Shown here: one piece after another, positions 1 through 64,000 of the stretch | How the letters are laid out: the number at the start of each line of letters is the position of its first letter | Position numbering within the stretch: position 1 is the first letter of the stretch | Source: Longispora fulva | GTDB lineage: Bacteria > Actinomycetota > Actinomycetes > Mycobacteriales > Micromonosporaceae | Length of the DNA stretch: 64,000 nucleotides | NCBI RefSeq assembly: GCF_015751905.1 | Contig: NZ_JADOUF010000001.1 | Span: 5,642,001-5,706,000, forward strand | Reading direction: 5' to 3' | Made by a program: the position numbers and the translations under genes | The notes under the pieces: model-generated | What the model was told of the DNA's origin: nothing | Databases searched by the model: none | What the model saw: only the letters and a program-made list of their open reading frames with translations

Positions 1-1
1 G

Positions 2-1108
2 ACGGGTGAGGGGGCCGGGATCGAGTACCTCGTGGTGCCCGACGCGCGCCGGCCACGGCTCCTGGTACCCGCCAACGACCGCAGGCTCGCCGCGGCCGCC
101 GTGCGCAGGTACGCCGAACCCACCTCCCGGCTCGCCCGGTTCAAGCGGGACGCCGTCGTCGCCGCGCTGCGCACCGGGGCCTCCGGACTGCTGCTCCGCG
201 ACCGGGTCACGGTGCGCGAGTCCGGCGGCATCGACGCGCACCTGTGCGAGGCGCTCGGCCAGCAGGTCCGGATCAGCGTGCACATCGGACCGGCCAGGGC
301 CAACCGCAAGCCGGTCCTGCAACTGCTCGCCCCCGGCGGCACCACGGTCGGATTCGTCAAGCTCGGCGTCAACGAGCTGACCCGCCGGCTGGTCCGCGCC
401 GAAACCAACGCGCTGGAGTCCCTGTCCTGCGCCGGGCTGCAACTGATCACCACGCCGTCCGTGCTGCACGCCGGCGGCTGGCGCGGCCACGAGGTGCTCG
501 TCCAGTCCGCCCTGCCGATCTGGCGGCCCCGGGCCGCGGTCCGCGCCCGGCTGAACCCCGCGATGCGGGAGCTGGCCGAGGCGTTCGGGGTGACCCGGTG
601 CCGGCTGTCGCAGAGCGAGTACCGGGGCCGGCTCACCACCCGGCTCGCCACGGTCAAGGTCTCCGACGACGGCCGGGTCCTCGAACGCGCCGCCGCCGAA
701 CTCCTCAAACGCGCCGGCAGCGCCCAGCTGTCCTTCGGCGCGTGGCACGGCGACTGGACCCCGTGGAACATGGCCGCCGTGCACGACACGCTGCTGGTCT
801 GGGACTGGGAACGGTTCTGCACCGGGGTGCCCGTCGGCTTCGACGGCGCGCACTACGCCCTGCAGGCCGCCATCGTCACCGCCGGCCGGGAACCCGCCAC
901 GGCCGTCGACCAGGTGATCGACAACGCGCCGGCGCTGCTCGCCCCGTTCGGGGTCGGGGCCGCCGCCGCCCGGATCACCGTGCTGCTCTACCTCGTGGAC
1001 CTCGCCACCCGGTACCTGACCGATCGCCAGGCGGAGGCCGGTGCCCGACTCGGGGTGCTGGGCACCTGGCTACTGCCGGCGTTGGTCCGCCGGGTTTCTC
1101 ACCTATAG
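2..1108 (+). CDS. Phosphotransferase-like (APH/choline kinase fold) protein, 5' truncated by window edge
   Basis: The frame is open from base 2, so the start lies outside the window. The last third carries the kinase-type catalytic block HGDWTPWN, matching the HGDxxxxN loop of aminoglycoside/choline phosphotransferases, followed by VWDWE, matching the metal-binding D-x-E segment. The N-terminal part seen here does not show an obvious ATP-binding lysine. It is followed 9 bp later by a sulfotransferase and a flippase on the same strand, so it probably belongs to a surface-glycan operon and may phosphorylate a sugar or small-molecule substituent. The substrate cannot be read from the sequence. 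An internal GTG at 32 could be mistaken for the start, but the reading frame and homology-like sequence continue upstream of it. Confidence 0.7.
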   Translation, partial: TGEGAGIEYLVVPDARRPRLLVPANDRRLAAAAVRRYAEPTSRLARFKRDAVVAALRTGASGLLLRDRVTVRESGGIDAHLCEALGQQVRISVHIGPARANRKPVLQLLAPGGTTVGFVKLGVNELTRRLVRAETNALESLSCAGLQLITTPSVLHAGGWRGHEVLVQSALPIWRPRAAVRARLNPAMRELAEAFGVTRCRLSQSEYRGRLTTRLATVKVSDDGRVLERAAAELLKRAGSAQLSFGAWHGDWTPWNMAAVHDTLLVWDWERFCTGVPVGFDGAHYALQAAIVTAGREPATAVDQVIDNAPALLAPFGVGAAAARITVLLYLVDLATRYLTDRQAEAGARLGVLGTWLLPALVRRVSHL

Positions 1109-1117
1109 GAGAGGGTC

Positions 1118-1987
1118 GTGGACTCACACAAGGTCCCAGAGAAAGTCAAACAGTTGGTGCACTTCGGCTCCCGGTCACTCGGCCGGGCCACCGCGAACGC
1201 CCGACTGCTGCCGTCGTTCCTGCTGTGCGGGGGGCAGCGGTGCGGCACGACGTCGCTGTACCGGGCGCTCGCCGGGCACCCGGCCATCCTCAAGGCGGTG
1301 CTGCACAAGGGCGTGCACTACTTCGACACGTCCTACCACCAGGGATTCTCCTGGTACCGGGGCCACTTCCCGCTCCGGGTCAGCGCCCGACGCGTCGAGT
1401 CCCGGGTCCAGGTGCCGGTCCAGACGTTCGAGTCCAGCCCGTACTACATGTACCACCCGCACGCCGCCGAACGGATCGCCCGCGACCTGCCCGACGTGAA
1501 GCTCGTCGTCCTGGTCCGCGACCCGGTCGAGCGCGCCTACTCCCAGCACGCGCACGAGCTGGCCCGCGGCTTCGAACACATCGAGGAGTTCACCGAGGCC
1601 GTGGACCTCGAGCCGTCCCGGCTGTCCGGCGAGGCGGAGCGGCTGCGCACCGACCCGACGTACTACTCCTTCTCCCACCAGCACCACGGCTACCTGGCCC
1701 GCGGCCGGTACGTCGAATACCTCGAACGGCTCGCCGACATCTTCGGCCGGGACCGCATCCACGTCGTCGACAGCCACGACTTCTTCACCACCCCGCAGCC
1801 GGTGTTCGCCGACCTGCTGGGCTTCCTCGGCCTGCCGTGGCTCGGCGACCCGCCGTTCGAGCAGCACAACGCGCGGCCCAGGTCCACGATGCCGGAGTCG
1901 GTGCGCGAGGCGCTCGACGCGTACTTCGCGCCCCACGACGAACGCCTCGCCCGGTGGCTCGGCTGGACGCCCTCCTGGCGACGATGA
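1118..1987 (+). CDS. Sulfotransferase (heparan/NodH-like family)
   Basis: This 289-residue protein is predicted to transfer sulfate from PAPS to an acceptor, probably a glycan. Near residue 30 it has the 5'-phosphosulfate loop LLCGGQRCGTTSLYRAL, and around residues 125-145 it has the 3'-phosphate-binding strand VVLVRDPVERAYSQHAHEL, with the conserved arginine and serine. It ends with a segment typical of the family (LGLPWLGDPPFEQHNAR). The GTG start at 1118 follows a GGAGAGGG ribosome site. Its stop overlaps the start of the flippase by 4 bp (ATGA), which indicates translational coupling. No membrane segment is evident, so it should act in the cytoplasm before export. The acceptor is unknown. 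Confidence 0.85.
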   Translation: MDSHKVPEKVKQLVHFGSRSLGRATANARLLPSFLLCGGQRCGTTSLYRALAGHPAILKAVLHKGVHYFDTSYHQGFSWYRGHFPLRVSARRVESRVQVPVQTFESSPYYMYHPHAAERIARDLPDVKLVVLVRDPVERAYSQHAHELARGFEHIEEFTEAVDLEPSRLSGEAERLRTDPTYYSFSHQHHGYLARGRYVEYLERLADIFGRDRIHVVDSHDFFTTPQPVFADLLGFLGLPWLGDPPFEQHNARPRSTMPESVREALDAYFAPHDERLARWLGWTPSWRR

Positions 1988-3459
1988 CGGTTCTCCAACA
2001 GCGCACCGCCTCAGACCGCGCCGACCTCGGTCGGGTGGCCCGGGGCGGCGTCCTCAACCTGGCCGGCGCCGGCTACGCGGGCCTCGCCGGCTTCGGCGTC
2101 ACCTGGCTCGTCGCGCGCGGCCTGGCCCCCGCCGACGCCGGACGGTTCTTCGCGTCCACTGCGGCGTTCACGGTCGCCGTCACCGTCGCGAAGCTCGGCA
2201 CCCCCACCGGCCTCGTCTACTGGCCGGCCCGGCTCCGCGACCGCCCGCACCTGCTCCGCCCCATGTTGCGCGCGGCGCTGAGCCCCGTCGCCGTCGCCGC
2301 TGTGCTCATCGCGGCGGGGCTGTGGGCCACCGGCAGACTCGGCCCCCTCGTCGTCTTCCTTCCCCTGGCCGCGCTCACCGACGCGCTGCTCGCCGCGACC
2401 CGTGGCTTCCGCAAACCCCGCCCAACGGTGCTCTACGACAAGCTGCTGCGGCCGACGTTGCAGCTCGGCGCGTTAGGGCTCGCGGTGTGGCTGGCGGGCG
2501 GGTCGCCGGGGGTGTTCACGGTGGCGTGGGCGTGGGCGTATCTGCCGGTGTTCTTCCTGGCCTGGCGGGCGCTGCCGACACTGCCCCCGACCGGGCCGAG
2601 TGACCCGATCGCCGGGCCGTTCTGGCGGTTCACCGCGCCCCGCGCCCTGGCCAGCGTCGCCCAGCAGGCCCTGCAACGCGTCGACGTCATACTGCTCGCC
2701 GCCCTGGTCAGCTTCACCCAGGCCGCCTACTACGCCGTCGCCGGCCGGTTCGTCATCGTCGGCCAGCTCGCCAACCAGGCCCTCGCCTACAGCGTGCAGC
2801 CCCAACTCGCGGAACTTCTCGCGGCCGGGGACCGGCCGGCCGCCCGCGCCCTCTACCAGTCGGCCACCGGCTGGGTGATCCTGCTGTCCTGGCCGGTCTA
2901 CCTGCTGGCGGCCGTGTTCGCCCCGTTGTACCTGCACCTGTTCGGGCCGCAGTACCGGGCGGCCGGTGGGGTCGTCGTCATCCTCGCCGGGGCCATGATG
3001 GTCGGCTCCGGCTGCGGCATGGTCGACTCCGTGCTCGCGATGGCCGGCCGGACCAGCTGGAACCTCCTCAACGTCCTGGCGGCCCTCGGCGTCAACATCG
3101 GCGTGGACCTCGTGCTGATCCCCCGGTTCGGGGCGCTCGGCGCGGCCTGCGGGCTCGCGGCGGCCGTGCTGACCAACAACCTGGTGCCGCTCGCGCAGCT
3201 GGGCTGGGGACTCGGCCTGCACCCGTTCGGGCGGGGCACGCTGTGGGCGGGGCTGCTGACGTCGACGTGCTTCGGGGCGGTACCCGTCGGATCGGTCGCT
3301 CTGTTCGGCAGGGGCCTGCCCGGTCTCGCCGTGGCCCTCGGCGCCGGCGGCACCCTCTACGGCCTCGGCTGCTGGCGCCTGCGCCGCCCCCTGGCCCTGC
3401 CGACCGGCTCCGTCGCGCGGCTCCGTGGCCTCATCCGCTCCCTGCGCCGGAAGGTGTGA
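1984..3459 (+). CDS. Oligosaccharide flippase family protein (Wzx/MATE-like)
   Basis: This is a 491-residue, very hydrophobic protein with about a dozen predicted membrane helices, starting MTVLQQRTASDRADLG. The N-terminal LNLAGAGYAGLAGFGVTW helix and the overall length fit the polysaccharide transporter/Wzx family, which moves undecaprenyl-linked glycans across the membrane. The ATG at 1984 overlaps the sulfotransferase stop by 4 bp. The reading frame is open far upstream, so the start rests on the coupling and on the position of the first membrane helix. Its neighbours (two sulfotransferases, glycosyltransferases and a polyprenyl sugar-1-phosphate transferase) support export of a sulfated repeat unit. 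No polymerase gene is evident in the window. Confidence 0.8.
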   Translation: MTVLQQRTASDRADLGRVARGGVLNLAGAGYAGLAGFGVTWLVARGLAPADAGRFFASTAAFTVAVTVAKLGTPTGLVYWPARLRDRPHLLRPMLRAALSPVAVAAVLIAAGLWATGRLGPLVVFLPLAALTDALLAATRGFRKPRPTVLYDKLLRPTLQLGALGLAVWLAGGSPGVFTVAWAWAYLPVFFLAWRALPTLPPTGPSDPIAGPFWRFTAPRALASVAQQALQRVDVILLAALVSFTQAAYYAVAGRFVIVGQLANQALAYSVQPQLAELLAAGDRPAARALYQSATGWVILLSWPVYLLAAVFAPLYLHLFGPQYRAAGGVVVILAGAMMVGSGCGMVDSVLAMAGRTSWNLLNVLAALGVNIGVDLVLIPRFGALGAACGLAAAVLTNNLVPLAQLGWGLGLHPFGRGTLWAGLLTSTCFGAVPVGSVALFGRGLPGLAVALGAGGTLYGLGCWRLRRPLALPTGSVARLRGLIRSLRRKV

Positions 3460-3462
3460 CCG

Positions 3463-4599
3463 ATGCGCCGCCTGCTCCTCGCCACCGTGCTCCTGTTGGC
3501 CGGCTGCACGGCAGCACCCCCGGACGAGCCCGGAACCCCGGACCTGGTGCCGGCGGCTCTGCAGCCCTCCGGCCCGGTCACCCTCCCCGACCGGGGCGCG
3601 CTGGTCGGCGCGTGGGTCCGCCCCGTCGACTACACGGATCTGGGCCGCACGGAGGCCGTCAGCGCCCTGGAGAAGGACCTGGGCCGCCCGCTCGACATCG
3701 TGCACGTCTACCACAAGTGGACGGACGACCTCATCGACCCGGCCGACAGGGCGTTCGTGAAGGCCGGCGCGACCCTGATGGTCTCCTGGGCCGGCGCGGA
3801 CACCCGGATGGTGACGTCCGGCCGCCTCGATCCGGAGATCACCGCCCAGGCCGAGCGGGTGAAGAACCTGAAAAAGCCGATCCTTCTCCGGTACCGCTGG
3901 GAGATGGACCGCCCGAACCTGCGCGCCCAGATCTGGTCCCCCGAGGACTACATCGCGGCATGGCGACACGTCCGCGCGGTGTTCGCCACCGCCGGAGCCG
4001 CGAACGTGTCCTGGGTGTGGTGCCCCACCGCCGAGGGCTTCCAACGCGGCGACGCCGGATCGTTCTACCCGGGCGACGAGTCGGTCGACTGGACGTGCGT
4101 GGACGCGTACACGTCGGCGACCCTCAAGCCGCTGTCCGAGGTCGCGGCCCCGTTCCTGACCTGGGCGGCCACCCGCCCGAAGCCAGTGATCATCGGCGAG
4201 TACGGGGTCTCCCGCAAGTTCGCCCCCGAGCAACGCGCCTCATGGATGCTGGACGCGGCGCGGCTGTTCGAGGGCACGCCCAGAATCAAGGCGGTGAGCT
4301 ACTTCAACTCGGACCCGGACGGCAACGACCGCGCGCACCAGTACGCCTTCGACCCGCCGACGCTCGCGGCGTTCAGGTCGATGGCCGTCCAGGACCACTT
4401 CCACCGGCCCCGGCACCCGTCCCCTTCGCCGTCGGCCTCCCGGTCCCGGCAGCGGCCGACGTCCCGGACGGAACCGTCGGACCCACCGTCGCCGTCGCCA
4501 TCGCTCTCACTCCCGCCCTCGCCCTCGCCCTCGCCCTCGCCCTCGCCCTCACCCTCGCCGTCGTCCGCGCCCTCGTCCTCGTCCTCGCGGTGGCGTTGA
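3463..4599 (+). CDS. GH26-like (beta-mannanase-type) glycoside hydrolase lipoprotein with Ser-Pro tail
   Basis: This 378-residue protein starts with a lipoprotein signal (MRRLLLATVLLLAGC, lipobox LAGC), so it is predicted to be anchored outside the membrane. Residues about 40-310 resemble GH26-type TIM-barrel hydrolases: a YRWEMDRPNLRAQ strand, then VSWVWCPTAEGFQRGDAGSFYPGDESVDWTCVD (split here by family motif), then PVIIGEYGVSRKF. The two glutamates, in RWEMD and IIGEYG, are the likely acid/base and nucleophile. The last 60 residues are a low-complexity Ser/Pro tail encoded partly by a tandem hexanucleotide repeat. It starts 3 bp after the flippase stop, so it is in the same operon. Such enzymes often trim or release the polysaccharide made by the locus; that role is inferred. 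Confidence 0.75.
   Translation: MRRLLLATVLLLAGCTAAPPDEPGTPDLVPAALQPSGPVTLPDRGALVGAWVRPVDYTDLGRTEAVSALEKDLGRPLDIVHVYHKWTDDLIDPADRAFVKAGATLMVSWAGADTRMVTSGRLDPEITAQAERVKNLKKPILLRYRWEMDRPNLRAQIWSPEDYIAAWRHVRAVFATAGAANVSWVWCPTAEGFQRGDAGSFYPGDESVDWTCVDAYTSATLKPLSEVAAPFLTWAATRPKPVIIGEYGVSRKFAPEQRASWMLDAARLFEGTPRIKAVSYFNSDPDGNDRAHQYAFDPPTLAAFRSMAVQDHFHRPRHPSPSPSASRSRQRPTSRTEPSDPPSPSPSLSLPPSPSPSPSPSPSPSPSSAPSSSSSRWR
4516..4557 (+). repeat. Tandem hexanucleotide repeat (CCCTCG)n inside the GH26-like gene
   Basis: Seven consecutive hexamers are visible: five perfect CCCTCG units, one CCCTCA and one more CCCTCG. They encode Ser-Pro dipeptides in the C-terminal tail. Because the unit is six bases, changes in copy number would lengthen or shorten the tail without a frameshift. 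Confidence 0.9.
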
Positions 4600-4605
4600 G
4601 AGGAT

Positions 4606-4761
4606 TCAGTCCTCGTTGACCCGCCACAAATCCCAGCCGCTGGCGGCGTCCTGGGCGATGTAGGTGTGGTCCGGGCGCCCCCAGGGCAACCGTCTGCCCG
4701 GCCTCCGCGAGTCGCCGGCCGCGTCGGCGTGGCCTGACGTCGCGGCAACGTTCCCCAATGG
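4606..4761 (-). pseudogene. Possible C-terminal coding remnant in the gap before the 4762-5670 gene
   Basis: Reading the minus strand, the frame that follows the stop of the next gene (4762-4764) stays open to a stop at 4606-4608. Its last 26 codons look like real protein: WGRPDHTYIAQDAASGWDLW then RVNED. There is no start codon of its own with a ribosome site. It may be the tail of a longer ancestral version of the upstream gene, created by a premature stop, or debris of another gene. I do not recognise the family. Confidence 0.3.
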
Positions 4762-5670
4762 TCAGTCGGTGTCCGTAGCCGCCAGGATCGCCAGCCGTCG
4801 GCCGTCGGGTGAGAGGCACGCGAACCCGATGTCCCAGGCCACATGGTGGAACCACGTCGTGTTCGCCTCGAAGTGGTACCACTGGCAGGCAGCCACCCGC
4901 GCTTCGACCTCCGCGAACGACGACGAGGGGACGGCCCCCGACAGTCCGGCCAGCGACCGCCACGCCGCCAGGCGGCCGTAGGCTCCGTGCTCGCCCAGGT
5001 TGTACGCTCCACCGTTGGCCGCCGCATCGAAGAGTATCCGCCAGGCCTGGTCCGGCGGGCACTGCGAAACCGTCAGCGGGGCACGGGGGCCGCGCAGGCA
5101 CTCGAGGTCCAGCGCGGTCAGGGTCTTCGGGACACCGTCGGTCACGAGGGGTTCGGAGGCGCTGAAGACCCTTGCTTCCACGCTGCCGTTGGACTGGTTG
5201 ACCCAGTTGTCCACGGCGGCGGCGATCGTCTCCGCCGTGGCCGGCGTCGTGGTCTCCGTCAGGGTGGGGACCAGGGCCGCGGAGTTCTGCGGCACCGGCG
5301 TGGTCCCCGACGGCCCGGACAGCACCGTGCAACCGTGTCCCGTCGCGCTGTAGGTCGCCAGGTTGGGCTCGTTCTCGATCCGTACCAGGGAGAGTGGGAG
5401 CCAGCCCAGCGGGTGGTGGTGGGCGGACGTCGCCCAGCCCGCGAGGCCCGGTGTCGCCGCGACGTGAACGCCTCTCAGCGCCAGTTCGTGGGCGAGGCAC
5501 GTTCGGAGTTCCTCCGAAACGCCGGACAGCGGCGATCCGAGGTCGAAGACGGCAGCCAACTCCGGCAGGGACCGGCTGGAGGCGAGCAGGGCCGCCACCT
5601 GGCGAGCCTGCCACTTGTCGCCGGTCACACCCGGTAGTGCCGCAACGATGTCCGTGATCCGATCCGCCAT
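4762..5670 (-). CDS. Hypothetical protein (302 aa)
   Basis: The product starts MADRITDIVAALPGVTGD. No signal peptide or membrane helix is seen. The C-terminal third is rich in Trp, His and Phe (YHFEANTTWFHHVAWDIG, then LSPDGRRLAILAATDTD), a block that looks conserved rather than random. This may belong to a DUF described in Streptomyces (possibly DUF6183), but I could not verify that, and no catalytic motif is apparent. An in-frame ATG 17 codons upstream would give a longer form, but the segment between looks non-coding. It lies convergent to the GH26-like gene and in front of the methyltransferase. Its frame would continue into a protein-like stretch at 4606-4761 if the stop were read through. 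Confidence 0.6.
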   Translation of the reverse strand: MADRITDIVAALPGVTGDKWQARQVAALLASSRSLPELAAVFDLGSPLSGVSEELRTCLAHELALRGVHVAATPGLAGWATSAHHHPLGWLPLSLVRIENEPNLATYSATGHGCTVLSGPSGTTPVPQNSAALVPTLTETTTPATAETIAAAVDNWVNQSNGSVEARVFSASEPLVTDGVPKTLTALDLECLRGPRAPLTVSQCPPDQAWRILFDAAANGGAYNLGEHGAYGRLAAWRSLAGLSGAVPSSSFAEVEARVAACQWYHFEANTTWFHHVAWDIGFACLSPDGRRLAILAATDTD

Positions 5671-5730
5671 ACACCTGAGCCTATGCCGGCCCGGACGGCA
5701 CGCGGTGCCCCGCACCGACACCGGCCGGGG

Positions 5731-6456
5731 TCAGCCCTCCTTCTGGAGGACGACCAGGTACTCGGTGCGCAGCGCGTCGAGCTGGCCCAGGCTGGCCACC
5801 CGGGTCAGGCCCCGGGCCGCCCGCCACCCGACCCCCTTCAACCGCAGGATCTGGCGAAGCTTCCGCTGTTTGCTGTCCTCGAAGTATCCCTCGAAGGCCA
5901 CAGTCAGCCCCAGGTCGACCGCCCGGCGCGCGAGATTGCGCGGCGCGATCGCCCGGCGCAGCGTCGTCGGGTACGGCCCGAACCCGGGCTTGCCGGCGTT
6001 CGCGGAGCCGGCCACCTTGCGGCGGAACCACACGTGGAAGCTGTGCGGCGTCCACTTGGTGACCAGCGACTTGGGGCTGCCCAGGTGCGGGACGGCCAAC
6101 ACCATGAGGCCGCCGGGGCGCAGCCAGTTGGCGAACCGTTCGATCAGCAGCTCCGGCCGGTCCACGTGCTCGAGGACGTACCAGCAGGTGATCAGGTCGA
6201 ACGTACCGAATGGTGGGTTGTACTCCATCAGGTCGCACAGCACGCGCTCGTCGAGCCGGGTGTTCCACGCCAACGCGTCCGGGTCGGTGTCGACGCCGAC
6301 GACGTAGGTGTCCGGGGGCAGGGACAGGCGGGTGCGTTTGCCCGCGCCGGCCTCCAGGGCCCGGGACCCGAGGTGCTCGCCGAGCAGCTCGTCCACCCGC
6401 GTTTGCAGCGCGGCGCAGGCGTCGGTGGGTCGGTCGAAGGTCAGCATCTCAGGCAC
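5731..6456 (-). CDS. Class I SAM-dependent methyltransferase
   Basis: This 241-residue protein has a Methyltransf_11/23-type fold. The SAM-binding motif I region is RALEAGAGKRTRLSL (a GAG variant of GxGxG), followed by VVGVDTDPDAL (acidic residue for the ribose) and ITCWYVLEHVDRPELLIERF (post-motif). The segment LRPGGLMVLAVPHL is also typical. Such proteins in glycan loci often methylate sugars or lipid-linked intermediates. The stop of the upstream WecG-family gene overlaps its start by 8 bp, so the two are coupled. An ATG three codons in (6447) is an alternative start with slightly better ribosome-site spacing. The substrate is unknown. Confidence 0.8.
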   Translation of the reverse strand: MPEMLTFDRPTDACAALQTRVDELLGEHLGSRALEAGAGKRTRLSLPPDTYVVGVDTDPDALAWNTRLDERVLCDLMEYNPPFGTFDLITCWYVLEHVDRPELLIERFANWLRPGGLMVLAVPHLGSPKSLVTKWTPHSFHVWFRRKVAGSANAGKPGFGPYPTTLRRAIAPRNLARRAVDLGLTVAFEGYFEDSKQRKLRQILRLKGVGWRAARGLTRVASLGQLDALRTEYLVVLQKEG

Positions 6457-7186
6457 GGTTCCTCACAGCGGAGCTCAGAAGGCGAATTGCGAAGGGCAGA
6501 TCATGCATCAGGTACCGGCCGGCGAGCCGCCGCGGCTCGCTCAGCAGCCGGTGGGTCCATTCCAGACCGGAGCGTTGCATCCAGCGGGGCGCGCGGCGGA
6601 GTTCGCCGGCCACGAACTGCACGGAGGCGCCGCAGCCGACGAACCAGGCTCCGGGCAGTTCGGGGCGTAGCCGGTCGATGACGTGCTCCTGTTTGGGGAA
6701 GCCGAGGCCGACGTACACGATGTCGGGTTTCGCCTCTCTCACCCTGGCACACAGCTCGGCGTAGAAGTCGGTGTGTTCGAAGCCGAACGGCGGGCTGACG
6801 TGTCCGGCGATCCGCAGCCCCGGGCAGCCGGCCGCCAGGGTCGGGCCGGCCGAGGTGCCCGGGGTGCCGCCGATCAGGAACGCGGAGCGGCCGTCGAGGC
6901 CGGCACCCCGGGACAGGGTCCAGATCAGGCTGGAGCCGGCGACCCGTTCGGGCAGCGGGGTGCCGGCGAGTCTGGCCGCCCAGAGCAGGGGCATGCCGTC
7001 GGCGACGACAAGGCTGGCGTCGTCGAGGAAGCCGCGGGCCTCGGCGGCGCGCAGGGTGATGTCGACGTTGGGGGTGAGGATCCGGCCGCCCTCGCCCCGG
7101 TCGAGTGCCGCTCTGACGTGGGCGATCACCTCCTCCTCCGTGAGCGCGTCGAAGGCGATGTCGCCGACTGTCACTTTTGCTGCCAA
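6449..7186 (-). CDS. WecG/TagA/CpsF family glycosyltransferase
   Basis: This 245-residue protein is close to the family length. It shows the family's signature segments: RILTPNVDITLRAAEARGF near residue 40, ADGMPLLWAARL near 65, FLIGGTPGTSAGPTLAA near 105, and VGLGFPKQEHVIDRLR with GCGASVQFVAGE and RSGLEWTHRLLSEPRRL in the last third. Family members add ManNAc-type or related sugars to lipid-linked intermediates of surface glycans. It is divergent from the sulfotransferase at 7256, and the 69-bp gap between them has the palindrome CGTTATAACG (7221-7230), probably within the promoter region. It is translationally coupled to the downstream methyltransferase. The exact sugar cannot be told. Confidence 0.88.
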   Translation of the reverse strand: MAAKVTVGDIAFDALTEEEVIAHVRAALDRGEGGRILTPNVDITLRAAEARGFLDDASLVVADGMPLLWAARLAGTPLPERVAGSSLIWTLSRGAGLDGRSAFLIGGTPGTSAGPTLAAGCPGLRIAGHVSPPFGFEHTDFYAELCARVREAKPDIVYVGLGFPKQEHVIDRLRPELPGAWFVGCGASVQFVAGELRRAPRWMQRSGLEWTHRLLSEPRRLAGRYLMHDLPFAIRLLSSAVRNRA

Positions 7187-7255
7187 AGCTCTGAGCCCCG
7201 TTCTCTCCGTAATGCTCGCTCGTTATAACGATCGGGCTGGTACAGGAGGGTATGA

Positions 7256-8161
7256 GTGGTTCGCGTAATTTTCATCGGCGCACTCGGCCGGAGCGGCACG
7301 ACACTCCTGGAGCGGGTACTCGGCCAACTGCCGGGCGTCTGCGCCCTCGGCGAGGTGGTGCACCTGTGGGACCGCGACGTCCGCGACGACGAGCGGTGCG
7401 GGTGCGGGACCCGGTTCTCCCGGTGCGAGTTCTGGCAGGAGGTGGGCGACCGCGCGTTCGGCGGCTGGCACCGGCTCGACGTGCCCCGGCTGTTGGAGCT
7501 GCGCGACGCGGTCGAGCGGACCCGGTACATCCCGCGGCTCGCGGTGCGCGGCGGGGACGCCGTGTCCGACTACGCCTGGCACTACCGGCGGGTCTACCAG
7601 GCCGCGGCCGAGGTCAGCGGCGCGGAGGTCGTCATCGACTCCTCGAAGCACGCCGCGCTCGCCTACTGTCTGCGGTACTCCCCCGAGGTCGACCTGCGGG
7701 TCCTGCACGTGGTCCGCGACGCCCGGGGCGTGGCGTACTCGTGGACCAAGGAGGTCGCCCGGCCGGAGGCGGACGGGGACGCGATGACCCGGTACACCCC
7801 GACGAGGTCGGCGATGCTGTGGAACGCGCACAACGCGGCGTTCGCGGTACTCCGGCGGCGCGGCGTCCCCACCCGCCGGGTCCGGTACGAGAACTTCATG
7901 CGCGACCCGGTGGCCGTGACCCGCTCGCTCGCCCGGTTCGTCGGCGTGGACCCTGGGCCGATGGAGTTCCTGACCACCGACTCCGCCCGGCTGACCTCCT
8001 GTCACAGCGCCGCCGGGAACCCGATGCGGTTCACCGTGGGCCCGGTGCCGCTCCGCCGCGACGAGGCCTGGCGGACCTCGCTTCCTCCCCGACAGCGGCA
8101 GATCGTCCGGGCCCTGGCCGGGCCCCTGCTCAGCCGCTACGGCTACCTCCGGAGTCAATAA
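7256..8161 (+). CDS. Sulfotransferase family protein
   Basis: This 301-residue protein opens with the PAPS-binding loop FIGALGRSGTTLLERVLGQL, directly at the N terminus as in many bacterial sulfotransferases. The 3'-phosphate site follows at about residues 150-165 (VLHVVRDARGVAYSW). It also has CGCGTRFSRCEFW near residue 50, a cysteine-rich segment seen in members of this group. The GTG at 7256 is preceded by CAGGAGGG, which decides the start over an out-of-frame ATG at 7252. It lies 3 bp before a GT2 glycosyltransferase on the same strand. This is the second, clearly distinct sulfotransferase of the locus, so two different sulfation steps are likely. Confidence 0.87.
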   Translation: MVRVIFIGALGRSGTTLLERVLGQLPGVCALGEVVHLWDRDVRDDERCGCGTRFSRCEFWQEVGDRAFGGWHRLDVPRLLELRDAVERTRYIPRLAVRGGDAVSDYAWHYRRVYQAAAEVSGAEVVIDSSKHAALAYCLRYSPEVDLRVLHVVRDARGVAYSWTKEVARPEADGDAMTRYTPTRSAMLWNAHNAAFAVLRRRGVPTRRVRYENFMRDPVAVTRSLARFVGVDPGPMEFLTTDSARLTSCHSAAGNPMRFTVGPVPLRRDEAWRTSLPPRQRQIVRALAGPLLSRYGYLRSQ

Positions 8162-8164
8162 CCC

Positions 8165-9076
8165 ATGTACTGGCCGTCCATCGGTGTCGTCATCCCCACC
8201 CACCGCCGTCCCGACCAGCTGCGGGCGGCCATCGCGTCCGTGGTGGCCCAGGAGTACCCGGGCGAGCTGCGCGTCATCGTCGTCTACGACCGGGCCGAGC
8301 CCGACTTCATGGTCGCCAGGGGCGGAGACCGCCCGGTCATGGTCCTGTCGAACAACCGCACCCCCGGGCTGGCCGGGGCCCGCAACACCGGCATCCTGGC
8401 CCTCGACACCGACCTCGTCGCGTTCTGCGACGACGACGACGAGTGGCGGCCCGGCAAGATGGTCACGCAGTCGATGGCGCTGTGGCGCAAGCCGCTGGCC
8501 GAGTTCGGCACCTGCGCCATCGAGGTGGCCTACGACGGCCAGGTCAACGAGCGGCTCGCCGGCCGGACGGAGGTCAGCCACGCCGACCTGCTGGAGTCCC
8601 GGATGTCGATGCTGCACTCGTCGACGTTCGTGATCCGCCGGGCGGCGCTGATGGGCGGGCTGGGCCTGGTCGCCGAGGACGCGCCCGGCAGCCAGAACGA
8701 GGACTGGGACCTGCTGCTGCGCGCAGCGGCCCGGCACCCGATCGTGCACGTGGACCAGGCGTTGGTCCGGGTGGCGTGGGGGGTGGGTTCCCTGTTCGCG
8801 CGGCAGTACGACACGAAGATCTCGTCACTGCGGTGGATGCTGCACCGGCACCCGGAGATCGGTACCTGCCGGGCCGGCGCCGCCAGGGTCTACGGCCAGC
8901 TCGCCTGCTGGTACGCGGCGAAGGGCGACCGCAAGCAGTCGGTCCGCTGGGCGCGCGCGGCTCTGCGCCAACGGTGGCGCGAGCCCCGCGCGGCGATCGC
9001 CCTGGCTGCGTCGGCACGGATCGTCACGGTGGAATCGGTGGTCTCCGCGCTGCACAAGCGCGGCCACGGCATCTAG
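8165..9076 (+). CDS. Glycosyltransferase family 2
   Basis: This is a 303-residue GT-A enzyme. It starts with GVVIPTHRRPDQLRAAIASV (nucleotide-sugar binding), has LAGARNTGI, and then the metal-binding acidic run AFCDDDDEWRPGKM near residue 95. A later EDWDLLLRAAARHPI matches the acceptor/base region (ED motif) of GT2 enzymes. No membrane helix is present, so it works on the cytoplasmic face. It starts 3 bp after the sulfotransferase stop, so the two are co-transcribed. The sugar donor is not predictable. Confidence 0.88.
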   Translation: MYWPSIGVVIPTHRRPDQLRAAIASVVAQEYPGELRVIVVYDRAEPDFMVARGGDRPVMVLSNNRTPGLAGARNTGILALDTDLVAFCDDDDEWRPGKMVTQSMALWRKPLAEFGTCAIEVAYDGQVNERLAGRTEVSHADLLESRMSMLHSSTFVIRRAALMGGLGLVAEDAPGSQNEDWDLLLRAAARHPIVHVDQALVRVAWGVGSLFARQYDTKISSLRWMLHRHPEIGTCRAGAARVYGQLACWYAAKGDRKQSVRWARAALRQRWREPRAAIALAASARIVTVESVVSALHKRGHGI

Positions 9077-9148
9077 CCGGTCATCGTTCCAGCCGGTCGT
9101 CGTCCTAGGCGGTCGTCGTTCGCGGCCGGACGGCTCCGCGGACGGCGA

Positions 9149-9976
9149 TCATGCCTGCTTCGTCAGGCCGATCGGGTTCGGGAACGGCAGCGCCTCGGCG
9201 GCGACGGCGGCCAGCGGGGCGAGCAGTTCGACCAGCCGCCCGGTGTCCACCCCGCGCCACACGTCGTCGGCGATCACATCCGTGCGCGCCTCCACCTGCG
9301 CGAACGCCGCCTCGCCGAACTCGGTCGGCCTGCCCGCCGCGTCGAGCCAGCCCTTCTCGACCAGCCGGCCCTCCGCCAGGGTCCATTCGTCGTCGGCCCA
9401 GCCCCTGGCCTGCTGCAACAGTCGGCGGTCGTTGTCGAGCGCCGCCCGCCACGCGAGGCTCTCGCAGCCGTCGAGCCCGGCGACCACGAGCGCCGCCACG
9501 TGCCCGTCGCCGCGGTGTTCGCGCAGCACGGTGGCGGCGTGCCACACGACGTCGAGCGGGTCGGTGGGCCAGGGCAGCGCGGCGTTGGCGGCGGCCAGGG
9601 GACGGCCGGCGGTGTCGACGGCCTCGGCCGCCTGCCGGAGCAGACCGGCGGCCTCGGCGAGGTCCCCGGCCGCCTCGGGCAGCAGCCGAAGCAGCGCGGC
9701 CCGCGCGCCTTCCGCCCGCGCCCGCAGCGCGACCTCCGGCGCCGCCAGCTCCCACAGGCCGGGCAGGGCCCGCTCCACCATCCGGGGCGCGAACCCGAAG
9801 AACATCGCGGCCACCGGCGCCGCCCCGACCGCCCCGAGCGGCGCGGACCGACCACCGAAGTAGCCGCGCCAGAAGCCGCGCAGCCCGGCCTCCTCGAAGG
9901 CGGCCCTGCACTCGGGCGCGAAGTACGTCACCGCGTGCAGCGGCTCGAACAGGGTCCACATCCGGCGTGCGATCAT
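9149..9976 (-). CDS. SCO6745-like family protein (function unknown)
   Basis: The product (about 275 residues) starts MIARRMWTLFEPLHAVTYF, continues with APECRAAFEEAGLRGFWRGY, and is Ala/Arg rich and mostly helical. This opening is characteristic of a widespread actinobacterial family represented by SCO6745, whose function is not established. An earlier ATG at 10015 adds 13 residues but breaks the family pattern. It is the last gene of the minus-strand run after cysN, 82 bp downstream of it. It may be co-transcribed, but I see no functional link. Confidence 0.72.
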   Translation of the reverse strand: MIARRMWTLFEPLHAVTYFAPECRAAFEEAGLRGFWRGYFGGRSAPLGAVGAAPVAAMFFGFAPRMVERALPGLWELAAPEVALRARAEGARAALLRLLPEAAGDLAEAAGLLRQAAEAVDTAGRPLAAANAALPWPTDPLDVVWHAATVLREHRGDGHVAALVVAGLDGCESLAWRAALDNDRRLLQQARGWADDEWTLAEGRLVEKGWLDAAGRPTEFGEAAFAQVEARTDVIADDVWRGVDTGRLVELLAPLAAVAAEALPFPNPIGLTKQA

Positions 9977-10058
9977 CGCCCCATCATGGTGCCCCGCGAA
10001 GAGCAAAACCATCATTTGTTACGGAGAAGACCGACCCGGCGCGCGTCGGTCCTCCCCC

Positions 10059-11303
10059 TCAGACGATGATCCCCGCGCCCACTGTCCGGTTCGTCGACTC
10101 GTCGATCACGATGAACCCGCCGGTCACCCGGTTGCGCCGGTACTCGTCGCACAGCAGCGGCACGGTCGTCCGCAGCCGGATCCGGCCGATCTCGTTGAGC
10201 CCGAGCGACGGCGCGGTCTCGTCCCGGTGCAGCGTGTTGATGTCGAGCCGGTAGTGCAGGTCCTTCACGATGGCCCGCGCGGTCCGCGTGGTGTGCTTGA
10301 TCGCGTACTTCTTGCCCCGGACCAGTGGTGCCGTCTCGTCCATCCAGCACACCATGGCCTCGACGTCCTGGGACACCTGCGGCTGGTTGTTGGGCCGGCA
10401 GATCAGGTCGCCCCGGGAGATGTCGATCTCGTCGGTGAGCCGGACGGTCACCGACATCGGCGGGTACGCCTCGGCGACCGGCCCGTCGGCGGTCTCGATC
10501 GACGCGATCCGCGAGGTGAAGCCGGACGGCAGCACGGTCACCTCGTCGCCGGGCTTGAGCACCCCGGAGGCGACCTGGCCGGCGTAGCCCCGGTAGTCGC
10601 TGACGGAGGTGGACTGCGGCCGGATCACGTACTGCACCGGGAACCGGGTGTCGACCAGGTTGCGGTCGGACGCGATGTGCAGGTTCTCCAGGTGGTGCAG
10701 GAGCGCCGGGCCGTCGTACCACGGCATGTTCGTGGATCGGGTGACGATGTTGTCGCCCTTGAGCGCGGAGATCGGGATGACGGACAGGTCCGGCACCTCG
10801 AGCTTGGTCGCGAACGCCCGGAACTCGGACCGGATCTCCTCGAACCGCTCCTCCGACCAGTCGACCAGGTCCATCTTGTTGACGCACAGCACCATGTGCG
10901 GGACGCGCAGCAGGGAGCACAGGAACGCGTGCCGCCGCGACTGCTCGACGAGGCCCTTGCGCGCGTCGACCAGGATCAGCGCCAGGTCGGCGGTGGACGC
11001 CCCGGTGACCATGTTCCGGGTGTACTGGATGTGCCCCGGGGTGTCGGCGATGATGAACTTGCGCTTGGGCGTGGCGAAGTACCGGTAGGCGACGTCGATC
11101 GTGATGCCCTGCTCCCGCTCGGCGCGCAGGCCGTCGGTGAGCAGCGCCAGGTCGGTGTAGTCGTCGCCCCGGGCGGCGCTGGTGGCCTCGACGGCCGCCA
11201 ACTGGTCCTCGAAGATGGACTTCGAGTCGTACAGCAGCCGGCCGATCAGCGTGGACTTGCCGTCGTCCACGGACCCGGCTGTGGCGAATCTCAGAATGTC
11301 CAT
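10059..11303 (-). CDS. cysN: Sulfate adenylyltransferase subunit 1 (GTPase subunit)
   Basis: CysN hydrolyses GTP to drive adenylation of sulfate to APS by CysD. The 414-residue protein has the G1 loop TAGSVDDGKSTLIGRLLYDS, the G2/Switch region with DVAYRYFATPKRKF, G3 DTPGHIQYTRNM, and G4 NKMDLVDW, followed by the beta-barrel domains of EF-Tu-like GTPases. The length shows that it lacks the fused APS-kinase (CysC) domain found in many actinobacteria. It starts 1 bp after the cysD stop, so the two subunits are made together. Its position next to cysQ and an exopolysaccharide sugar transferase, rather than sulfite reductase genes, suggests that it supplies activated sulfate for sulfation. Confidence 0.96.
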   Translation of the reverse strand: MDILRFATAGSVDDGKSTLIGRLLYDSKSIFEDQLAAVEATSAARGDDYTDLALLTDGLRAEREQGITIDVAYRYFATPKRKFIIADTPGHIQYTRNMVTGASTADLALILVDARKGLVEQSRRHAFLCSLLRVPHMVLCVNKMDLVDWSEERFEEIRSEFRAFATKLEVPDLSVIPISALKGDNIVTRSTNMPWYDGPALLHHLENLHIASDRNLVDTRFPVQYVIRPQSTSVSDYRGYAGQVASGVLKPGDEVTVLPSGFTSRIASIETADGPVAEAYPPMSVTVRLTDEIDISRGDLICRPNNQPQVSQDVEAMVCWMDETAPLVRGKKYAIKHTTRTARAIVKDLHYRLDINTLHRDETAPSLGLNEIGRIRLRTTVPLLCDEYRRNRVTGGFIVIDESTNRTVGAGIIV

Positions 11304-11304
11304 C

Positions 11305-12228
11305 TTAGAAATATCCCTCGCGCTTGCGGTCCTCCATGGCTGCCTCGCTGACCCGGTCGTCGCCCCGGGTCGCGCCGCGCTCGGTGATCCGAGTGGAGGC
11401 GACCTCGTCGATCACCTTGGCCACGGTGTCGGCGTCGGACTTCACGGCCGCCGTGCAGGACGCGTCGCCGACCGTGCGGTAGCGGACCTGCTCCTTGAAC
11501 GGCTTCTCACCGGCGCGCACCGGGAGGACGTCGTGCACCGCGTACAGCATGCCGTCGCGGTCGACGACCTCGCGTTCGTGCGCGAAGTAGATCGACGGGA
11601 GTTCGATGTTCTCCCGGGCGATGTAGTGCCAGACGTCCAGCTCGGTCCAGTTGGACAGCGGGAACACCCGGATCGACTCGCCCTGCTGGACCCGCGCGTT
11701 GTACAGCGACCACAGCTCGGGGCGCTGGTTCTTCGGGTCCCACTGGCCGAACTCGTCGCGGAAGCTGAACACCCGCTCCTTGGCCCGCGCCTTCTCCTCG
11801 TCGCGGCGCGCGCCACCGAACAACGCGTCGAACCGGTACTTCTCGACGGCGTCGAGCAGCACCGGGGTCTGGATCGGGTTGCGCATCCCCGACGGCGGCT
11901 CGACCACGAGGCCGGTGTCGATGGCCTCCTGCACGCTGGCGACGAGCAGCTGGCTGCCGAGCTCCTCGACCCGCTGGTCGCGGAAGTCGAGCACCTCGGC
12001 GAAGTTGTGCCCGGTGTCGACGTGCAGCAGCGGGAACGGGATCCGCCCGGGGGCGAACGCCTTCTCGGCGAGCCGGAGCAGGACGATCGAGTCCTTACCG
12101 CCCGAGAACAGCAGCACCGGGCGCTCGGATTCGGCCACCACCTCGCGGAACACGAAGATCGCCTCTGCTTCGAGGGCGTCGAGGTGCGTGACCGTATAAC
12201 CCACTGGCGCGGTAGGGAATTCGGTCAT
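11305..12228 (-). CDS. cysD: Sulfate adenylyltransferase subunit 2
   Basis: CysD (307 residues) forms APS from ATP and sulfate together with CysN. It has the PP-loop ATP site PVLLFSGGKDSIVLLRLAEK near residue 40, then FPLLHVDTGHNFAEVLDFRD, and the family's C-terminal RFRTVGD-like block (QVRYRTVGDASCTAAV). The length is typical. It lies 17 bp downstream of cysQ and directly before cysN, on the same strand, in an operon-like run headed by a sugar-1-phosphate transferase. No regulator or riboswitch is evident in the short gap upstream. Confidence 0.96.
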   Translation of the reverse strand: MTEFPTAPVGYTVTHLDALEAEAIFVFREVVAESERPVLLFSGGKDSIVLLRLAEKAFAPGRIPFPLLHVDTGHNFAEVLDFRDQRVEELGSQLLVASVQEAIDTGLVVEPPSGMRNPIQTPVLLDAVEKYRFDALFGGARRDEEKARAKERVFSFRDEFGQWDPKNQRPELWSLYNARVQQGESIRVFPLSNWTELDVWHYIARENIELPSIYFAHEREVVDRDGMLYAVHDVLPVRAGEKPFKEQVRYRTVGDASCTAAVKSDADTVAKVIDEVASTRITERGATRGDDRVSEAAMEDRKREGYF

Positions 12229-12245
12229 TTATGTGCTCCGATAGA

Positions 12246-13070
12246 CTAAAGGGACGAAATTGTGGCGAGCAGCCGGTGTGCGAGATCCTTGCGACAGACC
12301 AGCAGGTCAGGCAGCGTGGGGTCAGGCTGGTTGTAGTCCAGCACAGAACCGTCGATCCGGGAAGTATGCAGCCCCGTGGCCCGGGCCACAGCGACCGGGG
12401 CGGCCGAGTCCCACTCGTACTGGCCGCCGGCGTGCACGTACGCGTCCACCTCGCCCGTGACCACGGCGGACACCTTCACGCCGGCCGAGCCCATCGGGAC
12501 CAGCTCGGCCCCCAACTCCTCGGCCAGGGCACTCAGGAAGGCCGGCGGGCGGGACCTGCTGCACGCGATCCGCAGGGTCTCGTGCGCGACGGCCGCCGGC
12601 GCCGTCCTCGCGCCGAGGACCGGAGCGCTCAGACTGCTCCGCAGCGGCGGGTAGGCCGGCGGGGCGTCGGTGCCCAGGATGATCCCCCGGGCCGGCATCC
12701 CGACCGCGCCGGCGACCAGGTCCCCCGGTCCGGGCCGGGCCAGGGCCCGCCGCCACAGCGCGACGTGCACGGCCCAGTCGGTGCGGCCCTCCTCGGAGAA
12801 CTCCCGGGTGCCGTCGAGCGGGTCGATGATCCACACCCGGTCGGCGCCGAGCCGGGCCGAGCTGTCGGCGCCCTCCTCGGAGAGCACCGCGTCCCCGGGC
12901 CGCCAGCGCTCGAGAGCGCCCATCAGCAGCTCGTGCGAGATCTTGTCGCCCGCGTTCTTCAGCATCAGGGCGTCGTCGAAGCCGAGCTCCGCGCGCAGGG
13001 CGAGCAGGGCGTCACCGGCCGCCTTCGCCAACCAGCGGGCGAAGGCCGCATCTCCAGCCGGAGTGATCAT
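12246..13070 (-). CDS. cysQ: 3'(2'),5'-bisphosphate nucleotidase, inositol-monophosphatase family
   Basis: The 274-residue product starts MITPAGDAAFARWLAKAAGD. It shows the metal-dependent phosphatase motifs VLSEEGADS and WIIDPLDGTREFSEEGRTDW (DPLDGT), plus a late EWDSAAPVAVARATG block that binds the third metal. CysQ removes PAP, the by-product of sulfotransferases, which otherwise inhibits them. The ATG overlaps the stop of the sugar transferase by one base (TGATG), a re-initiation arrangement, so CysQ output is tied to the first enzyme of the glycan pathway. An upstream in-frame start at 13145 would lie inside the preceding gene and is less likely. Confidence 0.93.
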   Translation of the reverse strand: MITPAGDAAFARWLAKAAGDALLALRAELGFDDALMLKNAGDKISHELLMGALERWRPGDAVLSEEGADSSARLGADRVWIIDPLDGTREFSEEGRTDWAVHVALWRRALARPGPGDLVAGAVGMPARGIILGTDAPPAYPPLRSSLSAPVLGARTAPAAVAHETLRIACSRSRPPAFLSALAEELGAELVPMGSAGVKVSAVVTGEVDAYVHAGGQYEWDSAAPVAVARATGLHTSRIDGSVLDYNQPDPTLPDLLVCRKDLAHRLLATISSL

Positions 13071-14506
13071 CAGTACGCTCCCGAGGCCCGGCACACCGCA
13101 GTCAGTGTACGCAGCAGAATCACCAGATCCAATGACAGAGACCAATTCTCCACGTACCTCAGGTCAAGTCGGACCGCTTCCTCCCACGGGAGGTCCGAAC
13201 GTCCGCTGACCTGCCACAACCCGGTCAGGCCGGGCTTGACGACGAGCCGGCGGCGCATGTCGTCCGGGTAGGCCGCCACCTCCTGGGGCAGCGGCGGGCG
13301 CGGCCCGACGAGCGACATGTCCCCGGCCAGCACATTGATCAACTGGGGCAGCTCGTCGAGGGAGAACCGGCGGAGGAACCGGCCCACCGGGGTCACCCGG
13401 GGGTCGTCGCGCATCTTGAACAGAACGCCGTCGGTCTCGCTGTCGAGGGCCGCCTTACGGGCCTCGGCGTCGACGTACATGCTGCGGAACTTCCACACCC
13501 CGAACAGCCGGCCGTGCTTGCCGACCCGCAGCTGACGGAACAGGATCGGCCCGCCCGGCTCGGCCCACCAGATCGCGAACCCGACGGCCATCCACAGGGG
13601 AGCGATCACGGCCAGGATCGCGAACGCGCCGACCCTGTCGAACAGCTCCTTGGCGAACCGCCGGGTGCCGGCGAGATTCGGATGTTCCACGTGCAACATC
13701 GGCAACCCGTCCACCGGGCGGATCGTCGTCCGGTCGCCGGCCACGTCGAGCAGCGCGCTGGCCACGATCAGGTCCACGTCGCCGCGCTCGAGCTCCCAGG
13801 CCAGCCGGCGCATCGCGATGCCGTCGATCTCGGGGCAGGACAGCACGACCACGGTGTCGGCCCCGGCGGCCTCGACCGCGCCGGCCACGTCGTCGAACGT
13901 GCCGCAGACCGGCACCTCCGCCGGCTCCGCACCCGGGGGCACGCACGCCCCGACCACGGTCAGCCCGTGGTAGGCCTCCCGGCGCAACTGCACCGCCAAC
14001 TGCGCCACCGCGACACCGTGCCCGACCACGACGACCCGGCGCAGACACCGGCCGCGCTCGCGCAGCATGTGCAGTCCCCTGCGGACCAGGAAACGACTCA
14101 GAATTCCCGCCACGGTCGCCAATGGCAACACCATCAGGACATAACTGCGGGCGAGGGGAATCTCCAACGCGTAGGCCATCAGCGCGAGCCCGGCGGTCAG
14201 TCCCAGTCCGGAACGGAAGACCCTCTGATACTCGTCGGTGCCGACATACAGATAGCGTTTCTCATAGGCCCGGTTGAGGGTGAGCGCCGCGACCCAGGCG
14301 ACGGGAAAGGCGAGAGAAAGAGCGAAATACCAGAGGTTGTACTCCGTGATCCGCTCCCCGAACCGCAGGCAGAACGCCACCCCGCCCGCGAGCAGCCCCA
14401 CGGCCACGTCGGTGCTCAGCAGGTAGCGCAGATACCGCGACTCCCACGCCCTCGACGGCGCGGCAACCCGACGATCGTGCGCGAGATCGAGCTCAACAAC
14501 CGCCAT
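13070..14506 (-). CDS. Polyprenyl-phosphate sugar-1-phosphate transferase (exopolysaccharide initiating enzyme)
   Basis: This 478-residue membrane protein has four to five N-terminal helices (residues about 30-145), a Rossmann-like central domain starting RRVVVVGHGVAVAQLAVQL, another helix near 295, and the catalytic bacterial sugar transferase domain at the C terminus. The latter shows VGKHGRLFGVWKFRSM, DDPRVTPVGRFLRRFSLDEL, LINVLAGDMSLVGPRPPLP and KPGLTGLWQVSGRSDLPW, all hallmark segments of the WbaP/CpsE group. It would load the first sugar phosphate onto undecaprenyl phosphate. It heads the minus-strand run cysQ-cysD-cysN, whose 51-bp upstream gap contains TACCGTGGTA, a palindrome of unknown role. 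Confidence 0.93.
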   Translation of the reverse strand: MAVVELDLAHDRRVAAPSRAWESRYLRYLLSTDVAVGLLAGGVAFCLRFGERITEYNLWYFALSLAFPVAWVAALTLNRAYEKRYLYVGTDEYQRVFRSGLGLTAGLALMAYALEIPLARSYVLMVLPLATVAGILSRFLVRRGLHMLRERGRCLRRVVVVGHGVAVAQLAVQLRREAYHGLTVVGACVPPGAEPAEVPVCGTFDDVAGAVEAAGADTVVVLSCPEIDGIAMRRLAWELERGDVDLIVASALLDVAGDRTTIRPVDGLPMLHVEHPNLAGTRRFAKELFDRVGAFAILAVIAPLWMAVGFAIWWAEPGGPILFRQLRVGKHGRLFGVWKFRSMYVDAEARKAALDSETDGVLFKMRDDPRVTPVGRFLRRFSLDELPQLINVLAGDMSLVGPRPPLPQEVAAYPDDMRRRLVVKPGLTGLWQVSGRSDLPWEEAVRLDLRYVENWSLSLDLVILLRTLTAVCRASGAY

Positions 14507-14557
14507 TGCCTTCCCCCCAGTGTCACCTACCGTGGTAACGAATTAGGGGTAAAACGG

Positions 14558-15145
14558 TCACGCTGCGTGGTAGGTATTCTGCGCCCACTCCACGCCATTG
14601 TCGGCGACCGCCTCAACGATGTCGGCCGTGCGGTCCACGAAATAGGGGAGTTCTTTTCTCTCCACTGAGGAGAAGTCACTCAGGACGAAATCGGCGGCGT
14701 CCTGGCGGCCGGGCGGACGGCCGATGCCGAAACGTACCCGGACATAGTCCTTCGTGCCCAACGACTGGCTCATCGAACGAAGCCCGTTGTGTCCGCCCTC
14801 CCCGCCGCCGATCTTGATCCGCAGCGACGTGAACGGCACGTCCAACTCGTCGTGCACGGCGATGATCCGCTCCGGCGGGATCTTGTAGAACCCGGCCAGC
14901 GCCGCCACCGGCGGACCCGACAGGTTCATGAACGTCAACGGCTTCACGAGCACCAGCTTCGGCCCGCCCGGCCGCACCCGGCCCTCGGCCACCTCGGCCT
15001 TCGGGGCCCGGGCGTGCCGGCCGAACTTCGCGCCCACCCGCTCCGCCAACAGGTCCGCGACCTGGAACCCGACATTGTGCCGGTTCCCCGCGTACTGCTT
15101 ACCCGGATTGCCCAGGCCGACCACCAGGAACGTCTCGTCAGACAC
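14558..15145 (-). CDS. pth: Peptidyl-tRNA hydrolase
   Basis: Pth recycles peptidyl-tRNA released from stalled ribosomes. The 195-residue protein has the full set of family motifs: [19 protein letters not shown] (catalytic His in NRHNVG), [30 protein letters not shown] (catalytic Asp) and [13 protein letters not shown]. The length is typical. It follows rplY on the same strand, as in many actinobacteria, but a strong hairpin lies between them (15162-15191), so expression may be partly separate. Confidence 0.97.
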
Positions 15146-15161
15146 GCGGTACTCCTCAACG

Positions 15162-15191
15162 AAAACGACCCGGCTGATCGAGTCAGCCGGG
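15162..15191 (-). terminator. Rho-independent terminator after rplY
   Basis: A perfect 9-bp stem (CCCGGCTGA / TCAGCCGGG, 15169-15191) with a five-base loop is followed on the minus strand by GTCGTTTTCG. It sits between rplY and pth. Confidence 0.65.
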
Positions 15192-15209
15192 CCGGAATTC
15201 TGCAGATGC

Positions 15210-15797
15210 TTACGCCTCGGCGGGAGCCTCGGCCGACTCGGCGTCAGCGGCGCTCGGGGTGGCCACGACGTTGACGATCAGGGTGTCGGGCTCGGTGATC
15301 AGCTCGGAGCCCTCCGGCAGCGCGATCTGACCGGCGGTCAGGTGCTCGCCGACGGCCAGGCCGTCCAGGGAGACCTCGATGCTGTCCGGCAGCTTCGTCG
15401 CGTCGGCGCTCAGCGACAGCGTGTTCAGGGCGTGCATGACCATGCCCGACTTGTCAGCCTCGCCGACGAAGTGGATCGGGACCTCGACCGTGACCTTCTC
15501 GCCGCGCTTGACGATCAGCATGTCGACGTGGTCGATCGTGTCCTTGATCGGGTCGCGCTGCAGGGCCTTCGGGAGCGCCAGGATCTTCTCGCCGGCGGTC
15601 GACTCGAGGGTGAAGAGCTGGTTGATGCCGCCACGACGGATCGCGTTGCTGAACTCCAGCGCCGGGAGGGCGATGTGCTTGGGGGCCTCACCGTGGCCGT
15701 AGAGCACGGCAGGAATCTTGCCGGCCCGACGGGTGCGACGAGCGCCACCCTTGCCGAACTCGGTGCGGGGCTCTGCGCTGATACGGACCTCGGACAC
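15210..15797 (-). CDS. rplY: 50S ribosomal protein L25/general stress protein Ctc
   Basis: The 195-residue protein binds 5S rRNA. It begins [20 protein letters not shown] and contains [20 protein letters not shown], the L25 core (residues about 1-95), followed by the TL5/Ctc C-terminal domain ([17 protein letters not shown]) and an acidic Ala/Glu tail. The start is the GTG at 15797, which has GGAGGAG at the right distance. An in-frame ATG 14 codons upstream (15839) would add an unrelated basic leader. It precedes pth, in the common actinobacterial arrangement. Confidence 0.95.
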
Positions 15798-16133
15798 GGG
15801 AGAACTCCTCCGGAAGGGCTTGGTCTTTTGTGCGAACATGTCATCGGTGTGCGGTGCCCGGTGCGGCGAGATGCACGGACGTCCTCGCCCAGAGCACCGC
15901 GTCGATGACGGAGCCCCCCATCAAAAGGGGCACCCTCGCCGTGGCAACCGCACCAGCCTACCGGAGCACCCCGGCGCGCGCTAAATCGGGTTGCCTACCA
16001 CACAGAGATCCCCGGGCCTAGTGTCCAGGCTTGGCCGCTGTGTGGCGTTCACGCGCTGAGCACCCCCGAGGCTCCGACCGCCGCGCGCAGGGTGATGTGT
16101 CGCCGTAACCAAAAAATGATCTTGATCTGGCTC
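15798..16133. other. Intergenic region upstream of rplY
   Basis: No gene is supported between the rplY start and the dispersed repeat. On the minus strand a TAGGCT hexamer (15955-15960), similar to actinobacterial -10 boxes, lies about 160 bp before the rplY start and may mark its promoter; I see no convincing -35 box. Short open frames here (for example 15981-16226 minus) come from the repeat and are not gene-like. Confidence 0.4.
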
Positions 16134-16251
16134 TTGATCTAACATCTTGGCCCGCTGAGGGCGGGGAGGCGAAGGCGGAGGTGCAGCCGCATACCGGTGT
16201 TGTATGCGGCTGTGCCGACAACGCACGCATCGTCGCCCTCAGCGGGTCCCC
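16134..16251 (+). repeat. Dispersed structured repeat, copy 1
   Basis: This 118-bp element matches the copy at 51688-51805 at about 85-90% of positions by eye. The outer stem is a perfect 13 bp (16151-16163 with 16234-16246). An inner hairpin has a 10-bp stem (16184-16193 with 16203-16212) closing the loop CCGGTGTTG. The unpaired segments GGGGAGGCGAAGGC and GACAACGCACGCATCGTCG are nearly identical between copies. It ends 1 bp from the prs stop codon. No transposase is nearby. Confidence 0.85.
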
Positions 16252-16252
16252 A

Positions 16253-17236
16253 CTACCCGGAAAGGCCGCCGAAGAGGGTGGTTACCGATCCGTCGTCGAA
16301 GACCTCGCGCATCGCCCGGGCCACCATCGGCGCGATCGACAGCACCGTGATCTTGTCCAGCTGCTTCTCCGCCGGGATCGGCAGCGTGTTCGTCACCACG
16401 ACCTCGCTGATCCGGCTGTTCTTGAACCGCTCCGTCGCCGGGTCCGACAGGATCGCATGCGTCGCGGCGACCACCACGTCCGTCGCGCCGCTGTCGAAGA
16501 GCACGTCGGCGGCCTTGCAGATCGTGCCACCCGAGTCGATCATGTCGTCGATGATCAGGCAGACCCGGCCCTCGATGTCCCCGACCACCCGGTTGGCGAC
16601 CACCTGGTTGGGCTTCATCGGGTCGCGGGTCTTGTGCACGAACGCCAGCGGCACCCCGCCGAACTTGTTCGCCCACCGCTCGGCGACCTTGACCCGGCCG
16701 GCGTCCGGGGACACCACGGCCAGCGGCTTGCCCGCGTACTTCTCCAGCAGGTAGTCCGCGAGGGTGTCCATCGCGTACAGGTGGTCGACCGGGCCGTCGA
16801 AGAAGCCCTGGATCTGCGAGGCGTGCAGGTCGACGGTGAGGATCCGGTCCGCGCCGGCCGTCTTGAGCAGGTCGGCGACCAGACGCGCGGAGATGGGCTC
16901 GCGGCCGCGGTGCTTCTTGTCCTGCCGGCCGTACGGGTAGAACGGGAGGACCACGGTGACCCGCTTCGCGGAACCGCGCTTGAGCGCGTCCACCATGATC
17001 AGGGTCTCCATGACCCACTGGTTGATCGGCGTCGTCATCGACTGCACGACGAAGGCATCCGAACCGCGCACCGACTCCTGGTACCGGACGAAGGTCTCGC
17101 CGTTGGCGAAATCGTAGGCATCGGTCGGGGTCGGCTTGATCCCCAACTCCGATCCGATCTCCTCGGCGAGCGCGGGGTAGGCCCGGCCAGAGAAGAGCAT
17201 CAGTGTTTTTCGGTTCTCCGCGACGATACTGCCCAT
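16253..17236 (-). CDS. prs: Ribose-phosphate pyrophosphokinase
   Basis: This enzyme makes PRPP from ribose 5-phosphate and ATP for nucleotide, His and Trp synthesis. The 327-residue product starts MGSIVAENRKTLMLFSGRAY and has RYQESVRGSDAFVVQSMTTP, PFYPYGRQDKKHRGREPISA (flexible loop), DLHASQIQGFFDGPVDHLYA, and the PRPP-binding loop CLIIDDMIDSGGTI. The ATG at 17236 matches family starts; a longer frame begins at 17299. It follows glmU by 153 bp, the usual actinobacterial pairing. A dispersed repeat abuts its stop codon. Confidence 0.97.
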   Translation of the reverse strand: MGSIVAENRKTLMLFSGRAYPALAEEIGSELGIKPTPTDAYDFANGETFVRYQESVRGSDAFVVQSMTTPINQWVMETLIMVDALKRGSAKRVTVVLPFYPYGRQDKKHRGREPISARLVADLLKTAGADRILTVDLHASQIQGFFDGPVDHLYAMDTLADYLLEKYAGKPLAVVSPDAGRVKVAERWANKFGGVPLAFVHKTRDPMKPNQVVANRVVGDIEGRVCLIIDDMIDSGGTICKAADVLFDSGATDVVVAATHAILSDPATERFKNSRISEVVVTNTLPIPAEKQLDKITVLSIAPMVARAMREVFDDGSVTTLFGGLSG

Positions 17237-17389
17237 CGGGTACGACCCTGTCTGCTCGTTAGTGACACAGCATTGGTGACACGGTGGTGGCGACACCACG
17301 TGCGGCTACGGACTCACGCCCAGTATCGCCGCTCGCGACCGTCCCGCGCCAAGCCGACCCGTACCTCGTGGCAAACTTCACGCCACCAG

Positions 17390-18823
17390 CTATTCAGCTG
17401 AACCGGACTCCTTGGCCCTCGCCGCCGCGGCGGCCGACTTCGTGCCCGCGCGCCGCCGCTCCACCCAGCCGTCGATGTTGCGCTGCTGCGGCCGGGTCAC
17501 GCCCAGCGATCCCGCCGGGACGTCCTTGTAGATCACGCTGCCGGCCGCCACGTACGCGCCCGGGCCGACCTCGACCGGGGCGATCAGGTTCGTGTCGCAG
17601 CCGACGAAGGCCGCCTCGCCGACCGTGGTGTGGTGCTTGTTGACCCCGTCGTAGTTCACGAAGATCGTCGCCGCGCCGATGTTGGCGTCCGGGCCGATGG
17701 TGGCGTCCCCCGCGTACGTCAGGTGCGGGATCTTCGCCCCGGCCCCCACGGTCGCCTTCTTCGTCTCCACGAACGTGCCGATCTTCGCGCGCTCGTGCAG
17801 CACGGTCTCCGGCCGCAGGTACGCGAACGGACCCACCTGGGCCTTCGCCCCGATCACTGCCCCGATCGCGTGCGCCCGGATCACGATCGCGCCCTCGCCC
17901 ACCGCGCAGTCCACCAGCGTCGTGTCCGGGCCGACCAGCGCGCCCGCCGCCACCGAGGTGCCGCCGCGCAGGATCACGCCGGGCTCCAGGGTCACGTCCG
18001 GCTCCAGGACGACCGTGACGTCGATCCACGAGGTCGCCGGGTCGATCATGGTCACGCCGTTGCGCATGTGCTCGCGGTTGACCCGGTCCCGCAGCAGGTA
18101 GCGCAGGTCCGACAGCTGGGCGCGGTCGTTGCAGCCGTACGTCTCCGTCACGTCCGGCGCGATATACGCCCCCACGGTCCGGCCCGACGCCACGAGCAGC
18201 CCCACGACGTCGGTCAGGTACTCCTCGCCCTGGTCGTTGTGCGCGGTCAGCACGCCGAGGGTGTCCCGCAGCGCCCCGGCCTCGAACACCATGATCCCGC
18301 TGTTGATCTCGCGGATGGCGCGCTGCTCCGGGGTCGCGTCGCGTTCCTCCACGATCCCGGTCACCCGGCCGTCGGCGTCCCGCAGGATCCGGCCCAGCCC
18401 GGTCGGGTCCTCCTGCGCGGCGGTCAGCACCGTGGCGGCGTCGCCGCTCGCCTCGTGCTCCGCGACCAGGTCGGTGATGGTCTCGGCCCGCAGCAGCGGG
18501 TTGTCCCCGAACAGCACCACGACGGTGCCCTCGACGTCCTTGAGCGCCTCGAACCCGACCCGGGCCGCGTGCCCCGTGCCGCCCTGGGTCTCCTGGAGCG
18601 CGGTGACCGCGCCCGGGACGGCGGTGGCGAGGTAGTCGGTGACCAGCTCCGAGCCGACCCCGACCACGACCACCGTGTGCTCAGGGTCGAGCGGAGCGGC
18701 GGCGGCCAGCACGTGGCCGACCAGGGGCCTGCCGAGGAGGGGGTGCATGACCTTGGGGAGCGCCGAGCGCATCCGCTTGCCCTGACCAGCAGCGAGAACG
18801 ATGACAGTCCTGCGCACGCGCAC
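17390..18823 (-). CDS. glmU: Bifunctional UDP-GlcNAc pyrophosphorylase / glucosamine-1-phosphate acetyltransferase
   Basis: GlmU supplies UDP-GlcNAc for peptidoglycan and other glycans. The 477-residue protein has the N-terminal uridyltransferase domain (VIVLAAGQGKRMRSALPKVM, residues about 5-25; VLFGDNPLL near 105) and a C-terminal left-handed beta-helix of hexapeptide repeats (for example GPFAYLRPETVLHERAKIGT, then IPHLTYAGDATIGPDANIGA). It ends in a low-complexity Lys/Ser/Ala tail. It precedes prs on the minus strand. The tRNA-Gln gene lies just upstream. Confidence 0.97.
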   Translation of the reverse strand: MRVRRTVIVLAAGQGKRMRSALPKVMHPLLGRPLVGHVLAAAAPLDPEHTVVVVGVGSELVTDYLATAVPGAVTALQETQGGTGHAARVGFEALKDVEGTVVVLFGDNPLLRAETITDLVAEHEASGDAATVLTAAQEDPTGLGRILRDADGRVTGIVEERDATPEQRAIREINSGIMVFEAGALRDTLGVLTAHNDQGEEYLTDVVGLLVASGRTVGAYIAPDVTETYGCNDRAQLSDLRYLLRDRVNREHMRNGVTMIDPATSWIDVTVVLEPDVTLEPGVILRGGTSVAAGALVGPDTTLVDCAVGEGAIVIRAHAIGAVIGAKAQVGPFAYLRPETVLHERAKIGTFVETKKATVGAGAKIPHLTYAGDATIGPDANIGAATIFVNYDGVNKHHTTVGEAAFVGCDTNLIAPVEVGPGAYVAAGSVIYKDVPAGSLGVTRPQQRNIDGWVERRRAGTKSAAAAARAKESGSAE

Positions 18824-18868
18824 ACTCCAGGTAGTCGGCTTCGAGGGGGGCAGAAATCGAACCTGTAG

Positions 18869-18940
18869 CTGGGGTACCAGGATTCGAACCTGGACTGCGA
18901 GGCACCAAAGGCCTGCGGGCTGCCGTTACCCCATACCCCA
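18869..18940 (-). tRNA. tRNA-Gln (anticodon TTG)
   Basis: The minus strand folds as a 72-nt tRNA. The acceptor stem TGGGGTA pairs with TACCCCA, the D arm is GGG/CCC, the anticodon loop is CTTTGGT with anticodon TTG, and the T arm is CCAGG-TTCGAAT-CCTGG. The discriminator base is G and no CCA is encoded. The outermost anticodon-stem pair appears to be a C-C mismatch. Confidence 0.93.
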
Positions 18941-19118
18941 TCACCGGCTACCTTACCGAACGCGCGACACCCGTCATGACCCCCCGGACCGCGCCCCCCA
19001 GCTTCGCACACGCGTACCAAAATGTACGACAAGTCGGCACGTCCGACCGATGCGAAACTACGGGACCGTAGGTTACGGTGGCGTAGGTATGACCCCCCTG
19101 AACGTAGAGCGAGGCAGC

Positions 19119-20069
19119 ATGACCCAGTCGACGACCGCCCAGGACCAGCTGCAGGGCGGCCCCAAACCGCTGACTGAGGGCTCACAGGGCACCGGGGTGA
19201 TCATCGGCCTCTGGGCCTTCGTCGTGATCCCGTTCCTGGCCCTGCTCGCCGCGATCCCGTTCGCCTGGGGCTGGGGCCTGACCTGGACGGACGTGGTGAT
19301 CACGATCGTGATGTACCACATCGCGGGCTGGGGCATCACCGTCGGTTTCCACCGGTACTTCACCCACGGCGGCTACAAGGCCAAGCGCTGGCTCCGGGTC
19401 ACCCTCGCCGTCGCCGGCTCGATGGCCATCCAGGGCTCCCCGACCCAGTGGGTGGCCGACCACCGCCGGCACCACCAGTACTCGGACCTGGAGGGCGACC
19501 CGCACTCGCCGTGGCGGTACGGCTCCACGTTCAAGGGCCTGACCAAGGGCATGTTCCACGCGCACATCGGCTGGCTGTTCCACCGCGAGCTGTCGAACCG
19601 GGAGCGCTTCGCCCCCGACCTGGTGGCCGACAAGGACATCCGCCGGGTGGACGCGATGTTCGTGCCGCTGATCTTCACCTCGCTGCTGCTGCCGGGCGTC
19701 ATCGGCGGCCTGATCACCTGGTCGTGGTGGGGCGCGCTGACCGCGTTCTTCTGGGGCGGCCTGGTCCGGGTCGGCCTGCTGCACCACACCACCTGGGCGA
19801 TCAACTCCGTGTGCCACGTGGTCGGCAACCGGCCGTTCGAGATGCGCGAGGGCGACCGGGCCACCAACTTCTGGCCGATGGCGATCCTGTCCATGGGCGA
19901 GAGCTGGCACAACCTGCACCACGCGGACCCGACCTGCGCCCGGCACGGCGTGGACCGCGGCCAGCTCGACACGTCGGCCCGGGTGATCTGGGTGTTCGAG
20001 AAGCTGGGCTGGATCTCCAACGTGAAGTGGCCCAAGGCTGATCGCCTCGACGCCAAGCGTGTTAAATAA
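19119..20069 (+). CDS. Acyl-CoA/acyl-lipid fatty acid desaturase
   Basis: The 316-residue membrane di-iron enzyme introduces a double bond into fatty acyl chains. The three histidine boxes are present: HRYFTH (near residue 85), HRRHH (near 120) and HNLHH (near 270, in GESWHNLHHADPTCARHG). Four membrane helices flank them (for example FVVIPFLALLAAIPFAWGWG). The ATG at 19119 has GAGCGAGG upstream; another ATG at 19089 lacks a good ribosome site. A TAGGTT hexamer at 19069-19074 may be the -10 element. A TetR regulator follows within 6 bp and probably controls it. Confidence 0.9.
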   Translation: MTQSTTAQDQLQGGPKPLTEGSQGTGVIIGLWAFVVIPFLALLAAIPFAWGWGLTWTDVVITIVMYHIAGWGITVGFHRYFTHGGYKAKRWLRVTLAVAGSMAIQGSPTQWVADHRRHHQYSDLEGDPHSPWRYGSTFKGLTKGMFHAHIGWLFHRELSNRERFAPDLVADKDIRRVDAMFVPLIFTSLLLPGVIGGLITWSWWGALTAFFWGGLVRVGLLHHTTWAINSVCHVVGNRPFEMREGDRATNFWPMAILSMGESWHNLHHADPTCARHGVDRGQLDTSARVIWVFEKLGWISNVKWPKADRLDAKRVK

Positions 20070-20074
20070 GCCTG

Positions 20075-20722
20075 GTGGTGGACACGGGGGACGCTAAGGC
20101 GACGACGCCGCGCCGGGTGAGGATGTCCTCGGCGCAGCGTCGTGAACAGCTCATCGCGATCGGCCGCCAGCTGTTCGCGGAGAAGGGCTTCGACGGCACC
20201 TCGGTGGAGGAGGTCGCGGCCCGGGCCAAGGTGAGCAAGCCCGTCGTGTACGAACACTTCGGCGGCAAAGAGGGCCTGTACGCGGTCGTCGTCGACCGCG
20301 AGGTCCTCGCCCTCCTCAACCGGGTCACGAACGCCCTCACCGGCGGCCACCCCCGCGAGCTGCTCGAACAGGCCGCGCTCGCCCTGCTCGACTACATCGA
20401 GTCGGACACCAACGGCTTCCGGGTGCTGGTCCGCGAGTCCCCGGTCGGCTCCAACAGCGGCAACTTCTCCAGCGTGCTCAACGACGTGGCGCACCAGGTG
20501 GAACACGTGCTCGCCGCGGAGTTCAAGAACCGGGGCTACGACCCGAAGCTGGCCGAGCTGTACTCGCAGGCGCTCGTCGGCATGGTGTCCCTCGCGGGCC
20601 GCTGGTGGCTCGAGGTCCGCAAGCCGCGGAAGGAAGCCGTCGCCGCCCACCTGGTCAATCTCGCGTGGAACGGGCTGAGCAACCTCGAGCCCAAGCCGAC
20701 CCTGGGGCACGGCAGCCGATAG
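20075..20722 (+). CDS. TetR/AcrR family transcriptional regulator
   Basis: This 215-residue regulator has an N-terminal TetR DNA-binding domain (residues about 20-65: REQLIAIGRQLFAEKGFDGT, then SVEEVAARAKVSKPVVYEHF with the recognition helix) and a helical ligand-binding region. It starts 5 bp after the desaturase stop, so it is co-transcribed with it and probably regulates membrane lipid desaturation. The GTG at 20075 is chosen because of the tight spacing. A later ATG at 20123 is possible. The ligand is unknown, though acyl-CoA is plausible. Confidence 0.88.
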   Translation: MVDTGDAKATTPRRVRMSSAQRREQLIAIGRQLFAEKGFDGTSVEEVAARAKVSKPVVYEHFGGKEGLYAVVVDREVLALLNRVTNALTGGHPRELLEQAALALLDYIESDTNGFRVLVRESPVGSNSGNFSSVLNDVAHQVEHVLAAEFKNRGYDPKLAELYSQALVGMVSLAGRWWLEVRKPRKEAVAAHLVNLAWNGLSNLEPKPTLGHGSR

Positions 20723-20767
20723 CGTAGGCGAGAATGCCGGTGGAGCGTTCAGACGAAGAGGGGCACG

Positions 20768-21226
20768 ATGTCACACTTTCCGATCAACCACCACCTGCGG
20801 CCGGTGTACAGGGTCGTCACGGCTCTGATCAGCCTGTACTTCCTGGTGTTCGGCATCCTGGGCTTCGCGCAGACCACGGACCTGAGCTTCTTCGCCCAGA
20901 CGGGTACGAAGATGGTGCTGGGCATGAAGGCGAACCCGGCGTTCTCGGTGCTGGCCATGGTGCTCGGCGCGGTGGGCCTGCTCGCAGCGGTGCTCGGCCG
21001 GAACATCGACGTCAAGGTCAACTGGTGGATCTCGTCCGTCCACCTGCTCGTCGGCACGGCGATGCTCGCGTTCCTGCGCACCGACCTCAACGTGCTGGGC
21101 TTCTCGATGTCCAACGTGATCGTCGTCTACATCGCCGGCATGCTGCTGATGGGCGCCGCCGTGTACGGCACGGTGGGCACCCCGGCCGAGGCTGAGGCCG
21201 AGGAGAGTTTCCGGCACTCGCACTAG
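20768..21226 (+). CDS. DUF4383 domain membrane protein
   Basis: This 152-residue protein has four predicted membrane helices: YRVVTALISLYFLVFGILGF, the VLAMVLGAVGLLAAVLG stretch, ISSVHLLVGTAMLAFL, and VIVVYIAGMLLMGAAVYG. The layout and N terminus (NHHLRPVYRVVTALI) fit DUF4383, an actinobacterial integral membrane family of unknown function. A GAGGGGCACG sequence precedes the ATG. It ends the plus-strand run just before a strong bidirectional terminator. Confidence 0.82.
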   Translation: MSHFPINHHLRPVYRVVTALISLYFLVFGILGFAQTTDLSFFAQTGTKMVLGMKANPAFSVLAMVLGAVGLLAAVLGRNIDVKVNWWISSVHLLVGTAMLAFLRTDLNVLGFSMSNVIVVYIAGMLLMGAAVYGTVGTPAEAEAEESFRHSH

Positions 21227-21237
21227 TCGACTCGCGA

Positions 21238-21272
21238 AAGGCCCCGGGGAGATCCTCCCCGGGGCCTTTTCA
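21238..21272. terminator. Bidirectional Rho-independent terminator
   Basis: A near-perfect hairpin (AAAGGCCCCGGGGA, loop GATCC, TCCCCGGGGCCTTTT) has A-runs on one side and T-runs on the other. It serves the convergent DUF4383 gene and ABC-F gene. Confidence 0.93.
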
Positions 21273-21323
21273 CGTTCCGGCCCAGCCCGTGGGGCCGGGC
21301 CTTGGCGCCCGGCCCGGGCCCGC

Positions 21324-23141
<1,818 letters not shown>

Positions 23142-23286
23142 TACGACTCCTCGCTTCGCTCGGAGCCTCGTGCCGAGACGCCACTGAGTCTCTGGATGAG
23201 CTCGCAAGCTTCGCTCATCACGGCCACCCCACCGAGAACGGCCGTGCGACCGGTGGTCGGGCGGGCGGGGGTCAGGATCGCGCGGT

Positions 23287-24228
23287 TCATGCGGTCACCC
23301 GTGCCCCGGAGACCGGCCCGTGGGCGGTGCGGACGGTGCGGCACACCCCACGGCCAGCAAGGCTCGCCGCGAGGGTGTTAGCGTGCTCGGCGTCGCGCGC
23401 CAGGAACAGGCACGTCGGGCCGGAGCCCGAGACGAGGGCGGCGAGTGCGCCCTCGTCGATGCCGGCGTGCAGGGTGGTGCGGAGCTGGGGCCGTAGCGAG
23501 ACGGCGGCCGCCTGTAGATCATTGGCTAGCACGGCGGCGAGGACCTCCGGGTCGGGTTGGCGGAGCGCGGCGAGCAACGGGTCGGGGCTGCCGGCGGGGT
23601 CAGGGGCGGTGCCGAGTTCGCGGAGACGGTCGATCTCGCGGTACACGGCGGGGGTGGACAGGCCACCGGCGGCGACGCCGACGACCCAGTGCCAGGTGCC
23701 TGCGGCGAGCACCGGGTTGACCTGTTCGCCGCGCCCGGTGCCGAGTGCCGTGCCCCCGAGGACGAGGAACGGGATGTCGGAGCCGAGCGTGGCGGCGATG
23801 GTGGCGAGCTCGTCGCGGGACAGGCCAGTGCCCCACAGCGCGTCGCAGGCGACCAGGGTGGCGGCGCAGTCGGCGCTGCCCCCGGCGAGGCCACCGGCGA
23901 CCGGGATGTTCTTCGTGATGTGCAGCCGGGCGTGCGCGGGCAGGCCGGTGTGCGCGGCGAGCGCCTTGACGGCCCGGACGGCCAGGTTGTCGTCGTCCAG
24001 CGGCAGGCTGCCGGCGCCCTCGCCGTCGATGGTGAGCGCGAGGGTGTCGGAGCGGTGCGCGTGCACGTCGTCGTAGAGGGAGATGGCCTGGTAGACGGTC
24101 GCCAGGTCGTGGTACCCGTCGGCGCGCAGCGGCCCCACCCCGAGGTGCAGGTTGATCTTCGCGGGCACCCGGACCCGGACGGACCCGGAGGCCATGAAGT
24201 CGGGCTTCTCCTCGTAGGCGAGACTCAC
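23287..24228 (-). CDS. ispE: 4-diphosphocytidyl-2-C-methyl-D-erythritol kinase
   Basis: IspE is a GHMP kinase of the MEP pathway for isoprenoid precursors. The 313-residue protein has [20 protein letters not shown] near residue 20, the glycine-rich ATP loop [20 protein letters not shown] near 105, and a C-terminal [16 protein letters not shown]. The GTG at 24228 overlaps the ksgA stop (GTGA), indicating coupling. An ATG at 24195 ([10 protein letters not shown]) with GAGGAGA upstream is a plausible alternative start. The tatD-ksgA-ispE order is the common actinobacterial one. Confidence 0.95.
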
Positions 24229-25082
24229 CCGGCCGCCACCTTCGCCGCGGCGATCGCGCAGAACTGCTGGATGTTGAGGGTCTCCGCCCGCGCGGTCGGG
24301 TCGACCCCGGCCGCCTGCAACAGCTCGGTGGCCCGCGCGGCGCTGCCGGCCCAGTCGGCCAGGGAGGACCGGAGCATCTTGCGGCGCTGGCCGAACGCGG
24401 CGTCCACGGCGGCGAACACGGCCTCGCGGGGGACGTCGGTGCGCGGGGGCTCGCGGCGGGTGAACGCGACGAGGCCGGAGTCCACGTTGGGCACCGGCCA
24501 GAACACGGCGCGCGGGACGGGGCCGGCCCAGTGCGAGCTGGCGTACCAGGCGAGCTTGAGGCTCGGTACCCCGTAGATCTTGGAACCGGGACCCGCGATC
24601 ATCCGGTCGGCCACCTCGGCCTGGACCATCACGAGGCCCTTGGCGAGGCTGGGCAGCTCGGCGAGCAGGGTGAGCACGACGGGCACGGCCACGTTGTAGG
24701 GCAGGTTGGCCACCAGTGCGGTCGGCGGCGACGGGAAGTCGGCGGCCTTGACCTTCAACGCGTCGGCGGCGATCACGGTGAGCTTGCCGGCCTGGCCGGG
24801 GGCCTTGTCGGCGACGGTGCCGGGCAGCGCGGCGGCCAGCTTCGGGTCCAGCTCGACCGCGTGCACGGCAGCGGCATTGGGCAGCAGGGCCAGGGTCAGG
24901 GAGCCGAGCCCGGGGCCGACCTCCACGACGACGTCGTCGGGGGTGAGCCCGGCAGACGCCACGATCTTGCGGACCGTGTTGGCGTCGTGCACGAAGTTCT
25001 GGCCGAGGACCTTCGTCGGGGTGACCCCGAGGTCGGCGGCGAGCCGACGGATGTCCGCCGGGCCGAGCAGCTGGTCTACCAC
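24225..25082 (-). CDS. ksgA: 16S rRNA (adenine(1518)-N6/adenine(1519)-N6)-dimethyltransferase
   Basis: KsgA dimethylates two adenines in helix 45 of 16S rRNA. The 285-residue protein begins [19 protein letters not shown] and shows [20 protein letters not shown], the SAM motif [16 protein letters not shown], and the catalytic [15 protein letters not shown]. The GTG at 25082 lies inside the end of tatD, with the two genes overlapping by 7 bp. A longer open frame upstream is the shadow of tatD. No resuscitation-promoting factor gene lies between tatD and ksgA, unlike in many actinobacteria. Confidence 0.95.
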
Positions 25083-25954
25083 TGGCCGAACACCCGCTCG
25101 CCGTTGGCGGCCAGCGCCGTGCACATGTCCTCCAGGGAGTCCCCGCGCAGCTCGGCGAGGAACCGCACGACGTGCGGGATCAGGTAGGAGGCGTTGGGCC
25201 GGCCCCGGTACGGCATCGGGGTGAGGAACGGCGCGTCGGTCTCCACCAGGATCTGGTCGCGGGGCGCGACGAGCGCGGCCTCGCGCAGGTGCGCGGCGGA
25301 CTTGAAGGTCACGTTGCCGGCGAAGCTCAGGTAGAAGCCGCGCTCGGCGCACTCGCGGGCGAACTCGGCGTCCCCGGAGAAGCAGTGCAGCACGACGGTG
25401 TCGGGCGCGCCCTCCTCCTTGAGGACCTTGAGCACGTCGGAGTGCGCTTCGCGGTCGTGGATGACGAGCGCCTTGCCGTACCGCTTGGCGAACGCGATGT
25501 GCGCGCGGAAGCTGGCCGTCTGCGCCTCGACCCCGCCCTCGCCGGTCCGGAAGTAGTCGAGCCCGGTCTCGCCGAGCCCGCGCACCCGGGGCAGGGCGGC
25601 CAGGGCCTCGATCTCGCGGAGCGCCTCGTCGAGGTCCGCGGTGCGGGGGGCCTCGTTGGGGTGCAGGGCGACCGTGGCCAGGACGTGCGGCGAGGCCGCG
25701 GCGAGGTCAGCGCCCCAGTGCGAGGACGGCAGGTCGACGCCGACCTGCACGAGCCGGGTGACGCCGACGGCGACCGCGGCGTCGATCTCGGCGCGGACCC
25801 GGTCGGCGTCGACGGTGACGGCGTCCTCCTGGGAGCCGTCGTCGACGTCACCCCGCCTGCCGACGACGATGTCGAGGTGGGTGTGCGAGTCGAGGACCGG
25901 AATCGGCAACGGCTCCGGGGCTGGCGGGCGCTCTTGGGCGTGGGCTCGAGACAT
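25076..25954 (-). CDS. tatD: TatD family metal-dependent hydrolase/DNase
   Basis: This 292-residue amidohydrolase-fold protein has the metal ligands in [13 protein letters not shown] near residue 20, GETGLDYFR (Glu) near 125, [34 protein letters not shown] and [15 protein letters not shown]. An insert after the HxH motif ([18 protein letters not shown]) is longer than in E. coli TatD. Family members are 3'-5' exonucleases or DNA/peptide quality-control hydrolases. It overlaps ksgA by 7 bp and lies just after a hypothetical gene with a 2-bp gap, so these are co-transcribed. Confidence 0.92.
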
Positions 25955-25956
25955 CC

Positions 25957-27117
25957 CTACCAGGATAGGCGGTACGGAGTCTGGTGCTCCCGGACGTCGG
26001 TCAGCTCACTCCCGGGGGCCCACGCCTCGTAGACGCAGCGCTCCGCCGGCCGGGCACCGATCCGGACGATCGAGTCGGAATCGGGGCGGATCAGGCGGAC
26101 CCGGAGCCAGTCGTTCTCGGCCCCGACGATCAGCACGTCCACGCCCCGCCACCTGCCGCGCACGTCCCGCCGGGCCAGTGACTCGACCGGATAGCGCGCC
26201 GCCCGGGTCTTGGCCAGCAGCCGGTACTCCCCCGGCGGGTCGGCCACGGCCTCCTGCACCTCGCCCTGGTAGCACCCGACGAGCCGGGCGAACGTGTCCG
26301 GCACCGGAATGAACTCCTGGTCGGCGTCGATCGGGGCCAGCAGCCTGCGCCACTGGGGCCCGGCCATCCGCGACCACGCCTTCTGCTCGGGCACGAAGTG
26401 GAACAGGGTCACCTCGGTGCCGTCGGGCAGGTACGCGATCAACTCACTGAACGCCGGCAGCGGCAGCTCCGCCAGGTCCGCGGTGACGAACTCGGGCACC
26501 AGGTGCTTGTTGCTCGGCGCGAAACCGGTGCCGAGCAGCGGCGGGCCGACCCGCTCGTGCGGCGGCAGCTCCATCACCCCGGGCAGCCGGGCGATCTCGT
26601 AGTCCTCGGGGCCGATGGCGCGCCAGCGCAGCGCGTAGACGGCGTCCTCGTCGTCGACCCCGAGGAACCGCAGATCGGCGGGGGTGCGCAGGTGCGCGAT
26701 GTCGTGCTCGCGGTAGCAGCAGCCGTGCGGGAGCGCGCCCTGGCGGAGGTAGGCCCCGACCTGGGACGTGCTCAACGGCTTGATCATGCGGGTACCCGGC
26801 TTGATGGTCGCGGACTCGCGCACGGCGCGCACGTCCCCACCCGGGGTCTGGGAGAGGCGTTGGACACCCTCCCAGCTCATCGTCCTGGACAACGGAATGG
26901 TCAGGGGGGCGTCGAAGGGTTCGGCGCCCGGTACCTCCGAGGAGTGCACGAACATCCGGAACGGGTGCCGGGCCCCCGGTCGGGGGTTGGGCAGCGCACC
27001 GGGTTCGGGACCGTCCAGGTAGAGCTCGTACGCGGCTCCTCTGGCGAGTTCCTCGGCAGGGTACTGCTTTCCCGCGAACGTCACCGTCCGCTGCGCAGCT
27101 TCACCTACCAGGGTCAT
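25957..27117 (-). CDS. Hypothetical protein (386 aa)
   Basis: The product starts MTLVGEAAQRTVTFAGKQYP and has no signal peptide or membrane helix. It is rich in Arg, Pro and aromatic residues, with segments such as ALPHGCCYREHDIAHLRTP and VYALRWRAIGPEDYEIARLP that look structured, but I do not recognise a domain. A TTG start three codons upstream is also possible. It sits 2 bp upstream of tatD on the same strand and so heads the tatD-ksgA-ispE transcript. Its link to those genes is unknown. Confidence 0.7.
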   Translation of the reverse strand: MTLVGEAAQRTVTFAGKQYPAEELARGAAYELYLDGPEPGALPNPRPGARHPFRMFVHSSEVPGAEPFDAPLTIPLSRTMSWEGVQRLSQTPGGDVRAVRESATIKPGTRMIKPLSTSQVGAYLRQGALPHGCCYREHDIAHLRTPADLRFLGVDDEDAVYALRWRAIGPEDYEIARLPGVMELPPHERVGPPLLGTGFAPSNKHLVPEFVTADLAELPLPAFSELIAYLPDGTEVTLFHFVPEQKAWSRMAGPQWRRLLAPIDADQEFIPVPDTFARLVGCYQGEVQEAVADPPGEYRLLAKTRAARYPVESLARRDVRGRWRGVDVLIVGAENDWLRVRLIRPDSDSIVRIGARPAERCVYEAWAPGSELTDVREHQTPYRLSW

Positions 27118-27242
27118 ACCCGCCAACCTAGGGCCTGGCCCCGGACCGGCGCGTTAACAGAAAGCAAACAATCGCTCGCCGCCGCACGTTATCCACAACA
27201 CAGGCCCGACCCGTGGAACGGGCCGGGCGGTGTATTGACAGG

Positions 27243-29009
27243 TCAGCCGGCCAGCCGGGCCAGCTCCTCGTCCACGACGGACGGGTCGAGCTTCTTGAAG
27301 ATCGGCGTCGGCGCGGTCAGCGGCACCCCGGCCGCCAACGGCGCGGACTCCCACGCCGGGAACGCGTAGTCGCCGGTCAGCACCGGGTAGTCCGGCCCGC
27401 CGTCGAGGTCGGGCACCACCCGGATCTCCGGCATCGGGGCGAACACGCCCTCGCCGCCGAGCAGCTCGTGCACCTGCTGGGAGGAGTGCGGCAGGAACGG
27501 CGACAGCAGCGTCTTGCAGTCGTTGATCACCTGGAGGGCGACGTAGAGGACCGTGCCCATCCGGCTCTTGTCCTCCTTGAGCTTCCACGGGGCCTGGTCG
27601 GACAGGTACTTGTTCGCCTCAGCCACCACCCGCATCGCCTCGCCGATCGCGGCCTTCTGCTTGTGGTGCTCGATCAGACTCCCGACCGTGGCGAACGCTT
27701 CCTTCGCGACCGTCAGCACCGCACGGTCGTCCTCGGTCAGCTCGCCCGGGGTCGGCACCGCGCCGAAGTTCTTCGCCGCCATCGACACCGACCGGTTCAC
27801 CAGGTTGCCCCAGCCTGCGACCAGCTCGTCGTTGTTGCGGCGGAGGAACTCCGTCCAGGTGAAGTCCGTGTCGTTGGTCTCCGGGCCGGCGACGGCGATG
27901 AAGTACCGCAGGGCGTCGGCGTCGTAGCGCTCCAGGAAGTCGCGCACGTAGATCACGATCTTGCGGGAGGACGAGAACTTCCGGCCCTCCATGGTCAGGA
28001 ACTCACTCGACACCACCTCGGTCGGCAGCCCCAGCTCGCCCAGCTCGCCCGGCTTGCCGCCCTTGTCGCCCTTGCCGTCGTAGCCGAGCAGGATCGCCGG
28101 CCAGATCAGCGAGTGGAAGACGATGTTGTCCTTGCCCATGAAGTAGTAGGCCTTCTTGTCGGCCCCCTGCCACCACTGGCGCCAGGCATCCGGGTCGCCC
28201 GAGCGGCGGGCCCACTCGATCGACGCCGACAGGTAGCCGATCACGGCGTCGAACCAGACGTAGAACCGCTTGGTGTCCCAGCCCTCGCGCGGGATCGGCA
28301 CGCCCCACTCCAGGTCCCGGGTGATCGCCCGGGGCCGCAGGTCCTCGACCAGGTTCTTCGAGAACTTCAGCACGTTCGGCCGCCAACCCTCGCGGGTGTC
28401 CAGCCACTGGCCCAGCGCGTCGGCGAACGCCGACAGGTCGAGGAAGTAGTGCTCGGTCTCCCGGAACTCCGGCGTCTCCCCGTTGATCTTCGACTTCGGG
28501 TTGATCAGGTCCACCGGGTCGAGCTGGTTGCCGCAGTTGTCGCACTGGTCGCCCCGCGCGCTGCCGTACCCGCAGATCGGGCAGGTGCCCTCGACGTACC
28601 GGTCCGGCAGGCCGCGCCCGGTCGACGGCGAGATCGCGGCCATCGCCACCTGGGACACGATGTAGCCGTTCGCGTCGAGCGCGTTGAACAGCTCCTGCAC
28701 GACGGCGTAGTGGTTGCCGGTCGTGGTCCGGGTGAACAGGTCGTAGGACAGGCCGAGGGCGTGCAGGTCCTCGACGATCACCCTGTTGTACTTGTCCACC
28801 GCCTCGCGCGGCGTCAGCCCCTCCTCGTCGGCCTGCACCTGGATCGGCGTGCCGTGCTCGTCGGTGCCCGAGACCATGAGAACGTCATGCCCGGCCATCC
28901 GCATGTACCGGCTGAACACGTCGGACGGGATGCCGAAGCCGGAAACGTGGCCGATGTGGCGCGGGCCGTTGGCGTAGGGCCAGGCGACCGCGGCGAGAAC
29001 GTGACTCAT
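27243..29009 (-). CDS. metG: Methionine-tRNA ligase
   Basis: The 588-residue class I synthetase starts [20 protein letters not shown], giving the HIGH signature. It carries a zinc ribbon [18 protein letters not shown] near residues 140-160 and a KMSKS-like loop RKFSSSRK near residue 350, followed by the helical anticodon-binding domain. There is no C-terminal EMAP/tRNA-binding domain. The ATG at 29009 is favoured over an in-frame start at 29084, which adds unrelated residues. The gene is divergent from a small membrane protein gene, so the 84-bp gap probably contains both promoters. Confidence 0.97.
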
Positions 29010-29093
29010 ACGTGCAGAGTAGTTGGTCGCCCGGAACCAATTTCGACACGCCGCCGCGTTCCCACCCGACAAAAGCGTAGACAATGGTCAAAT

Positions 29094-29753
29094 ATGTCTA
29101 TGACCGGAATAACCGCAGGTGACGACGCGGAAGCCCTGGCACCGCCCGCCCAGCGGATGCGTCCCGAGTCCGCGCCCGAGCCGCCAGAGGTCGACCACGC
29201 CTTCTGGCCCGACAGCAGCACCACTGCGGCCCCGCCCCGCCGCGCCCGGATCAAGCCGCCGAAGGACGGCCGCCGCCCGGCACTCGGCCTCCCACTGCTC
29301 GTCCTCTTCGCCCTGTGCGCGGCGTTCTTCGCCTGGGTCAGCGCCGACCCGATCTGGCTCGCCCTCGGCCACGGCGACCAGGGCACCCTCACGGTCACCG
29401 AGTGCGCCGGCAGCGGCCTCGCCGCCCGGTGCGAGGGCCGGTTCGTCGCCGCCGCCGGCTTCAGCGTCGAGAAGGCTGCGCTCGCCGGCGCCGCCGACGA
29501 CGAACACCACACCGGCGACCAGCTCACCGCCCGCATGGTGTCCGACACGTCCAAGTTCGCGTACGCCGGCGACACCACCGGCCTGCACCTGCGCTGGTCG
29601 ATCGGCCTCGGACTCCTGCTGCTCTGCGGCGCGGGCATCGCCTGGGCGACCGGCGCACTCCGCCTGCACGGCCGGGCCCGGGTCACCGTGCTGGCCCTCA
29701 GCCTGGGCGCCCCACTCCTGCTCCTCCTGGGCAACCTAGCCCTGACCTGGTAA
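29094..29753 (+). CDS. Small membrane protein of unknown function (219 aa)
   Basis: The N-terminal 65 residues are Pro/Ala/Arg-rich and probably disordered and cytoplasmic. Three membrane helices follow: PLLVLFALCAAFFAWVSADP (about 70-90), IGLGLLLLCGAGIAWATGAL and VLALSLGAPLLLLLGNLALT at the end. The loop between helices 1 and 2 has a pair of cysteines (TVTECAGSGLAARCEGRF) that could form a disulfide outside the cell. No family is recognised. It is divergent from metG. An alternative ATG lies two codons in (29100). Confidence 0.72.
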   Translation: MSMTGITAGDDAEALAPPAQRMRPESAPEPPEVDHAFWPDSSTTAAPPRRARIKPPKDGRRPALGLPLLVLFALCAAFFAWVSADPIWLALGHGDQGTLTVTECAGSGLAARCEGRFVAAAGFSVEKAALAGAADDEHHTGDQLTARMVSDTSKFAYAGDTTGLHLRWSIGLGLLLLCGAGIAWATGALRLHGRARVTVLALSLGAPLLLLLGNLALTW

Positions 29754-29840
29754 AAGACCGGGTTTCGGATATCCAGACGAACTCACGCCGTGAGAAATAC
29801 CCTGAACCTGGGTACGACCCACGACAAGGAGGTCGCAACC

Positions 29841-30209
29841 ATGGAGCACGGGATCGACAGGCACGGAATGAACCTGGACCAGCAGCTCGCCGTGGAAGCC
29901 CGCGAGCTGATGACCGCGTGGCGGGACCCGGACCTCGGCGAGCCGGACGGCCGGGACCCCAGGGCCGCCGCCGCACCACGCGGAATGACCGAGTCCGACG
30001 TCAGCGGCCGGCACCAGCTGGCCCGCCACCTGCGCCGCAGCGAGTTCCCTGCCAACGCCGACCAGGTTCGCGCGATGGCCCGGGACGCCATGGCCCTCGA
30101 CAACGTCATGGAAGAGCTGTCCCGGCTGCCCTCGGGCACCTACAAGAACATCAGCGAGGTGTGGTCCGCGCTCGGACACGGCGTCGAGGAACCCCGGGCA
30201 CGGGGGTGA
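29841..30209 (+). CDS. DUF2795 domain protein (122 aa)
   Basis: The ATG at 29841 has an excellent ribosome site (AAGGAGGT) 8 bp upstream. The product starts MEHGIDRHGMNLDQQLAVEA. Its C-terminal half (RHLRRSEFPANADQVRAMAR, then LSRLPSGTYKNISEVWSALG) matches the DUF2795 pattern, a small helical domain common in actinobacteria whose function is not established. An upstream GTG/ATG in the same frame (29790) is less likely because it lacks a ribosome site. It is followed by convergent genes. Confidence 0.8.
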   Translation: MEHGIDRHGMNLDQQLAVEARELMTAWRDPDLGEPDGRDPRAAAAPRGMTESDVSGRHQLARHLRRSEFPANADQVRAMARDAMALDNVMEELSRLPSGTYKNISEVWSALGHGVEEPRARG

Positions 30210-30299
30210 GCACCTCTGGGTGAGTGGCACCATAAACCCAAATCCGACGGTTACGCCACGTCCCCGACCCGGCGGCGTCGGCCGGTCCGGCCGGTGGCT

Positions 30300-30434
30300 C
30301 TAGGCGGTCAGCGCCAGGCTCCGGTCGATGTCGTGAGCCAGCTCGCGCATCTCCGGCCGGTGGGCGTGGGCGGCCGCCGCGTTGCGGACCCCGCACAGGT
30401 CCTCCCGGATCCGGACCGACCGGACGCCACCCAC
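30300..30434 (-). CDS. Possible short ORF or remnant (44 aa)
   Basis: The frame ending at 30300 looks protein-like (SVRIREDLCGVRNAAAAHAH, then RPEMRELAHDIDRSLALTA) but has no clear start; the GTG at 30434 is the only candidate in the free interval. The same frame continues upstream under the next gene without a start. It could be a short gene with a non-standard start or the tail of a broken gene. Confidence 0.3.
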   Translation of the reverse strand: MGGVRSVRIREDLCGVRNAAAAHAHRPEMRELAHDIDRSLALTA

Positions 30435-30471
30435 GGTCGCCAGCGCTGAACGGGCACGCAGGTCGTGATCG

Positions 30472-30846
30472 TCAGACGTCCACTGGCTTGGCCAGGTAGA
30501 GGAGGTCGAACTTCCGGCCGTCCCAGCCCTCCCCGGCGCTGCCGACGTGAATCCGGGTGACGATGTGGGAACTCTGCTCCGGCCCGCCGCCCAGAAACGC
30601 CTCGAGTTCGAACACGATGTCGTCGATATCCTCGACCACCTCGGGTGTCTCCCGGGTGACCGCGACATGCAGCACGATGGAGCCTGGTCGCGGTTCGACC
30701 GCGATGCCCTCGATCTCGCGACCGATGAGGCCAAGAGCTGCCTGGCCCACCTGGAGGAGCAGGTAGTTGCGCCGCTGGAGCGTACGCAGCTGATCAGGGG
30801 TCAGGTCCAGGTTGACATATTCCGGCACGGACTCGGTCACGCCCAC
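30472..30846 (-). CDS. Hypothetical protein (124 aa)
   Basis: This small acidic protein starts MGVTESVPEYVNLDLTPDQL and contains LRTLQRRNYLLLQVGQAALG and PEVVEDIDDIVFELEAFLGG. No signal, membrane helix or known domain is seen. It follows a 99-residue gene on the same strand after a 36-bp gap. The alternating hydrophobic pattern suggests a folded alpha/beta domain. The function is unknown. Confidence 0.6.
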   Translation of the reverse strand: MGVTESVPEYVNLDLTPDQLRTLQRRNYLLLQVGQAALGLIGREIEGIAVEPRPGSIVLHVAVTRETPEVVEDIDDIVFELEAFLGGGPEQSSHIVTRIHVGSAGEGWDGRKFDLLYLAKPVDV

Positions 30847-30882
30847 AGACTACGGCCGAATCCCCACTCCCACGCGACCGAG

Positions 30883-31182
30883 TTATGCGACGTCCTGGGC
30901 AGGACGGGGCGGGAAGGTCATCACCTTCCGCACGGCGACCAGCGCGTCCACCCGCTGCCGGATCAACCCGGCCATGTCGAGGGCGTGTCGCTCGGCGAGC
31001 GCGTCGAGGTGCGCGGCATGGGCGTCGGCACCAGGAAGCTTGCCGAGCAGGATGCGCAGCTCGGTCTCGGCGAACACCAGCTTGCCGCCCACAGCACGGA
31101 GCGCAGGGTCCTCGGGGTCGGCCGCACCGAGTTCCGTCAGGCGGGCGGTGACCCTGTGCTCAAACTCGGGAAGGATGCTCAT
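30883..31182 (-). CDS. Hypothetical small helical protein (99 aa), overlapping the XRE regulator
   Basis: The product starts MSILPEFEHRVTARLTELGA and is nearly all helix (KLVFAETELRILLGKLPGAD, then HAAHLDALAERHALDMAGLI). Its start lies 23 bp inside the end of the XRE regulator, so it is coupled to it. Small genes downstream of actinobacterial XRE regulators are often DUF397 proteins, but this one does not resemble DUF397. A partner or anti-regulator role is possible but unproven. Confidence 0.6.
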   Translation of the reverse strand: MSILPEFEHRVTARLTELGAADPEDPALRAVGGKLVFAETELRILLGKLPGADAHAAHLDALAERHALDMAGLIRQRVDALVAVRKVMTFPPRPAQDVA

Positions 31183-32353
31183 CGAGACCGCCAATCCTGC
31201 GCAGGTGGGCCACGGAATCAGCGTGGCGACCGTCCGGTATCGCGGAGCATATCCCTTCCAGGAGCTGCCGCATGGTCTGGGTGTGTTGCGCGGATGGGGT
31301 CCGTTCCACGGCGTGAACAGCGCTGTCGACAGCGCTCCTGGAGTCGCCACTGTGGCCGAGGGCGAGTGCTCTGTTGAGGTCCACCTGGACACCCCACCGG
31401 GTCAGGTTGGCTGGCCGCGCGGCGGCAACCTCGCCCAGCACCCGGTCGACGGTCACCGTGTCTCCAAGAGCCGCGTGGACGTATGTCTCGCGCAGGGCAT
31501 AGCGCCACGCGGGCAGGTAGTACATCGACTCGGCCTCGTCCACGACGGTCAGCCTTTCATAAGCCCGGCGGGCCTCAGCCAAGGCGGCATGAGCACTCGA
31601 CCGCTCTCCGAGCCTCGCGTATGCCCTGGCCACGGCCACCATGATCTCCATCCGACCGACCGAGGGACCTTCGGTCATGCCGGCGCTCAGCTGGGCGGCC
31701 TTCAGGATCGACCCAGGAGTGCCGTACCCGTCGTAGTCGCTGCGGAGCACCTCCCTGCCCCTGATCCAGGCCATCAGCGTGACGTCCCTGGTCGTCGCCG
31801 CCATTCTCTTGGCGGTCCGATACCACCCAGGAGCCGCGCGGATGTCACCCGCGCTGGCGGCACTCATCGCCATCAGCGTCGCCAGGCGTGCCGCGACGCT
31901 CCGCAGTTCTTCGTTGTCGCGGTCGGTCAGCTGATGCCGGAGGACGAGGAGGTCTCCGGTCAACCGCTCCAGCATGGCGGCAGGCGGAGTCGTCATGCAG
32001 TCGCGGCCGTGGGCCTCGCAGATCTCCTGCCAGTCGTCGACCGTGGCGGACTCGCCCAGGCCTGAGACGAGGCTCTTCCTGATCACCTCGGTCAACAGCG
32101 ACGGCGCGAACGGACCAACGGGTAGAGCTGCAATCAGCGTTCGGCGTTCCATGGCGTCTCCGGGCACCTCGAAGCCGAGAACCTTCTCGTAGGCCTCCAC
32201 GACCTCGATTGTCGCGGTCTTGCGGCCGTTCTCGACATTGCTCAGGTACGGCTTCGTGAAGTGGGTCCGCCGCTCCATCTCGGACAGGCTGAGACCGGCC
32301 GCGTCGCGTGCGGCCTTCAAGATGGCGCCCACTGCAGGCTGAGAATCGCTCAT
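31160..32353 (-). CDS. XRE-family HTH transcriptional regulator with TPR-like C-terminal region
   Basis: The 397-residue product starts MSDSQPAVGAILKAARDAAG. Residues about 7-65 form an XRE helix-turn-helix (LSLSEMERRTHFTKPYLSNV, then ENGRKTATIEVVEAYEKVLG). The rest is long and helical with repeat-like segments (AYARLGERSSAHAALAEARR, then EVAAARPANLTRWGVQVDLN), as in regulators that sense small molecules or peptides through TPR-like domains. The ATG at 32353 is chosen because translation upstream is not family-like. It overlaps the 99-residue gene downstream. The 240 bp upstream of it are shared with the divergent small gene at 32593. Confidence 0.82.
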   Translation of the reverse strand: MSDSQPAVGAILKAARDAAGLSLSEMERRTHFTKPYLSNVENGRKTATIEVVEAYEKVLGFEVPGDAMERRTLIAALPVGPFAPSLLTEVIRKSLVSGLGESATVDDWQEICEAHGRDCMTTPPAAMLERLTGDLLVLRHQLTDRDNEELRSVAARLATLMAMSAASAGDIRAAPGWYRTAKRMAATTRDVTLMAWIRGREVLRSDYDGYGTPGSILKAAQLSAGMTEGPSVGRMEIMVAVARAYARLGERSSAHAALAEARRAYERLTVVDEAESMYYLPAWRYALRETYVHAALGDTVTVDRVLGEVAAARPANLTRWGVQVDLNRALALGHSGDSRSAVDSAVHAVERTPSAQHTQTMRQLLEGICSAIPDGRHADSVAHLRRIGGLDEHPSRV

Positions 32354-32592
32354 GACCTCATACGGAAACCCGGGGATACGGTCAGATACTTCAACGATCG
32401 TGTCCCATGGATGACGCTGTGTCCAGAGCGTCCCCCGTCGGTCGGGCAGGCCGGGTCCAGCACCGCCGACAGCCCTTAGCCGCAGGTGACAGCAAGGCGC
32501 CGGCGGGGGCTCGCTCACCCATTTCCAGACGAGGGGGCAGGGAGCTTCTGACGGCTCTCGCCCTGCCCCCTCTGACCCGAAGGGCTGAAACC

Positions 32593-32880
32593 ATGCTCAA
32601 GACATCGCCGGCGCAGGTCAAGGAGTTGGGCGAGCGGATCGTCAGTTTTCTCGACAGTTACGGGCCAGCCGACGGGGACGCCGTGTTGTTCGTGGACGAC
32701 GAGGGGCGGTTCGGCTTCGACGCGGGGCCCGACTGCCCCGCCGGTTGTCGGACGGTCATGAACCGGGCGGGGGTCGACCGGCTGATGGTGCTGCACGGGT
32801 ACCTGCCGCAGGATCTCGGCCGGGCGGACACCCGTGCGGCGTTCGCGGAGCTGATCGGGGAGAACGCGTGGCTGTCGTGA
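32593..32880 (+). CDS. Hypothetical protein (95 aa)
   Basis: The ATG at 32593 has AAGGG upstream. The product starts MLKTSPAQVKELGERIVSFL and contains GDAVLFVDDEGRFGFDAGPD followed by CPAGCRTVMNRAG. It has no signal peptide. The two cysteines (CPAGC) could bind metal or be structural. It overlaps the next gene by 13 bp, so both are translated together. The function is unknown. Confidence 0.6.
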   Translation: MLKTSPAQVKELGERIVSFLDSYGPADGDAVLFVDDEGRFGFDAGPDCPAGCRTVMNRAGVDRLMVLHGYLPQDLGRADTRAAFAELIGENAWLS

Positions 32881-33179
32881 CTGCCGGTCCGACCCGGGAG
32901 CTGCCGGTCCTCCGGGACGGTACCCGCACCTGGCGAGGGGGCTGTCCGCGCTGCCGGGAGGGCATGGTCGCGCTCGACGACGCCGAGGCCACGCTGGTCA
33001 TGGAGCTGTCCGGCGGCCGGAACGGCGACTGGCGTGCCGACCGGTGCGCGGACCGGTGCGCGGACCGGCGCAGCTGGCACCTGGTCAGGCGGACCCACCA
33101 CGGGCGGCCCCGGGGAAGCCAGGCGTGGGCGTGGGTACTCGTCGTCGCGGCAGCACTGGTCGTGCTCGCCCTGATGTGA
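32868..33179 (+). CDS. Hypothetical tail-anchored membrane protein with CPRC motif (103 aa)
   Basis: The GTG at 32868 lies within the previous gene and has GGGGAG 6 bp upstream. The product contains a CPRCREGM motif near residue 26, an Arg/Asp/Cys repeat (DRCADRCADR), and a single C-terminal membrane helix (AWAWVLVVAAALVVLALM), so the protein is probably tail-anchored with its N terminus inside. The family is not recognised. The first 13 bp overlap the upstream gene. Confidence 0.55.
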   Translation: MAVVTAGPTRELPVLRDGTRTWRGGCPRCREGMVALDDAEATLVMELSGGRNGDWRADRCADRCADRRSWHLVRRTHHGRPRGSQAWAWVLVVAAALVVLALM

Positions 33180-33192
33180 CCGGGAACGAGTT

Positions 33193-33227
33193 CGGGGAGG
33201 GTCCGCCGCCCAGGCGGACCCTCCCCG
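33193..33227. terminator. Bidirectional terminator hairpin
   Basis: A perfect 15-bp stem (CGGGGAGGGTCCGCC / GGCGGACCCTCCCCG) with a five-base loop lies between the convergent genes ending at 33179 and 33238. There is no long T-run. Confidence 0.7.
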
Positions 33228-33237
33228 ATGGGGTGGC

Positions 33238-35883
33238 TCAGCGACTGTAGAAGCCCACCACGTCGGCCACGATGTGCACGCTGCCGGAGCTGGTGTTGTA
33301 GAACCGGACCCTACCGTTCTCCGGGTTCAGAGGGACCACTACCAGGTTCGGCACCGTCTGGCCGGGGCGCCAGTTCAGGTTCGACGCGTTCGGTTTCTCC
33401 TGCCTGAAGTCGCCCGTGACAGTCAGGAAGCCGAAGTCCTTCGGCTCGGTCACCGTGACGTTGAGGACGACAGCGGTCGCGCCGTCCGGGGACAGGCCGC
33501 CGACACCCAGTTCGTACAAATCGCCAGGCCCCACCGGATTCCCGCTGGGCCCACTCCGGGTGTCCAGTGCCCGGTACGGCGATTGGGCGTGGAAGACCGC
33601 GCCGTTGCCGGCGGTGGTGTAGTAGCCGACGAGGTCGGCGACGACATGCACCGTGCCCGGGCTGGTGTTGTGGAACGCCACCTTGCCGTTGACCACCGGC
33701 ACCACGACCAGGTTCGGTGCGGTCAGGCCCGGGGTCCAGTTCAGGTTGGACGCGTTCGGCAGGGCCTGCCCGTCCGGGTACACCGTGAGGAAGCCGTTCG
33801 CGGCCGGTTGGGTGACCGTCACGTTCATGGTCACGGCCGTGACGCCGGTGGCCGGCACCCCGTTGCCGCCCGTCACCTGGAGGGTCAGAGTGCCGCCCGG
33901 GGCGATCGGTGTGGTGGTCGGGATCCCGATCCGCTCCCGGGTGTCGAGCACCCGGACCGGGCCGAGCGGGGCGAAAACACTGCCGCCGGCCGAGCTGTGG
34001 TAGCCCACGAGGTCCGCGACGACGTGCACCGTGCCCGGGCTGGTGTTGTGGAAGTCCACCTTGCCGTTCACGACCGACACCACGACCAGGTTCGGCACGG
34101 TGAGGCCCGGGGTCCAGTTCAGGTTCGACGCGTTCGGCAGGGACTGGCCGTCCGGGTACACCGACAGGAAGCCGTTCGCGGTCGGCTCGGTCACGGTGAC
34201 GTTCATGGTCACCGAGGTCACGCCGTCGGCAGGCAGTCCGTTGGCGCCGGCGACCTGCAGAGTCACCGTGCCGCCGGGCGCGACCGGGGTCGTCGTGTCC
34301 ACCCCGATCTTCGCCCGGGTGTCGAGCACCCGCACCGGGCTGACCGGGACGTACCCGTCGCCATCGGTGATGAACTTCTTCGCGCCGGTGTTCAGGTCGC
34401 CGTTGTCGTCCTTCACCGTCAACTGGACCGCGTGCTCGCCCCGGACCGTGAACGTGTGGTGCGCGACCGGGGTGGCCTGGGTGACGACAGTGCCGTCGCC
34501 GAAGTCGAATGTGTAGGACGTGATCGGCAGCCAGCCCGGCCGCGAGCCGGACGCGTCGGCGGTGACCTCGCTACCCGGCCTCTGAGTGAGCGCGAGCACG
34601 GCCGAGGGAGTCCGGGTCAGCTCCCGCGCGCCCCGGTCGGCGTAGGTGATCGGGCCGCTGCCTGTGTTGGGCACGTCGGGGTCGTCCACCGGGAACTTTC
34701 CGAAGTAGTCGAGTTGCCTGCCCGGGGCGGCGGAGTTGCCGGAGTCGATTCTCGCGTCGGGGTCGGTCGAGTCCAGGTCGTGGGCGCCCTGACCCGAGAC
34801 CGCCCGGAACGCCTCAAGCGACGCCACCGGGGTCGTCCAGGCGTACAGAGACTTGCCCGTGCGCGGCTCCACGATGTTGTAGTCGACGGTAGTGCCGGAC
34901 ACCGCAGCGTCGTACACGCCCACTCCGACGCCCGTGGCCGCCGGGTCGCAGCCGTTCGGGTTCGCGTCATTGCTGTAGACGACGTTGTTCTGCACTGAGA
35001 CGCCGGTGGACGCGCCGGACACCCGGATGCCGGTCGAGCACGGGTTGGCCACGTTGTTGTTGGTGATGGCGGTGCCGCTGGCCCCGGCGTTGTCGATGGC
35101 CGTGCCGAGCGCGCCGGTGACATAGTCACTGGCCAGCACGGTGCCTGTGGCCCCTGCGCCGACCAGGATGCCGGTGTCGACCGAGTAGTAGACCACGCTG
35201 CGGACGACGGAATTGTGCGGGCCGAGGATCTCGATGCCGCCTGGGTGCAGGCTGCCGTCGTTCACCCGGACGTACGCGGAGGTCACCACGACGCCGCTGG
35301 TCGCGGCGTCCATGGCGATCGCCGGGCGCACGTCGCGTTTGATCCGGATGCTGCGGAGTGCCGAATCCGTCACGGACGCCAGCCGGACGCCGGCGGTGGC
35401 GGCAGCCGAGACGCCGGAGTCGAGCGCCGCGAGTTCGATCCGCTCGATGGTCACCCGGGTGGAGTTCGCGACGTCCACGGTCGTACCCGTCGGAACGCCC
35501 TGGATCTGGAAACCGATGATCGTGACGTCGTGCTGGCCGGAGACGGTGATCCCGGCGTTGGTGCCGGTCAGCGCCACCCACGACGTGTCGCCGTCGACGG
35601 CCGGGCGGAAGGTCACCGGACTGCCGGCCGTGCCGGACTTCCCGATCGTGAGGTGCTCGGCATAGCTGCCGGTGACGCGGACGGTCTGCCCGGCGGTCAC
35701 GGCCGCCGCACTGGCCGACAGGGTGCAGAACGGCTGGGCCGCGCTGCCCGGGCCGGCATCCGAACAGGAGACGGTGTTGTTGACGAAGAGTTCGGTCGTG
35801 GCGGCGTGCGCCGGGGAGGCGGTCGCGCCCACCCCCGCGAGGAGCGCGACCAGGATTGTGCCGAAGGAAACGGGTCTACGCAC
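33238..35883 (-). CDS. Secreted beta-helix/PKD surface protein, paralogue 1 (881 aa)
   Basis: The protein starts with a signal peptide (VRRPVSFGTILVALLAGVGA, cleaved near SPAHAA). Residues about 30-400 form a right-handed beta-helix (FVNNTVSCSDAGPGSAAQPF at its start, then many short N/T/V turns), a fold seen in pectate-lyase-like and adhesion proteins. Near 455-530 is a PKD domain (SYTFDFGDGTVVTQATPVAH). The last 340 residues are three copies of a domain of about 115 residues, with RVLDTR at the start, SNLNWTPG and VPNLVVV in the middle and HVVADLVGYH at the end, common in actinobacterial cell-surface proteins. No LPXTG or GW anchor is seen. The GTG at 35883 with AGGGACG upstream is conserved among the three paralogues. 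Confidence 0.85.
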   Translation of the reverse strand: MRRPVSFGTILVALLAGVGATASPAHAATTELFVNNTVSCSDAGPGSAAQPFCTLSASAAAVTAGQTVRVTGSYAEHLTIGKSGTAGSPVTFRPAVDGDTSWVALTGTNAGITVSGQHDVTIIGFQIQGVPTGTTVDVANSTRVTIERIELAALDSGVSAAATAGVRLASVTDSALRSIRIKRDVRPAIAMDAATSGVVVTSAYVRVNDGSLHPGGIEILGPHNSVVRSVVYYSVDTGILVGAGATGTVLASDYVTGALGTAIDNAGASGTAITNNNVANPCSTGIRVSGASTGVSVQNNVVYSNDANPNGCDPAATGVGVGVYDAAVSGTTVDYNIVEPRTGKSLYAWTTPVASLEAFRAVSGQGAHDLDSTDPDARIDSGNSAAPGRQLDYFGKFPVDDPDVPNTGSGPITYADRGARELTRTPSAVLALTQRPGSEVTADASGSRPGWLPITSYTFDFGDGTVVTQATPVAHHTFTVRGEHAVQLTVKDDNGDLNTGAKKFITDGDGYVPVSPVRVLDTRAKIGVDTTTPVAPGGTVTLQVAGANGLPADGVTSVTMNVTVTEPTANGFLSVYPDGQSLPNASNLNWTPGLTVPNLVVVSVVNGKVDFHNTSPGTVHVVADLVGYHSSAGGSVFAPLGPVRVLDTRERIGIPTTTPIAPGGTLTLQVTGGNGVPATGVTAVTMNVTVTQPAANGFLTVYPDGQALPNASNLNWTPGLTAPNLVVVPVVNGKVAFHNTSPGTVHVVADLVGYYTTAGNGAVFHAQSPYRALDTRSGPSGNPVGPGDLYELGVGGLSPDGATAVVLNVTVTEPKDFGFLTVTGDFRQEKPNASNLNWRPGQTVPNLVVVPLNPENGRVRFYNTSSGSVHIVADVVGFYSR

Positions 35884-35940
35884 GGAAAACGTCCCTGAGG
35901 AGTAGGGGTGGGCCGAGTGCGCCGTCACCCTACAGAGTTT
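35884..35940 (-). promoter_or_regulatory. Promoter/leader of paralogue 1
   Basis: A TAGGGTGACGG box has its TAGGGT at 35927-35932, exactly 44 bp from the GTG start. It is the same distance as in paralogues 2 and 3. The AGGGACG ribosome site is also shared. A -10 role is inferred; no clear -35 is seen. Confidence 0.5.
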
Positions 35941-35986
35941 CCCGCGCGCCATGGGGGCACGCAGGTCTCACGGCACCCGGACACGG

Positions 35987-36018
35987 GTTCGGGGAGGTCC
36001 CGCAGGACCTCCCCGAAC
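35987..36018 (-). terminator. Terminator hairpin after paralogue 2
   Basis: A perfect 14-bp stem (GTTCGGGGAGGTCC / GGACCTCCCCGAAC) closes the loop CGCA. It lies 7 bp beyond the paralogue 2 stop and before the paralogue 1 promoter. A related hairpin occurs after each copy. Confidence 0.7.
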
Positions 36019-36025
36019 GAGTGGT

Positions 36026-38671
36026 TCAGTTGCCGTAGTAGCCCACGACGTCGGCGACGACGTGGACGCTGCCGGAGCTGGTGTTGTAGAACCTGGCCGT
36101 GCCGTTCACCGGGTTCAGCGGGACGACAACCAGGTTCGGCACCGTCTGACCGGGACGCCAGTTCAGGTTCGAGGCGTTCGGCTTCTCGTGGCCGAAGTCG
36201 CCCGTGACCGTGAGGAAACCGGACGCCTTCGGCTCGGTCACCGTGACGTTGAGGATGACGGCGGTCGCGCCCTCCCGGGCCATGCTCATGAGGTTCAGGT
36301 CGAGCCAGCCACCGGGCCACACCGGGGTGTTGGCGTCCGCGCCGATCCCGCTCCGGGTGTCCAGCACCCGGAACGGCGAACGGTCGTGGAACACGCTGCC
36401 GGCGCCGGTGGTGTGGTAGCCGACGAGGTCGGCGACGACGTGCACGGTGCCGGGGCTGGTGTTGTGGAACGCGACCTTCCCGTTGACCACCGGCACAACC
36501 ACCAGGTTCGGTGCGGTCAGGCCGGGGGTCCAGTTCAGGTTGGAGGCGTTGGGCAGGGCCTGGCCGTCCGGGTACACCGTGAGGAAGCCGTTGGCCGTCG
36601 GGTCGGTGACCGTGACGTTCATGGTGACCGAGGTCACGCCGGTGGCCGGCACGCCGTTGCCACCGAGGGCCGGCAGGGTCAGGGTGCCGCCCGGGGCGAT
36701 GGGGGTCGTGGTGTCGACTCCGATCTTCGCCCGGGTGTCGAGCACCCGGACCGGGCCCAGCGGGACGAAGACACTGCCGCCGACCGCGCTGTGGTAGCCC
36801 ACGAGGTCCGCGACCACGTGCACCGTGCCGGAGCTTGTGTTGTGGAAGTCCACCTTGCCGTTCACGACCGACACCACGACCAGATTCGGCGCCGTCAGGC
36901 CCGGGGTCCAGTTCAGGTTGGAGGCGTTCGGCAGAAACTGGCCGTTCGGGTACACCGTGAGGAAGCCGTTGGCCGTCGGCTCGGTCACTGTGACGTTCAT
37001 GGTCACGGACGTCACCCCGGTGGCCGGTAGTCCGTTGCTGCCTGCGACCTGCAGGGTCACCGTGCCGCCCGGCTCGACCGGGGTCGTGGTGCCGACGCCG
37101 ATCTTCGCCCGGGTGTCGAGCACCCGGACCGGGCTGACCGGGACGTACCCGTCGCCGTTCACGAAGCCCTTCACCTGAATGCCCTGATCACCGTTGTCGT
37201 CCTTCACCGTGACCTCGACCTGGTGCAGACCCCGGTCGGCGTAGGTGTGGTGCGCGACCGGAGTGGCCTGGGTGACGACGGTCCCATCGACGAAATCGAA
37301 GGTGTACGACGTGATCGGCAGCCAGCCCGGCCGCGAGGTGGACGCGTCGACGGTGACCTCGCCGCCCGGCTTCTGGGTGATGGTGAGCTCGGCCGAGGGC
37401 GCCATGGTCAGCTCCCGCGCGCCCCGGTCGGCGTACGTGACCGGGCCGCTGCCCGTGTTGGGCACCTCGGGATCGTCCACCGGGGACTTTCCGTAGTAGT
37501 CGAGTTGCCTGCCCGGGGCGGCGGCGTTGCCGGAATCGACGTTCGCGTTGACGTCGGTCGAGTCCAGGTCGTGGGCACCCTGGCTCGAGGCAGCCCGGAA
37601 CGCGGCGAGCGAAGCGACAGGGGTGGTCCAGGCGTACGGGGACTTGCCCGGATTCGGCCGCACGGTGTTGTAGTCGACCGTGGTGCCGGACACTGCGGCG
37701 TCGTACACGCCCACTCCGACGCCCGTGATCCCGTTGGCGCAGGTGGTCGAGTTCCCGCCGTAGCCGTAGACGAAGTTGTTCTGCACGGACACGCCGCTGG
37801 ACGCGCCGGACACCCGGATGCCTGCCCCGCACGGGTTGGCCACGTTGTTGTTGGCGATGGCCGTGCCGCTGGCCCCGGAGTTGTCGATGCCCGTGCCGCC
37901 AGCGGTGCTGATGATATTGCTGGCCAGAACGGTGCCCGTGGCCTCGGCGGCGACCAGGATGCCGGTGCCGACCGGCCTGAGCATCGCGCTGCGGACCACG
38001 GTGTTGTGCGGCCCGAGGACCTCGATGCCGCCCGGGTGCCGGGCGGTGTTGCTCACCGCGATGTACGCGGAGGTCACCACGACACCGCTGGTCGCGGCGT
38101 CCAGGGTGATCGCGGGGTTCACGTCGCGGAACACCCGGATCTTGTTGAGCGCCGAGTCCGTCACGGACGCCAGGCGCACGCCGGCCCAGGCGGCGGCCGA
38201 GCCGGAGTCGAGCGGCAGGAGCTCGACGCGCTCGATGGTCATCCGGGTGGAGTTCACGACGTTCACGGCCGGACCCGCCGGCGCGCCCTGGATCTGGAAG
38301 CCGAGGATCGTGACGTCGTGCTGCCCGGAGACGGTGATCCCGGCGCTGGTGCCGGTAAGCTGCACCAACGAAGTGTCGCCGTCGGTGGCCGGGCGGAAGG
38401 TCACCGGGCTGCCGGCCGTGCCGGACTTCGCGATCGTGAGGTGCTCGGCGTAACTGCCGGTGACGCGGACGGTCTGCCCGGCGGTCACGGCCGCCGCACC
38501 GGCCGACAGGGTGCAGAACGGCTGGGCCTGGCTGCCGGGGCCGGCATCCGAGCAGACGACGGCGTTGTTGACGAAGAGGTCGGCGGGCGCGGCGTACGCC
38601 GGGGCAGCGGTCGCGCCCACCCCCGCGAGGAGCGCGGCTACCACGGTGCCGAAGGACACGGATCTACGCAC
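36026..38671 (-). CDS. Secreted beta-helix/PKD surface protein, paralogue 2 (881 aa)
   Basis: It has the same architecture and exactly the same length as paralogue 1: signal peptide (VRRSVSFGTVVAALLAGVGA), beta-helix domain, PKD domain and three C-terminal repeat domains. Its upstream leader is also nearly identical to that of paralogue 1, so this is a recent tandem duplication that includes the promoter. The PKD motif has changed from FDFGDG to FDFVDG, which removes a conserved glycine. One repeat ends GGWLDLNLMSMAREGATAVI, with a longer linker than in paralogue 1. The ligand or substrate is unknown; surface adhesion or matrix roles are plausible. Confidence 0.85.
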   Translation of the reverse strand: MRRSVSFGTVVAALLAGVGATAAPAYAAPADLFVNNAVVCSDAGPGSQAQPFCTLSAGAAAVTAGQTVRVTGSYAEHLTIAKSGTAGSPVTFRPATDGDTSLVQLTGTSAGITVSGQHDVTILGFQIQGAPAGPAVNVVNSTRMTIERVELLPLDSGSAAAWAGVRLASVTDSALNKIRVFRDVNPAITLDAATSGVVVTSAYIAVSNTARHPGGIEVLGPHNTVVRSAMLRPVGTGILVAAEATGTVLASNIISTAGGTGIDNSGASGTAIANNNVANPCGAGIRVSGASSGVSVQNNFVYGYGGNSTTCANGITGVGVGVYDAAVSGTTVDYNTVRPNPGKSPYAWTTPVASLAAFRAASSQGAHDLDSTDVNANVDSGNAAAPGRQLDYYGKSPVDDPEVPNTGSGPVTYADRGARELTMAPSAELTITQKPGGEVTVDASTSRPGWLPITSYTFDFVDGTVVTQATPVAHHTYADRGLHQVEVTVKDDNGDQGIQVKGFVNGDGYVPVSPVRVLDTRAKIGVGTTTPVEPGGTVTLQVAGSNGLPATGVTSVTMNVTVTEPTANGFLTVYPNGQFLPNASNLNWTPGLTAPNLVVVSVVNGKVDFHNTSSGTVHVVADLVGYHSAVGGSVFVPLGPVRVLDTRAKIGVDTTTPIAPGGTLTLPALGGNGVPATGVTSVTMNVTVTDPTANGFLTVYPDGQALPNASNLNWTPGLTAPNLVVVPVVNGKVAFHNTSPGTVHVVADLVGYHTTGAGSVFHDRSPFRVLDTRSGIGADANTPVWPGGWLDLNLMSMAREGATAVILNVTVTEPKASGFLTVTGDFGHEKPNASNLNWRPGQTVPNLVVVPLNPVNGTARFYNTSSGSVHVVADVVGYYGN

Positions 38672-38725
38672 GGAAAACGTCCCTGAGGAGTAGGGGTGAG
38701 CCGAGTGCGCCGTCACCCTACAGAA
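38672..38725 (-). promoter_or_regulatory. Promoter/leader of paralogue 2
   Basis: TAGGGT at 38715-38720 lies 44 bp from the GTG start. The 60 bp leader matches that of paralogue 1 with only a few differences, including the GACGG flank and the AGGGACG ribosome site. Confidence 0.5.
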
Positions 38726-38800
38726 TTTCCCGCAGGCCGTGGGGGCACGCGCGTCCCGGCATCGGCATCCGGACACCGGCCGACGCGTGGACCCACCACA

Positions 38801-38824
38801 GGGGAGGCCCAGCAGGACCTCCCC
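38801..38824 (-). terminator. Terminator hairpin after paralogue 3
   Basis: A 10-bp stem (GGGGAGGCCC / GGACCTCCCC) with one C-A mismatch and loop AGCA lies 11 bp beyond the paralogue 3 stop. It resembles the hairpins at 33193 and 35987 in its GGGGAGG core. Confidence 0.6.
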
Positions 38825-38835
38825 GAGGGAGCGGT

Positions 38836-41472
38836 TCAGCTGCCGTAGAAGCCCACCAGGTCTGCCACGACGTGCACCGTGCCCGGGCTGGTGTTGTAGA
38901 ACCGGGCCGTGCCGTTCGCCGGATTCAACGGGACCACCACCAGGTTCGGCACCGTCTGACCCGGACGCCAGTTCAGGTTCGACGCGTTCGGCTTCGGCTG
39001 CCCGAAGTCACCGGTGACCGTGAGGAAACCGTCCCGGGTCGGTTCCGTGACCGTGACGTTGAGGATCGCGGCGGTGGCGCCCTCGTAGGTCAGGTGGCTG
39101 AGGTTCAGGTCGATCCAGCCGCCGGGCGACACCGGTCCGGGGCCGTTCGGGTAGGTGCCGATCGCGCTGCGGGTGTCGAGCATCCGGTACGGGCCGCGCG
39201 GGTGGAAGACGTCGCCCACGCCGCCGGTGTGGTAGCCCACGATGTCCGCTACCAGGTGCACGGTGCCCGGGCTGGTGTTGTGGAACGCGACCTTGCCGTT
39301 GACGACCGGCACCACGACCAGGTTCGGCACGGTGAGGCCTGGGGTCCAGTTCAGGTTGGAGGCGTTCGGCATGGTCTGGCCGTCCGGGTACACCGTGAGG
39401 AAGCCGTTGGCGGTCGGCCCGGTCACCGTAACGTTCATGGTCACGGCGGTCACCCCGGTGGCCGGCACCCTGTTCTGGCCGGCGACCTGCAGGGTCAGGG
39501 TGCCGCCGGGTGCCACCGGGGCGCCGGCCGCCTCCCGGGTGTCCAGCGCCCGCACCGGGCCGAGGGGCCGGAACGAGCCCCCGACCCCGGGCGAGTGGTA
39601 ACCGACCAGGTCGGCGACCACGTGCACCGCGCCGATGCTCGAGTTGTGGATGTCGACCTTGCCGGCGGTGACGGAGGCGACCACCAGGTTCGGGACGGTC
39701 TGGCCCGCGACCCAGTTCAGGTTGGAGGAGTCGGGCAGGGTGCCGGAGTGCGGGTACACCGACAGGAAACCGCTGCTGGTCGACCCGGTGACCGTGACGT
39801 TCATGGTCACGGAGGTCACGTCGGCCGGCACCCCGTTGTGGTCGGCGAGGTCCAGGGTGAGGGTGCCGCCGGGGGCGACGGGGGTGGTGCCGGCCGTGCC
39901 GATCGCCGCGCGGGTGTCGAGCACCCGGACCGGCCCGACGGGGACGTAGCCGTCGCCGGGCGTGTGGCTCCTGGTCAGGGTGCTGGTCAGGCCGTTGATG
40001 TCCTGCACGGTGACGGTGATCTGGAACTGCGCCGACCGGGTGTACGTGTGGCTCGCGACCGGCCCGGGCTGCGTGACCACGGTGCCGTCGCCGAAGTCGA
40101 AGGTGTACGTGGCGATCGGCACCCACCCCGCGACCGAGGCGGACGCGTCGACGGCGACCACGCGACCGGTCCGCCCCGCCGCGGTGAACAGCGCGCTCGG
40201 CCCGAAGATCCGCTCCCGGGCGCCCCGGTCGACATAGCTGACCGCGCCGGCCCCGGTGTTGGGGACGTCGGGGTCGTCCTCGGGCGCGTAGCCGTAGTAG
40301 TCGACCGGCAGCCGGCCCGGCGCGGCGGCGTTGCCGGAGTCGACGTTGACACTGCCGTCGGCGGAGTCCAGGTCGTGGGCGCCCTGGCCCGATGCCGCCC
40401 GGAACGCCGTCAGCGAGGCCACCGGGTTCGTCCACGCGTACGGCGGGTTGTTCGGGGACGCGCGCACCGTGTTGTAGTCGACGGTGGTCCCGGAGACCGC
40501 CGCGCCGTACACGCCGAGGCCGACCTTCTCGACGAGCGCCGGGTCGCACGGCGGGGTGGCCGGGCCGCCGTTGCCGTAGACGACGTTGTTCTGCACCGAG
40601 ACGCCGGTGGACGCGCCGGACACCCGGATGCCGGTCGAGCAGTTGTCGTAGGCGGTGTTGTTGGTGATCGCGGTGCCGGTCGCCCCGGCGTTGTGGATGC
40701 CCAGGCCGCGGCTGGAGCCGACGAGGTTGCCGGCGACGACGGTGTCCGTGGCGGTGGCGCCGACCAGGATCCCGGTGCCGGCCGCGCCGGTGACCGCGCT
40801 GCGCACGACGGAGTTGTGGGAGCCGTACACCTCGATGCCGGCCGAGTGCTTCGGGCCCGGCGTGGACAGGTAGGCGGAGGTCACCACGACGCCACTGGTC
40901 GCGGCGTCCAGGCTGATCGCCGGCGCCAGGTCGCGGAAGGTCTGCACGTTGCGCAGGGTGGAGTCGGTGACGGCCGTCAGCCTGACCCCCGGCACCGAGC
41001 CGGCGTTGAGCCCGGGGATCATCACCCGGTCGACGGTGACCCTGGCCGACTGGTTGATCGCCAGGATGGGGTCGGGGCCGACGACCATGGTGATCCGGAA
41101 CCCGACGACCGACACGTCGTGCTGGCCGTCGATCGTGATCCCGGCGTTGTTGCCGACCAGGGCGGTGTACTTCTCGACGTCCGGGCTGGCGTTGCGGAAC
41201 GTGATCGGGCTGCCCGGGGTGCCGGACCGCGCGATCGTGAACCGCTCGTTGAAGGTTCCGGTGGTCAGGACCGTCTGGCCGGGGTTCACGACGGCCGCCG
41301 CGGCCGCCAGGGTGCACAACGGCTGGGCCTGGCTGCCGGGGCCCGAGTCCGAGCAGGAGACGGTGTTGTTGACGAAGAGGTCGGCGGGGGCGGCGCTGGC
41401 GGGCACGGCCGTGAGGCCCACCCCCGCGACGAGCGCGGCCAGGACCGTGCAGATCGACGATGTTCTACGCAC
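38836..41472 (-). CDS. Secreted beta-helix/PKD surface protein, paralogue 3 (878 aa)
   Basis: This is the most diverged member of the tandem array. The signal peptide is VRRTSSICTVLAALVAGVGL (cleaved near PASAAPA), followed by the beta-helix region (DLFVNNTVSCSDSGPGSQAQ), an intact PKD motif (YTFDFGDGTVVTQPGPVASH), and three C-terminal repeats (each with SNLNW). The GTG start at 41472 is preceded by AGGGATG, matching the other two. It is the first copy after rsmI, whose minus-strand stop is 69 bp upstream of its start; its own box (TAGGGT at 41516) suggests independent transcription. Function is inferred to be surface attachment or matrix. Confidence 0.85.
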   Translation of the reverse strand: MRRTSSICTVLAALVAGVGLTAVPASAAPADLFVNNTVSCSDSGPGSQAQPLCTLAAAAAVVNPGQTVLTTGTFNERFTIARSGTPGSPITFRNASPDVEKYTALVGNNAGITIDGQHDVSVVGFRITMVVGPDPILAINQSARVTVDRVMIPGLNAGSVPGVRLTAVTDSTLRNVQTFRDLAPAISLDAATSGVVVTSAYLSTPGPKHSAGIEVYGSHNSVVRSAVTGAAGTGILVGATATDTVVAGNLVGSSRGLGIHNAGATGTAITNNTAYDNCSTGIRVSGASTGVSVQNNVVYGNGGPATPPCDPALVEKVGLGVYGAAVSGTTVDYNTVRASPNNPPYAWTNPVASLTAFRAASGQGAHDLDSADGSVNVDSGNAAAPGRLPVDYYGYAPEDDPDVPNTGAGAVSYVDRGARERIFGPSALFTAAGRTGRVVAVDASASVAGWVPIATYTFDFGDGTVVTQPGPVASHTYTRSAQFQITVTVQDINGLTSTLTRSHTPGDGYVPVGPVRVLDTRAAIGTAGTTPVAPGGTLTLDLADHNGVPADVTSVTMNVTVTGSTSSGFLSVYPHSGTLPDSSNLNWVAGQTVPNLVVASVTAGKVDIHNSSIGAVHVVADLVGYHSPGVGGSFRPLGPVRALDTREAAGAPVAPGGTLTLQVAGQNRVPATGVTAVTMNVTVTGPTANGFLTVYPDGQTMPNASNLNWTPGLTVPNLVVVPVVNGKVAFHNTSPGTVHLVADIVGYHTGGVGDVFHPRGPYRMLDTRSAIGTYPNGPGPVSPGGWIDLNLSHLTYEGATAAILNVTVTEPTRDGFLTVTGDFGQPKPNASNLNWRPGQTVPNLVVVPLNPANGTARFYNTSPGTVHVVADLVGFYGS

Positions 41473-41530
41473 GAGGGCATCCCTGGGTGGTAGGGGATCG
41501 AGGCGAGTGCCCGTCACCCTACCGAAAACC
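41473..41530 (-). promoter_or_regulatory. Promoter/leader of paralogue 3
   Basis: TAGGGT at 41516-41521 lies 44 bp from the GTG, the same spacing as in paralogues 1 and 2. The flank GACGG is kept while the rest of the leader differs, which argues that the box and spacing are selected. Confidence 0.5.
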
Positions 41531-41540
41531 GCCGGCTTCC

Positions 41541-42377
41541 TCAGCCCGCGCTGACCACCAGGTTGTAGACCTCGCGCCGGGACAGGCCGTGCAGCGAGGC
41601 CACCTCGGCGGCGGCGTCCCGCTTGGACGTTCCCGACGCGACCCGCTCGGCCACCATCGCCAGCAGCTCCTCGTCCGAGGGCCGGCCGGTCGAGCCCACG
41701 AACCCGGACACCACGAGGGTGATCTCGCCGCGCGGGCCGTTCTGCTCCGCCCAGGTGGCCAGCTCGCCGAGCGTGCCGCGGCGTACCTCCTCATAGGTCT
41801 TCGTCAGCTCCCGGCACACGGCTGCCTGGCGGTCCGCGCCGAACGCCCCGGCCAGGTCGCGCAGCGCCCCGGAGATCCGGTGGGTCGACTCGAAGAAGAC
41901 GAGGGTGCGCTCCTCGGTGGCGAGCTTGCCGACCACCGCGCGCCGCTCGGCCATCTTGCGGGGCAGGAAGCCCTCGAAGCAGAACCGGTCGCACGGCAGC
42001 CCGGACACCGCCAGGGCGGTGGTCACCGCGCTCGGCCCGGGGGCCACCGTCACCGGGATGCCGGCGTCGATGGCGGCCCTGACCAGGCGGTATCCCGGGT
42101 CGGACACGCTCGGCATGCCGCCGTCGGTGACGAGGGCCACAGTCTGGCCTGCGACCATGGCCGCGGTCAGGTCGGGGGTGCGCAACTCCTCGTTGCCCTC
42201 GAAGTACGAAATGATCTTCGCCTTGAGTTCCACCCCGAGATCCTTGGCCAGCCTGAGCAGCCTGCGGGTGTCCTCCGCGGCGATGACATCAGCGTGCGCG
42301 AGGGCGTCGGCCAACCGTGGCGACGCGTCCCCCGTGTTCCCTAGCGGCGCGCCAACCAGGACAAGTCGACCATTCAC
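41541..42377 (-). CDS. rsmI: 16S rRNA (cytidine(1402)-2'-O)-methyltransferase
   Basis: RsmI methylates the 2'-OH of C1402 in the ribosomal decoding centre. The 278-residue protein starts VNGRLVLVGAPLGNTGDASP and has HADVIAAEDTRRLLRLAKDL, VALVTDGGMPSVSDPGYRLV and RTLVFFESTHRISGALRDL, all typical of the tetrapyrrole methylase-fold family. The GTG at 42377 follows a GGGGG sequence. It is divergent from the protein mannosyltransferase, an arrangement also found in mycobacteria (Rv1003/Rv1002c). Confidence 0.95.
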   Translation of the reverse strand: MNGRLVLVGAPLGNTGDASPRLADALAHADVIAAEDTRRLLRLAKDLGVELKAKIISYFEGNEELRTPDLTAAMVAGQTVALVTDGGMPSVSDPGYRLVRAAIDAGIPVTVAPGPSAVTTALAVSGLPCDRFCFEGFLPRKMAERRAVVGKLATEERTLVFFESTHRISGALRDLAGAFGADRQAAVCRELTKTYEEVRRGTLGELATWAEQNGPRGEITLVVSGFVGSTGRPSDEELLAMVAERVASGTSKRDAAAEVASLHGLSRREVYNLVVSAG

Positions 42378-42435
42378 CCGTAACCCCCTGCTGTTGTACT
42401 CCCCAACGGCCCCACCCACAGCCTACGATCGTGCG

Positions 42436-43938
42436 GTGGCAGTGACCGAGACGACGCCCCCCGCCGACGAACAGGCTCTGCCTGAGGCCGTCCGCAGGCG
42501 TCTTACCCCGCTGATCCCCCGCGACCCGATCTCGTGGGTCTGGACGGCGGCGGTGGCGCTCGTCGCCGCCGTGCTCCGCCTCGTGGGGCTGACCACCCCG
42601 AGAGGCAAGATCTTCGACGAGGTGTACTACGCCACGGACGCCCACAGCCTCCTCGAACACGGCTTCGAGTGGGACGACAAGAACAACTCCCCGGCGTTCG
42701 TGGTGCACCCGCCGCTCGGCAAGTGGTGCATCGCGATCGGTGAGAAGCTGTTCGGCGACGACGAGTTCGGCTGGCGGATCGCCTCGGTGGTCGCCGGGGT
42801 CGCCGCCGTCGTGGTGATCACCCGGCTGGCCCGGCGGATGTTCGGCTCGACGGTGCTGGGTTGCGCGGCCGGGCTGCTGATGACGCTCGACGGGTTCCAG
42901 TTCGTGCTGGCCAGGACGGCGCTGCTGGACATCTTCCTGCTCACGTTCGTAGTGGCGTCGTTCGCGTGCCTGGTGGCGGACCGCGACCAGCGCCGGGCCC
43001 GGTGGGTGGCGGCGCTGGAGGCCGGCAGGAAGCGGCCGGCGTTCCAGATCGCCTGGTGGCGGATCGGCAGCGCCGTGCTGCTGGGCTGCGCGCTGGCGAC
43101 CAAGTGGAGCGCGGTGTGGTTCGCGGTCGCGTTCGTCATCATGATCGTGTGCTGGGAGGTGAGCGCCCGGCGCTCCGGCGGCGAGAAGCAGCCGCTGGTC
43201 GAGGGCCTGCTGTCCGGGATCGCCTGGGCCGCGACCTACACGGTCGTCACCATGACGGTGTACGTGGCCTCGTGGACCGGCTGGCTGAGCAGCGACAACG
43301 CGTACGACCGGCACTGGATGGCCTCGCAGGGCAAGTCGGAGTCGGACTGGCCGTTCGTCGGCGCGCTGTACAACCTGTACCAGTACCACCGGGCGGCGCT
43401 GGACTTCCACACCGGACTGGAGGCCTCACACCCCTACCAGTCGTGGCCCATGCAGTGGCTGCTGCTGAGCCGGCCGGTGGCGTTCCACTACTCGGGCGAC
43501 CCGGGGTGCGGGGCGGCGCAATGCTCGTCGGAGGTGCTGCTGCTCGGTACCCCTCTGCTGTGGTGGTCCTTCGTTCCGGCCCTGTTGGGCGTGATCTACC
43601 TGGGGATCAGCCGGCGCGACTGGCGGGCGTGGCCGATCGTCGCCGGCGGCCTGCTGGGCATCGTCCCGTGGCTCTTCTTCGGCAACCGGACGATGTTCTA
43701 CTTCTACGCCGCCCCGAGCGAGCCGTTCCTCATTCTGGCCGTCACGTTCGTGCTCGGCGCGATCGTCGGATCGGGCGCGGCGACCGCGACGAGACGCACG
43801 GTCGGCGCCATTGTGGCCGGCGGTTACGTGGGCCTGGTGGCGATATGTTTCGCGTACTTCTATCCGATCTACACCGGACGGTTGATCACGTACGCGTCCT
43901 GGTGGGCCCGGATGTGGCTCGGTAATCACTGGGTGTAG
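42436..43938 (+). CDS. Protein O-mannosyltransferase (dolichyl-phosphate-mannose-protein mannosyltransferase family)
   Basis: The 500-residue polytopic membrane enzyme transfers mannose from polyprenyl-phosphate mannose to Ser/Thr of exported proteins. It has the family's acidic motif RGKIFDEVYYATDAHSL in the first outer loop, VHPPLGKWCIAIGEKLFG, and at least nine further membrane helices. The N terminus is short and cytoplasmic. The GTG at 42436 has no clear ribosome site, so the message may be leaderless or start at 42442. Its neighbours are secreted proteins rich in Thr and Pro, which are plausible substrates. Confidence 0.92.
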   Translation: MAVTETTPPADEQALPEAVRRRLTPLIPRDPISWVWTAAVALVAAVLRLVGLTTPRGKIFDEVYYATDAHSLLEHGFEWDDKNNSPAFVVHPPLGKWCIAIGEKLFGDDEFGWRIASVVAGVAAVVVITRLARRMFGSTVLGCAAGLLMTLDGFQFVLARTALLDIFLLTFVVASFACLVADRDQRRARWVAALEAGRKRPAFQIAWWRIGSAVLLGCALATKWSAVWFAVAFVIMIVCWEVSARRSGGEKQPLVEGLLSGIAWAATYTVVTMTVYVASWTGWLSSDNAYDRHWMASQGKSESDWPFVGALYNLYQYHRAALDFHTGLEASHPYQSWPMQWLLLSRPVAFHYSGDPGCGAAQCSSEVLLLGTPLLWWSFVPALLGVIYLGISRRDWRAWPIVAGGLLGIVPWLFFGNRTMFYFYAAPSEPFLILAVTFVLGAIVGSGAATATRRTVGAIVAGGYVGLVAICFAYFYPIYTGRLITYASWWARMWLGNHWV

Positions 43939-43951
43939 CTCCACGATAGGC

Positions 43952-43986
43952 AGCGCGTCGTCCCCTTGAGGGGCGGCGCGCTTTTT
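43952..43986 (+). terminator. Rho-independent terminator after the mannosyltransferase gene
   Basis: A 13-bp GC-rich stem (AGCGCGTCGTCCCC / GGGGCGGCGCGCT, one bulged T) closes the loop TTGA and is followed by CTTTTTCG. Confidence 0.85.
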
Positions 43987-44067
43987 CGTGCCACTTTCAT
44001 TGCCTCGACATAGGGATACGTGTATACCTTTCAATACTTAGGTTTCTTAACAGTTAGGGACCGGCAC

Positions 44068-46005
<1,938 letters not shown>

Positions 46006-46069
46006 GTGATCTGACCCGCGCCGCCGGTCCCTCACGGTGGTGTGTGGCGCGCGTGGCATGACGTGCGAG

Positions 46070-46099
46070 GTGGCTCCCGGGATCCGTCCCGGGGGCCAC
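46070..46099. terminator. Hairpin between convergent chitinase and eccD
   Basis: A 13-bp stem (GTGGCTCCCGGGA / TCCCGGGGGCCAC, one T-G wobble) closes the loop TCCG. It has no T-run. The remaining 46006-46257 shows no gene. Confidence 0.5.
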
Positions 46100-46257
46100 T
46101 GCCGTCCGGGCCCGGACGCTCGGCAGATGACGGCGGGTGGTGGTCCGTGATACACAGAGGAGTCGAGAGTGGGGCCCCGGGTGTGCCCGGCGCTCGACGG
46201 ACCGGGTGCGGGTGGAGGCGCCAACCGATGGCCCGCCCCGGTCGCCTCCCCTGGTGG

Positions 46258-47640
46258 TCAGCCCCTGATGGCCAGGATCCAGGAGTAGAGGCCCCAGACC
46301 CACGCGGCGAGCGGCACCACGGCCAGGATCAACAGGATCTCGACGACGTCCAGGACCCGGCCCCACACCGGGGAGATCCGCCGTCCGGCGACGCCGAGCC
46401 CGTACCCCAGGCTGACCCCGGCGACGACCAGCAGCCCGACCAGGACCCCGGCGAGCCGGAGCTGCACCGAAGCCGCCGCGAACGTGGCCACCGCGACCAG
46501 CCCCAGCCCGACCGCGCCGGCGACCAGCAAGGGCACCCGCTGCGCCCAGCCGGGGAACACCCGCGACTGGGTGAGCAGCACCAGGGACACCACGAGGCCG
46601 AGCAGCACGCCGGGCGGGCCGCCGCCGAGCACCACCAGGCAGAGGACGCCGAGGCCGGTGGCGGCGACCCCGCCGAGCAGCCCCGCCAGGTACCGGTCGG
46701 CGGAGTCCGCGCCCCGGCGGACCCGCGCGCCGTCCACGGTGCCGGTGTCGTCGCGCAGGTCCGCCGGCCCGGTCGGGACGGACGGCACGGGCAGCCTCGC
46801 GAGCCGGTACGCGTTCATCGGCAGCGACGGCAACGCGAGCACCAGGATCGCGGCCACCATGGCGGCACCCCCGGCGGCGGTGACCCCGCCGAACAGCACC
46901 CCGGCCAGCGCGCCGGTCAGAAACATGACAGCGACGATCCCCGCTCCGGCGAACACCGGCGCGACGTCCCCGACCGCGATCGCGGCGAGGAGCACGAACA
47001 GCACCATGGCCGCCGCGCCGACCAGGGCGTTGAGCGCGGTGAGCCCGCCGACGGACGGGGCGAGGAGCAGCAGGCCGCCCACCGCGCCGTACCCGGCGGC
47101 GACCAGGCCGCACACCGCGCCCACCACGCTGTCCCCCACGGCGCGGGACAGCGCGGCCGCGAGCACGAGGAGCAGCACGCCCAGCCCGAGGCCGACCGCG
47201 CCGGCCACCAGCGTCGCGCCGGAGAACAGCAGGACGAGCAGCCCGCCGGCGAGGGCCGCGACGCCCAGGCAGACCGCGTAGCCGCGGGTGTGCGGGAGCC
47301 GCCACCGGCCGGACCGGTCCACTGTGGCGCTGGCGACGGCGTCGACCGCGTCGTCGTACACATAGTCCGGGGCGACCTGGGAACGTGGCGTCAGGTAGAG
47401 GATCTCCCCGTCGCGCAGCTCCAGTTGGGTCGCCGTGCGGCCGCTGTCGAGCACGTCGCCGCCGAGCCGGGACAGCACCCAGCCGCCCTGGGAGGAGCCG
47501 TCGTCGGCGAGGTCCGATCCCGCGTACCGCAGCAGGGTGGGCAGCATGTCCGCGAACGGGACGTCACCGGGCAGCGAGACGTCCAGCCGGGAATTCGGAG
47601 CCTTGACGGTGATGCGACACAGCCCCGCCGTGACCGCCAT
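46258..47640 (-). CDS. eccD: Type VII secretion integral membrane protein EccD
   Basis: The 460-residue protein has an N-terminal ubiquitin-like domain (CRITVKAPNSRLDVSLPGDV, residues about 5-85) followed by eleven predicted membrane helices, matching EccD. It would form the membrane core of an ESX (type VII) secretion system. It is divergent from eccC with an 86-bp gap. An alternative start five codons upstream (MEWGS) is less likely. No eccB, eccE, mycosin or WXG100 genes are seen in this window, so other components must be elsewhere. Confidence 0.88.
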   Translation of the reverse strand: MAVTAGLCRITVKAPNSRLDVSLPGDVPFADMLPTLLRYAGSDLADDGSSQGGWVLSRLGGDVLDSGRTATQLELRDGEILYLTPRSQVAPDYVYDDAVDAVASATVDRSGRWRLPHTRGYAVCLGVAALAGGLLVLLFSGATLVAGAVGLGLGVLLLVLAAALSRAVGDSVVGAVCGLVAAGYGAVGGLLLLAPSVGGLTALNALVGAAAMVLFVLLAAIAVGDVAPVFAGAGIVAVMFLTGALAGVLFGGVTAAGGAAMVAAILVLALPSLPMNAYRLARLPVPSVPTGPADLRDDTGTVDGARVRRGADSADRYLAGLLGGVAATGLGVLCLVVLGGGPPGVLLGLVVSLVLLTQSRVFPGWAQRVPLLVAGAVGLGLVAVATFAAASVQLRLAGVLVGLLVVAGVSLGYGLGVAGRRISPVWGRVLDVVEILLILAVVPLAAWVWGLYSWILAIRG

Positions 47641-47726
47641 CGATCCCCACTCCATTCCGCGCGCACTCCCGTCCGTCGGCCTGACTTGCCGAGAGTACCT
47701 AGTATGTCCAAGTCCGAGGAGGTGGC

Positions 47727-50700
47727 ATGGGGACCGTCCTGTTCCGTAGACCGGCGCGGCAGGCCGGGCCGCAGATCCCGCGCGGGGAGCTGGTGCTCGA
47801 GGCCCCGCCGGACCTGCCGGCGCCCAGTCAGAAGGGGCTCGGCCAGATCCTGATGATCCTGCCGATGCTCGCCGGCATGGGCGCGATGATGTTCATGTAC
47901 GCGGGCAGGGGCGGCGGCAACTCCGCCATCCCGTGGATCACCGGCGGCCTGTTCGGCATCTCGATGCTGGGCATGGGCATGAGCCAGTTCACGAGTGGCG
48001 GCGGGGAGAGCAGGGCCGCGCTCAACCATGCCCGGCGCGACTACATGCGCTACCTGGCCCAGATGCGCAAGCGGGCCCGCAAGGCCAGTACCCAGCAGCG
48101 TGAGGCCCTGCGGTGGCGCCAGCCGGAGCCGGATTCCCTGTGGTCGATCGCCGCGTCCTCGCGGCTTTGGGAGCGCCGGGCCACGGACAGCGACTTCGGC
48201 GAGACCAGGGTGGCGGTGGGCCCGCAGAAGCTCGCCGTCCAGCTGGTCACGCCGGAGACCAGACCGGTCGAGGACCTGGAGCCGATGAGCGCGATCGCGT
48301 TGCGCCGGTTCGTCCGCACCCACGCGACGGTGCCGGACGTGCCGATGGCGCTGTCGGTCCGGTCGTTCAGCCGGCTGGTGTTCCGGGGCGAGCGCGCGGT
48401 CTCGATGGACCTGGTCCGGTCGATGCTGTGCCAGCTGGCGACGTTCCACTCGCCGGAGGACCTGCGGATCGCCGTCGTGACCAACACCCAGCGGGTCGCC
48501 GAGTGGTCGTGGGTGAAGTGGCTGCCGCACGCGCTGCACGAGGGTCGCGGCGACGCCGCCGGCCCGCTGCGGACGGTGTTCAGCAGCCTGGAGGAGCTGG
48601 AGGACCTGTTCGGCGACGAGGTGTCCGGCCGGCCGCGGCACGCGCCGGACCAGAAGCCGATCACGACCCAACCGCATCTCGTCGTCGTCCTCGACGGCGG
48701 GGACTCCCCGCCGAGCTGCCACCTGGCCGGCCGGGGCCTGAAGGGCACGACGGTGCTGGACCTGTCGGGGGCCACCCCCCGGCACGGCTGGCCCGGCCTG
48801 CTGCCGCTGGACGTGACGGCGGCCTCGGTGCAGGGGGTGCGGGGCGAGCGGGTCATCCCGCTGGGCGTCCCGGACCGGATGACGCTGGCCCAGGCGGAGG
48901 GCCTGGCCCGACAGCTCGCGCCGTACCGGCTGTCGTTCCAGACCGCCGGCGGGCGGGGGGACGAGGCGCTGAACGTGGCGACCGAGCTGCCGGACCTGCT
49001 CGGCGTGGCCGACGCGGCCAAGGTCGATCCGCGCCGGAGCTGGCATCCCAGGCCGAACCGCGAGAAGCTGCGGATCCCGCTCGGCGTGGGCCCCGACGGC
49101 GTCCCGGTCGACCTGGACATCAAGGAGGCAGCGCAGGAGGGCATGGGCCCGCACGGCCTGATCATCGGCGCCACCGGATCCGGCAAGTCGGAGCTGCTGC
49201 GCACGATCGTGGCGGCGCTCGCGATCAACCACTCGTCCGAGGAGGTCAACTTCGTCCTCGTCGACTTCAAGGGCGGTGCGACGTTCGCGTCGCTGGACGT
49301 GCTGCCGCACACCAGCGCCGTGATCACCAACCTGTCCGACGAGTTGGCGATGGTCGACCGCATGCACGACGCCATCGCCGGCGAGATGACCCGGCGGCAG
49401 GAGCTGCTGCGCTCGGCCGGCAACTACGTCTCCCGGTACGAGTACGAGAAGGCCCGCCTCGCCGGTGAGCCCCTCGCCCCGCTGCCGACCCTGTTGATGA
49501 TCTGCGACGAGTTCTCCGAGATGCTCGCGGCCAAGCCCGACTTCATCGACCTGTTCGTCCAGATCGGACGGATCGGCCGGTCGATCGGCGTGCACCTGCT
49601 GCTGGCCTCCCAGCGGTTGGAGGAGGGCAAGCTGCGCGGCCTGGACACGTACCTGTCGTACCGGATCGGGCTGCGGACCTTCTCCGCCGTGGAGTCCCGG
49701 ATCGTCCTCGGCGTCAACGACGCGTACGAGCTGCCCAACGCCCCCGGCCACGGCTACCTGAAGTCCGACACGACGACGATGCACCGTTTCCGCGGCGCGT
49801 ACGTGTCGGGGCCGTACCGGCCGGCCGGCGCGCGGGCCCGGTCGCACACCCAGCTGCACCGCCGGATCGTGCCGTACGACGTGGCCTACGTGCCCGTCCC
49901 CGACCCGCCGGCCGACGTGCCGGCGCCGTTCGAGGCGGTGGCGGCGCACGGCAAGGAGACGTCCATGCTCGACGTGATCGTGGACCGGTTGCGTGGCCAG
50001 GGCCCGCCAGCCCACCAGGTGTGGCTGCCGCCGCTGTCGGAGCCGCCGACGATCGCCGAGCTGCTCCCGCCGCTGGTCGCCGACCCGCTGCGCGGCCTGG
50101 CCCCGGCGGAGCGGACGCCCCGGCTCGCCGTGCCGGTCGGCATCGTGGACAAGCCGTTCGAGCAGCGCCGCGACCCGATGTGCCTGGAGTTGGACGGCGC
50201 GGGCGGCCACGTGGTCATCGTCGGCGGACCGCAGTCGGGCAAGTCCACGATGCTGCGGTCGCTGCTGGTCTCGCTGGCGTTGACGCACACCCCGCGCGAG
50301 GCCCAGTTCTACTGCGTCGACTTCGGCGGCGGCACCCTGACGACGTTGCGGGACCTGCCGCACGTCAGCGGGGTGTCCACCCGGGTGGACGTCGACGGCA
50401 TCCGGCGGACGATCGCGGAGGTCACCTCGCTGCTCGACGCGCGGGAGGCCCGGTTCACGGCGGCGGGCGTCGACTCGATGGCCACGTACCGGCGGCGGCG
50501 CGACGCCGGCGAGTTCGCCGACGACCCGTTCGGGGACGTGTTCCTGGTGGTGGACGGCTGGGGCGCGTTCAAGCAGGAGTACGAGAACTTCGAGCAGACC
50601 TTCGCCAACCTCGGCGGCCGGGGCCTCGGCTTCGGCGTGCACCTGGTGCTCACCGCCACCCGGTGGGCCGAGGTGCGCCTCGCGATGCGCGACCTGTTCG

Positions 50701-51683
50701 GCACGAAGGTCGAGCTGCGGCTCGGCGACCCCGGCGAGTCGGAGCTGGACCGCCGGGCCGCGGCGAACGTGCCCGAGCGCTCCCCCGGCCGCGGCGTGAC
50801 GAAGGAGAAGCTGCACTTCCTGACGGCGATTCCGCGGATGGACGGCAGAAGGGCCGTCGACGACCTGGCCGACGGCGTGGCGGGCCTGGTCGCGGCTGTC
50901 CGGGCGGCGTGGCCCGGCCGGACGGCCCCCAAGGTCCGGCTGCTCCCGGAGCGGCTGCACGTCTCCGAGCTGCCGACCGCGCGGGCCGGGGAGGGCATCC
51001 CGATCGGGATCAACGAGACGGCGCTCGCCCCGGTGCTGCTCGACATGGCCGCCGAACCGCACCTGATCGTGTTCGGCGACGCCGAGTGCGGCAAGAGCAG
51101 CCTGCTGCGCCTGATCGGGCAGACCGTCACCCGGCAGTACCCGCCGGAGCGGGCGCGGCTCATCGTCGCCGACTACCGGCGGTCCCTGCTCGGCCAGTTC
51201 AACCCCGACCACCTTCTGGGGTACGCGCCGTCGGGCACCGCCCTGACCGACATCCTCGGCTCGGTCAGGGCCGCGATGGCCGACCGGCTGCCCGGCCCGG
51301 ACGTCACCCCGCACCAGTTGCGCGACCGCAGCTGGTGGCACGGGCCGGACGTCTACCTGCTCGTCGACGACTACGACCTGGTCGCCGGGGCCGGCGGCAA
51401 CCCGTTGACGCTCCTGTCGGAGTACCTGCCGCAGGCCCGCGACCTCGGGCTGCACCTGATCATCACCCGCCGGATGGGCGGCGCGAGCCGCGCGCTGTAC
51501 GACCCGGTGATCCAGCGGCTCCGCGAGCTGGACTGCCCGGGGCTGATGATGTCGGGCAACCGGGACGAGGGCGCGCTGTTCGGCAACCTGAAGCCGAGCC
51601 AGCTGCCCCCGGGCCGGGGCACGCTGATCCGCCGCCGCGACGGCGCGAACCTGATCCAGACAGCGTGGTCCGACCCCTCGTAA
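47727..51683 (+). CDS. eccC: Type VII secretion ATPase EccC (three FtsK/SpoIIIE-type domains)
   Basis: This 1318-residue single-chain EccC drives substrate export. Two membrane helices (near 40-80) precede three nucleotide-binding domains with Walker A loops GATGSGKSELLRTIVAAL (around residue 480), GGPQSGKSTMLRSLLVSL (around 830) and GDAECGKSSLLRLIG (around 1115). The Walker B is LLMICDEFSEML in domain 1 and VFLVVDGWGAF in domain 2, where the usual aspartate is kept. The last domain ends with GRGTLIRRRDGANLIQTA. A dispersed repeat starts 5 bp after its stop. Its substrates are unknown. Confidence 0.93.
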   Translation: MGTVLFRRPARQAGPQIPRGELVLEAPPDLPAPSQKGLGQILMILPMLAGMGAMMFMYAGRGGGNSAIPWITGGLFGISMLGMGMSQFTSGGGESRAALNHARRDYMRYLAQMRKRARKASTQQREALRWRQPEPDSLWSIAASSRLWERRATDSDFGETRVAVGPQKLAVQLVTPETRPVEDLEPMSAIALRRFVRTHATVPDVPMALSVRSFSRLVFRGERAVSMDLVRSMLCQLATFHSPEDLRIAVVTNTQRVAEWSWVKWLPHALHEGRGDAAGPLRTVFSSLEELEDLFGDEVSGRPRHAPDQKPITTQPHLVVVLDGGDSPPSCHLAGRGLKGTTVLDLSGATPRHGWPGLLPLDVTAASVQGVRGERVIPLGVPDRMTLAQAEGLARQLAPYRLSFQTAGGRGDEALNVATELPDLLGVADAAKVDPRRSWHPRPNREKLRIPLGVGPDGVPVDLDIKEAAQEGMGPHGLIIGATGSGKSELLRTIVAALAINHSSEEVNFVLVDFKGGATFASLDVLPHTSAVITNLSDELAMVDRMHDAIAGEMTRRQELLRSAGNYVSRYEYEKARLAGEPLAPLPTLLMICDEFSEMLAAKPDFIDLFVQIGRIGRSIGVHLLLASQRLEEGKLRGLDTYLSYRIGLRTFSAVESRIVLGVNDAYELPNAPGHGYLKSDTTTMHRFRGAYVSGPYRPAGARARSHTQLHRRIVPYDVAYVPVPDPPADVPAPFEAVAAHGKETSMLDVIVDRLRGQGPPAHQVWLPPLSEPPTIAELLPPLVADPLRGLAPAERTPRLAVPVGIVDKPFEQRRDPMCLELDGAGGHVVIVGGPQSGKSTMLRSLLVSLALTHTPREAQFYCVDFGGGTLTTLRDLPHVSGVSTRVDVDGIRRTIAEVTSLLDAREARFTAAGVDSMATYRRRRDAGEFADDPFGDVFLVVDGWGAFKQEYENFEQTFANLGGRGLGFGVHLVLTATRWAEVRLAMRDLFGTKVELRLGDPGESELDRRAAANVPERSPGRGVTKEKLHFLTAIPRMDGRRAVDDLADGVAGLVAAVRAAWPGRTAPKVRLLPERLHVSELPTARAGEGIPIGINETALAPVLLDMAAEPHLIVFGDAECGKSSLLRLIGQTVTRQYPPERARLIVADYRRSLLGQFNPDHLLGYAPSGTALTDILGSVRAAMADRLPGPDVTPHQLRDRSWWHGPDVYLLVDDYDLVAGAGGNPLTLLSEYLPQARDLGLHLIITRRMGGASRALYDPVIQRLRELDCPGLMMSGNRDEGALFGNLKPSQLPPGRGTLIRRRDGANLIQTAWSDPS

Positions 51684-51687
51684 GGTT

Positions 51688-51805
51688 TTGATCTAGACAT
51701 CTTGGCCCGCTGAGGGCGGGGAGGCGAAGGCTGAGGGGTTCCCGCATACCGGTGTTGTATGCGGGGTTCCCGACAACGCACGCATCGTCGTCCTCAGCGG
51801 GCCCC
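51688..51805 (+). repeat. Dispersed structured repeat, copy 2
   Basis: This is the second copy of the element at 16134-16251. The outer stem is 51706-51718 with 51789-51801 (one G-T wobble). The inner hairpin is CCCGCATA (51741-51748) with TATGCGGG (51758-51765), closing the same CCGGTGTTG loop. Inner-stem bases differ from copy 1 in a way that partly preserves pairing: G-C in copy 1 is C-G here, and a T-G pair becomes G-C. The copy sits between the eccC stop and the CGNR gene start. Confidence 0.85.
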
Positions 51806-51830
51806 GTCCACCCCTGGCTACTCTGGGGGG

Positions 51831-52403
51831 ATGACCAGTAACGTTCCTGACCGGCTGTGGCTTGTCGAGTCGTTGCTGAACTCCGTCGAGATCTACGAGA
51901 CCGGAGCGGACGATCTTCGCGATCTCGGAACTTTCCGACAGTGGCTGGGCGCGCACGCGGCACTCGCCGCCGAGCGCGGCCGGCCCGACACCGCCGCTCG
52001 GCTGGCCGCCGAGCCGGCCGAGGCCGACCTGACCCTGGCCCGCCGGCTGCGCGACGAGCTGCGCGCCGAGGCGCTCACCCACCACCGGGGCGGACCGGCC
52101 CGGGACCAGGCCGGGTTGCGCGCCGTCGCCGCCGAGCTGCCGTTGGTGGCGCACCTCCCTTTTCTGGTACCGGCAGGGGAGGGCACCCGGGCGGCCCTCG
52201 CCGAGGTGCTGGCCGATATCGTGCAGTCCGGCCCGGAATGGCACCGGGTGAAGATCTGCCCGGCCGACGACTGCCAGTGGGCGTACTACGACGCGTCGAA
52301 GAACTCCTCGCGCCGGTGGTGCTCGATGGAGATCTGCGGCAACCGGAACAAGACCAAGAAGTACCGACAACGACAGGCCGCACATGCCCCAGCCACTGAC
52401 TGA
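51831..52403 (+). CDS. CGNR zinc-finger / ABATE-domain regulator (190 aa)
   Basis: The first 130 residues form the helical ABATE-type domain (LRDLGTFRQWLGAHAALAAE, then ARRLRDELRAEALTHHRGGP). The C terminus has the CGNR zinc finger: KICPADDCQWAYYDASKNSS, then RRWCSMEICGNRNKTKKY, with four cysteines for zinc and the CGNR signature. Members are probable stress-related DNA-binding regulators. It overlaps the next gene by 20 bp. The ATG at 51831 follows GGGGGG, and the dispersed repeat lies immediately upstream, so transcription may start within or near it. Confidence 0.87.
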   Translation: MTSNVPDRLWLVESLLNSVEIYETGADDLRDLGTFRQWLGAHAALAAERGRPDTAARLAAEPAEADLTLARRLRDELRAEALTHHRGGPARDQAGLRAVAAELPLVAHLPFLVPAGEGTRAALAEVLADIVQSGPEWHRVKICPADDCQWAYYDASKNSSRRWCSMEICGNRNKTKKYRQRQAAHAPATD

Positions 52404-53568
52404 CGTCCTCGACGAGCTGCACGGGCAGCTCAGCGACCCCGATCGGCTGGTCAGGGCGGTGGCGGCGGGCAAGCGCCGGTCCGGTACCCCGAAATGGGTC
52501 CGCGCCGAGCTGCGGCCCGTCACACTCAAGGGCGTCCGCCGGCTCCAGGTCGTGGTGACCTCCGACCGGCCGCACACCCGCAACGTCGACTTCACCGACC
52601 CGGTCGTCGCCGAGCTGCTCGCCGAGCCGTTCGGCAACTGGCACGTCGAGACGGTGTCGGAGACCATCCAGCTCCGGGTGACGAAGAAGGGCGAGGCCCA
52701 GGTGTCCCGGCAGGCCGCAGCGCACACCGCCGTGACCAGCCACGACCGGGCCAAGGAGCACCTTTTGGCCCCCGACGACCCGATCTACCGACTGATCGGC
52801 GGCAACGCGGCCAAGCGCCGCCAGGTCGACGCGTTCCTCCGGGCGCTCGACGCGACCCTGGGCCGCCGCGCCACCCACGACCAGCCGTCCGCGGCGCCCA
52901 ACGGCCCCGTCGCGCCCGGTGGACCCGCCGGCGATGTGCCGATCCGCGGCGAGGACGTTCGACCGTTGCGGATCGTGGACCTGGGCTGCGGGAACGCCTA
53001 CCTGACGTTCGCCGCGTACCGGTACCTCACCTCCCAGGGCATCGCCGCCGAGCTGATCGGCGTGGACGTCCGCGCCGACCAGCGCGACCGCAACACCGCG
53101 CTCGCGGCGGAGCTCGGCTGGGCGGACAAGGTCCGGTTCGTCGCCGGCACCATCCTCGACGCCCCGGTCGAATCCGCCGATGTCGTGCTCGCGCTGCACG
53201 CCTGCGACACGGCCACCGACGAGGCGCTGGCCCGGGCGGTCGGCTGGGGGGCCGAGCACATCCTGGTCGCCCCGTGCTGCCACCACGACATCGCCACCCA
53301 GCTGCGGAAGCACCCGTCGCCGCTGGTCGGGCAGCCGATCCTCCGGGAACGGTTCGCCGACGTGCTCACCGACAGCCTGCGTGCCCTGATTCTGCGCCAG
53401 CGGGGGTACAGGGTGGACGTCACCGAGTTCGTCGACTCCGCGCACACGCCGCGCAACCTGCTGCTCCGGGCGACCCGGGCGGGGGCGGCCACCGGGGGTG
53501 GCGAGTATGACGCGCTCGTCCGGGAGTGGGGCGTGACCCCGCACCTGGCGAAGCTGCTCGCGGAGTAG
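52384..53568 (+). CDS. SAM-dependent methyltransferase (METTL25/RRNAD1-like)
   Basis: This 394-residue protein has an N-terminal region of about 170 residues without a recognised domain, then a class I methyltransferase core: IVDLGCGNAYLTFAAYRYL (motif I), LIGVDVRADQRDRNTALAAE, LALHACDTATDEALARAVGW and ILVAPCCHHDIATQLRKHP. The HACDTATDEAL and APCCHH motifs are typical of a family related to RRNAD1/METTL25, where the substrate is probably RNA or unknown. It overlaps the CGNR regulator gene by 20 bp. Confidence 0.82.
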   Translation: MPQPLTDVLDELHGQLSDPDRLVRAVAAGKRRSGTPKWVRAELRPVTLKGVRRLQVVVTSDRPHTRNVDFTDPVVAELLAEPFGNWHVETVSETIQLRVTKKGEAQVSRQAAAHTAVTSHDRAKEHLLAPDDPIYRLIGGNAAKRRQVDAFLRALDATLGRRATHDQPSAAPNGPVAPGGPAGDVPIRGEDVRPLRIVDLGCGNAYLTFAAYRYLTSQGIAAELIGVDVRADQRDRNTALAAELGWADKVRFVAGTILDAPVESADVVLALHACDTATDEALARAVGWGAEHILVAPCCHHDIATQLRKHPSPLVGQPILRERFADVLTDSLRALILRQRGYRVDVTEFVDSAHTPRNLLLRATRAGAATGGGEYDALVREWGVTPHLAKLLAE

Positions 53569-53570
53569 AC

Positions 53571-53640
53571 CCCGGGTCACCCCGCCGGGCGGGAGTGGGC
53601 GCTGCGGCGCGGCCCCAGGTCACCCCGCTGGGCGGGGCCG
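53571..53640. repeat. Short direct repeat with hairpin potential between convergent genes
   Basis: CGGGTCACCCCGCCGGGCGGG (53573-53593) and CAGGTCACCCCGCTGGGCGGG (53616-53636) are near-identical. Each can form a small CCCCG/CGGGG hairpin and may help end transcription of the methyltransferase and copA. Confidence 0.45.
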
Positions 53641-53700
53641 GTGCTGCCGGGTCGGGCTCCTCCGTCATCGGATGATGGGGTTGATCTGGATCTGCGGGGG

Positions 53701-55866
53701 TCAGGCGCGCGGGGTGAAGCGGAACAGGCGGAGGCTGTTGCTGACCACCAGGACGCTCGACAGGGCCATCGCCGCGGCCGCGACCACCGGCGTGACCAGG
53801 CCCGCGACGGCCATCGGCAGCGCCACGAGGTTGTAGGAGAAGGCCCAGAACAGGTTCCCCTTGATCGTGCGCAGCGTGCTCCGGGACAACCGCAGCGCGT
53901 CGCCGGCGACCCGCAGATCGCCCCGCACCAGGGTCAGGTCGGCAGCGGCGATCGCCGCGTCGGTACCGGTGCCCATCGCGATGCCGAGGTCCGCCTGCGC
54001 GAGGGCGGCGGCGTCGTTGACCCCGTCACCGACCATCGCGACGACCTTGCCGGCCGCCTGGAGCCGCCGCACCTCCGCTACCTTGCCCGCCGGCAGCACC
54101 TCGGCGATCACGGTGTCGATCCCGACCTCCGCTGCGACCTTCTCGGCCGTGGCGCGGGCGTCGCCGGTGAGCAGGACGGGGGTGAGGCCGAGGGCGCGCA
54201 GGTCCGCGACCGCCCGGGCCGAGGTGTCCTTCACCCGGTCCTCGACCGTGATCGTGCCCTGGACTGCGTTGTCCCAGGCGACGAGGATGCCGTCGGCGTC
54301 GGTGGGGATGCCGTGGTCGCGGAGGAGCGCGGCCCGGCCGACGAGGACGCGGTGACCGTCCACTGTGCCGATCGCGCCGAGGCCCGGGAGGGACTGGAAG
54401 TCGGTGACCGGGTCGAGGAACGCTTCCTGGGTCGCCGGCACGTCGCTCACCCGGGCCGCCGCCCGCTTCCCGGCCTCGGCCGCGATGGCCCGCGCGATCG
54501 GATGCTCGGCGGCGTGTTCCACCGCCCCCGCGTACCGCAGCGTGTCGGGGTGCCCGGTCACCGACGTGACCGTCATCTGACCGGTCGTGACCGTGCCCGT
54601 CTTGTCCAGCAGCACGGTGTCGACCCGCCGGGTGGACTCCAGGATCTCCGGCCCCCGGATCAGGATGCCCAACTGGGCGCCCCGCCCGGTGCCCACCAGC
54701 AGAGCCGTCGGCGTCGCCAGCCCGAGGGCGCAGGGGCAGGCGATGATCAGCACGGCCACGGCCGCGGTGAACGCGCCGGTCAGTCCGTTGCCGCTCCCCC
54801 ACCAGAAGCCCAGGGTCGCTACGGCCAGCACCAGGACCACCGGGACGAACACCGCCGCGACCCGGTCGGCGAGCCGCTGCACCGGGGCCTTGCCGCTCTG
54901 CGCGTCGGCGACCATCCGGCTGAGCTGGGCGAGCTGGGTGTCGGCCCCGACCCGGGTGGCTCGGACGACGATCCGGCCACCGGCGTTGACGGTCGCCCCG
55001 ATGACGGTGTCGCCGGGCCCGACCTCGACGGGTACGGACTCCCCGGTCACGGCGCTGTTGTCGACGGCGCTGCCGCCCTCGGTGACCGTGCCGTCGGTCG
55101 CGACCTTCTCACCCGGCCGCACGACGAACAGGTCCCCGACGGCGAGCCGGTCGATCGGCACGGTCGAGCCGTCGAGCAGGGTGGCCTCCTTGGCGCCCAG
55201 CTCGGCGAGCGCCCGGAGCGCGACGCCGGCCTTCCGCTTGGCGCGGTGTTCGAAGTACCGGCCGGCGAGCAGGAACGTGGTCAGCGCGGCGCCGACCTCG
55301 AGGTAGAGGTGACTGCCGGTCGCGTCCCAACTCATCGACATCGTCATGCCGGATTCGCCGGCCCCGCCGAGGAACAGCGCCCACAGGCTCCAGGTGTAGG
55401 AGGCGACGACGCCGACGGAGATCAGGGTGTCCATCGTGGCCGCCGCGTGCCGCAGGTTGAGGAACGCCGCCCGGTGGAACGGCCACGCGCCCCAGGTCAC
55501 GACCGGGGTGGCGAGGGTCAGGGCCGCCCACTGCCAGTAGGTGAACTGGGCGGCCGGCACCATCGACAGGATCAGCACCGGGAGGGTGAGCAGGGCGGAA
55601 CCGATCAGACGGGTACGGCCATCGTCGGGCGTCCGCTCAACCGCTTCGGGGACCGGCGGCGCGGGCTCCCGGGCTGTGTACCCGGTCGCCTCCACGGTCG
55701 CGACCAGCTCGGCCACCGTGACCGGCGCGTCGAAGGACACCTTCGCCTTCTCGGTGGCGTAGTTGACCTGCGCGGTCACGCCGTCGAGCCGGTTGAGCTT
55801 CTTCTCGATCCGCGCCGCGCACGCCGCGCAGGTCATCCCGCCGATGTCGAGCAGAATCTCGGACAT
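53701..55866 (-). CDS. copA: Copper-exporting P1B-type ATPase
   Basis: This 721-residue pump has an N-terminal heavy-metal-binding domain with CAAC (GGMTCAACAARIEKKL, residues about 9-24), eight membrane helices, TGES (NSAVTGESVPVEVGPG), the ion-path motif ACPCALGLATPTALL, the phosphorylation site LLDKTGTVTTGQM, a HP motif (EHAAEHPIARAIAAEA), and hinge GDGVNDAAALAQADLG. These are CopA (CPC) features, so Cu(I) export is expected. The ATG at 55866 is preferred to a longer start at 55932. It is the last gene of the copper operon, 1 bp after the His-rich gene. Confidence 0.94.
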   Translation of the reverse strand: MSEILLDIGGMTCAACAARIEKKLNRLDGVTAQVNYATEKAKVSFDAPVTVAELVATVEATGYTAREPAPPVPEAVERTPDDGRTRLIGSALLTLPVLILSMVPAAQFTYWQWAALTLATPVVTWGAWPFHRAAFLNLRHAAATMDTLISVGVVASYTWSLWALFLGGAGESGMTMSMSWDATGSHLYLEVGAALTTFLLAGRYFEHRAKRKAGVALRALAELGAKEATLLDGSTVPIDRLAVGDLFVVRPGEKVATDGTVTEGGSAVDNSAVTGESVPVEVGPGDTVIGATVNAGGRIVVRATRVGADTQLAQLSRMVADAQSGKAPVQRLADRVAAVFVPVVLVLAVATLGFWWGSGNGLTGAFTAAVAVLIIACPCALGLATPTALLVGTGRGAQLGILIRGPEILESTRRVDTVLLDKTGTVTTGQMTVTSVTGHPDTLRYAGAVEHAAEHPIARAIAAEAGKRAAARVSDVPATQEAFLDPVTDFQSLPGLGAIGTVDGHRVLVGRAALLRDHGIPTDADGILVAWDNAVQGTITVEDRVKDTSARAVADLRALGLTPVLLTGDARATAEKVAAEVGIDTVIAEVLPAGKVAEVRRLQAAGKVVAMVGDGVNDAAALAQADLGIAMGTGTDAAIAAADLTLVRGDLRVAGDALRLSRSTLRTIKGNLFWAFSYNLVALPMAVAGLVTPVVAAAAMALSSVLVVSNSLRLFRFTPRA

Positions 55867-55867
55867 G

Positions 55868-56740
55868 TCAGACCACCACCGTGAACTCCGCGGTGCGCAC
55901 CGTGCCGCCGACCTGGAAGTCGAGGAACGCACGGTACCGCCCGGGACCCGGCGCGGTGAACCAGAACTTGATCGCGCCTCCGGACAGCTCCGGCTCGGGG
56001 TGCGCGTGCACGTACCCCACGTCGCCCTCGCGGACGATGATCAGATGCCCGTACGCGCCCAGGTACCGCTCCAGGTTCGACACCGGCGCCCCGGCCGTGA
56101 ACACCCGGAACATCAGCGGCTGACTGGCGCCGATCCGGGGCGTGCCCTCGTACGTCACGTCGAGGCCGCCGACCTTCGCCTCGCGCGCCGCCGCCGGTAG
56201 CGGGGTGGGCGTGTAGGAGCCGGCGACGGTCAGGTCCGCGCCGAGCACCAGCGCGATGGCGTTCGTCGTGAAGTCGGCAAACATCCGGTAGGAACCCGGC
56301 TCGCGCAGGGTCAGCGGCAGCTCCCAGGTCCCGTCGGCGCGCATCGTCGGGTGCACGTGCTGGTAGCCCGACAGATCGCGGCGCACCACGATCATGTGCA
56401 GCTTCTGCTCGTGCACCTGCGCGAACTCGGTGACCACCTTGCCACCGGGCCCCACGATCGTGAACGTGAACGGCCCGCCCTCCCCGGCGACCAGCTCGGC
56501 CCGCCCCGGCACCAGCGTGTACCCGAGGGAGCTGATCGCCAGCCCTGTCGCGTCGCCCGTGGTGCCGCCGTGGGTGTGACCGTCGCCGGCCGCCGCCGTC
56601 GACGTGCCGTGCACGTGCGGTGAGGCGCTGGCTGGCACGTTCTTCGGCCCGGCGACCTTGCCGATCAGAAAGCCGGAGAGCAGCGCGACACTCAGGCCGC
56701 CGATGAAGACGCCGAGCCGGACGGGCGGGCTGCTGGTCAT
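55868..56740 (-). CDS. Histidine-rich membrane-anchored copper-associated protein (290 aa)
   Basis: It has one N-terminal membrane helix (LGVFIGGLSVALLSGFLIGK), then a His-rich stretch (HVHGTSTAAAGDGHTHGG) and two repeats of an all-beta extracellular domain. Each repeat has a YVHAHP/YQHVHP segment followed by a PGxYRxFxDF ending: GYQHVHPTMRADGTWELPL then REPGSYRMFADF, and GYVHAHPEPELS then GPGRYRAFLDF. The HxHP motifs may bind copper. It resembles proteins next to actinobacterial copper transporters. It overlaps copZ by 4 bp and is followed directly by copA. Its role is probably periplasm-side metal handling, which is inferred. Confidence 0.75.
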   Translation of the reverse strand: MTSSPPVRLGVFIGGLSVALLSGFLIGKVAGPKNVPASASPHVHGTSTAAAGDGHTHGGTTGDATGLAISSLGYTLVPGRAELVAGEGGPFTFTIVGPGGKVVTEFAQVHEQKLHMIVVRRDLSGYQHVHPTMRADGTWELPLTLREPGSYRMFADFTTNAIALVLGADLTVAGSYTPTPLPAAAREAKVGGLDVTYEGTPRIGASQPLMFRVFTAGAPVSNLERYLGAYGHLIIVREGDVGYVHAHPEPELSGGAIKFWFTAPGPGRYRAFLDFQVGGTVRTAEFTVVV

Positions 56741-56937
56741 GACAGCTCGTACCCGGCCTCGTCGACGGCGGCGCGGACCAGATCGAGCTCCAGCGGCCCG
56801 GCACTGGTCACGGTGACGGCCTTACTCTCGAGGTCGACAGCCACATTCTGCACGCCGGGGAGCTTGGTCAGCTCGGCGCTCACCGCGGAGACGCAGTGGC
56901 CACAGGTCATGCCGGCGACGGTGTAGGTCGTGTTCAT
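56737..56937 (-). CDS. copZ: Copper chaperone (heavy-metal-associated domain)
   Basis: This 66-residue protein has the HMA fold and metal site GMTCGHCVSAVSAEL (CxxC), with VQNVAVDLESKAVTVTSAG and AAVDEAGYELS at the end. It would bind Cu(I) and deliver it to the membrane pump. The ATG at 56937 is favoured over an upstream start at 56973. It is the first gene of the copper operon, with a 4-bp ATGA overlap with the following gene. A palindromic CsoR-like operator lies just upstream. Confidence 0.88.
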   Translation of the reverse strand: MNTTYTVAGMTCGHCVSAVSAELTKLPGVQNVAVDLESKAVTVTSAGPLELDLVRAAVDEAGYELS

Positions 56938-56947
56938 GACCCCACCG

Positions 56948-56962
56948 TACCCCCGGGGGGTA
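56948..56962. promoter_or_regulatory. CsoR-like copper operator
   Basis: The near-palindrome TACCCCCGGGGGGTA matches the TACCCC-GGGGTA type bound by CsoR-family copper repressors. It lies about 10 bp upstream of the copZ start, between it and the divergent NlpC/P60 gene. No csoR gene is present in the window, so the regulator is elsewhere. Confidence 0.6.
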
Positions 56963-57053
56963 TGTTTCGCCAAGTCGCGTGTCCGAGTTGCCCATATTGT
57001 AGGTTTTTCCTATCCTCAAGCGTCTGGTTCACCCTGCTGTGGGAGGTTTCGGC

Positions 57054-58034
57054 ATGCGCCTGACGGCCCTTCTCCTCGGCGCCCTCCTGCTCGCCCCCAC
57101 CCCGGCATCGGCCGACCCGACAGCCAGTCCATCCCCGGCCACCGGCCCTTCCGCCGACGCCGCCACCGACGCCCAGCTCGACCAGACCCTCGCCCAACTC
57201 GAAACCATCATCGACAAGTACGACACCGCCCGCGAACAACTCACCACCACCCGCGCCCAGACCACGGCCCTCGCCGCCCGCCTCGCCCCCCTCCGCACCC
57301 AGGTCGCCACCCTCAACGCCGAAGTCGGCCGCCTCGCCTCAGCCCTCTACCAGGGCGGCTCCGCCAGCACAGCCAACGCCCTCGTCAACGCCACCTCCCC
57401 CGACCAGTTCGCCTCCAGACTCGCCATCATCGACCACCTCGCCCACCGCAACCGCCGCCAGATCGAAGCCCTCAACCAGGCCAAAGCCGGCCTCGAAACC
57501 CAGAAGAAGGCCCTCGACTCCGCCCTCCAGCAACAGACCCGCGCCGAACGCGAGATCGCCGCCAAGAAAGCGCACATCGAACAACAACTGACAGCGCTCA
57601 CGGCCGCCCGCTGGGGATTCAACCGACTGGAAACCCGCGACAACTACGTGCCACCGTTCAAGCTGGGGCGGGGCGGGGCGGTGGTCCAATACGCGTACGG
57701 GGCGATCGGTACCCCCTATGTCTTCGGTGCCGAGGGCCCGGACGCCTACGACTGCTCCGGGCTGACCATGGCAGCCTGGCGCGCGGCGGGGGTGTCGTTG
57801 CCGCACAGCGCGGAGCTGCAGCGTTCGGTGACCGAGAACGTGCCGGCGTCCGACCTGCGACCCGGCGACCTGGTGTTCTACTACCCGGACGTGCACCACG
57901 TCGCGGTGTACGCCGGGGCCGGGCGGGTGATCCACGCGCCGCAGCCGGGGCAGCGGATCACGATGGCGCCGATGAATCAGATGCCGGTGCACAGTTTCGG
58001 GCGGCCGGGGGTGCGGGGTGGGCGTGCGGGGTGA
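57054..58034 (+). CDS. Secreted NlpC/P60 peptidoglycan hydrolase with coiled-coil N terminus
   Basis: This 326-residue protein starts with a signal peptide (RLTALLLGALLLAPTPASA, after Met). Residues about 40-190 form a long coiled coil (LDQTLAQLETIIDKYDTARE and following). The C-terminal NlpC/P60 domain has the catalytic cysteine in YDCSGLTMAAWRAAG and the histidine in HHVAVYAGAGRVIHAPQPG. It is RipA-like and would cleave peptidoglycan peptides, probably in cell division. The ATG at 57054 is preceded by GGGAGG; an upstream GTG at 57039 contains that ribosome site and is less likely. It is divergent from the copper operon. Confidence 0.9.
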   Translation: MRLTALLLGALLLAPTPASADPTASPSPATGPSADAATDAQLDQTLAQLETIIDKYDTAREQLTTTRAQTTALAARLAPLRTQVATLNAEVGRLASALYQGGSASTANALVNATSPDQFASRLAIIDHLAHRNRRQIEALNQAKAGLETQKKALDSALQQQTRAEREIAAKKAHIEQQLTALTAARWGFNRLETRDNYVPPFKLGRGGAVVQYAYGAIGTPYVFGAEGPDAYDCSGLTMAAWRAAGVSLPHSAELQRSVTENVPASDLRPGDLVFYYPDVHHVAVYAGAGRVIHAPQPGQRITMAPMNQMPVHSFGRPGVRGGRAG

Positions 58035-58060
58035 GGGGGGTTCGCTAGACTCTCAGGGCC

Positions 58061-58133
58061 GCCCTCGTAGCTCAGGGGATAGAGCATCGGTTTCCTAAAC
58101 CGTGTGTCGCAGGTTCGATTCCTGCCGGGGGCA
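58061..58133 (+). tRNA. tRNA-Arg (anticodon CCT)
   Basis: It folds as a 73-nt tRNA. The acceptor stem GCCCTCG pairs with CGGGGGC (one T-G), the anticodon loop is TTCCTAA (anticodon CCT), and the T arm is GCAGG-TTCGATT-CCTGC. The discriminator is A and CCA is not encoded. The sequence after it changes to lower-GC, gene-poor DNA, as at an island attachment site. Confidence 0.93.
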
Positions 58134-58154
58134 CCCCAGATTGACCACGCAAAC

Positions 58155-58190
58155 AGGCCCTTGACCAGGGGATACCCCGGTCAAGGGCCT
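58155..58190 (+). terminator. Terminator after tRNA-Arg
   Basis: The sequence AGGCCCTTGACC-A-GGGG, loop ATA, CCCCGGTCAAGGGCCT forms a 16-bp stem with one bulged A. It is followed by GAGTCTTTCT. Confidence 0.8.
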
Positions 58191-58813
58191 GAGTCTTTCT
58201 ACCCGGCTGTACCCGGCCACCCGTGCCGGACCCACGCGACACGCACGCGTGCAGCATTGAACAGGGAATCTGGCCAGGGTCGAGGCGTAGACGGTCGGGC
58301 CTTCGAGGCGTTCCATCTGGCGTTGGGCTGCGACAGCTTCCGTTTGATCACACACCCGATATCCTCCAGCACGGCTCACCGGGCCATCGTTCTGCTCTAC
58401 GAGGAGCTCCAGCCGGTTTCCCAGTGGTCCCCGTAGCCGGATCACTCTGCCCGTTCGACGGCGGGTGATCAAAGCCTGACACCTTCGTGCCGGGCATGTC
58501 GGGGCCAGCCTGCAGCTCGTGACAGCCCCACTGGGCTGCGGCAGGCTCATCCACATCGGAAGCGCCGCCCCGGACGAGGGCGGAAAGGCCGGAAAGTCAA
58601 TCATTTAGCATTAAGCTAACGAGCGGAGTCTGCTCATGTCCAGGTTCGTCGCACTGATCCTCATCGCCGTGCCCCTCACCGGCAACAGCATCTGCGCCGC
58701 CGCGGCAGGCCAGGACAGCCGACGGTACTCGCCGACGGCGACAGCTGGGGCTGACATGACCGAGCGCAGGCTCCTACACTGGCTCTGGCCAGCTGGTTCT
58801 TCGAAGGAAACCC

Positions 58814-58921
58814 GTGAAGAAGCACATCAGACCGGTACTGGCCGGCGTCGGCGCGCTGGCCCCTACCGCGTGCGGCTCCGCCGCCGCCCGTCGACCGTAC
58901 CGTCCGGAACGCCGACGGTAG
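58814..58921 (+). CDS. Short lipoprotein-like ORF, probably truncated
   Basis: GTG at 58814 follows CGAAGGAAACCC, a good ribosome site, and encodes 35 residues with a lipoprotein signal (MKKHIRPVLAGVGALAPTAC, lipobox PTAC-G) before an early stop at 58919. The reading frame after the signal peptide is short and Arg-rich, so this looks like the start of a larger lipoprotein gene that has been cut off. The free signal peptide itself would be odd as a product. Confidence 0.35.
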   Translation: MKKHIRPVLAGVGALAPTACGSAAARRPYRPERRR

Positions 58922-59015
58922 CCCCCGCGACTCCCGCCAACCGTAACCACCCGAGAGACGGCGCCCCGCCGACCTACCGGCGGGCACATCCAGGCACACC
59001 ACGGGGGCCCGGTAA

Positions 59016-59292
59016 CGACTCCAGCGGCTGCGTGAGGTCTGCGAACTCAGCATCCGGCAGCTGGCTCCGCTCCCCGATCGGGGGTCATGCCCGGCCTGGA
59101 CAAGACCGCCAAGACCCGGTCGTTGAAGATCAGCAACCTCCGCGGAGCCCGGCTGGCCCCGCGTTCGTCCGGTCGTACCTGCAAGCGTGCAGCGGCACGC
59201 CCGAGCAGGTCGATACGTGGCTGGGCGCCTACCGGCGTATCTACCCGGCGCAACGCACGGCCATGGCCGCATGCGTTTCCGTAAGTGACTAG
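59016..59292 (+). pseudogene. Decayed XRE-type HTH regulator
   Basis: Two pieces of an XRE-like regulator lie in different frames: RLQRLREVCELSIRQLA (59016-59066) and FVRSYLQACSGTPEQVDTWL followed by GAYRRIYP (59164-59247). The first resembles the opening helices of an HTH domain; the second resembles the segment that follows it in actinobacterial XRE proteins. The DNA in between is out of frame and degraded. No start codon is preserved. Confidence 0.5.
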
Positions 59293-60329
59293 TCTTCGGC
59301 ATCCCCAGTTTCACCGTCAGGACCAGAGGTTGACCGAAGTCTTTGTTCACTGATCACGCTCGCGAGCTGCTCGATAGTGAGCCAGTCGCTGGCATTACGG
59401 TGGATCATGCGGTGACAGTTAGAACAAATGAGCGCGAGGTCCTCCAGCCGGGTCTTTGTGGGACCGCTCACCGACAATGGCGTGCGGTGATGGCACTCGA
59501 TGTAGCCTTCACCCCGCGGTCCATATGTGCGAAAGAAATCAAACCCACACACCTCGCAGGCGATGGCGACCCCTAGGCGTCTAGCTGCCGCTAACTTGGC
59601 GGCTTTCAGCTTTGGGTCGCGTTCGCGGCGGAGGTGCCGGCGCTGCAGCACTCGCCCCTCGTCCGCCGAATGACCATCAAGGTCAGGGTCCACAACGGGT
59701 GATTGCCCTATCGAATCGCCCGCTTCGATTTCGGCGCGAAGAGCTTCGGCGTATGCGTGCATCTCCTCTGGGCGAGCAAGGAATTCTGACAATACCTCCC
59801 CATCGACTTTGTTTCCGTGCGTCGGCACACCGGCATAGCTGGGGTGACGGGTCGCAATGTCGGCGGTCTTGCGGACGACTCCGGCAGGATTGCGGAACCT
59901 CTCGCCGCGCACCTCAATGGGGTGGATCGCTGAGGTCTGCAACAGCTCTGATAGGTCCAGCACGCGCGGATCGTTGACTCCGACCACTTTCCAGTCGTTG
60001 GTCACCACAAGATCGCAGGCCAATACGATCTCATCGCGGGTCCAGTCGGGGTTGCGGATCTGTCGCACAATGAAGCCAAGGCTCCGAAGAAGCGTCGCTA
60101 CCGTCTTGTCTCCACCGGTAAAGTCGCCAGGAAGAAGTTGGACATGTTGGCTAACTCCGTGGGCGTATCCAACGATGGCCTTGGAGTCATACCTCTGACC
60201 GTTGTGTTCGATGAAGTATTCACGGGCCGTGCCGAAGCCAGTCGACGCCAAGAATTCCTCCCGGCCAAGCCGATCAAACTCCGCGATGGCCTTCAACACA
60301 TCCTGAGCAGTCACGTCTGCGAGTGTCAC
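59289..60329 (-). CDS. HNH endonuclease with ScoMcrA-like N-terminal domain
   Basis: This 346-residue protein starts with a domain (VTAQDVLKAIAEFDRLGREE, then GFGTAREYFIEHNGQRYDSK and AIVGYAHG) that resembles the N-terminal head of the Streptomyces ScoMcrA nuclease. NPDWTRDEIVLACDLVVT follows. The C terminus has an HNH nuclease: paired cysteines CEVCGFDF, ECHHRTPL and CSNCHRMIHRN, giving His-His-Asn-His and zinc ligands. It is shorter than ScoMcrA and lacks an obvious middle SRA-like part. GC content is lower than in the housekeeping genes. It lies in the same orientation as, and 56 bp after, the four-gene defence cluster. It probably cleaves foreign or modified DNA. Confidence 0.85.
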   Translation of the reverse strand: MTLADVTAQDVLKAIAEFDRLGREEFLASTGFGTAREYFIEHNGQRYDSKAIVGYAHGVSQHVQLLPGDFTGGDKTVATLLRSLGFIVRQIRNPDWTRDEIVLACDLVVTNDWKVVGVNDPRVLDLSELLQTSAIHPIEVRGERFRNPAGVVRKTADIATRHPSYAGVPTHGNKVDGEVLSEFLARPEEMHAYAEALRAEIEAGDSIGQSPVVDPDLDGHSADEGRVLQRRHLRRERDPKLKAAKLAAARRLGVAIACEVCGFDFFRTYGPRGEGYIECHHRTPLSVSGPTKTRLEDLALICSNCHRMIHRNASDWLTIEQLASVISEQRLRSTSGPDGETGDAED

Positions 60330-60385
60330 GACCCCACCTTAGGGCGAAACCTCGAAGCTCATCGACCCCGAACGCACCAGACCAT

Positions 60386-61483
60386 CTAGTCGAGTAGCAC
60401 CACCGACTGCACTGTGCTCATGTGATTGCCCCTCAGCTGTCCGGAGACGCGCAGCTGGCGACTCGCTCGATGGGCCTCGACCGCCTGCTCGTAGAGCGCC
60501 GGCGACAGGTTGGCGGTGAGTCGTGCCCCGACCCGTAGCAAGCCTGCTGGAGCCCGCAGCCGCAGGGTGACTCTGCCGAAGCCACGGTCGATGCGGTCCA
60601 GTTGGACCACCTGGACGATCAGTTGTACGTCGCGCTCCGCCACGAATCGTGGCAGCTTTCGCGCCGCGTCGCGTATGACGTCCACGAGATGCCGGTCGAA
60701 TCGGAATCGGGGCAACGTCACCGCCGCCGGCAGAACCTGAGCCCAGGCGAATCTGAGGTCAAAGGCCTGTTGCCTGCCGATCATGGCGACGGCGTCACAG
60801 AGGTCGGCTGAGACGCCTTCAGGTGCCAGCCTCGCAAACGGTTCGACGCCGCCTGTTCGGAGTGCTTCGCCGGCCGCACGGTGGGTGGCGCTGATGGCGC
60901 GGTGCAGCTGAAGTACCACGTGACGGTTGAAGGGAAGCGTGCCCTCGTCCGGAGCGGACATGGGCGCAACCACCGGGACCTGGACGGAGAGCACGAAGCT
61001 TCCTGCGGACGGCGCCACCAGACGCGTGGTCTGGACGAAGCGGATCGCTTCGGGCGCTAGTTGAGTGGGCTGGACCAGCGCCGGTTGGCCTGTTGTCGCA
61101 AAGTGCGCAGCGGCGAACATGAGCTTGCGAACGCCGTAGAGCGCGGTGGAGCCCTCAATGAGGCCAATACTCCCCGACGGCAGGTCGGGCAACAGCCGGA
61201 AGTGTTGGGTGTCCACCGCGACCGCGGAGATGTCGCTCAGAATCGCCCCGGGTTCCCGGTCCTCCGCGAGCGCCAGGGTGCATATCCCGTCCCACAACCG
61301 GGACCTGTAGTCCCGGAAGGAGGCGTCGAGCGGCACGAGCAGTTCGAGTTCGTCGTCCGCGACTCCGAGTGTCCACACCGAAGCATGGGGCGCTCGGCTC
61401 TGCTCGGTCCAGCCTGCGCTGCGCACGTACCGCTCGACATTTTCGGGGTCGAGCGCGTCGAGGTCGTCGAGGCGCGGGATCAC
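60386..61483 (-). CDS. Unknown protein (365 aa) coupled to the DUF4365 gene
   Basis: The product starts MIPRLDDLDALDPENVERYV. It has no signal peptide, membrane helix, or clear catalytic motif. It is rich in beta-type and Arg residues, with segments such as WTLGVADDELELLVPLDASF, then RFRFDRHLVDVIRDAARKLP and RVTLRLRAPAGLLRVGARL. I do not recognise a family. Its ATG overlaps the end of the DUF4365 gene by 4 bp, so the two are translationally coupled and probably work together. Its last 60 residues are basic and could bind nucleic acid, which is a guess. Confidence 0.7.
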   Translation of the reverse strand: MIPRLDDLDALDPENVERYVRSAGWTEQSRAPHASVWTLGVADDELELLVPLDASFRDYRSRLWDGICTLALAEDREPGAILSDISAVAVDTQHFRLLPDLPSGSIGLIEGSTALYGVRKLMFAAAHFATTGQPALVQPTQLAPEAIRFVQTTRLVAPSAGSFVLSVQVPVVAPMSAPDEGTLPFNRHVVLQLHRAISATHRAAGEALRTGGVEPFARLAPEGVSADLCDAVAMIGRQQAFDLRFAWAQVLPAAVTLPRFRFDRHLVDVIRDAARKLPRFVAERDVQLIVQVVQLDRIDRGFGRVTLRLRAPAGLLRVGARLTANLSPALYEQAVEAHRASRQLRVSGQLRGNHMSTVQSVVLLD

Positions 61484-62010
61484 AGGGACCTCCGCTGGAG
61501 GGGCATCACGACGGGAGAGGCGGGAAAGAGGTGGTGGATCGAGTGTGCGGTCAGCAGATTGTCCTTCGGTACATCCACTGTCACCGAACCGGCGTCGGTG
61601 ACCGGAATCTGGTTCCTGAACGAGGCCCAGTAACCGGCGTGGTGCAGTCGAAGCGCGTCACGGTCCGCCCGCGCATAGGAGTCCTCGTCCGGTGGAACGA
61701 CAATCAGGAAGAGGAATCGAGGCACATAGAATTCGGTGCCGGCCAATTCGTTGAAGTGTTCGGCCCGCATGCGAAATCGCCATGCGTTGTCGTTGCCCTT
61801 CGGAACGCTCCAGGACTTGACCTGCACCTCGATCTTGGGATATCGAACAGCGTTCCGACGACCCGGATACCCGATGATGAAGTCCTCGCCGGTGACATCG
61901 ACTTCCATCCGGGCGACGACCAGCCCTGAAGCAGCCGCTAGGACCCGCACGAAGGCTTCTCCGTAATACCCCTGTCGCATCTGGGGATTGAGGCCGGTGG
62001 CCGATCTCAT
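61480..62010 (-). CDS. DUF4365 domain protein, PD-(D/E)XK nuclease-like (176 aa)
   Basis: This 176-residue protein has GYYGEAFVRVLAAASGLVVA, then DVTGEDFIIGYPGRRN and YPKIEVQVKSWSVPKGN. The E-x-Q-V-K core (IEVQVKS), preceded by an Asp/Glu-containing strand, matches the DUF4365 pattern, a PD-(D/E)XK-type nuclease fold found in defence loci. It overlaps the 365-residue gene by 4 bp and starts 1 bp after the methyltransferase stop (TGAGATG). It may be the DNA-cleaving part of the system; which substrate it cuts is not clear. Confidence 0.75.
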   Translation of the reverse strand: MRSATGLNPQMRQGYYGEAFVRVLAAASGLVVARMEVDVTGEDFIIGYPGRRNAVRYPKIEVQVKSWSVPKGNDNAWRFRMRAEHFNELAGTEFYVPRFLFLIVVPPDEDSYARADRDALRLHHAGYWASFRNQIPVTDAGSVTVDVPKDNLLTAHSIHHLFPASPVVMPLQRRSL

Positions 62011-62011
62011 C

Positions 62012-63265
62012 TCACGCCTCGTTTCCCTCGGTCTGGCGGGGCGCCGGACCCTTTCCCACGCCGAGATGCGCCGGCTTCTCGCCGACCATGGCGCTGAAGC
62101 GGGCAGGAACCGGCACCGGTGGCACAGCTTGGGGGGCCGAATCCAACCGCGGCCTCAGCAACGCCGGGGCAGCAGGGTACTGGGCGCCAGGCACCAGCAC
62201 CTGGCCGACAAGTGCCCGGGCTATCACTTCGCCTAGAAGAGGCGGCGTGGCGTTGCCTACCTGCTTGACCTGCTCGCCGAAGCGGCCCACCGGTTGCCAG
62301 TCGTCGGGGAAGCTCTGGAGCCGCAGTCGCTCCCGCACGCTGAGCGGTCGGTTGTCCCAGTGGAAGGGGCCGGTCGAAGGGCCAGGGCTTGCCGGCAGCG
62401 TCCAGGCGGGCTTGTCGCGCGCCAGTTTGAGGAGGAAGGACCAGTAGCGCGTCCGATACCCGAATAGTTCGCTACCCCCGCCGCGAGCCGTGAGGTACTG
62501 ATAGTTGGACCCCTCCGGTATCGAGGGCAGCAGATCGGACCAGCCGCCGCTTCCAGACGGAACAACAGCCTCGCACAGGTCGCCCATCGCGTCCCATGCG
62601 GTCATTCGCTCCATGGCATGCGTGGGTGCGGGAAGCGCGAAGGCACTCCCGTCCCTGGTTGCCACCGCAATGACCCGCCGGCGATGCTGCGGCACGCCGT
62701 AGTCCGCAGCGTCCACGATCTCAGCCTGTAGCTGATACGAGGTACCGTGCCGCTTGTTGATCTTGTTGAGGCGACCTTCCACGAAGGGTTGTGCGGAGAT
62801 CTTTCCTCGCAGAAAACCGGCCACGTTCTCGATCAGCAACACCCTGGGCAGGAATGCCTCTACCAGGTCCAGCATAGCGACCACCGTCTGTGCGCGTTCG
62901 TCGTCCATGCCGCGCCGTCCACTGCTGGTCCATTGCCCGGCCACCGAGAACGGCTGACATGGCGGGCCACCGGCGATCACGTCGAGAGCTCCGCTGCCGA
63001 GGCCCAAGTCGCGCGGGCGCAACTCGGTGGCGGCCTGAAGCACATCCGCGCAGTCGAGCAACTTCCAACCGGGGCGGTTCTCCTCCAGGGATCTCCGGCA
63101 CAGTTCGTTCAACTCGACACAGCCGACCGTCTCCAGCCCGGCGGCTTCCAGACCACAGTCGAGGCCTCCGGTACCGGTGAAAAGCGAAAGGACGGTGAGT
63201 CGGGGTAATTCTGGAAGGGTCACTGGGCTGGTCTCCGGTTGATCTGTCGTCGCATTGTCAGGCAA
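62012..63265 (-). CDS. DNA (cytosine-5-)-methyltransferase
   Basis: This 417-residue C5 DNA methyltransferase has motif I LSLFTGTGGLDCGLEAAG, motif IV AGGPPCQPFSVAG (catalytic Cys), motif VI VLLIENVAGFLRG, motif VIII GVPQHRRRVIAVATR, and motif X QVKQVGNATPPLLGEVIA. The target-recognition region between VIII and X (about residues 205-340) is large and contains KPAWTLPASPGPSTGP. It starts 4 bp after the DUF1998 stop and 1 bp before the DUF4365 gene, so it is in the middle of the cluster. The methylated site cannot be read from the sequence. Confidence 0.94.
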   Translation of the reverse strand: MPDNATTDQPETSPVTLPELPRLTVLSLFTGTGGLDCGLEAAGLETVGCVELNELCRRSLEENRPGWKLLDCADVLQAATELRPRDLGLGSGALDVIAGGPPCQPFSVAGQWTSSGRRGMDDERAQTVVAMLDLVEAFLPRVLLIENVAGFLRGKISAQPFVEGRLNKINKRHGTSYQLQAEIVDAADYGVPQHRRRVIAVATRDGSAFALPAPTHAMERMTAWDAMGDLCEAVVPSGSGGWSDLLPSIPEGSNYQYLTARGGGSELFGYRTRYWSFLLKLARDKPAWTLPASPGPSTGPFHWDNRPLSVRERLRLQSFPDDWQPVGRFGEQVKQVGNATPPLLGEVIARALVGQVLVPGAQYPAAPALLRPRLDSAPQAVPPVPVPARFSAMVGEKPAHLGVGKGPAPRQTEGNEA

Positions 63266-63269
63266 ACCC

Positions 63270-64000
63270 TCAGTGGCTCATCAGGCCAGCCACCAGCGCC
63301 CCGGGGCGTCGGAGCAGCTCGAAGGTCGACGTAAACGTGGTCTGTGGATACTGCTGAACCAGGCTGACGACCCGGTCATTCACCGATCCGTCCTCCAGAT
63401 CCGCGAAGGGATGCATGATCGCCAGTCGACGACCACTGTTCCCGACGATCACCGGAGCCTCGTCCATGTCGTCCACGACGAGCCCGAAGTCCTTCGCGAA
63501 CTGGGCGGCAGCGCTCCTGTCCCTCGCACGGGATCGGTCGACCAGTAGCGGTCTACCCCGCATCAGGTCCAACAGGTCGGCTGCCAACCGCCAGTCGAGG
63601 AGCGGGTGCCAGGAGCGGTTGCCATAGTCGCGCAGGCAACGGTGGCAACTGGAATCGCACGGATCCCCACCGTGCTTCTGCAGGCGTGCCATCCACGCGT
63701 CGGCCTCATCGAGGAGTTCCTCGAACTTCTCCCCGAACCGTGCGGCATATCCGGCCCCATTCTCCAGACTGTCCGCGATGAAGACCTCGCCGAGCAGGAT
63801 GTCCTCACGAAGCTGCGGATGCACGCCGACCTGAATCTCATCCGGACCGATGTCGAGCCATGGCGCGGCGGCGTCACGCAGGAGGTAGCCGAGAGACGCC
63901 CAAGCACCCCGTCCAGAGGGGGCCTTCGGGCTAATCTGAAGGCCAGGGTCGAGATGGTCGAGACCGAGCACCAGGACATCCGTTCGCCGACGGGCCGAGA
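63270..64000 (-). CDS. DUF1998 domain protein (helicase or DrmB-like), 5' end beyond the window
   Basis: The open frame runs to the right edge, so the N terminus is outside the window. The visible 243 residues contain the DUF1998 domain: RRTDVLVLGLDHLDPGL, then LGYLLRDAAAPWLDIGPDEI, AGYAARFGEKFEELL, and the cysteine pair in CDSSCHRCLRDYGNRSWHPL. DUF1998 is found at the C terminus of DEAD/DEAH helicases and in DrmB of DISARM. A C-terminal extension (SGRRLAIMHPFADLEDGSVN) follows. It is the most upstream gene of the cluster seen here. Whether it has a helicase domain needs the sequence outside the window. Confidence 0.72.
   Translation of the reverse strand, partial: SARRRTDVLVLGLDHLDPGLQISPKAPSGRGAWASLGYLLRDAAAPWLDIGPDEIQVGVHPQLREDILLGEVFIADSLENGAGYAARFGEKFEELLDEADAWMARLQKHGGDPCDSSCHRCLRDYGNRSWHPLLDWRLAADLLDLMRGRPLLVDRSRARDRSAAAQFAKDFGLVVDDMDEAPVIVGNSGRRLAIMHPFADLEDGSVNDRVVSLVQQYPQTTFTSTFELLRRPGALVAGLMSH

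What the first reader, a model, noticed from the sequence alone, without database searches (positions are those of the whole stretch)
59289..64000. Compact DNA-modification defence cluster with an unfamiliar gene set
Five minus-strand genes sit together: a DUF1998 protein, a C5 DNA methyltransferase, a DUF4365/PD-(D/E)XK-like protein, an unknown 365-residue protein and an HNH nuclease with a ScoMcrA-like head. The first four have gaps of 4 bp, 1 bp and a 4-bp overlap. Cytosine methyltransferase plus DUF1998 recalls class-2 DISARM, but the DrmC phospholipase gene is not seen, and DrmA or DrmE would have to lie outside the window. I know of no named system with this exact combination, so it may be a DISARM variant or a distinct system.
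Basis: partly seen in the sequence, partly recalled or inferred. Interest (0 to 1): 0.78.

Follow-up and report, generated by a model that had tools for sequence, protein, structure and literature searches.

The report
Druantia defence operon with methyltransferase add-ons
The five genes are the tail of a known kind of bacterial anti-virus operon (Druantia type IV) with a DNA methyltransferase, a two-gene nuclease module and a separate nuclease stacked behind it, and comparison with other genomes suggests that this kind of operon repeatedly picks up and swaps such restriction-modification neighbours.

Summary
The five minus-strand genes are real and lie where stated, but the window cuts the operon. 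The genome continues: the "DUF1998 protein" is the last 242 residues of a 1783-residue DruE helicase (window numbering 63270-68621), preceded by a 1027-residue DruF-DruL fusion (68618-71701). This is Druantia type IV, not DISARM. Behind DruE come a C5 methyltransferase, the two-gene candidate module PDC-M02 (DUF4365 nuclease plus a protein with a predicted OB-fold end) and an HNH nuclease with a ScoMcrA head. The exact set does not recur: no PDC-M02 was detected at 95 other DruE loci, and PDC-M02 stands alone elsewhere. A C5 methyltransferase does recur: 47 of 96 DruE loci have one within about 10 kb, against 0 of 22 PDC-M02 loci. The enzymes fall into 17 unrelated families, are swapped between closely related DruE genes, and are often accompanied by a restriction enzyme (EcoRV, SacI, NaeI, NgoMIV, EcoO109I, MvaI/BcnI or AspBHI type). 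Best reading: a Druantia type IV core using an exchangeable methylation mark as self signal, with a borrowed nuclease module behind it. Ordinary as a system; moderately interesting for the swapping pattern.

The parts
63270..64000 (-). druE, 3' part only; the full gene runs 63270-68621 in extended window numbering (1783 aa, YprA-type SF2 helicase with MrfA Zn-binding/DUF1998 domain). The druF-druL fusion (68618-71701, 1027 aa) lies directly upstream, beyond the window edge, overlapping by 4 bp.
   Evidence: PADLOC DruE4 1734 bits over residues 16-1778; DruF4 E 2e-40 (residues 10-586) and DruL4 E 6e-32 (698-1019) for the upstream gene; ORFs in the extended locus L002
62012..63265 (-). C5 cytosine DNA methyltransferase, 417 aa, motifs intact (PPCQPFS, ENVAGF, QVGNATPP)
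   Evidence: PF00145 E 3e-45; PADLOC MTase_II E 2.8e-66 and DruM2 E 1.1e-61; 58-60% identical to the methyltransferase beside a Streptomyces Druantia type IV group
61480..62010 (-). PDC-M02A: DUF4365 PD-(D/E)XK-like nuclease subunit, 176 aa; D43, Q63 and K65 invariant in 11 homologues
   Evidence: PADLOC PDC-M02A E 3.1e-63; PF14280 E 2.3e-16; alignment A9
60386..61483 (-). PDC-M02B: partner of M02A, 365 aa; model has a C-terminal OB-type barrel (residues about 280-365), so probably a nucleic-acid-binding subunit
   Evidence: PADLOC PDC-M02B E 7.5e-93; AlphaFold2 mean pLDDT 86.6; OB-fold chains at Z 7-11 over 280-365 only
59289..60329 (-). HNH endonuclease with a ScoMcrA-type N-terminal head and a C-terminal HNH like EcoKMcrA, 346 aa; no SRA or sulphur-binding domain detected
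   Evidence: 5zmm residues 6-94 E 8e-15 and 6ghc E 5e-5; PF01844; related HNH beside a C5 methyltransferase and Vsr in L083

Best explanation
The locus is a Druantia type IV anti-phage operon (DruF-DruL fusion, DruE) with a co-directional tail: a C5 methyltransferase, the independent two-gene module PDC-M02, and a stand-alone HNH nuclease. Proposed mechanism: the methyltransferase marks host DNA at its site; DruF-L with DruE engages DNA that lacks the mark or is being processed, and the helicase unwinds it. DruE keeps helicase motifs and Zn cysteines, but its C-terminus shows no conserved PD-(D/E)XK pattern, so cutting is probably done by a nuclease encoded nearby, here M02A guided by M02B and/or the HNH enzyme. 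Gene identities and their recurrence pattern are shown by tool results. The role of the mark, the division of labour and any physical coupling of M02 to Druantia are inferred.
For: Identity: DruE4, DruF4, DruL4, PDC-M02A, PDC-M02B and C5 methyltransferase hits. Operon continuity: 4-bp overlap, 4-bp gap, 1-bp gap, 4-bp overlap. Methyltransferase as partner: 47 of 96 DruE loci, ours included, hold a C5 methyltransferase within about 10 kb, 36 of 62 with full flanks, against 0 of 22 PDC-M02 loci. In the 13-tip DruE clade around ours, 12 have one, and the exception (L079) has a type I system with HsdM and HsdR. Swapping: sister DruE genes (56-65% identical) carry methyltransferases only 24-34% identical to ours, while a Streptomyces group with 41-42% identical DruE carries one 58-60% identical; 17 families in all. 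Nuclease next door: DruK PD-(D/E)XK directly after DruE in 26 of 83 loci; recognised restriction enzymes beside the methyltransferase. Invariant catalytic residues in M02A. Methylation is reported as the self mark for Druantia in PMC12904381.
Against: PDC-M02 occurs alone in many replicons and on phage-like contigs and at none of the other DruE loci, so it may be a mere neighbour. No experiment links methylation to type IV Druantia in any paper found. About half of the DruE loci show no C5 methyltransferase, so the mark cannot be essential to all. The published type IV definition says DruM is lacking (PMC8565338). Co-transcription is inferred from spacing only.
Confidence: 0.6

Rival explanations
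1. Plain defence island: Druantia type IV, an orphan or type II methyltransferase, PDC-M02 and an HNH type IV-like restriction enzyme are separate systems that happen to sit together and do not cooperate.
For: PDC-M02 and the HNH family both occur alone in other replicons; the full set recurs nowhere in the loci examined; closest DruE relatives carry other neighbours.
Against: Tight co-directional spacing of the first five genes (counting druF-L) and the strong recurrence of some DNA methyltransferase beside DruE (12 of 13 in the clade plus a type I system in the thirteenth; 0 of 22 PDC-M02 control loci).
Confidence: 0.3
2. Methyltransferase plus M02A-M02B (or plus the HNH enzyme) form a type II-like restriction-modification system, and Druantia next to it only acts on the cut DNA ends.
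For: In other DruE loci the C5 methyltransferase has a recognised restriction enzyme beside it: EcoRV-like (L070, L143), SacI (L076), NaeI (L086, L094, L104), NgoMIV (L115), EcoO109I (L132), MvaI/BcnI (L061). A relative of our HNH stands next to a C5 methyltransferase in L083 and on a Psychrobacter plasmid. DruE of type III prefers 3'-tailed DNA (PMC13192584).
Against: PDC-M02 is found without any C5 methyltransferase in 22 of 22 other loci, so it does not need one for self-protection. The HNH protein also occurs without one.
Confidence: 0.3
3. DISARM variant.
For: C5 methyltransferase plus a DUF1998 domain; weak DrmA and DrmMII cross-hits.
Against: DruE is far better (1734 against 32 bits); upstream genes are druF-druL, then a DUF4291 gene and recQ; no drmB, drmC or drmE.
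Confidence: 0.01

Closest known systems
Druantia type IV (DruE, DruF, DruL; PADLOC, PMC8565338)
   Same: DruE4-class helicase, DruF and DruL parts present in the same order (F, L, E) as in Streptomyces loci L072-L075
   Different: DruF and DruL are fused into one 1027-aa protein; a C5 methyltransferase and PDC-M02 follow in the same direction. Fusions of this kind also occur in L069, L070, L071 and L094, and two long PADLOC DruF2 models contain the DruL part
Druantia type II (DruE, DruF, DruG, DruM)
   Same: DruE2 and DruF2 models also match; methyltransferase matches DruM2 (E 1.1e-61)
   Different: No DruG match; DruL present instead; methyltransferase scores slightly better against general type II models
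PDC-M02 (PADLOC candidate system; no paper describing it was found)
   Same: Adjacent M02A and M02B with a 4-bp overlap; strong match to the family models
   Different: Placed behind Druantia and a methyltransferase; other copies examined stand alone or in phage-like contigs
ScoMcrA (5zmm) and EcoKMcrA (6ghc) methyl-dependent HNH enzymes
   Same: ScoMcrA-type head (residues 5-91) and a McrA-like HNH
   Different: No SRA or sulphur-binding domain detected; 346 aa against 561 aa for ScoMcrA
DISARM class 2
   Same: A C5 methyltransferase and a DUF1998-bearing helicase part
   Different: None of drmA, drmB, drmC, drmE is present

Membership tests
Druantia (any type) | DruE YprA-type helicase | tested here: met
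   PADLOC DruE4 1734 bits, near full length
Druantia type IV | DruE with DruF and DruL | tested here: met
   DruF4 E 2e-40 and DruL4 E 6e-32 in one fused protein next to DruE
Druantia type IV | Lack of DruM and DruG (PMC8565338) | tested here: inconclusive
   DruG: no match. A methyltransferase matching DruM2 at E 1.1e-61 is present but matches MTase_II better (E 2.8e-66)
Druantia type II | DruG present | tested here: not met
   No DruG match among the operon proteins at E 0.01
PDC-M02 | Adjacent M02A and M02B | tested here: met
   E 3e-63 and 7.5e-93, 4-bp overlap
DISARM class 2 | drmA, drmB, drmC, drmE with a C5 methyltransferase | tested here: not met
   Upstream genes read: druE, druF-L, a DUF4291 gene, recQ
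ScoMcrA-type IV restriction enzyme | ScoMcrA head and HNH | tested here: met
   5zmm head E 8e-15; HNH PF01844
ScoMcrA-type IV restriction enzyme | Modified-base recognition domains (SRA, sulphur-binding) | tested here: not met
   No such domain in Pfam or in the 5zmm alignment beyond residue 94
Type II restriction-modification | Cognate endonuclease sharing the methyltransferase's site | not testable with these tools
   Candidates are M02A-M02B or the HNH enzyme; needs biochemistry
OB-fold nucleic-acid-binding proteins (M02B C-terminus) | OB barrel | tested here: inconclusive
   Z 7-11 to many unrelated OB folds over 280-365; a common arrangement

The most novel reading that the evidence does not exclude
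Druantia type IV (and the DruM of type II) is not a closed system but a core that docks onto whatever restriction-modification module stands next to it: the neighbour's C5 methylation, or its cutting, tells DruF-L and DruE what is foreign. Here the docked nuclease is the PDC-M02 pair instead of a classical restriction enzyme.
Probability: 0.25. Interest if true: 0.68.

Novelty: new variant of a known kind. Interest (0 to 1): 0.42.

Why it matters
How Druantia types II and IV tell self from non-self is unknown. If the methyltransferase next to DruE is conserved in presence but exchanged in kind, together with its restriction enzyme, then methylation or restriction by a swappable module is a testable self/non-self signal, and DruM would be reinterpreted as a borrowed restriction-modification part. 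The locus is also one case in which PDC-M02, a computational candidate, sits inside an apparent defence operon.

Tried and rejected
DISARM: rejected after reading 10 kb upstream. Scan of genome contigs with M02B alone: no relative confirmed. Attachment repeats of the tRNA-Arg(CCT) gene at window 58061-58135: no shared word of 14 or more bases over 34 kb. Structure of a DruF-L homologue (L070): mean pLDDT 56, not used. Fold search of M02B: only generic OB-fold rows for residues 280-365, and one match for residues 5-84 at Z 8.0; no function read from them. M02B profile against PDB sequences: nothing. DUF4365 against PDB sequences: nothing meaningful. Promoter and terminator scan: counts close to those of shuffles. 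The idea that the Vsr genes near DruE supply its nuclease: set aside, because they track the C5 methyltransferase almost without exception, as repair partners of C5 methylation do. Mantel test of DruE against methyltransferase identity: weak but positive (rho 0.22, 6 of 999 permutations), so exchange is frequent, not total.

Full report
What is there. The window is bases 5642001-5706000 of a single-contig 8.68-Mb genome. The five reported ORFs are confirmed. Reading beyond the edge shows that the operon starts further right: a 1027-aa gene (68618-71701 in window numbering) overlaps by 4 bp a 1783-aa gene (63270-68621), whose last 242 residues are the reported DUF1998 ORF. Then follow the C5 methyltransferase (gap 4 bp), a 176-aa gene (gap 1 bp), a 365-aa gene (overlap 4 bp) and the HNH gene (gap 56 bp). 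Upstream of the operon stand a DUF4291 gene and recQ. GC3 is 0.65-0.83 in the operon and 0.94-0.96 in typical flanking genes such as recQ.

Identity. PADLOC models give DruE4 (1734 bits, residues 16-1778), DruF4 (residues 10-586) plus DruL4 (698-1019) in the 1027-aa protein, MTase_II or DruM2 for the methyltransferase, PDC-M02A and PDC-M02B for the next two, and a type IV restriction head for the HNH protein. Pfam agrees: DEAD, Helicase_C and MrfA Zn-binding in DruE; C5 methylase; DUF4365; HNH. The HNH protein matches the head of ScoMcrA (5zmm) and the HNH of EcoKMcrA (6ghc). Druantia type IV was defined as DruE, DruF and DruL without DruM and DruG (PMC8565338). Ours meets the positive part; the methyltransferase makes it intermediate between types IV and II, but DruG is not found.

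Does the set recur? None of these 95 showed M02A or M02B (single-sequence searches throughout; an M02B profile for the 80 named-genome loci). PDC-M02 itself was found as a two-gene unit in genomes of the phylum and on plasmids of Gluconobacter, Entomospira, Nostoc, Streptomyces and others, and on phage-like contigs. The 16 genome and plasmid copies had no DruE or C5 methyltransferase nearby, and the 6 viral-contig copies no C5 methyltransferase. So the five-gene set is not a conserved system.

What recurs instead. A C5 methyltransferase lies within about 10 kb of DruE in 47 of 96 loci (ours included), 36 of 62 with at least 4.5 kb of sequence on both sides, and 28 of 62 within 3 kb of the F-L-E cassette; the 22 PDC-M02 loci have none. 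Several Streptomyces loci are near-identical, so counts are inflated; on a DruE tree presence changes 16 times against 31.8 for shuffled labels. In the 13-tip clade around ours, 12 have a C5 methyltransferase and the thirteenth (Agromyces, L079) has type I HsdM and HsdR; the node joining the two halves of that clade has support of only 0.58. The methyltransferases fall into 17 families at 45% identity. The closest DruE genes (Dactylosporangium siamense 65%, Actinotalea 58%, Intrasporangiaceae 56%) carry methyltransferases 34, 28 and 24% identical to ours, whereas a Streptomyces group (DruE 41-42%) carries one 58-60% identical, divergently upstream instead of downstream. The part is therefore kept but exchanged.

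Restriction partners. Genes beside these methyltransferases include EcoRV-like (L070, L143), SacI (L076), NaeI (L086, L094, L104), NgoMIV (L115), EcoO109I (L132), MvaI/BcnI (L061), AspBHI (L080, L089, L104) and HNH enzymes (L083, L084, L103). Vsr repair endonucleases accompany many of them. A PD-(D/E)XK nuclease of the PADLOC DruK families lies directly behind DruE in 26 of 83 loci, and in the Streptomyces group a Septu-like ATPase plus HNH pair (PDC-M01) does. In our locus that position is taken by the methyltransferase and then M02A, another PD-(D/E)XK-type nuclease with invariant D43, Q63 and K65.

Mechanism. DruE of this kind retains the helicase motifs (invariant in alignment A2); published structure predictions call the C-terminal Vsr-like domain of types I and II inactive (PMC12458937), and only H1737 and P1738 are invariant in the last 100 residues here. 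Methylation is reported as the self mark of Druantia, and a phage protein evades type I by inducing site-specific methylation (PMC12904381). I therefore favour: mark by the methyltransferase, recognition and unwinding by DruF-L and DruE, cutting in trans. M02B was modelled well (pLDDT 86.6) and ends in an OB-type barrel, which suits a nucleic-acid-binding partner of nuclease M02A; that fold is common and proves no function. Coupling of M02 to Druantia is a guess from spacing.

Limits. The control set of 22 loci is small and not matched for host or flank length. Gene calls at fetched loci come from ORF heuristics. The M02 search at the plasmid and unnamed-genome DruE loci used single sequences, not a profile. 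No literature on type IV Druantia function or on PDC-M02 was found in the library.

Noticed in passing
L072, L073, L074, L075, L078, L125 (Streptomyces DruE loci), directly after DruE: A conserved pair of AAA ATPase (PDC-M01A, PtuA-like) and HNH nuclease (PDC-M01B) follows DruE; matched by PADLOC in L072, with similar gene sizes and starts in the others.
   Followed up: partly
26 DruE loci, e.g. L108:10453-11568, L114:15421-16437: DruK-type PD-(D/E)XK nuclease directly behind and co-directional with DruE, with four conserved cysteines and a D...DxK pattern.
   Followed up: partly
L151:7444-9113, L153:1572-3255, L154:7372-9092 (IMG/VR contigs): PDC-M02 pair carried on viral or phage-like contigs.
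   Followed up: partly
window 58061-58135: tRNA-Arg(CCT) gene at the left edge of the low-GC3 block; no attachment repeat found.
   Followed up: yes
window 58636-59350: Overlapping ORFs on both strands without Pfam match between the tRNA and the HNH gene; perhaps a decayed gene.
   Followed up: partly
L002:15848-16354 (window numbering 71848-72354): DUF4291 gene that matches only profile positions 56-180, probably 5'-truncated.
   Followed up: no
L002:16466-18286 (recQ): PADLOC DpdF model PDLC02864 matches an ordinary RecQ helicase at E 4e-301, so some DpdF models seem to be RecQ-like and would give false calls.
   Followed up: no
PADLOC models PDLC00023 and PDLC00016 (DruF2, 1011 and 1030 positions), seen with L072:8994-9971: A separate DruL protein matches their C-terminal part, so these DruF2 models appear to describe F-L fusions.
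   Followed up: partly
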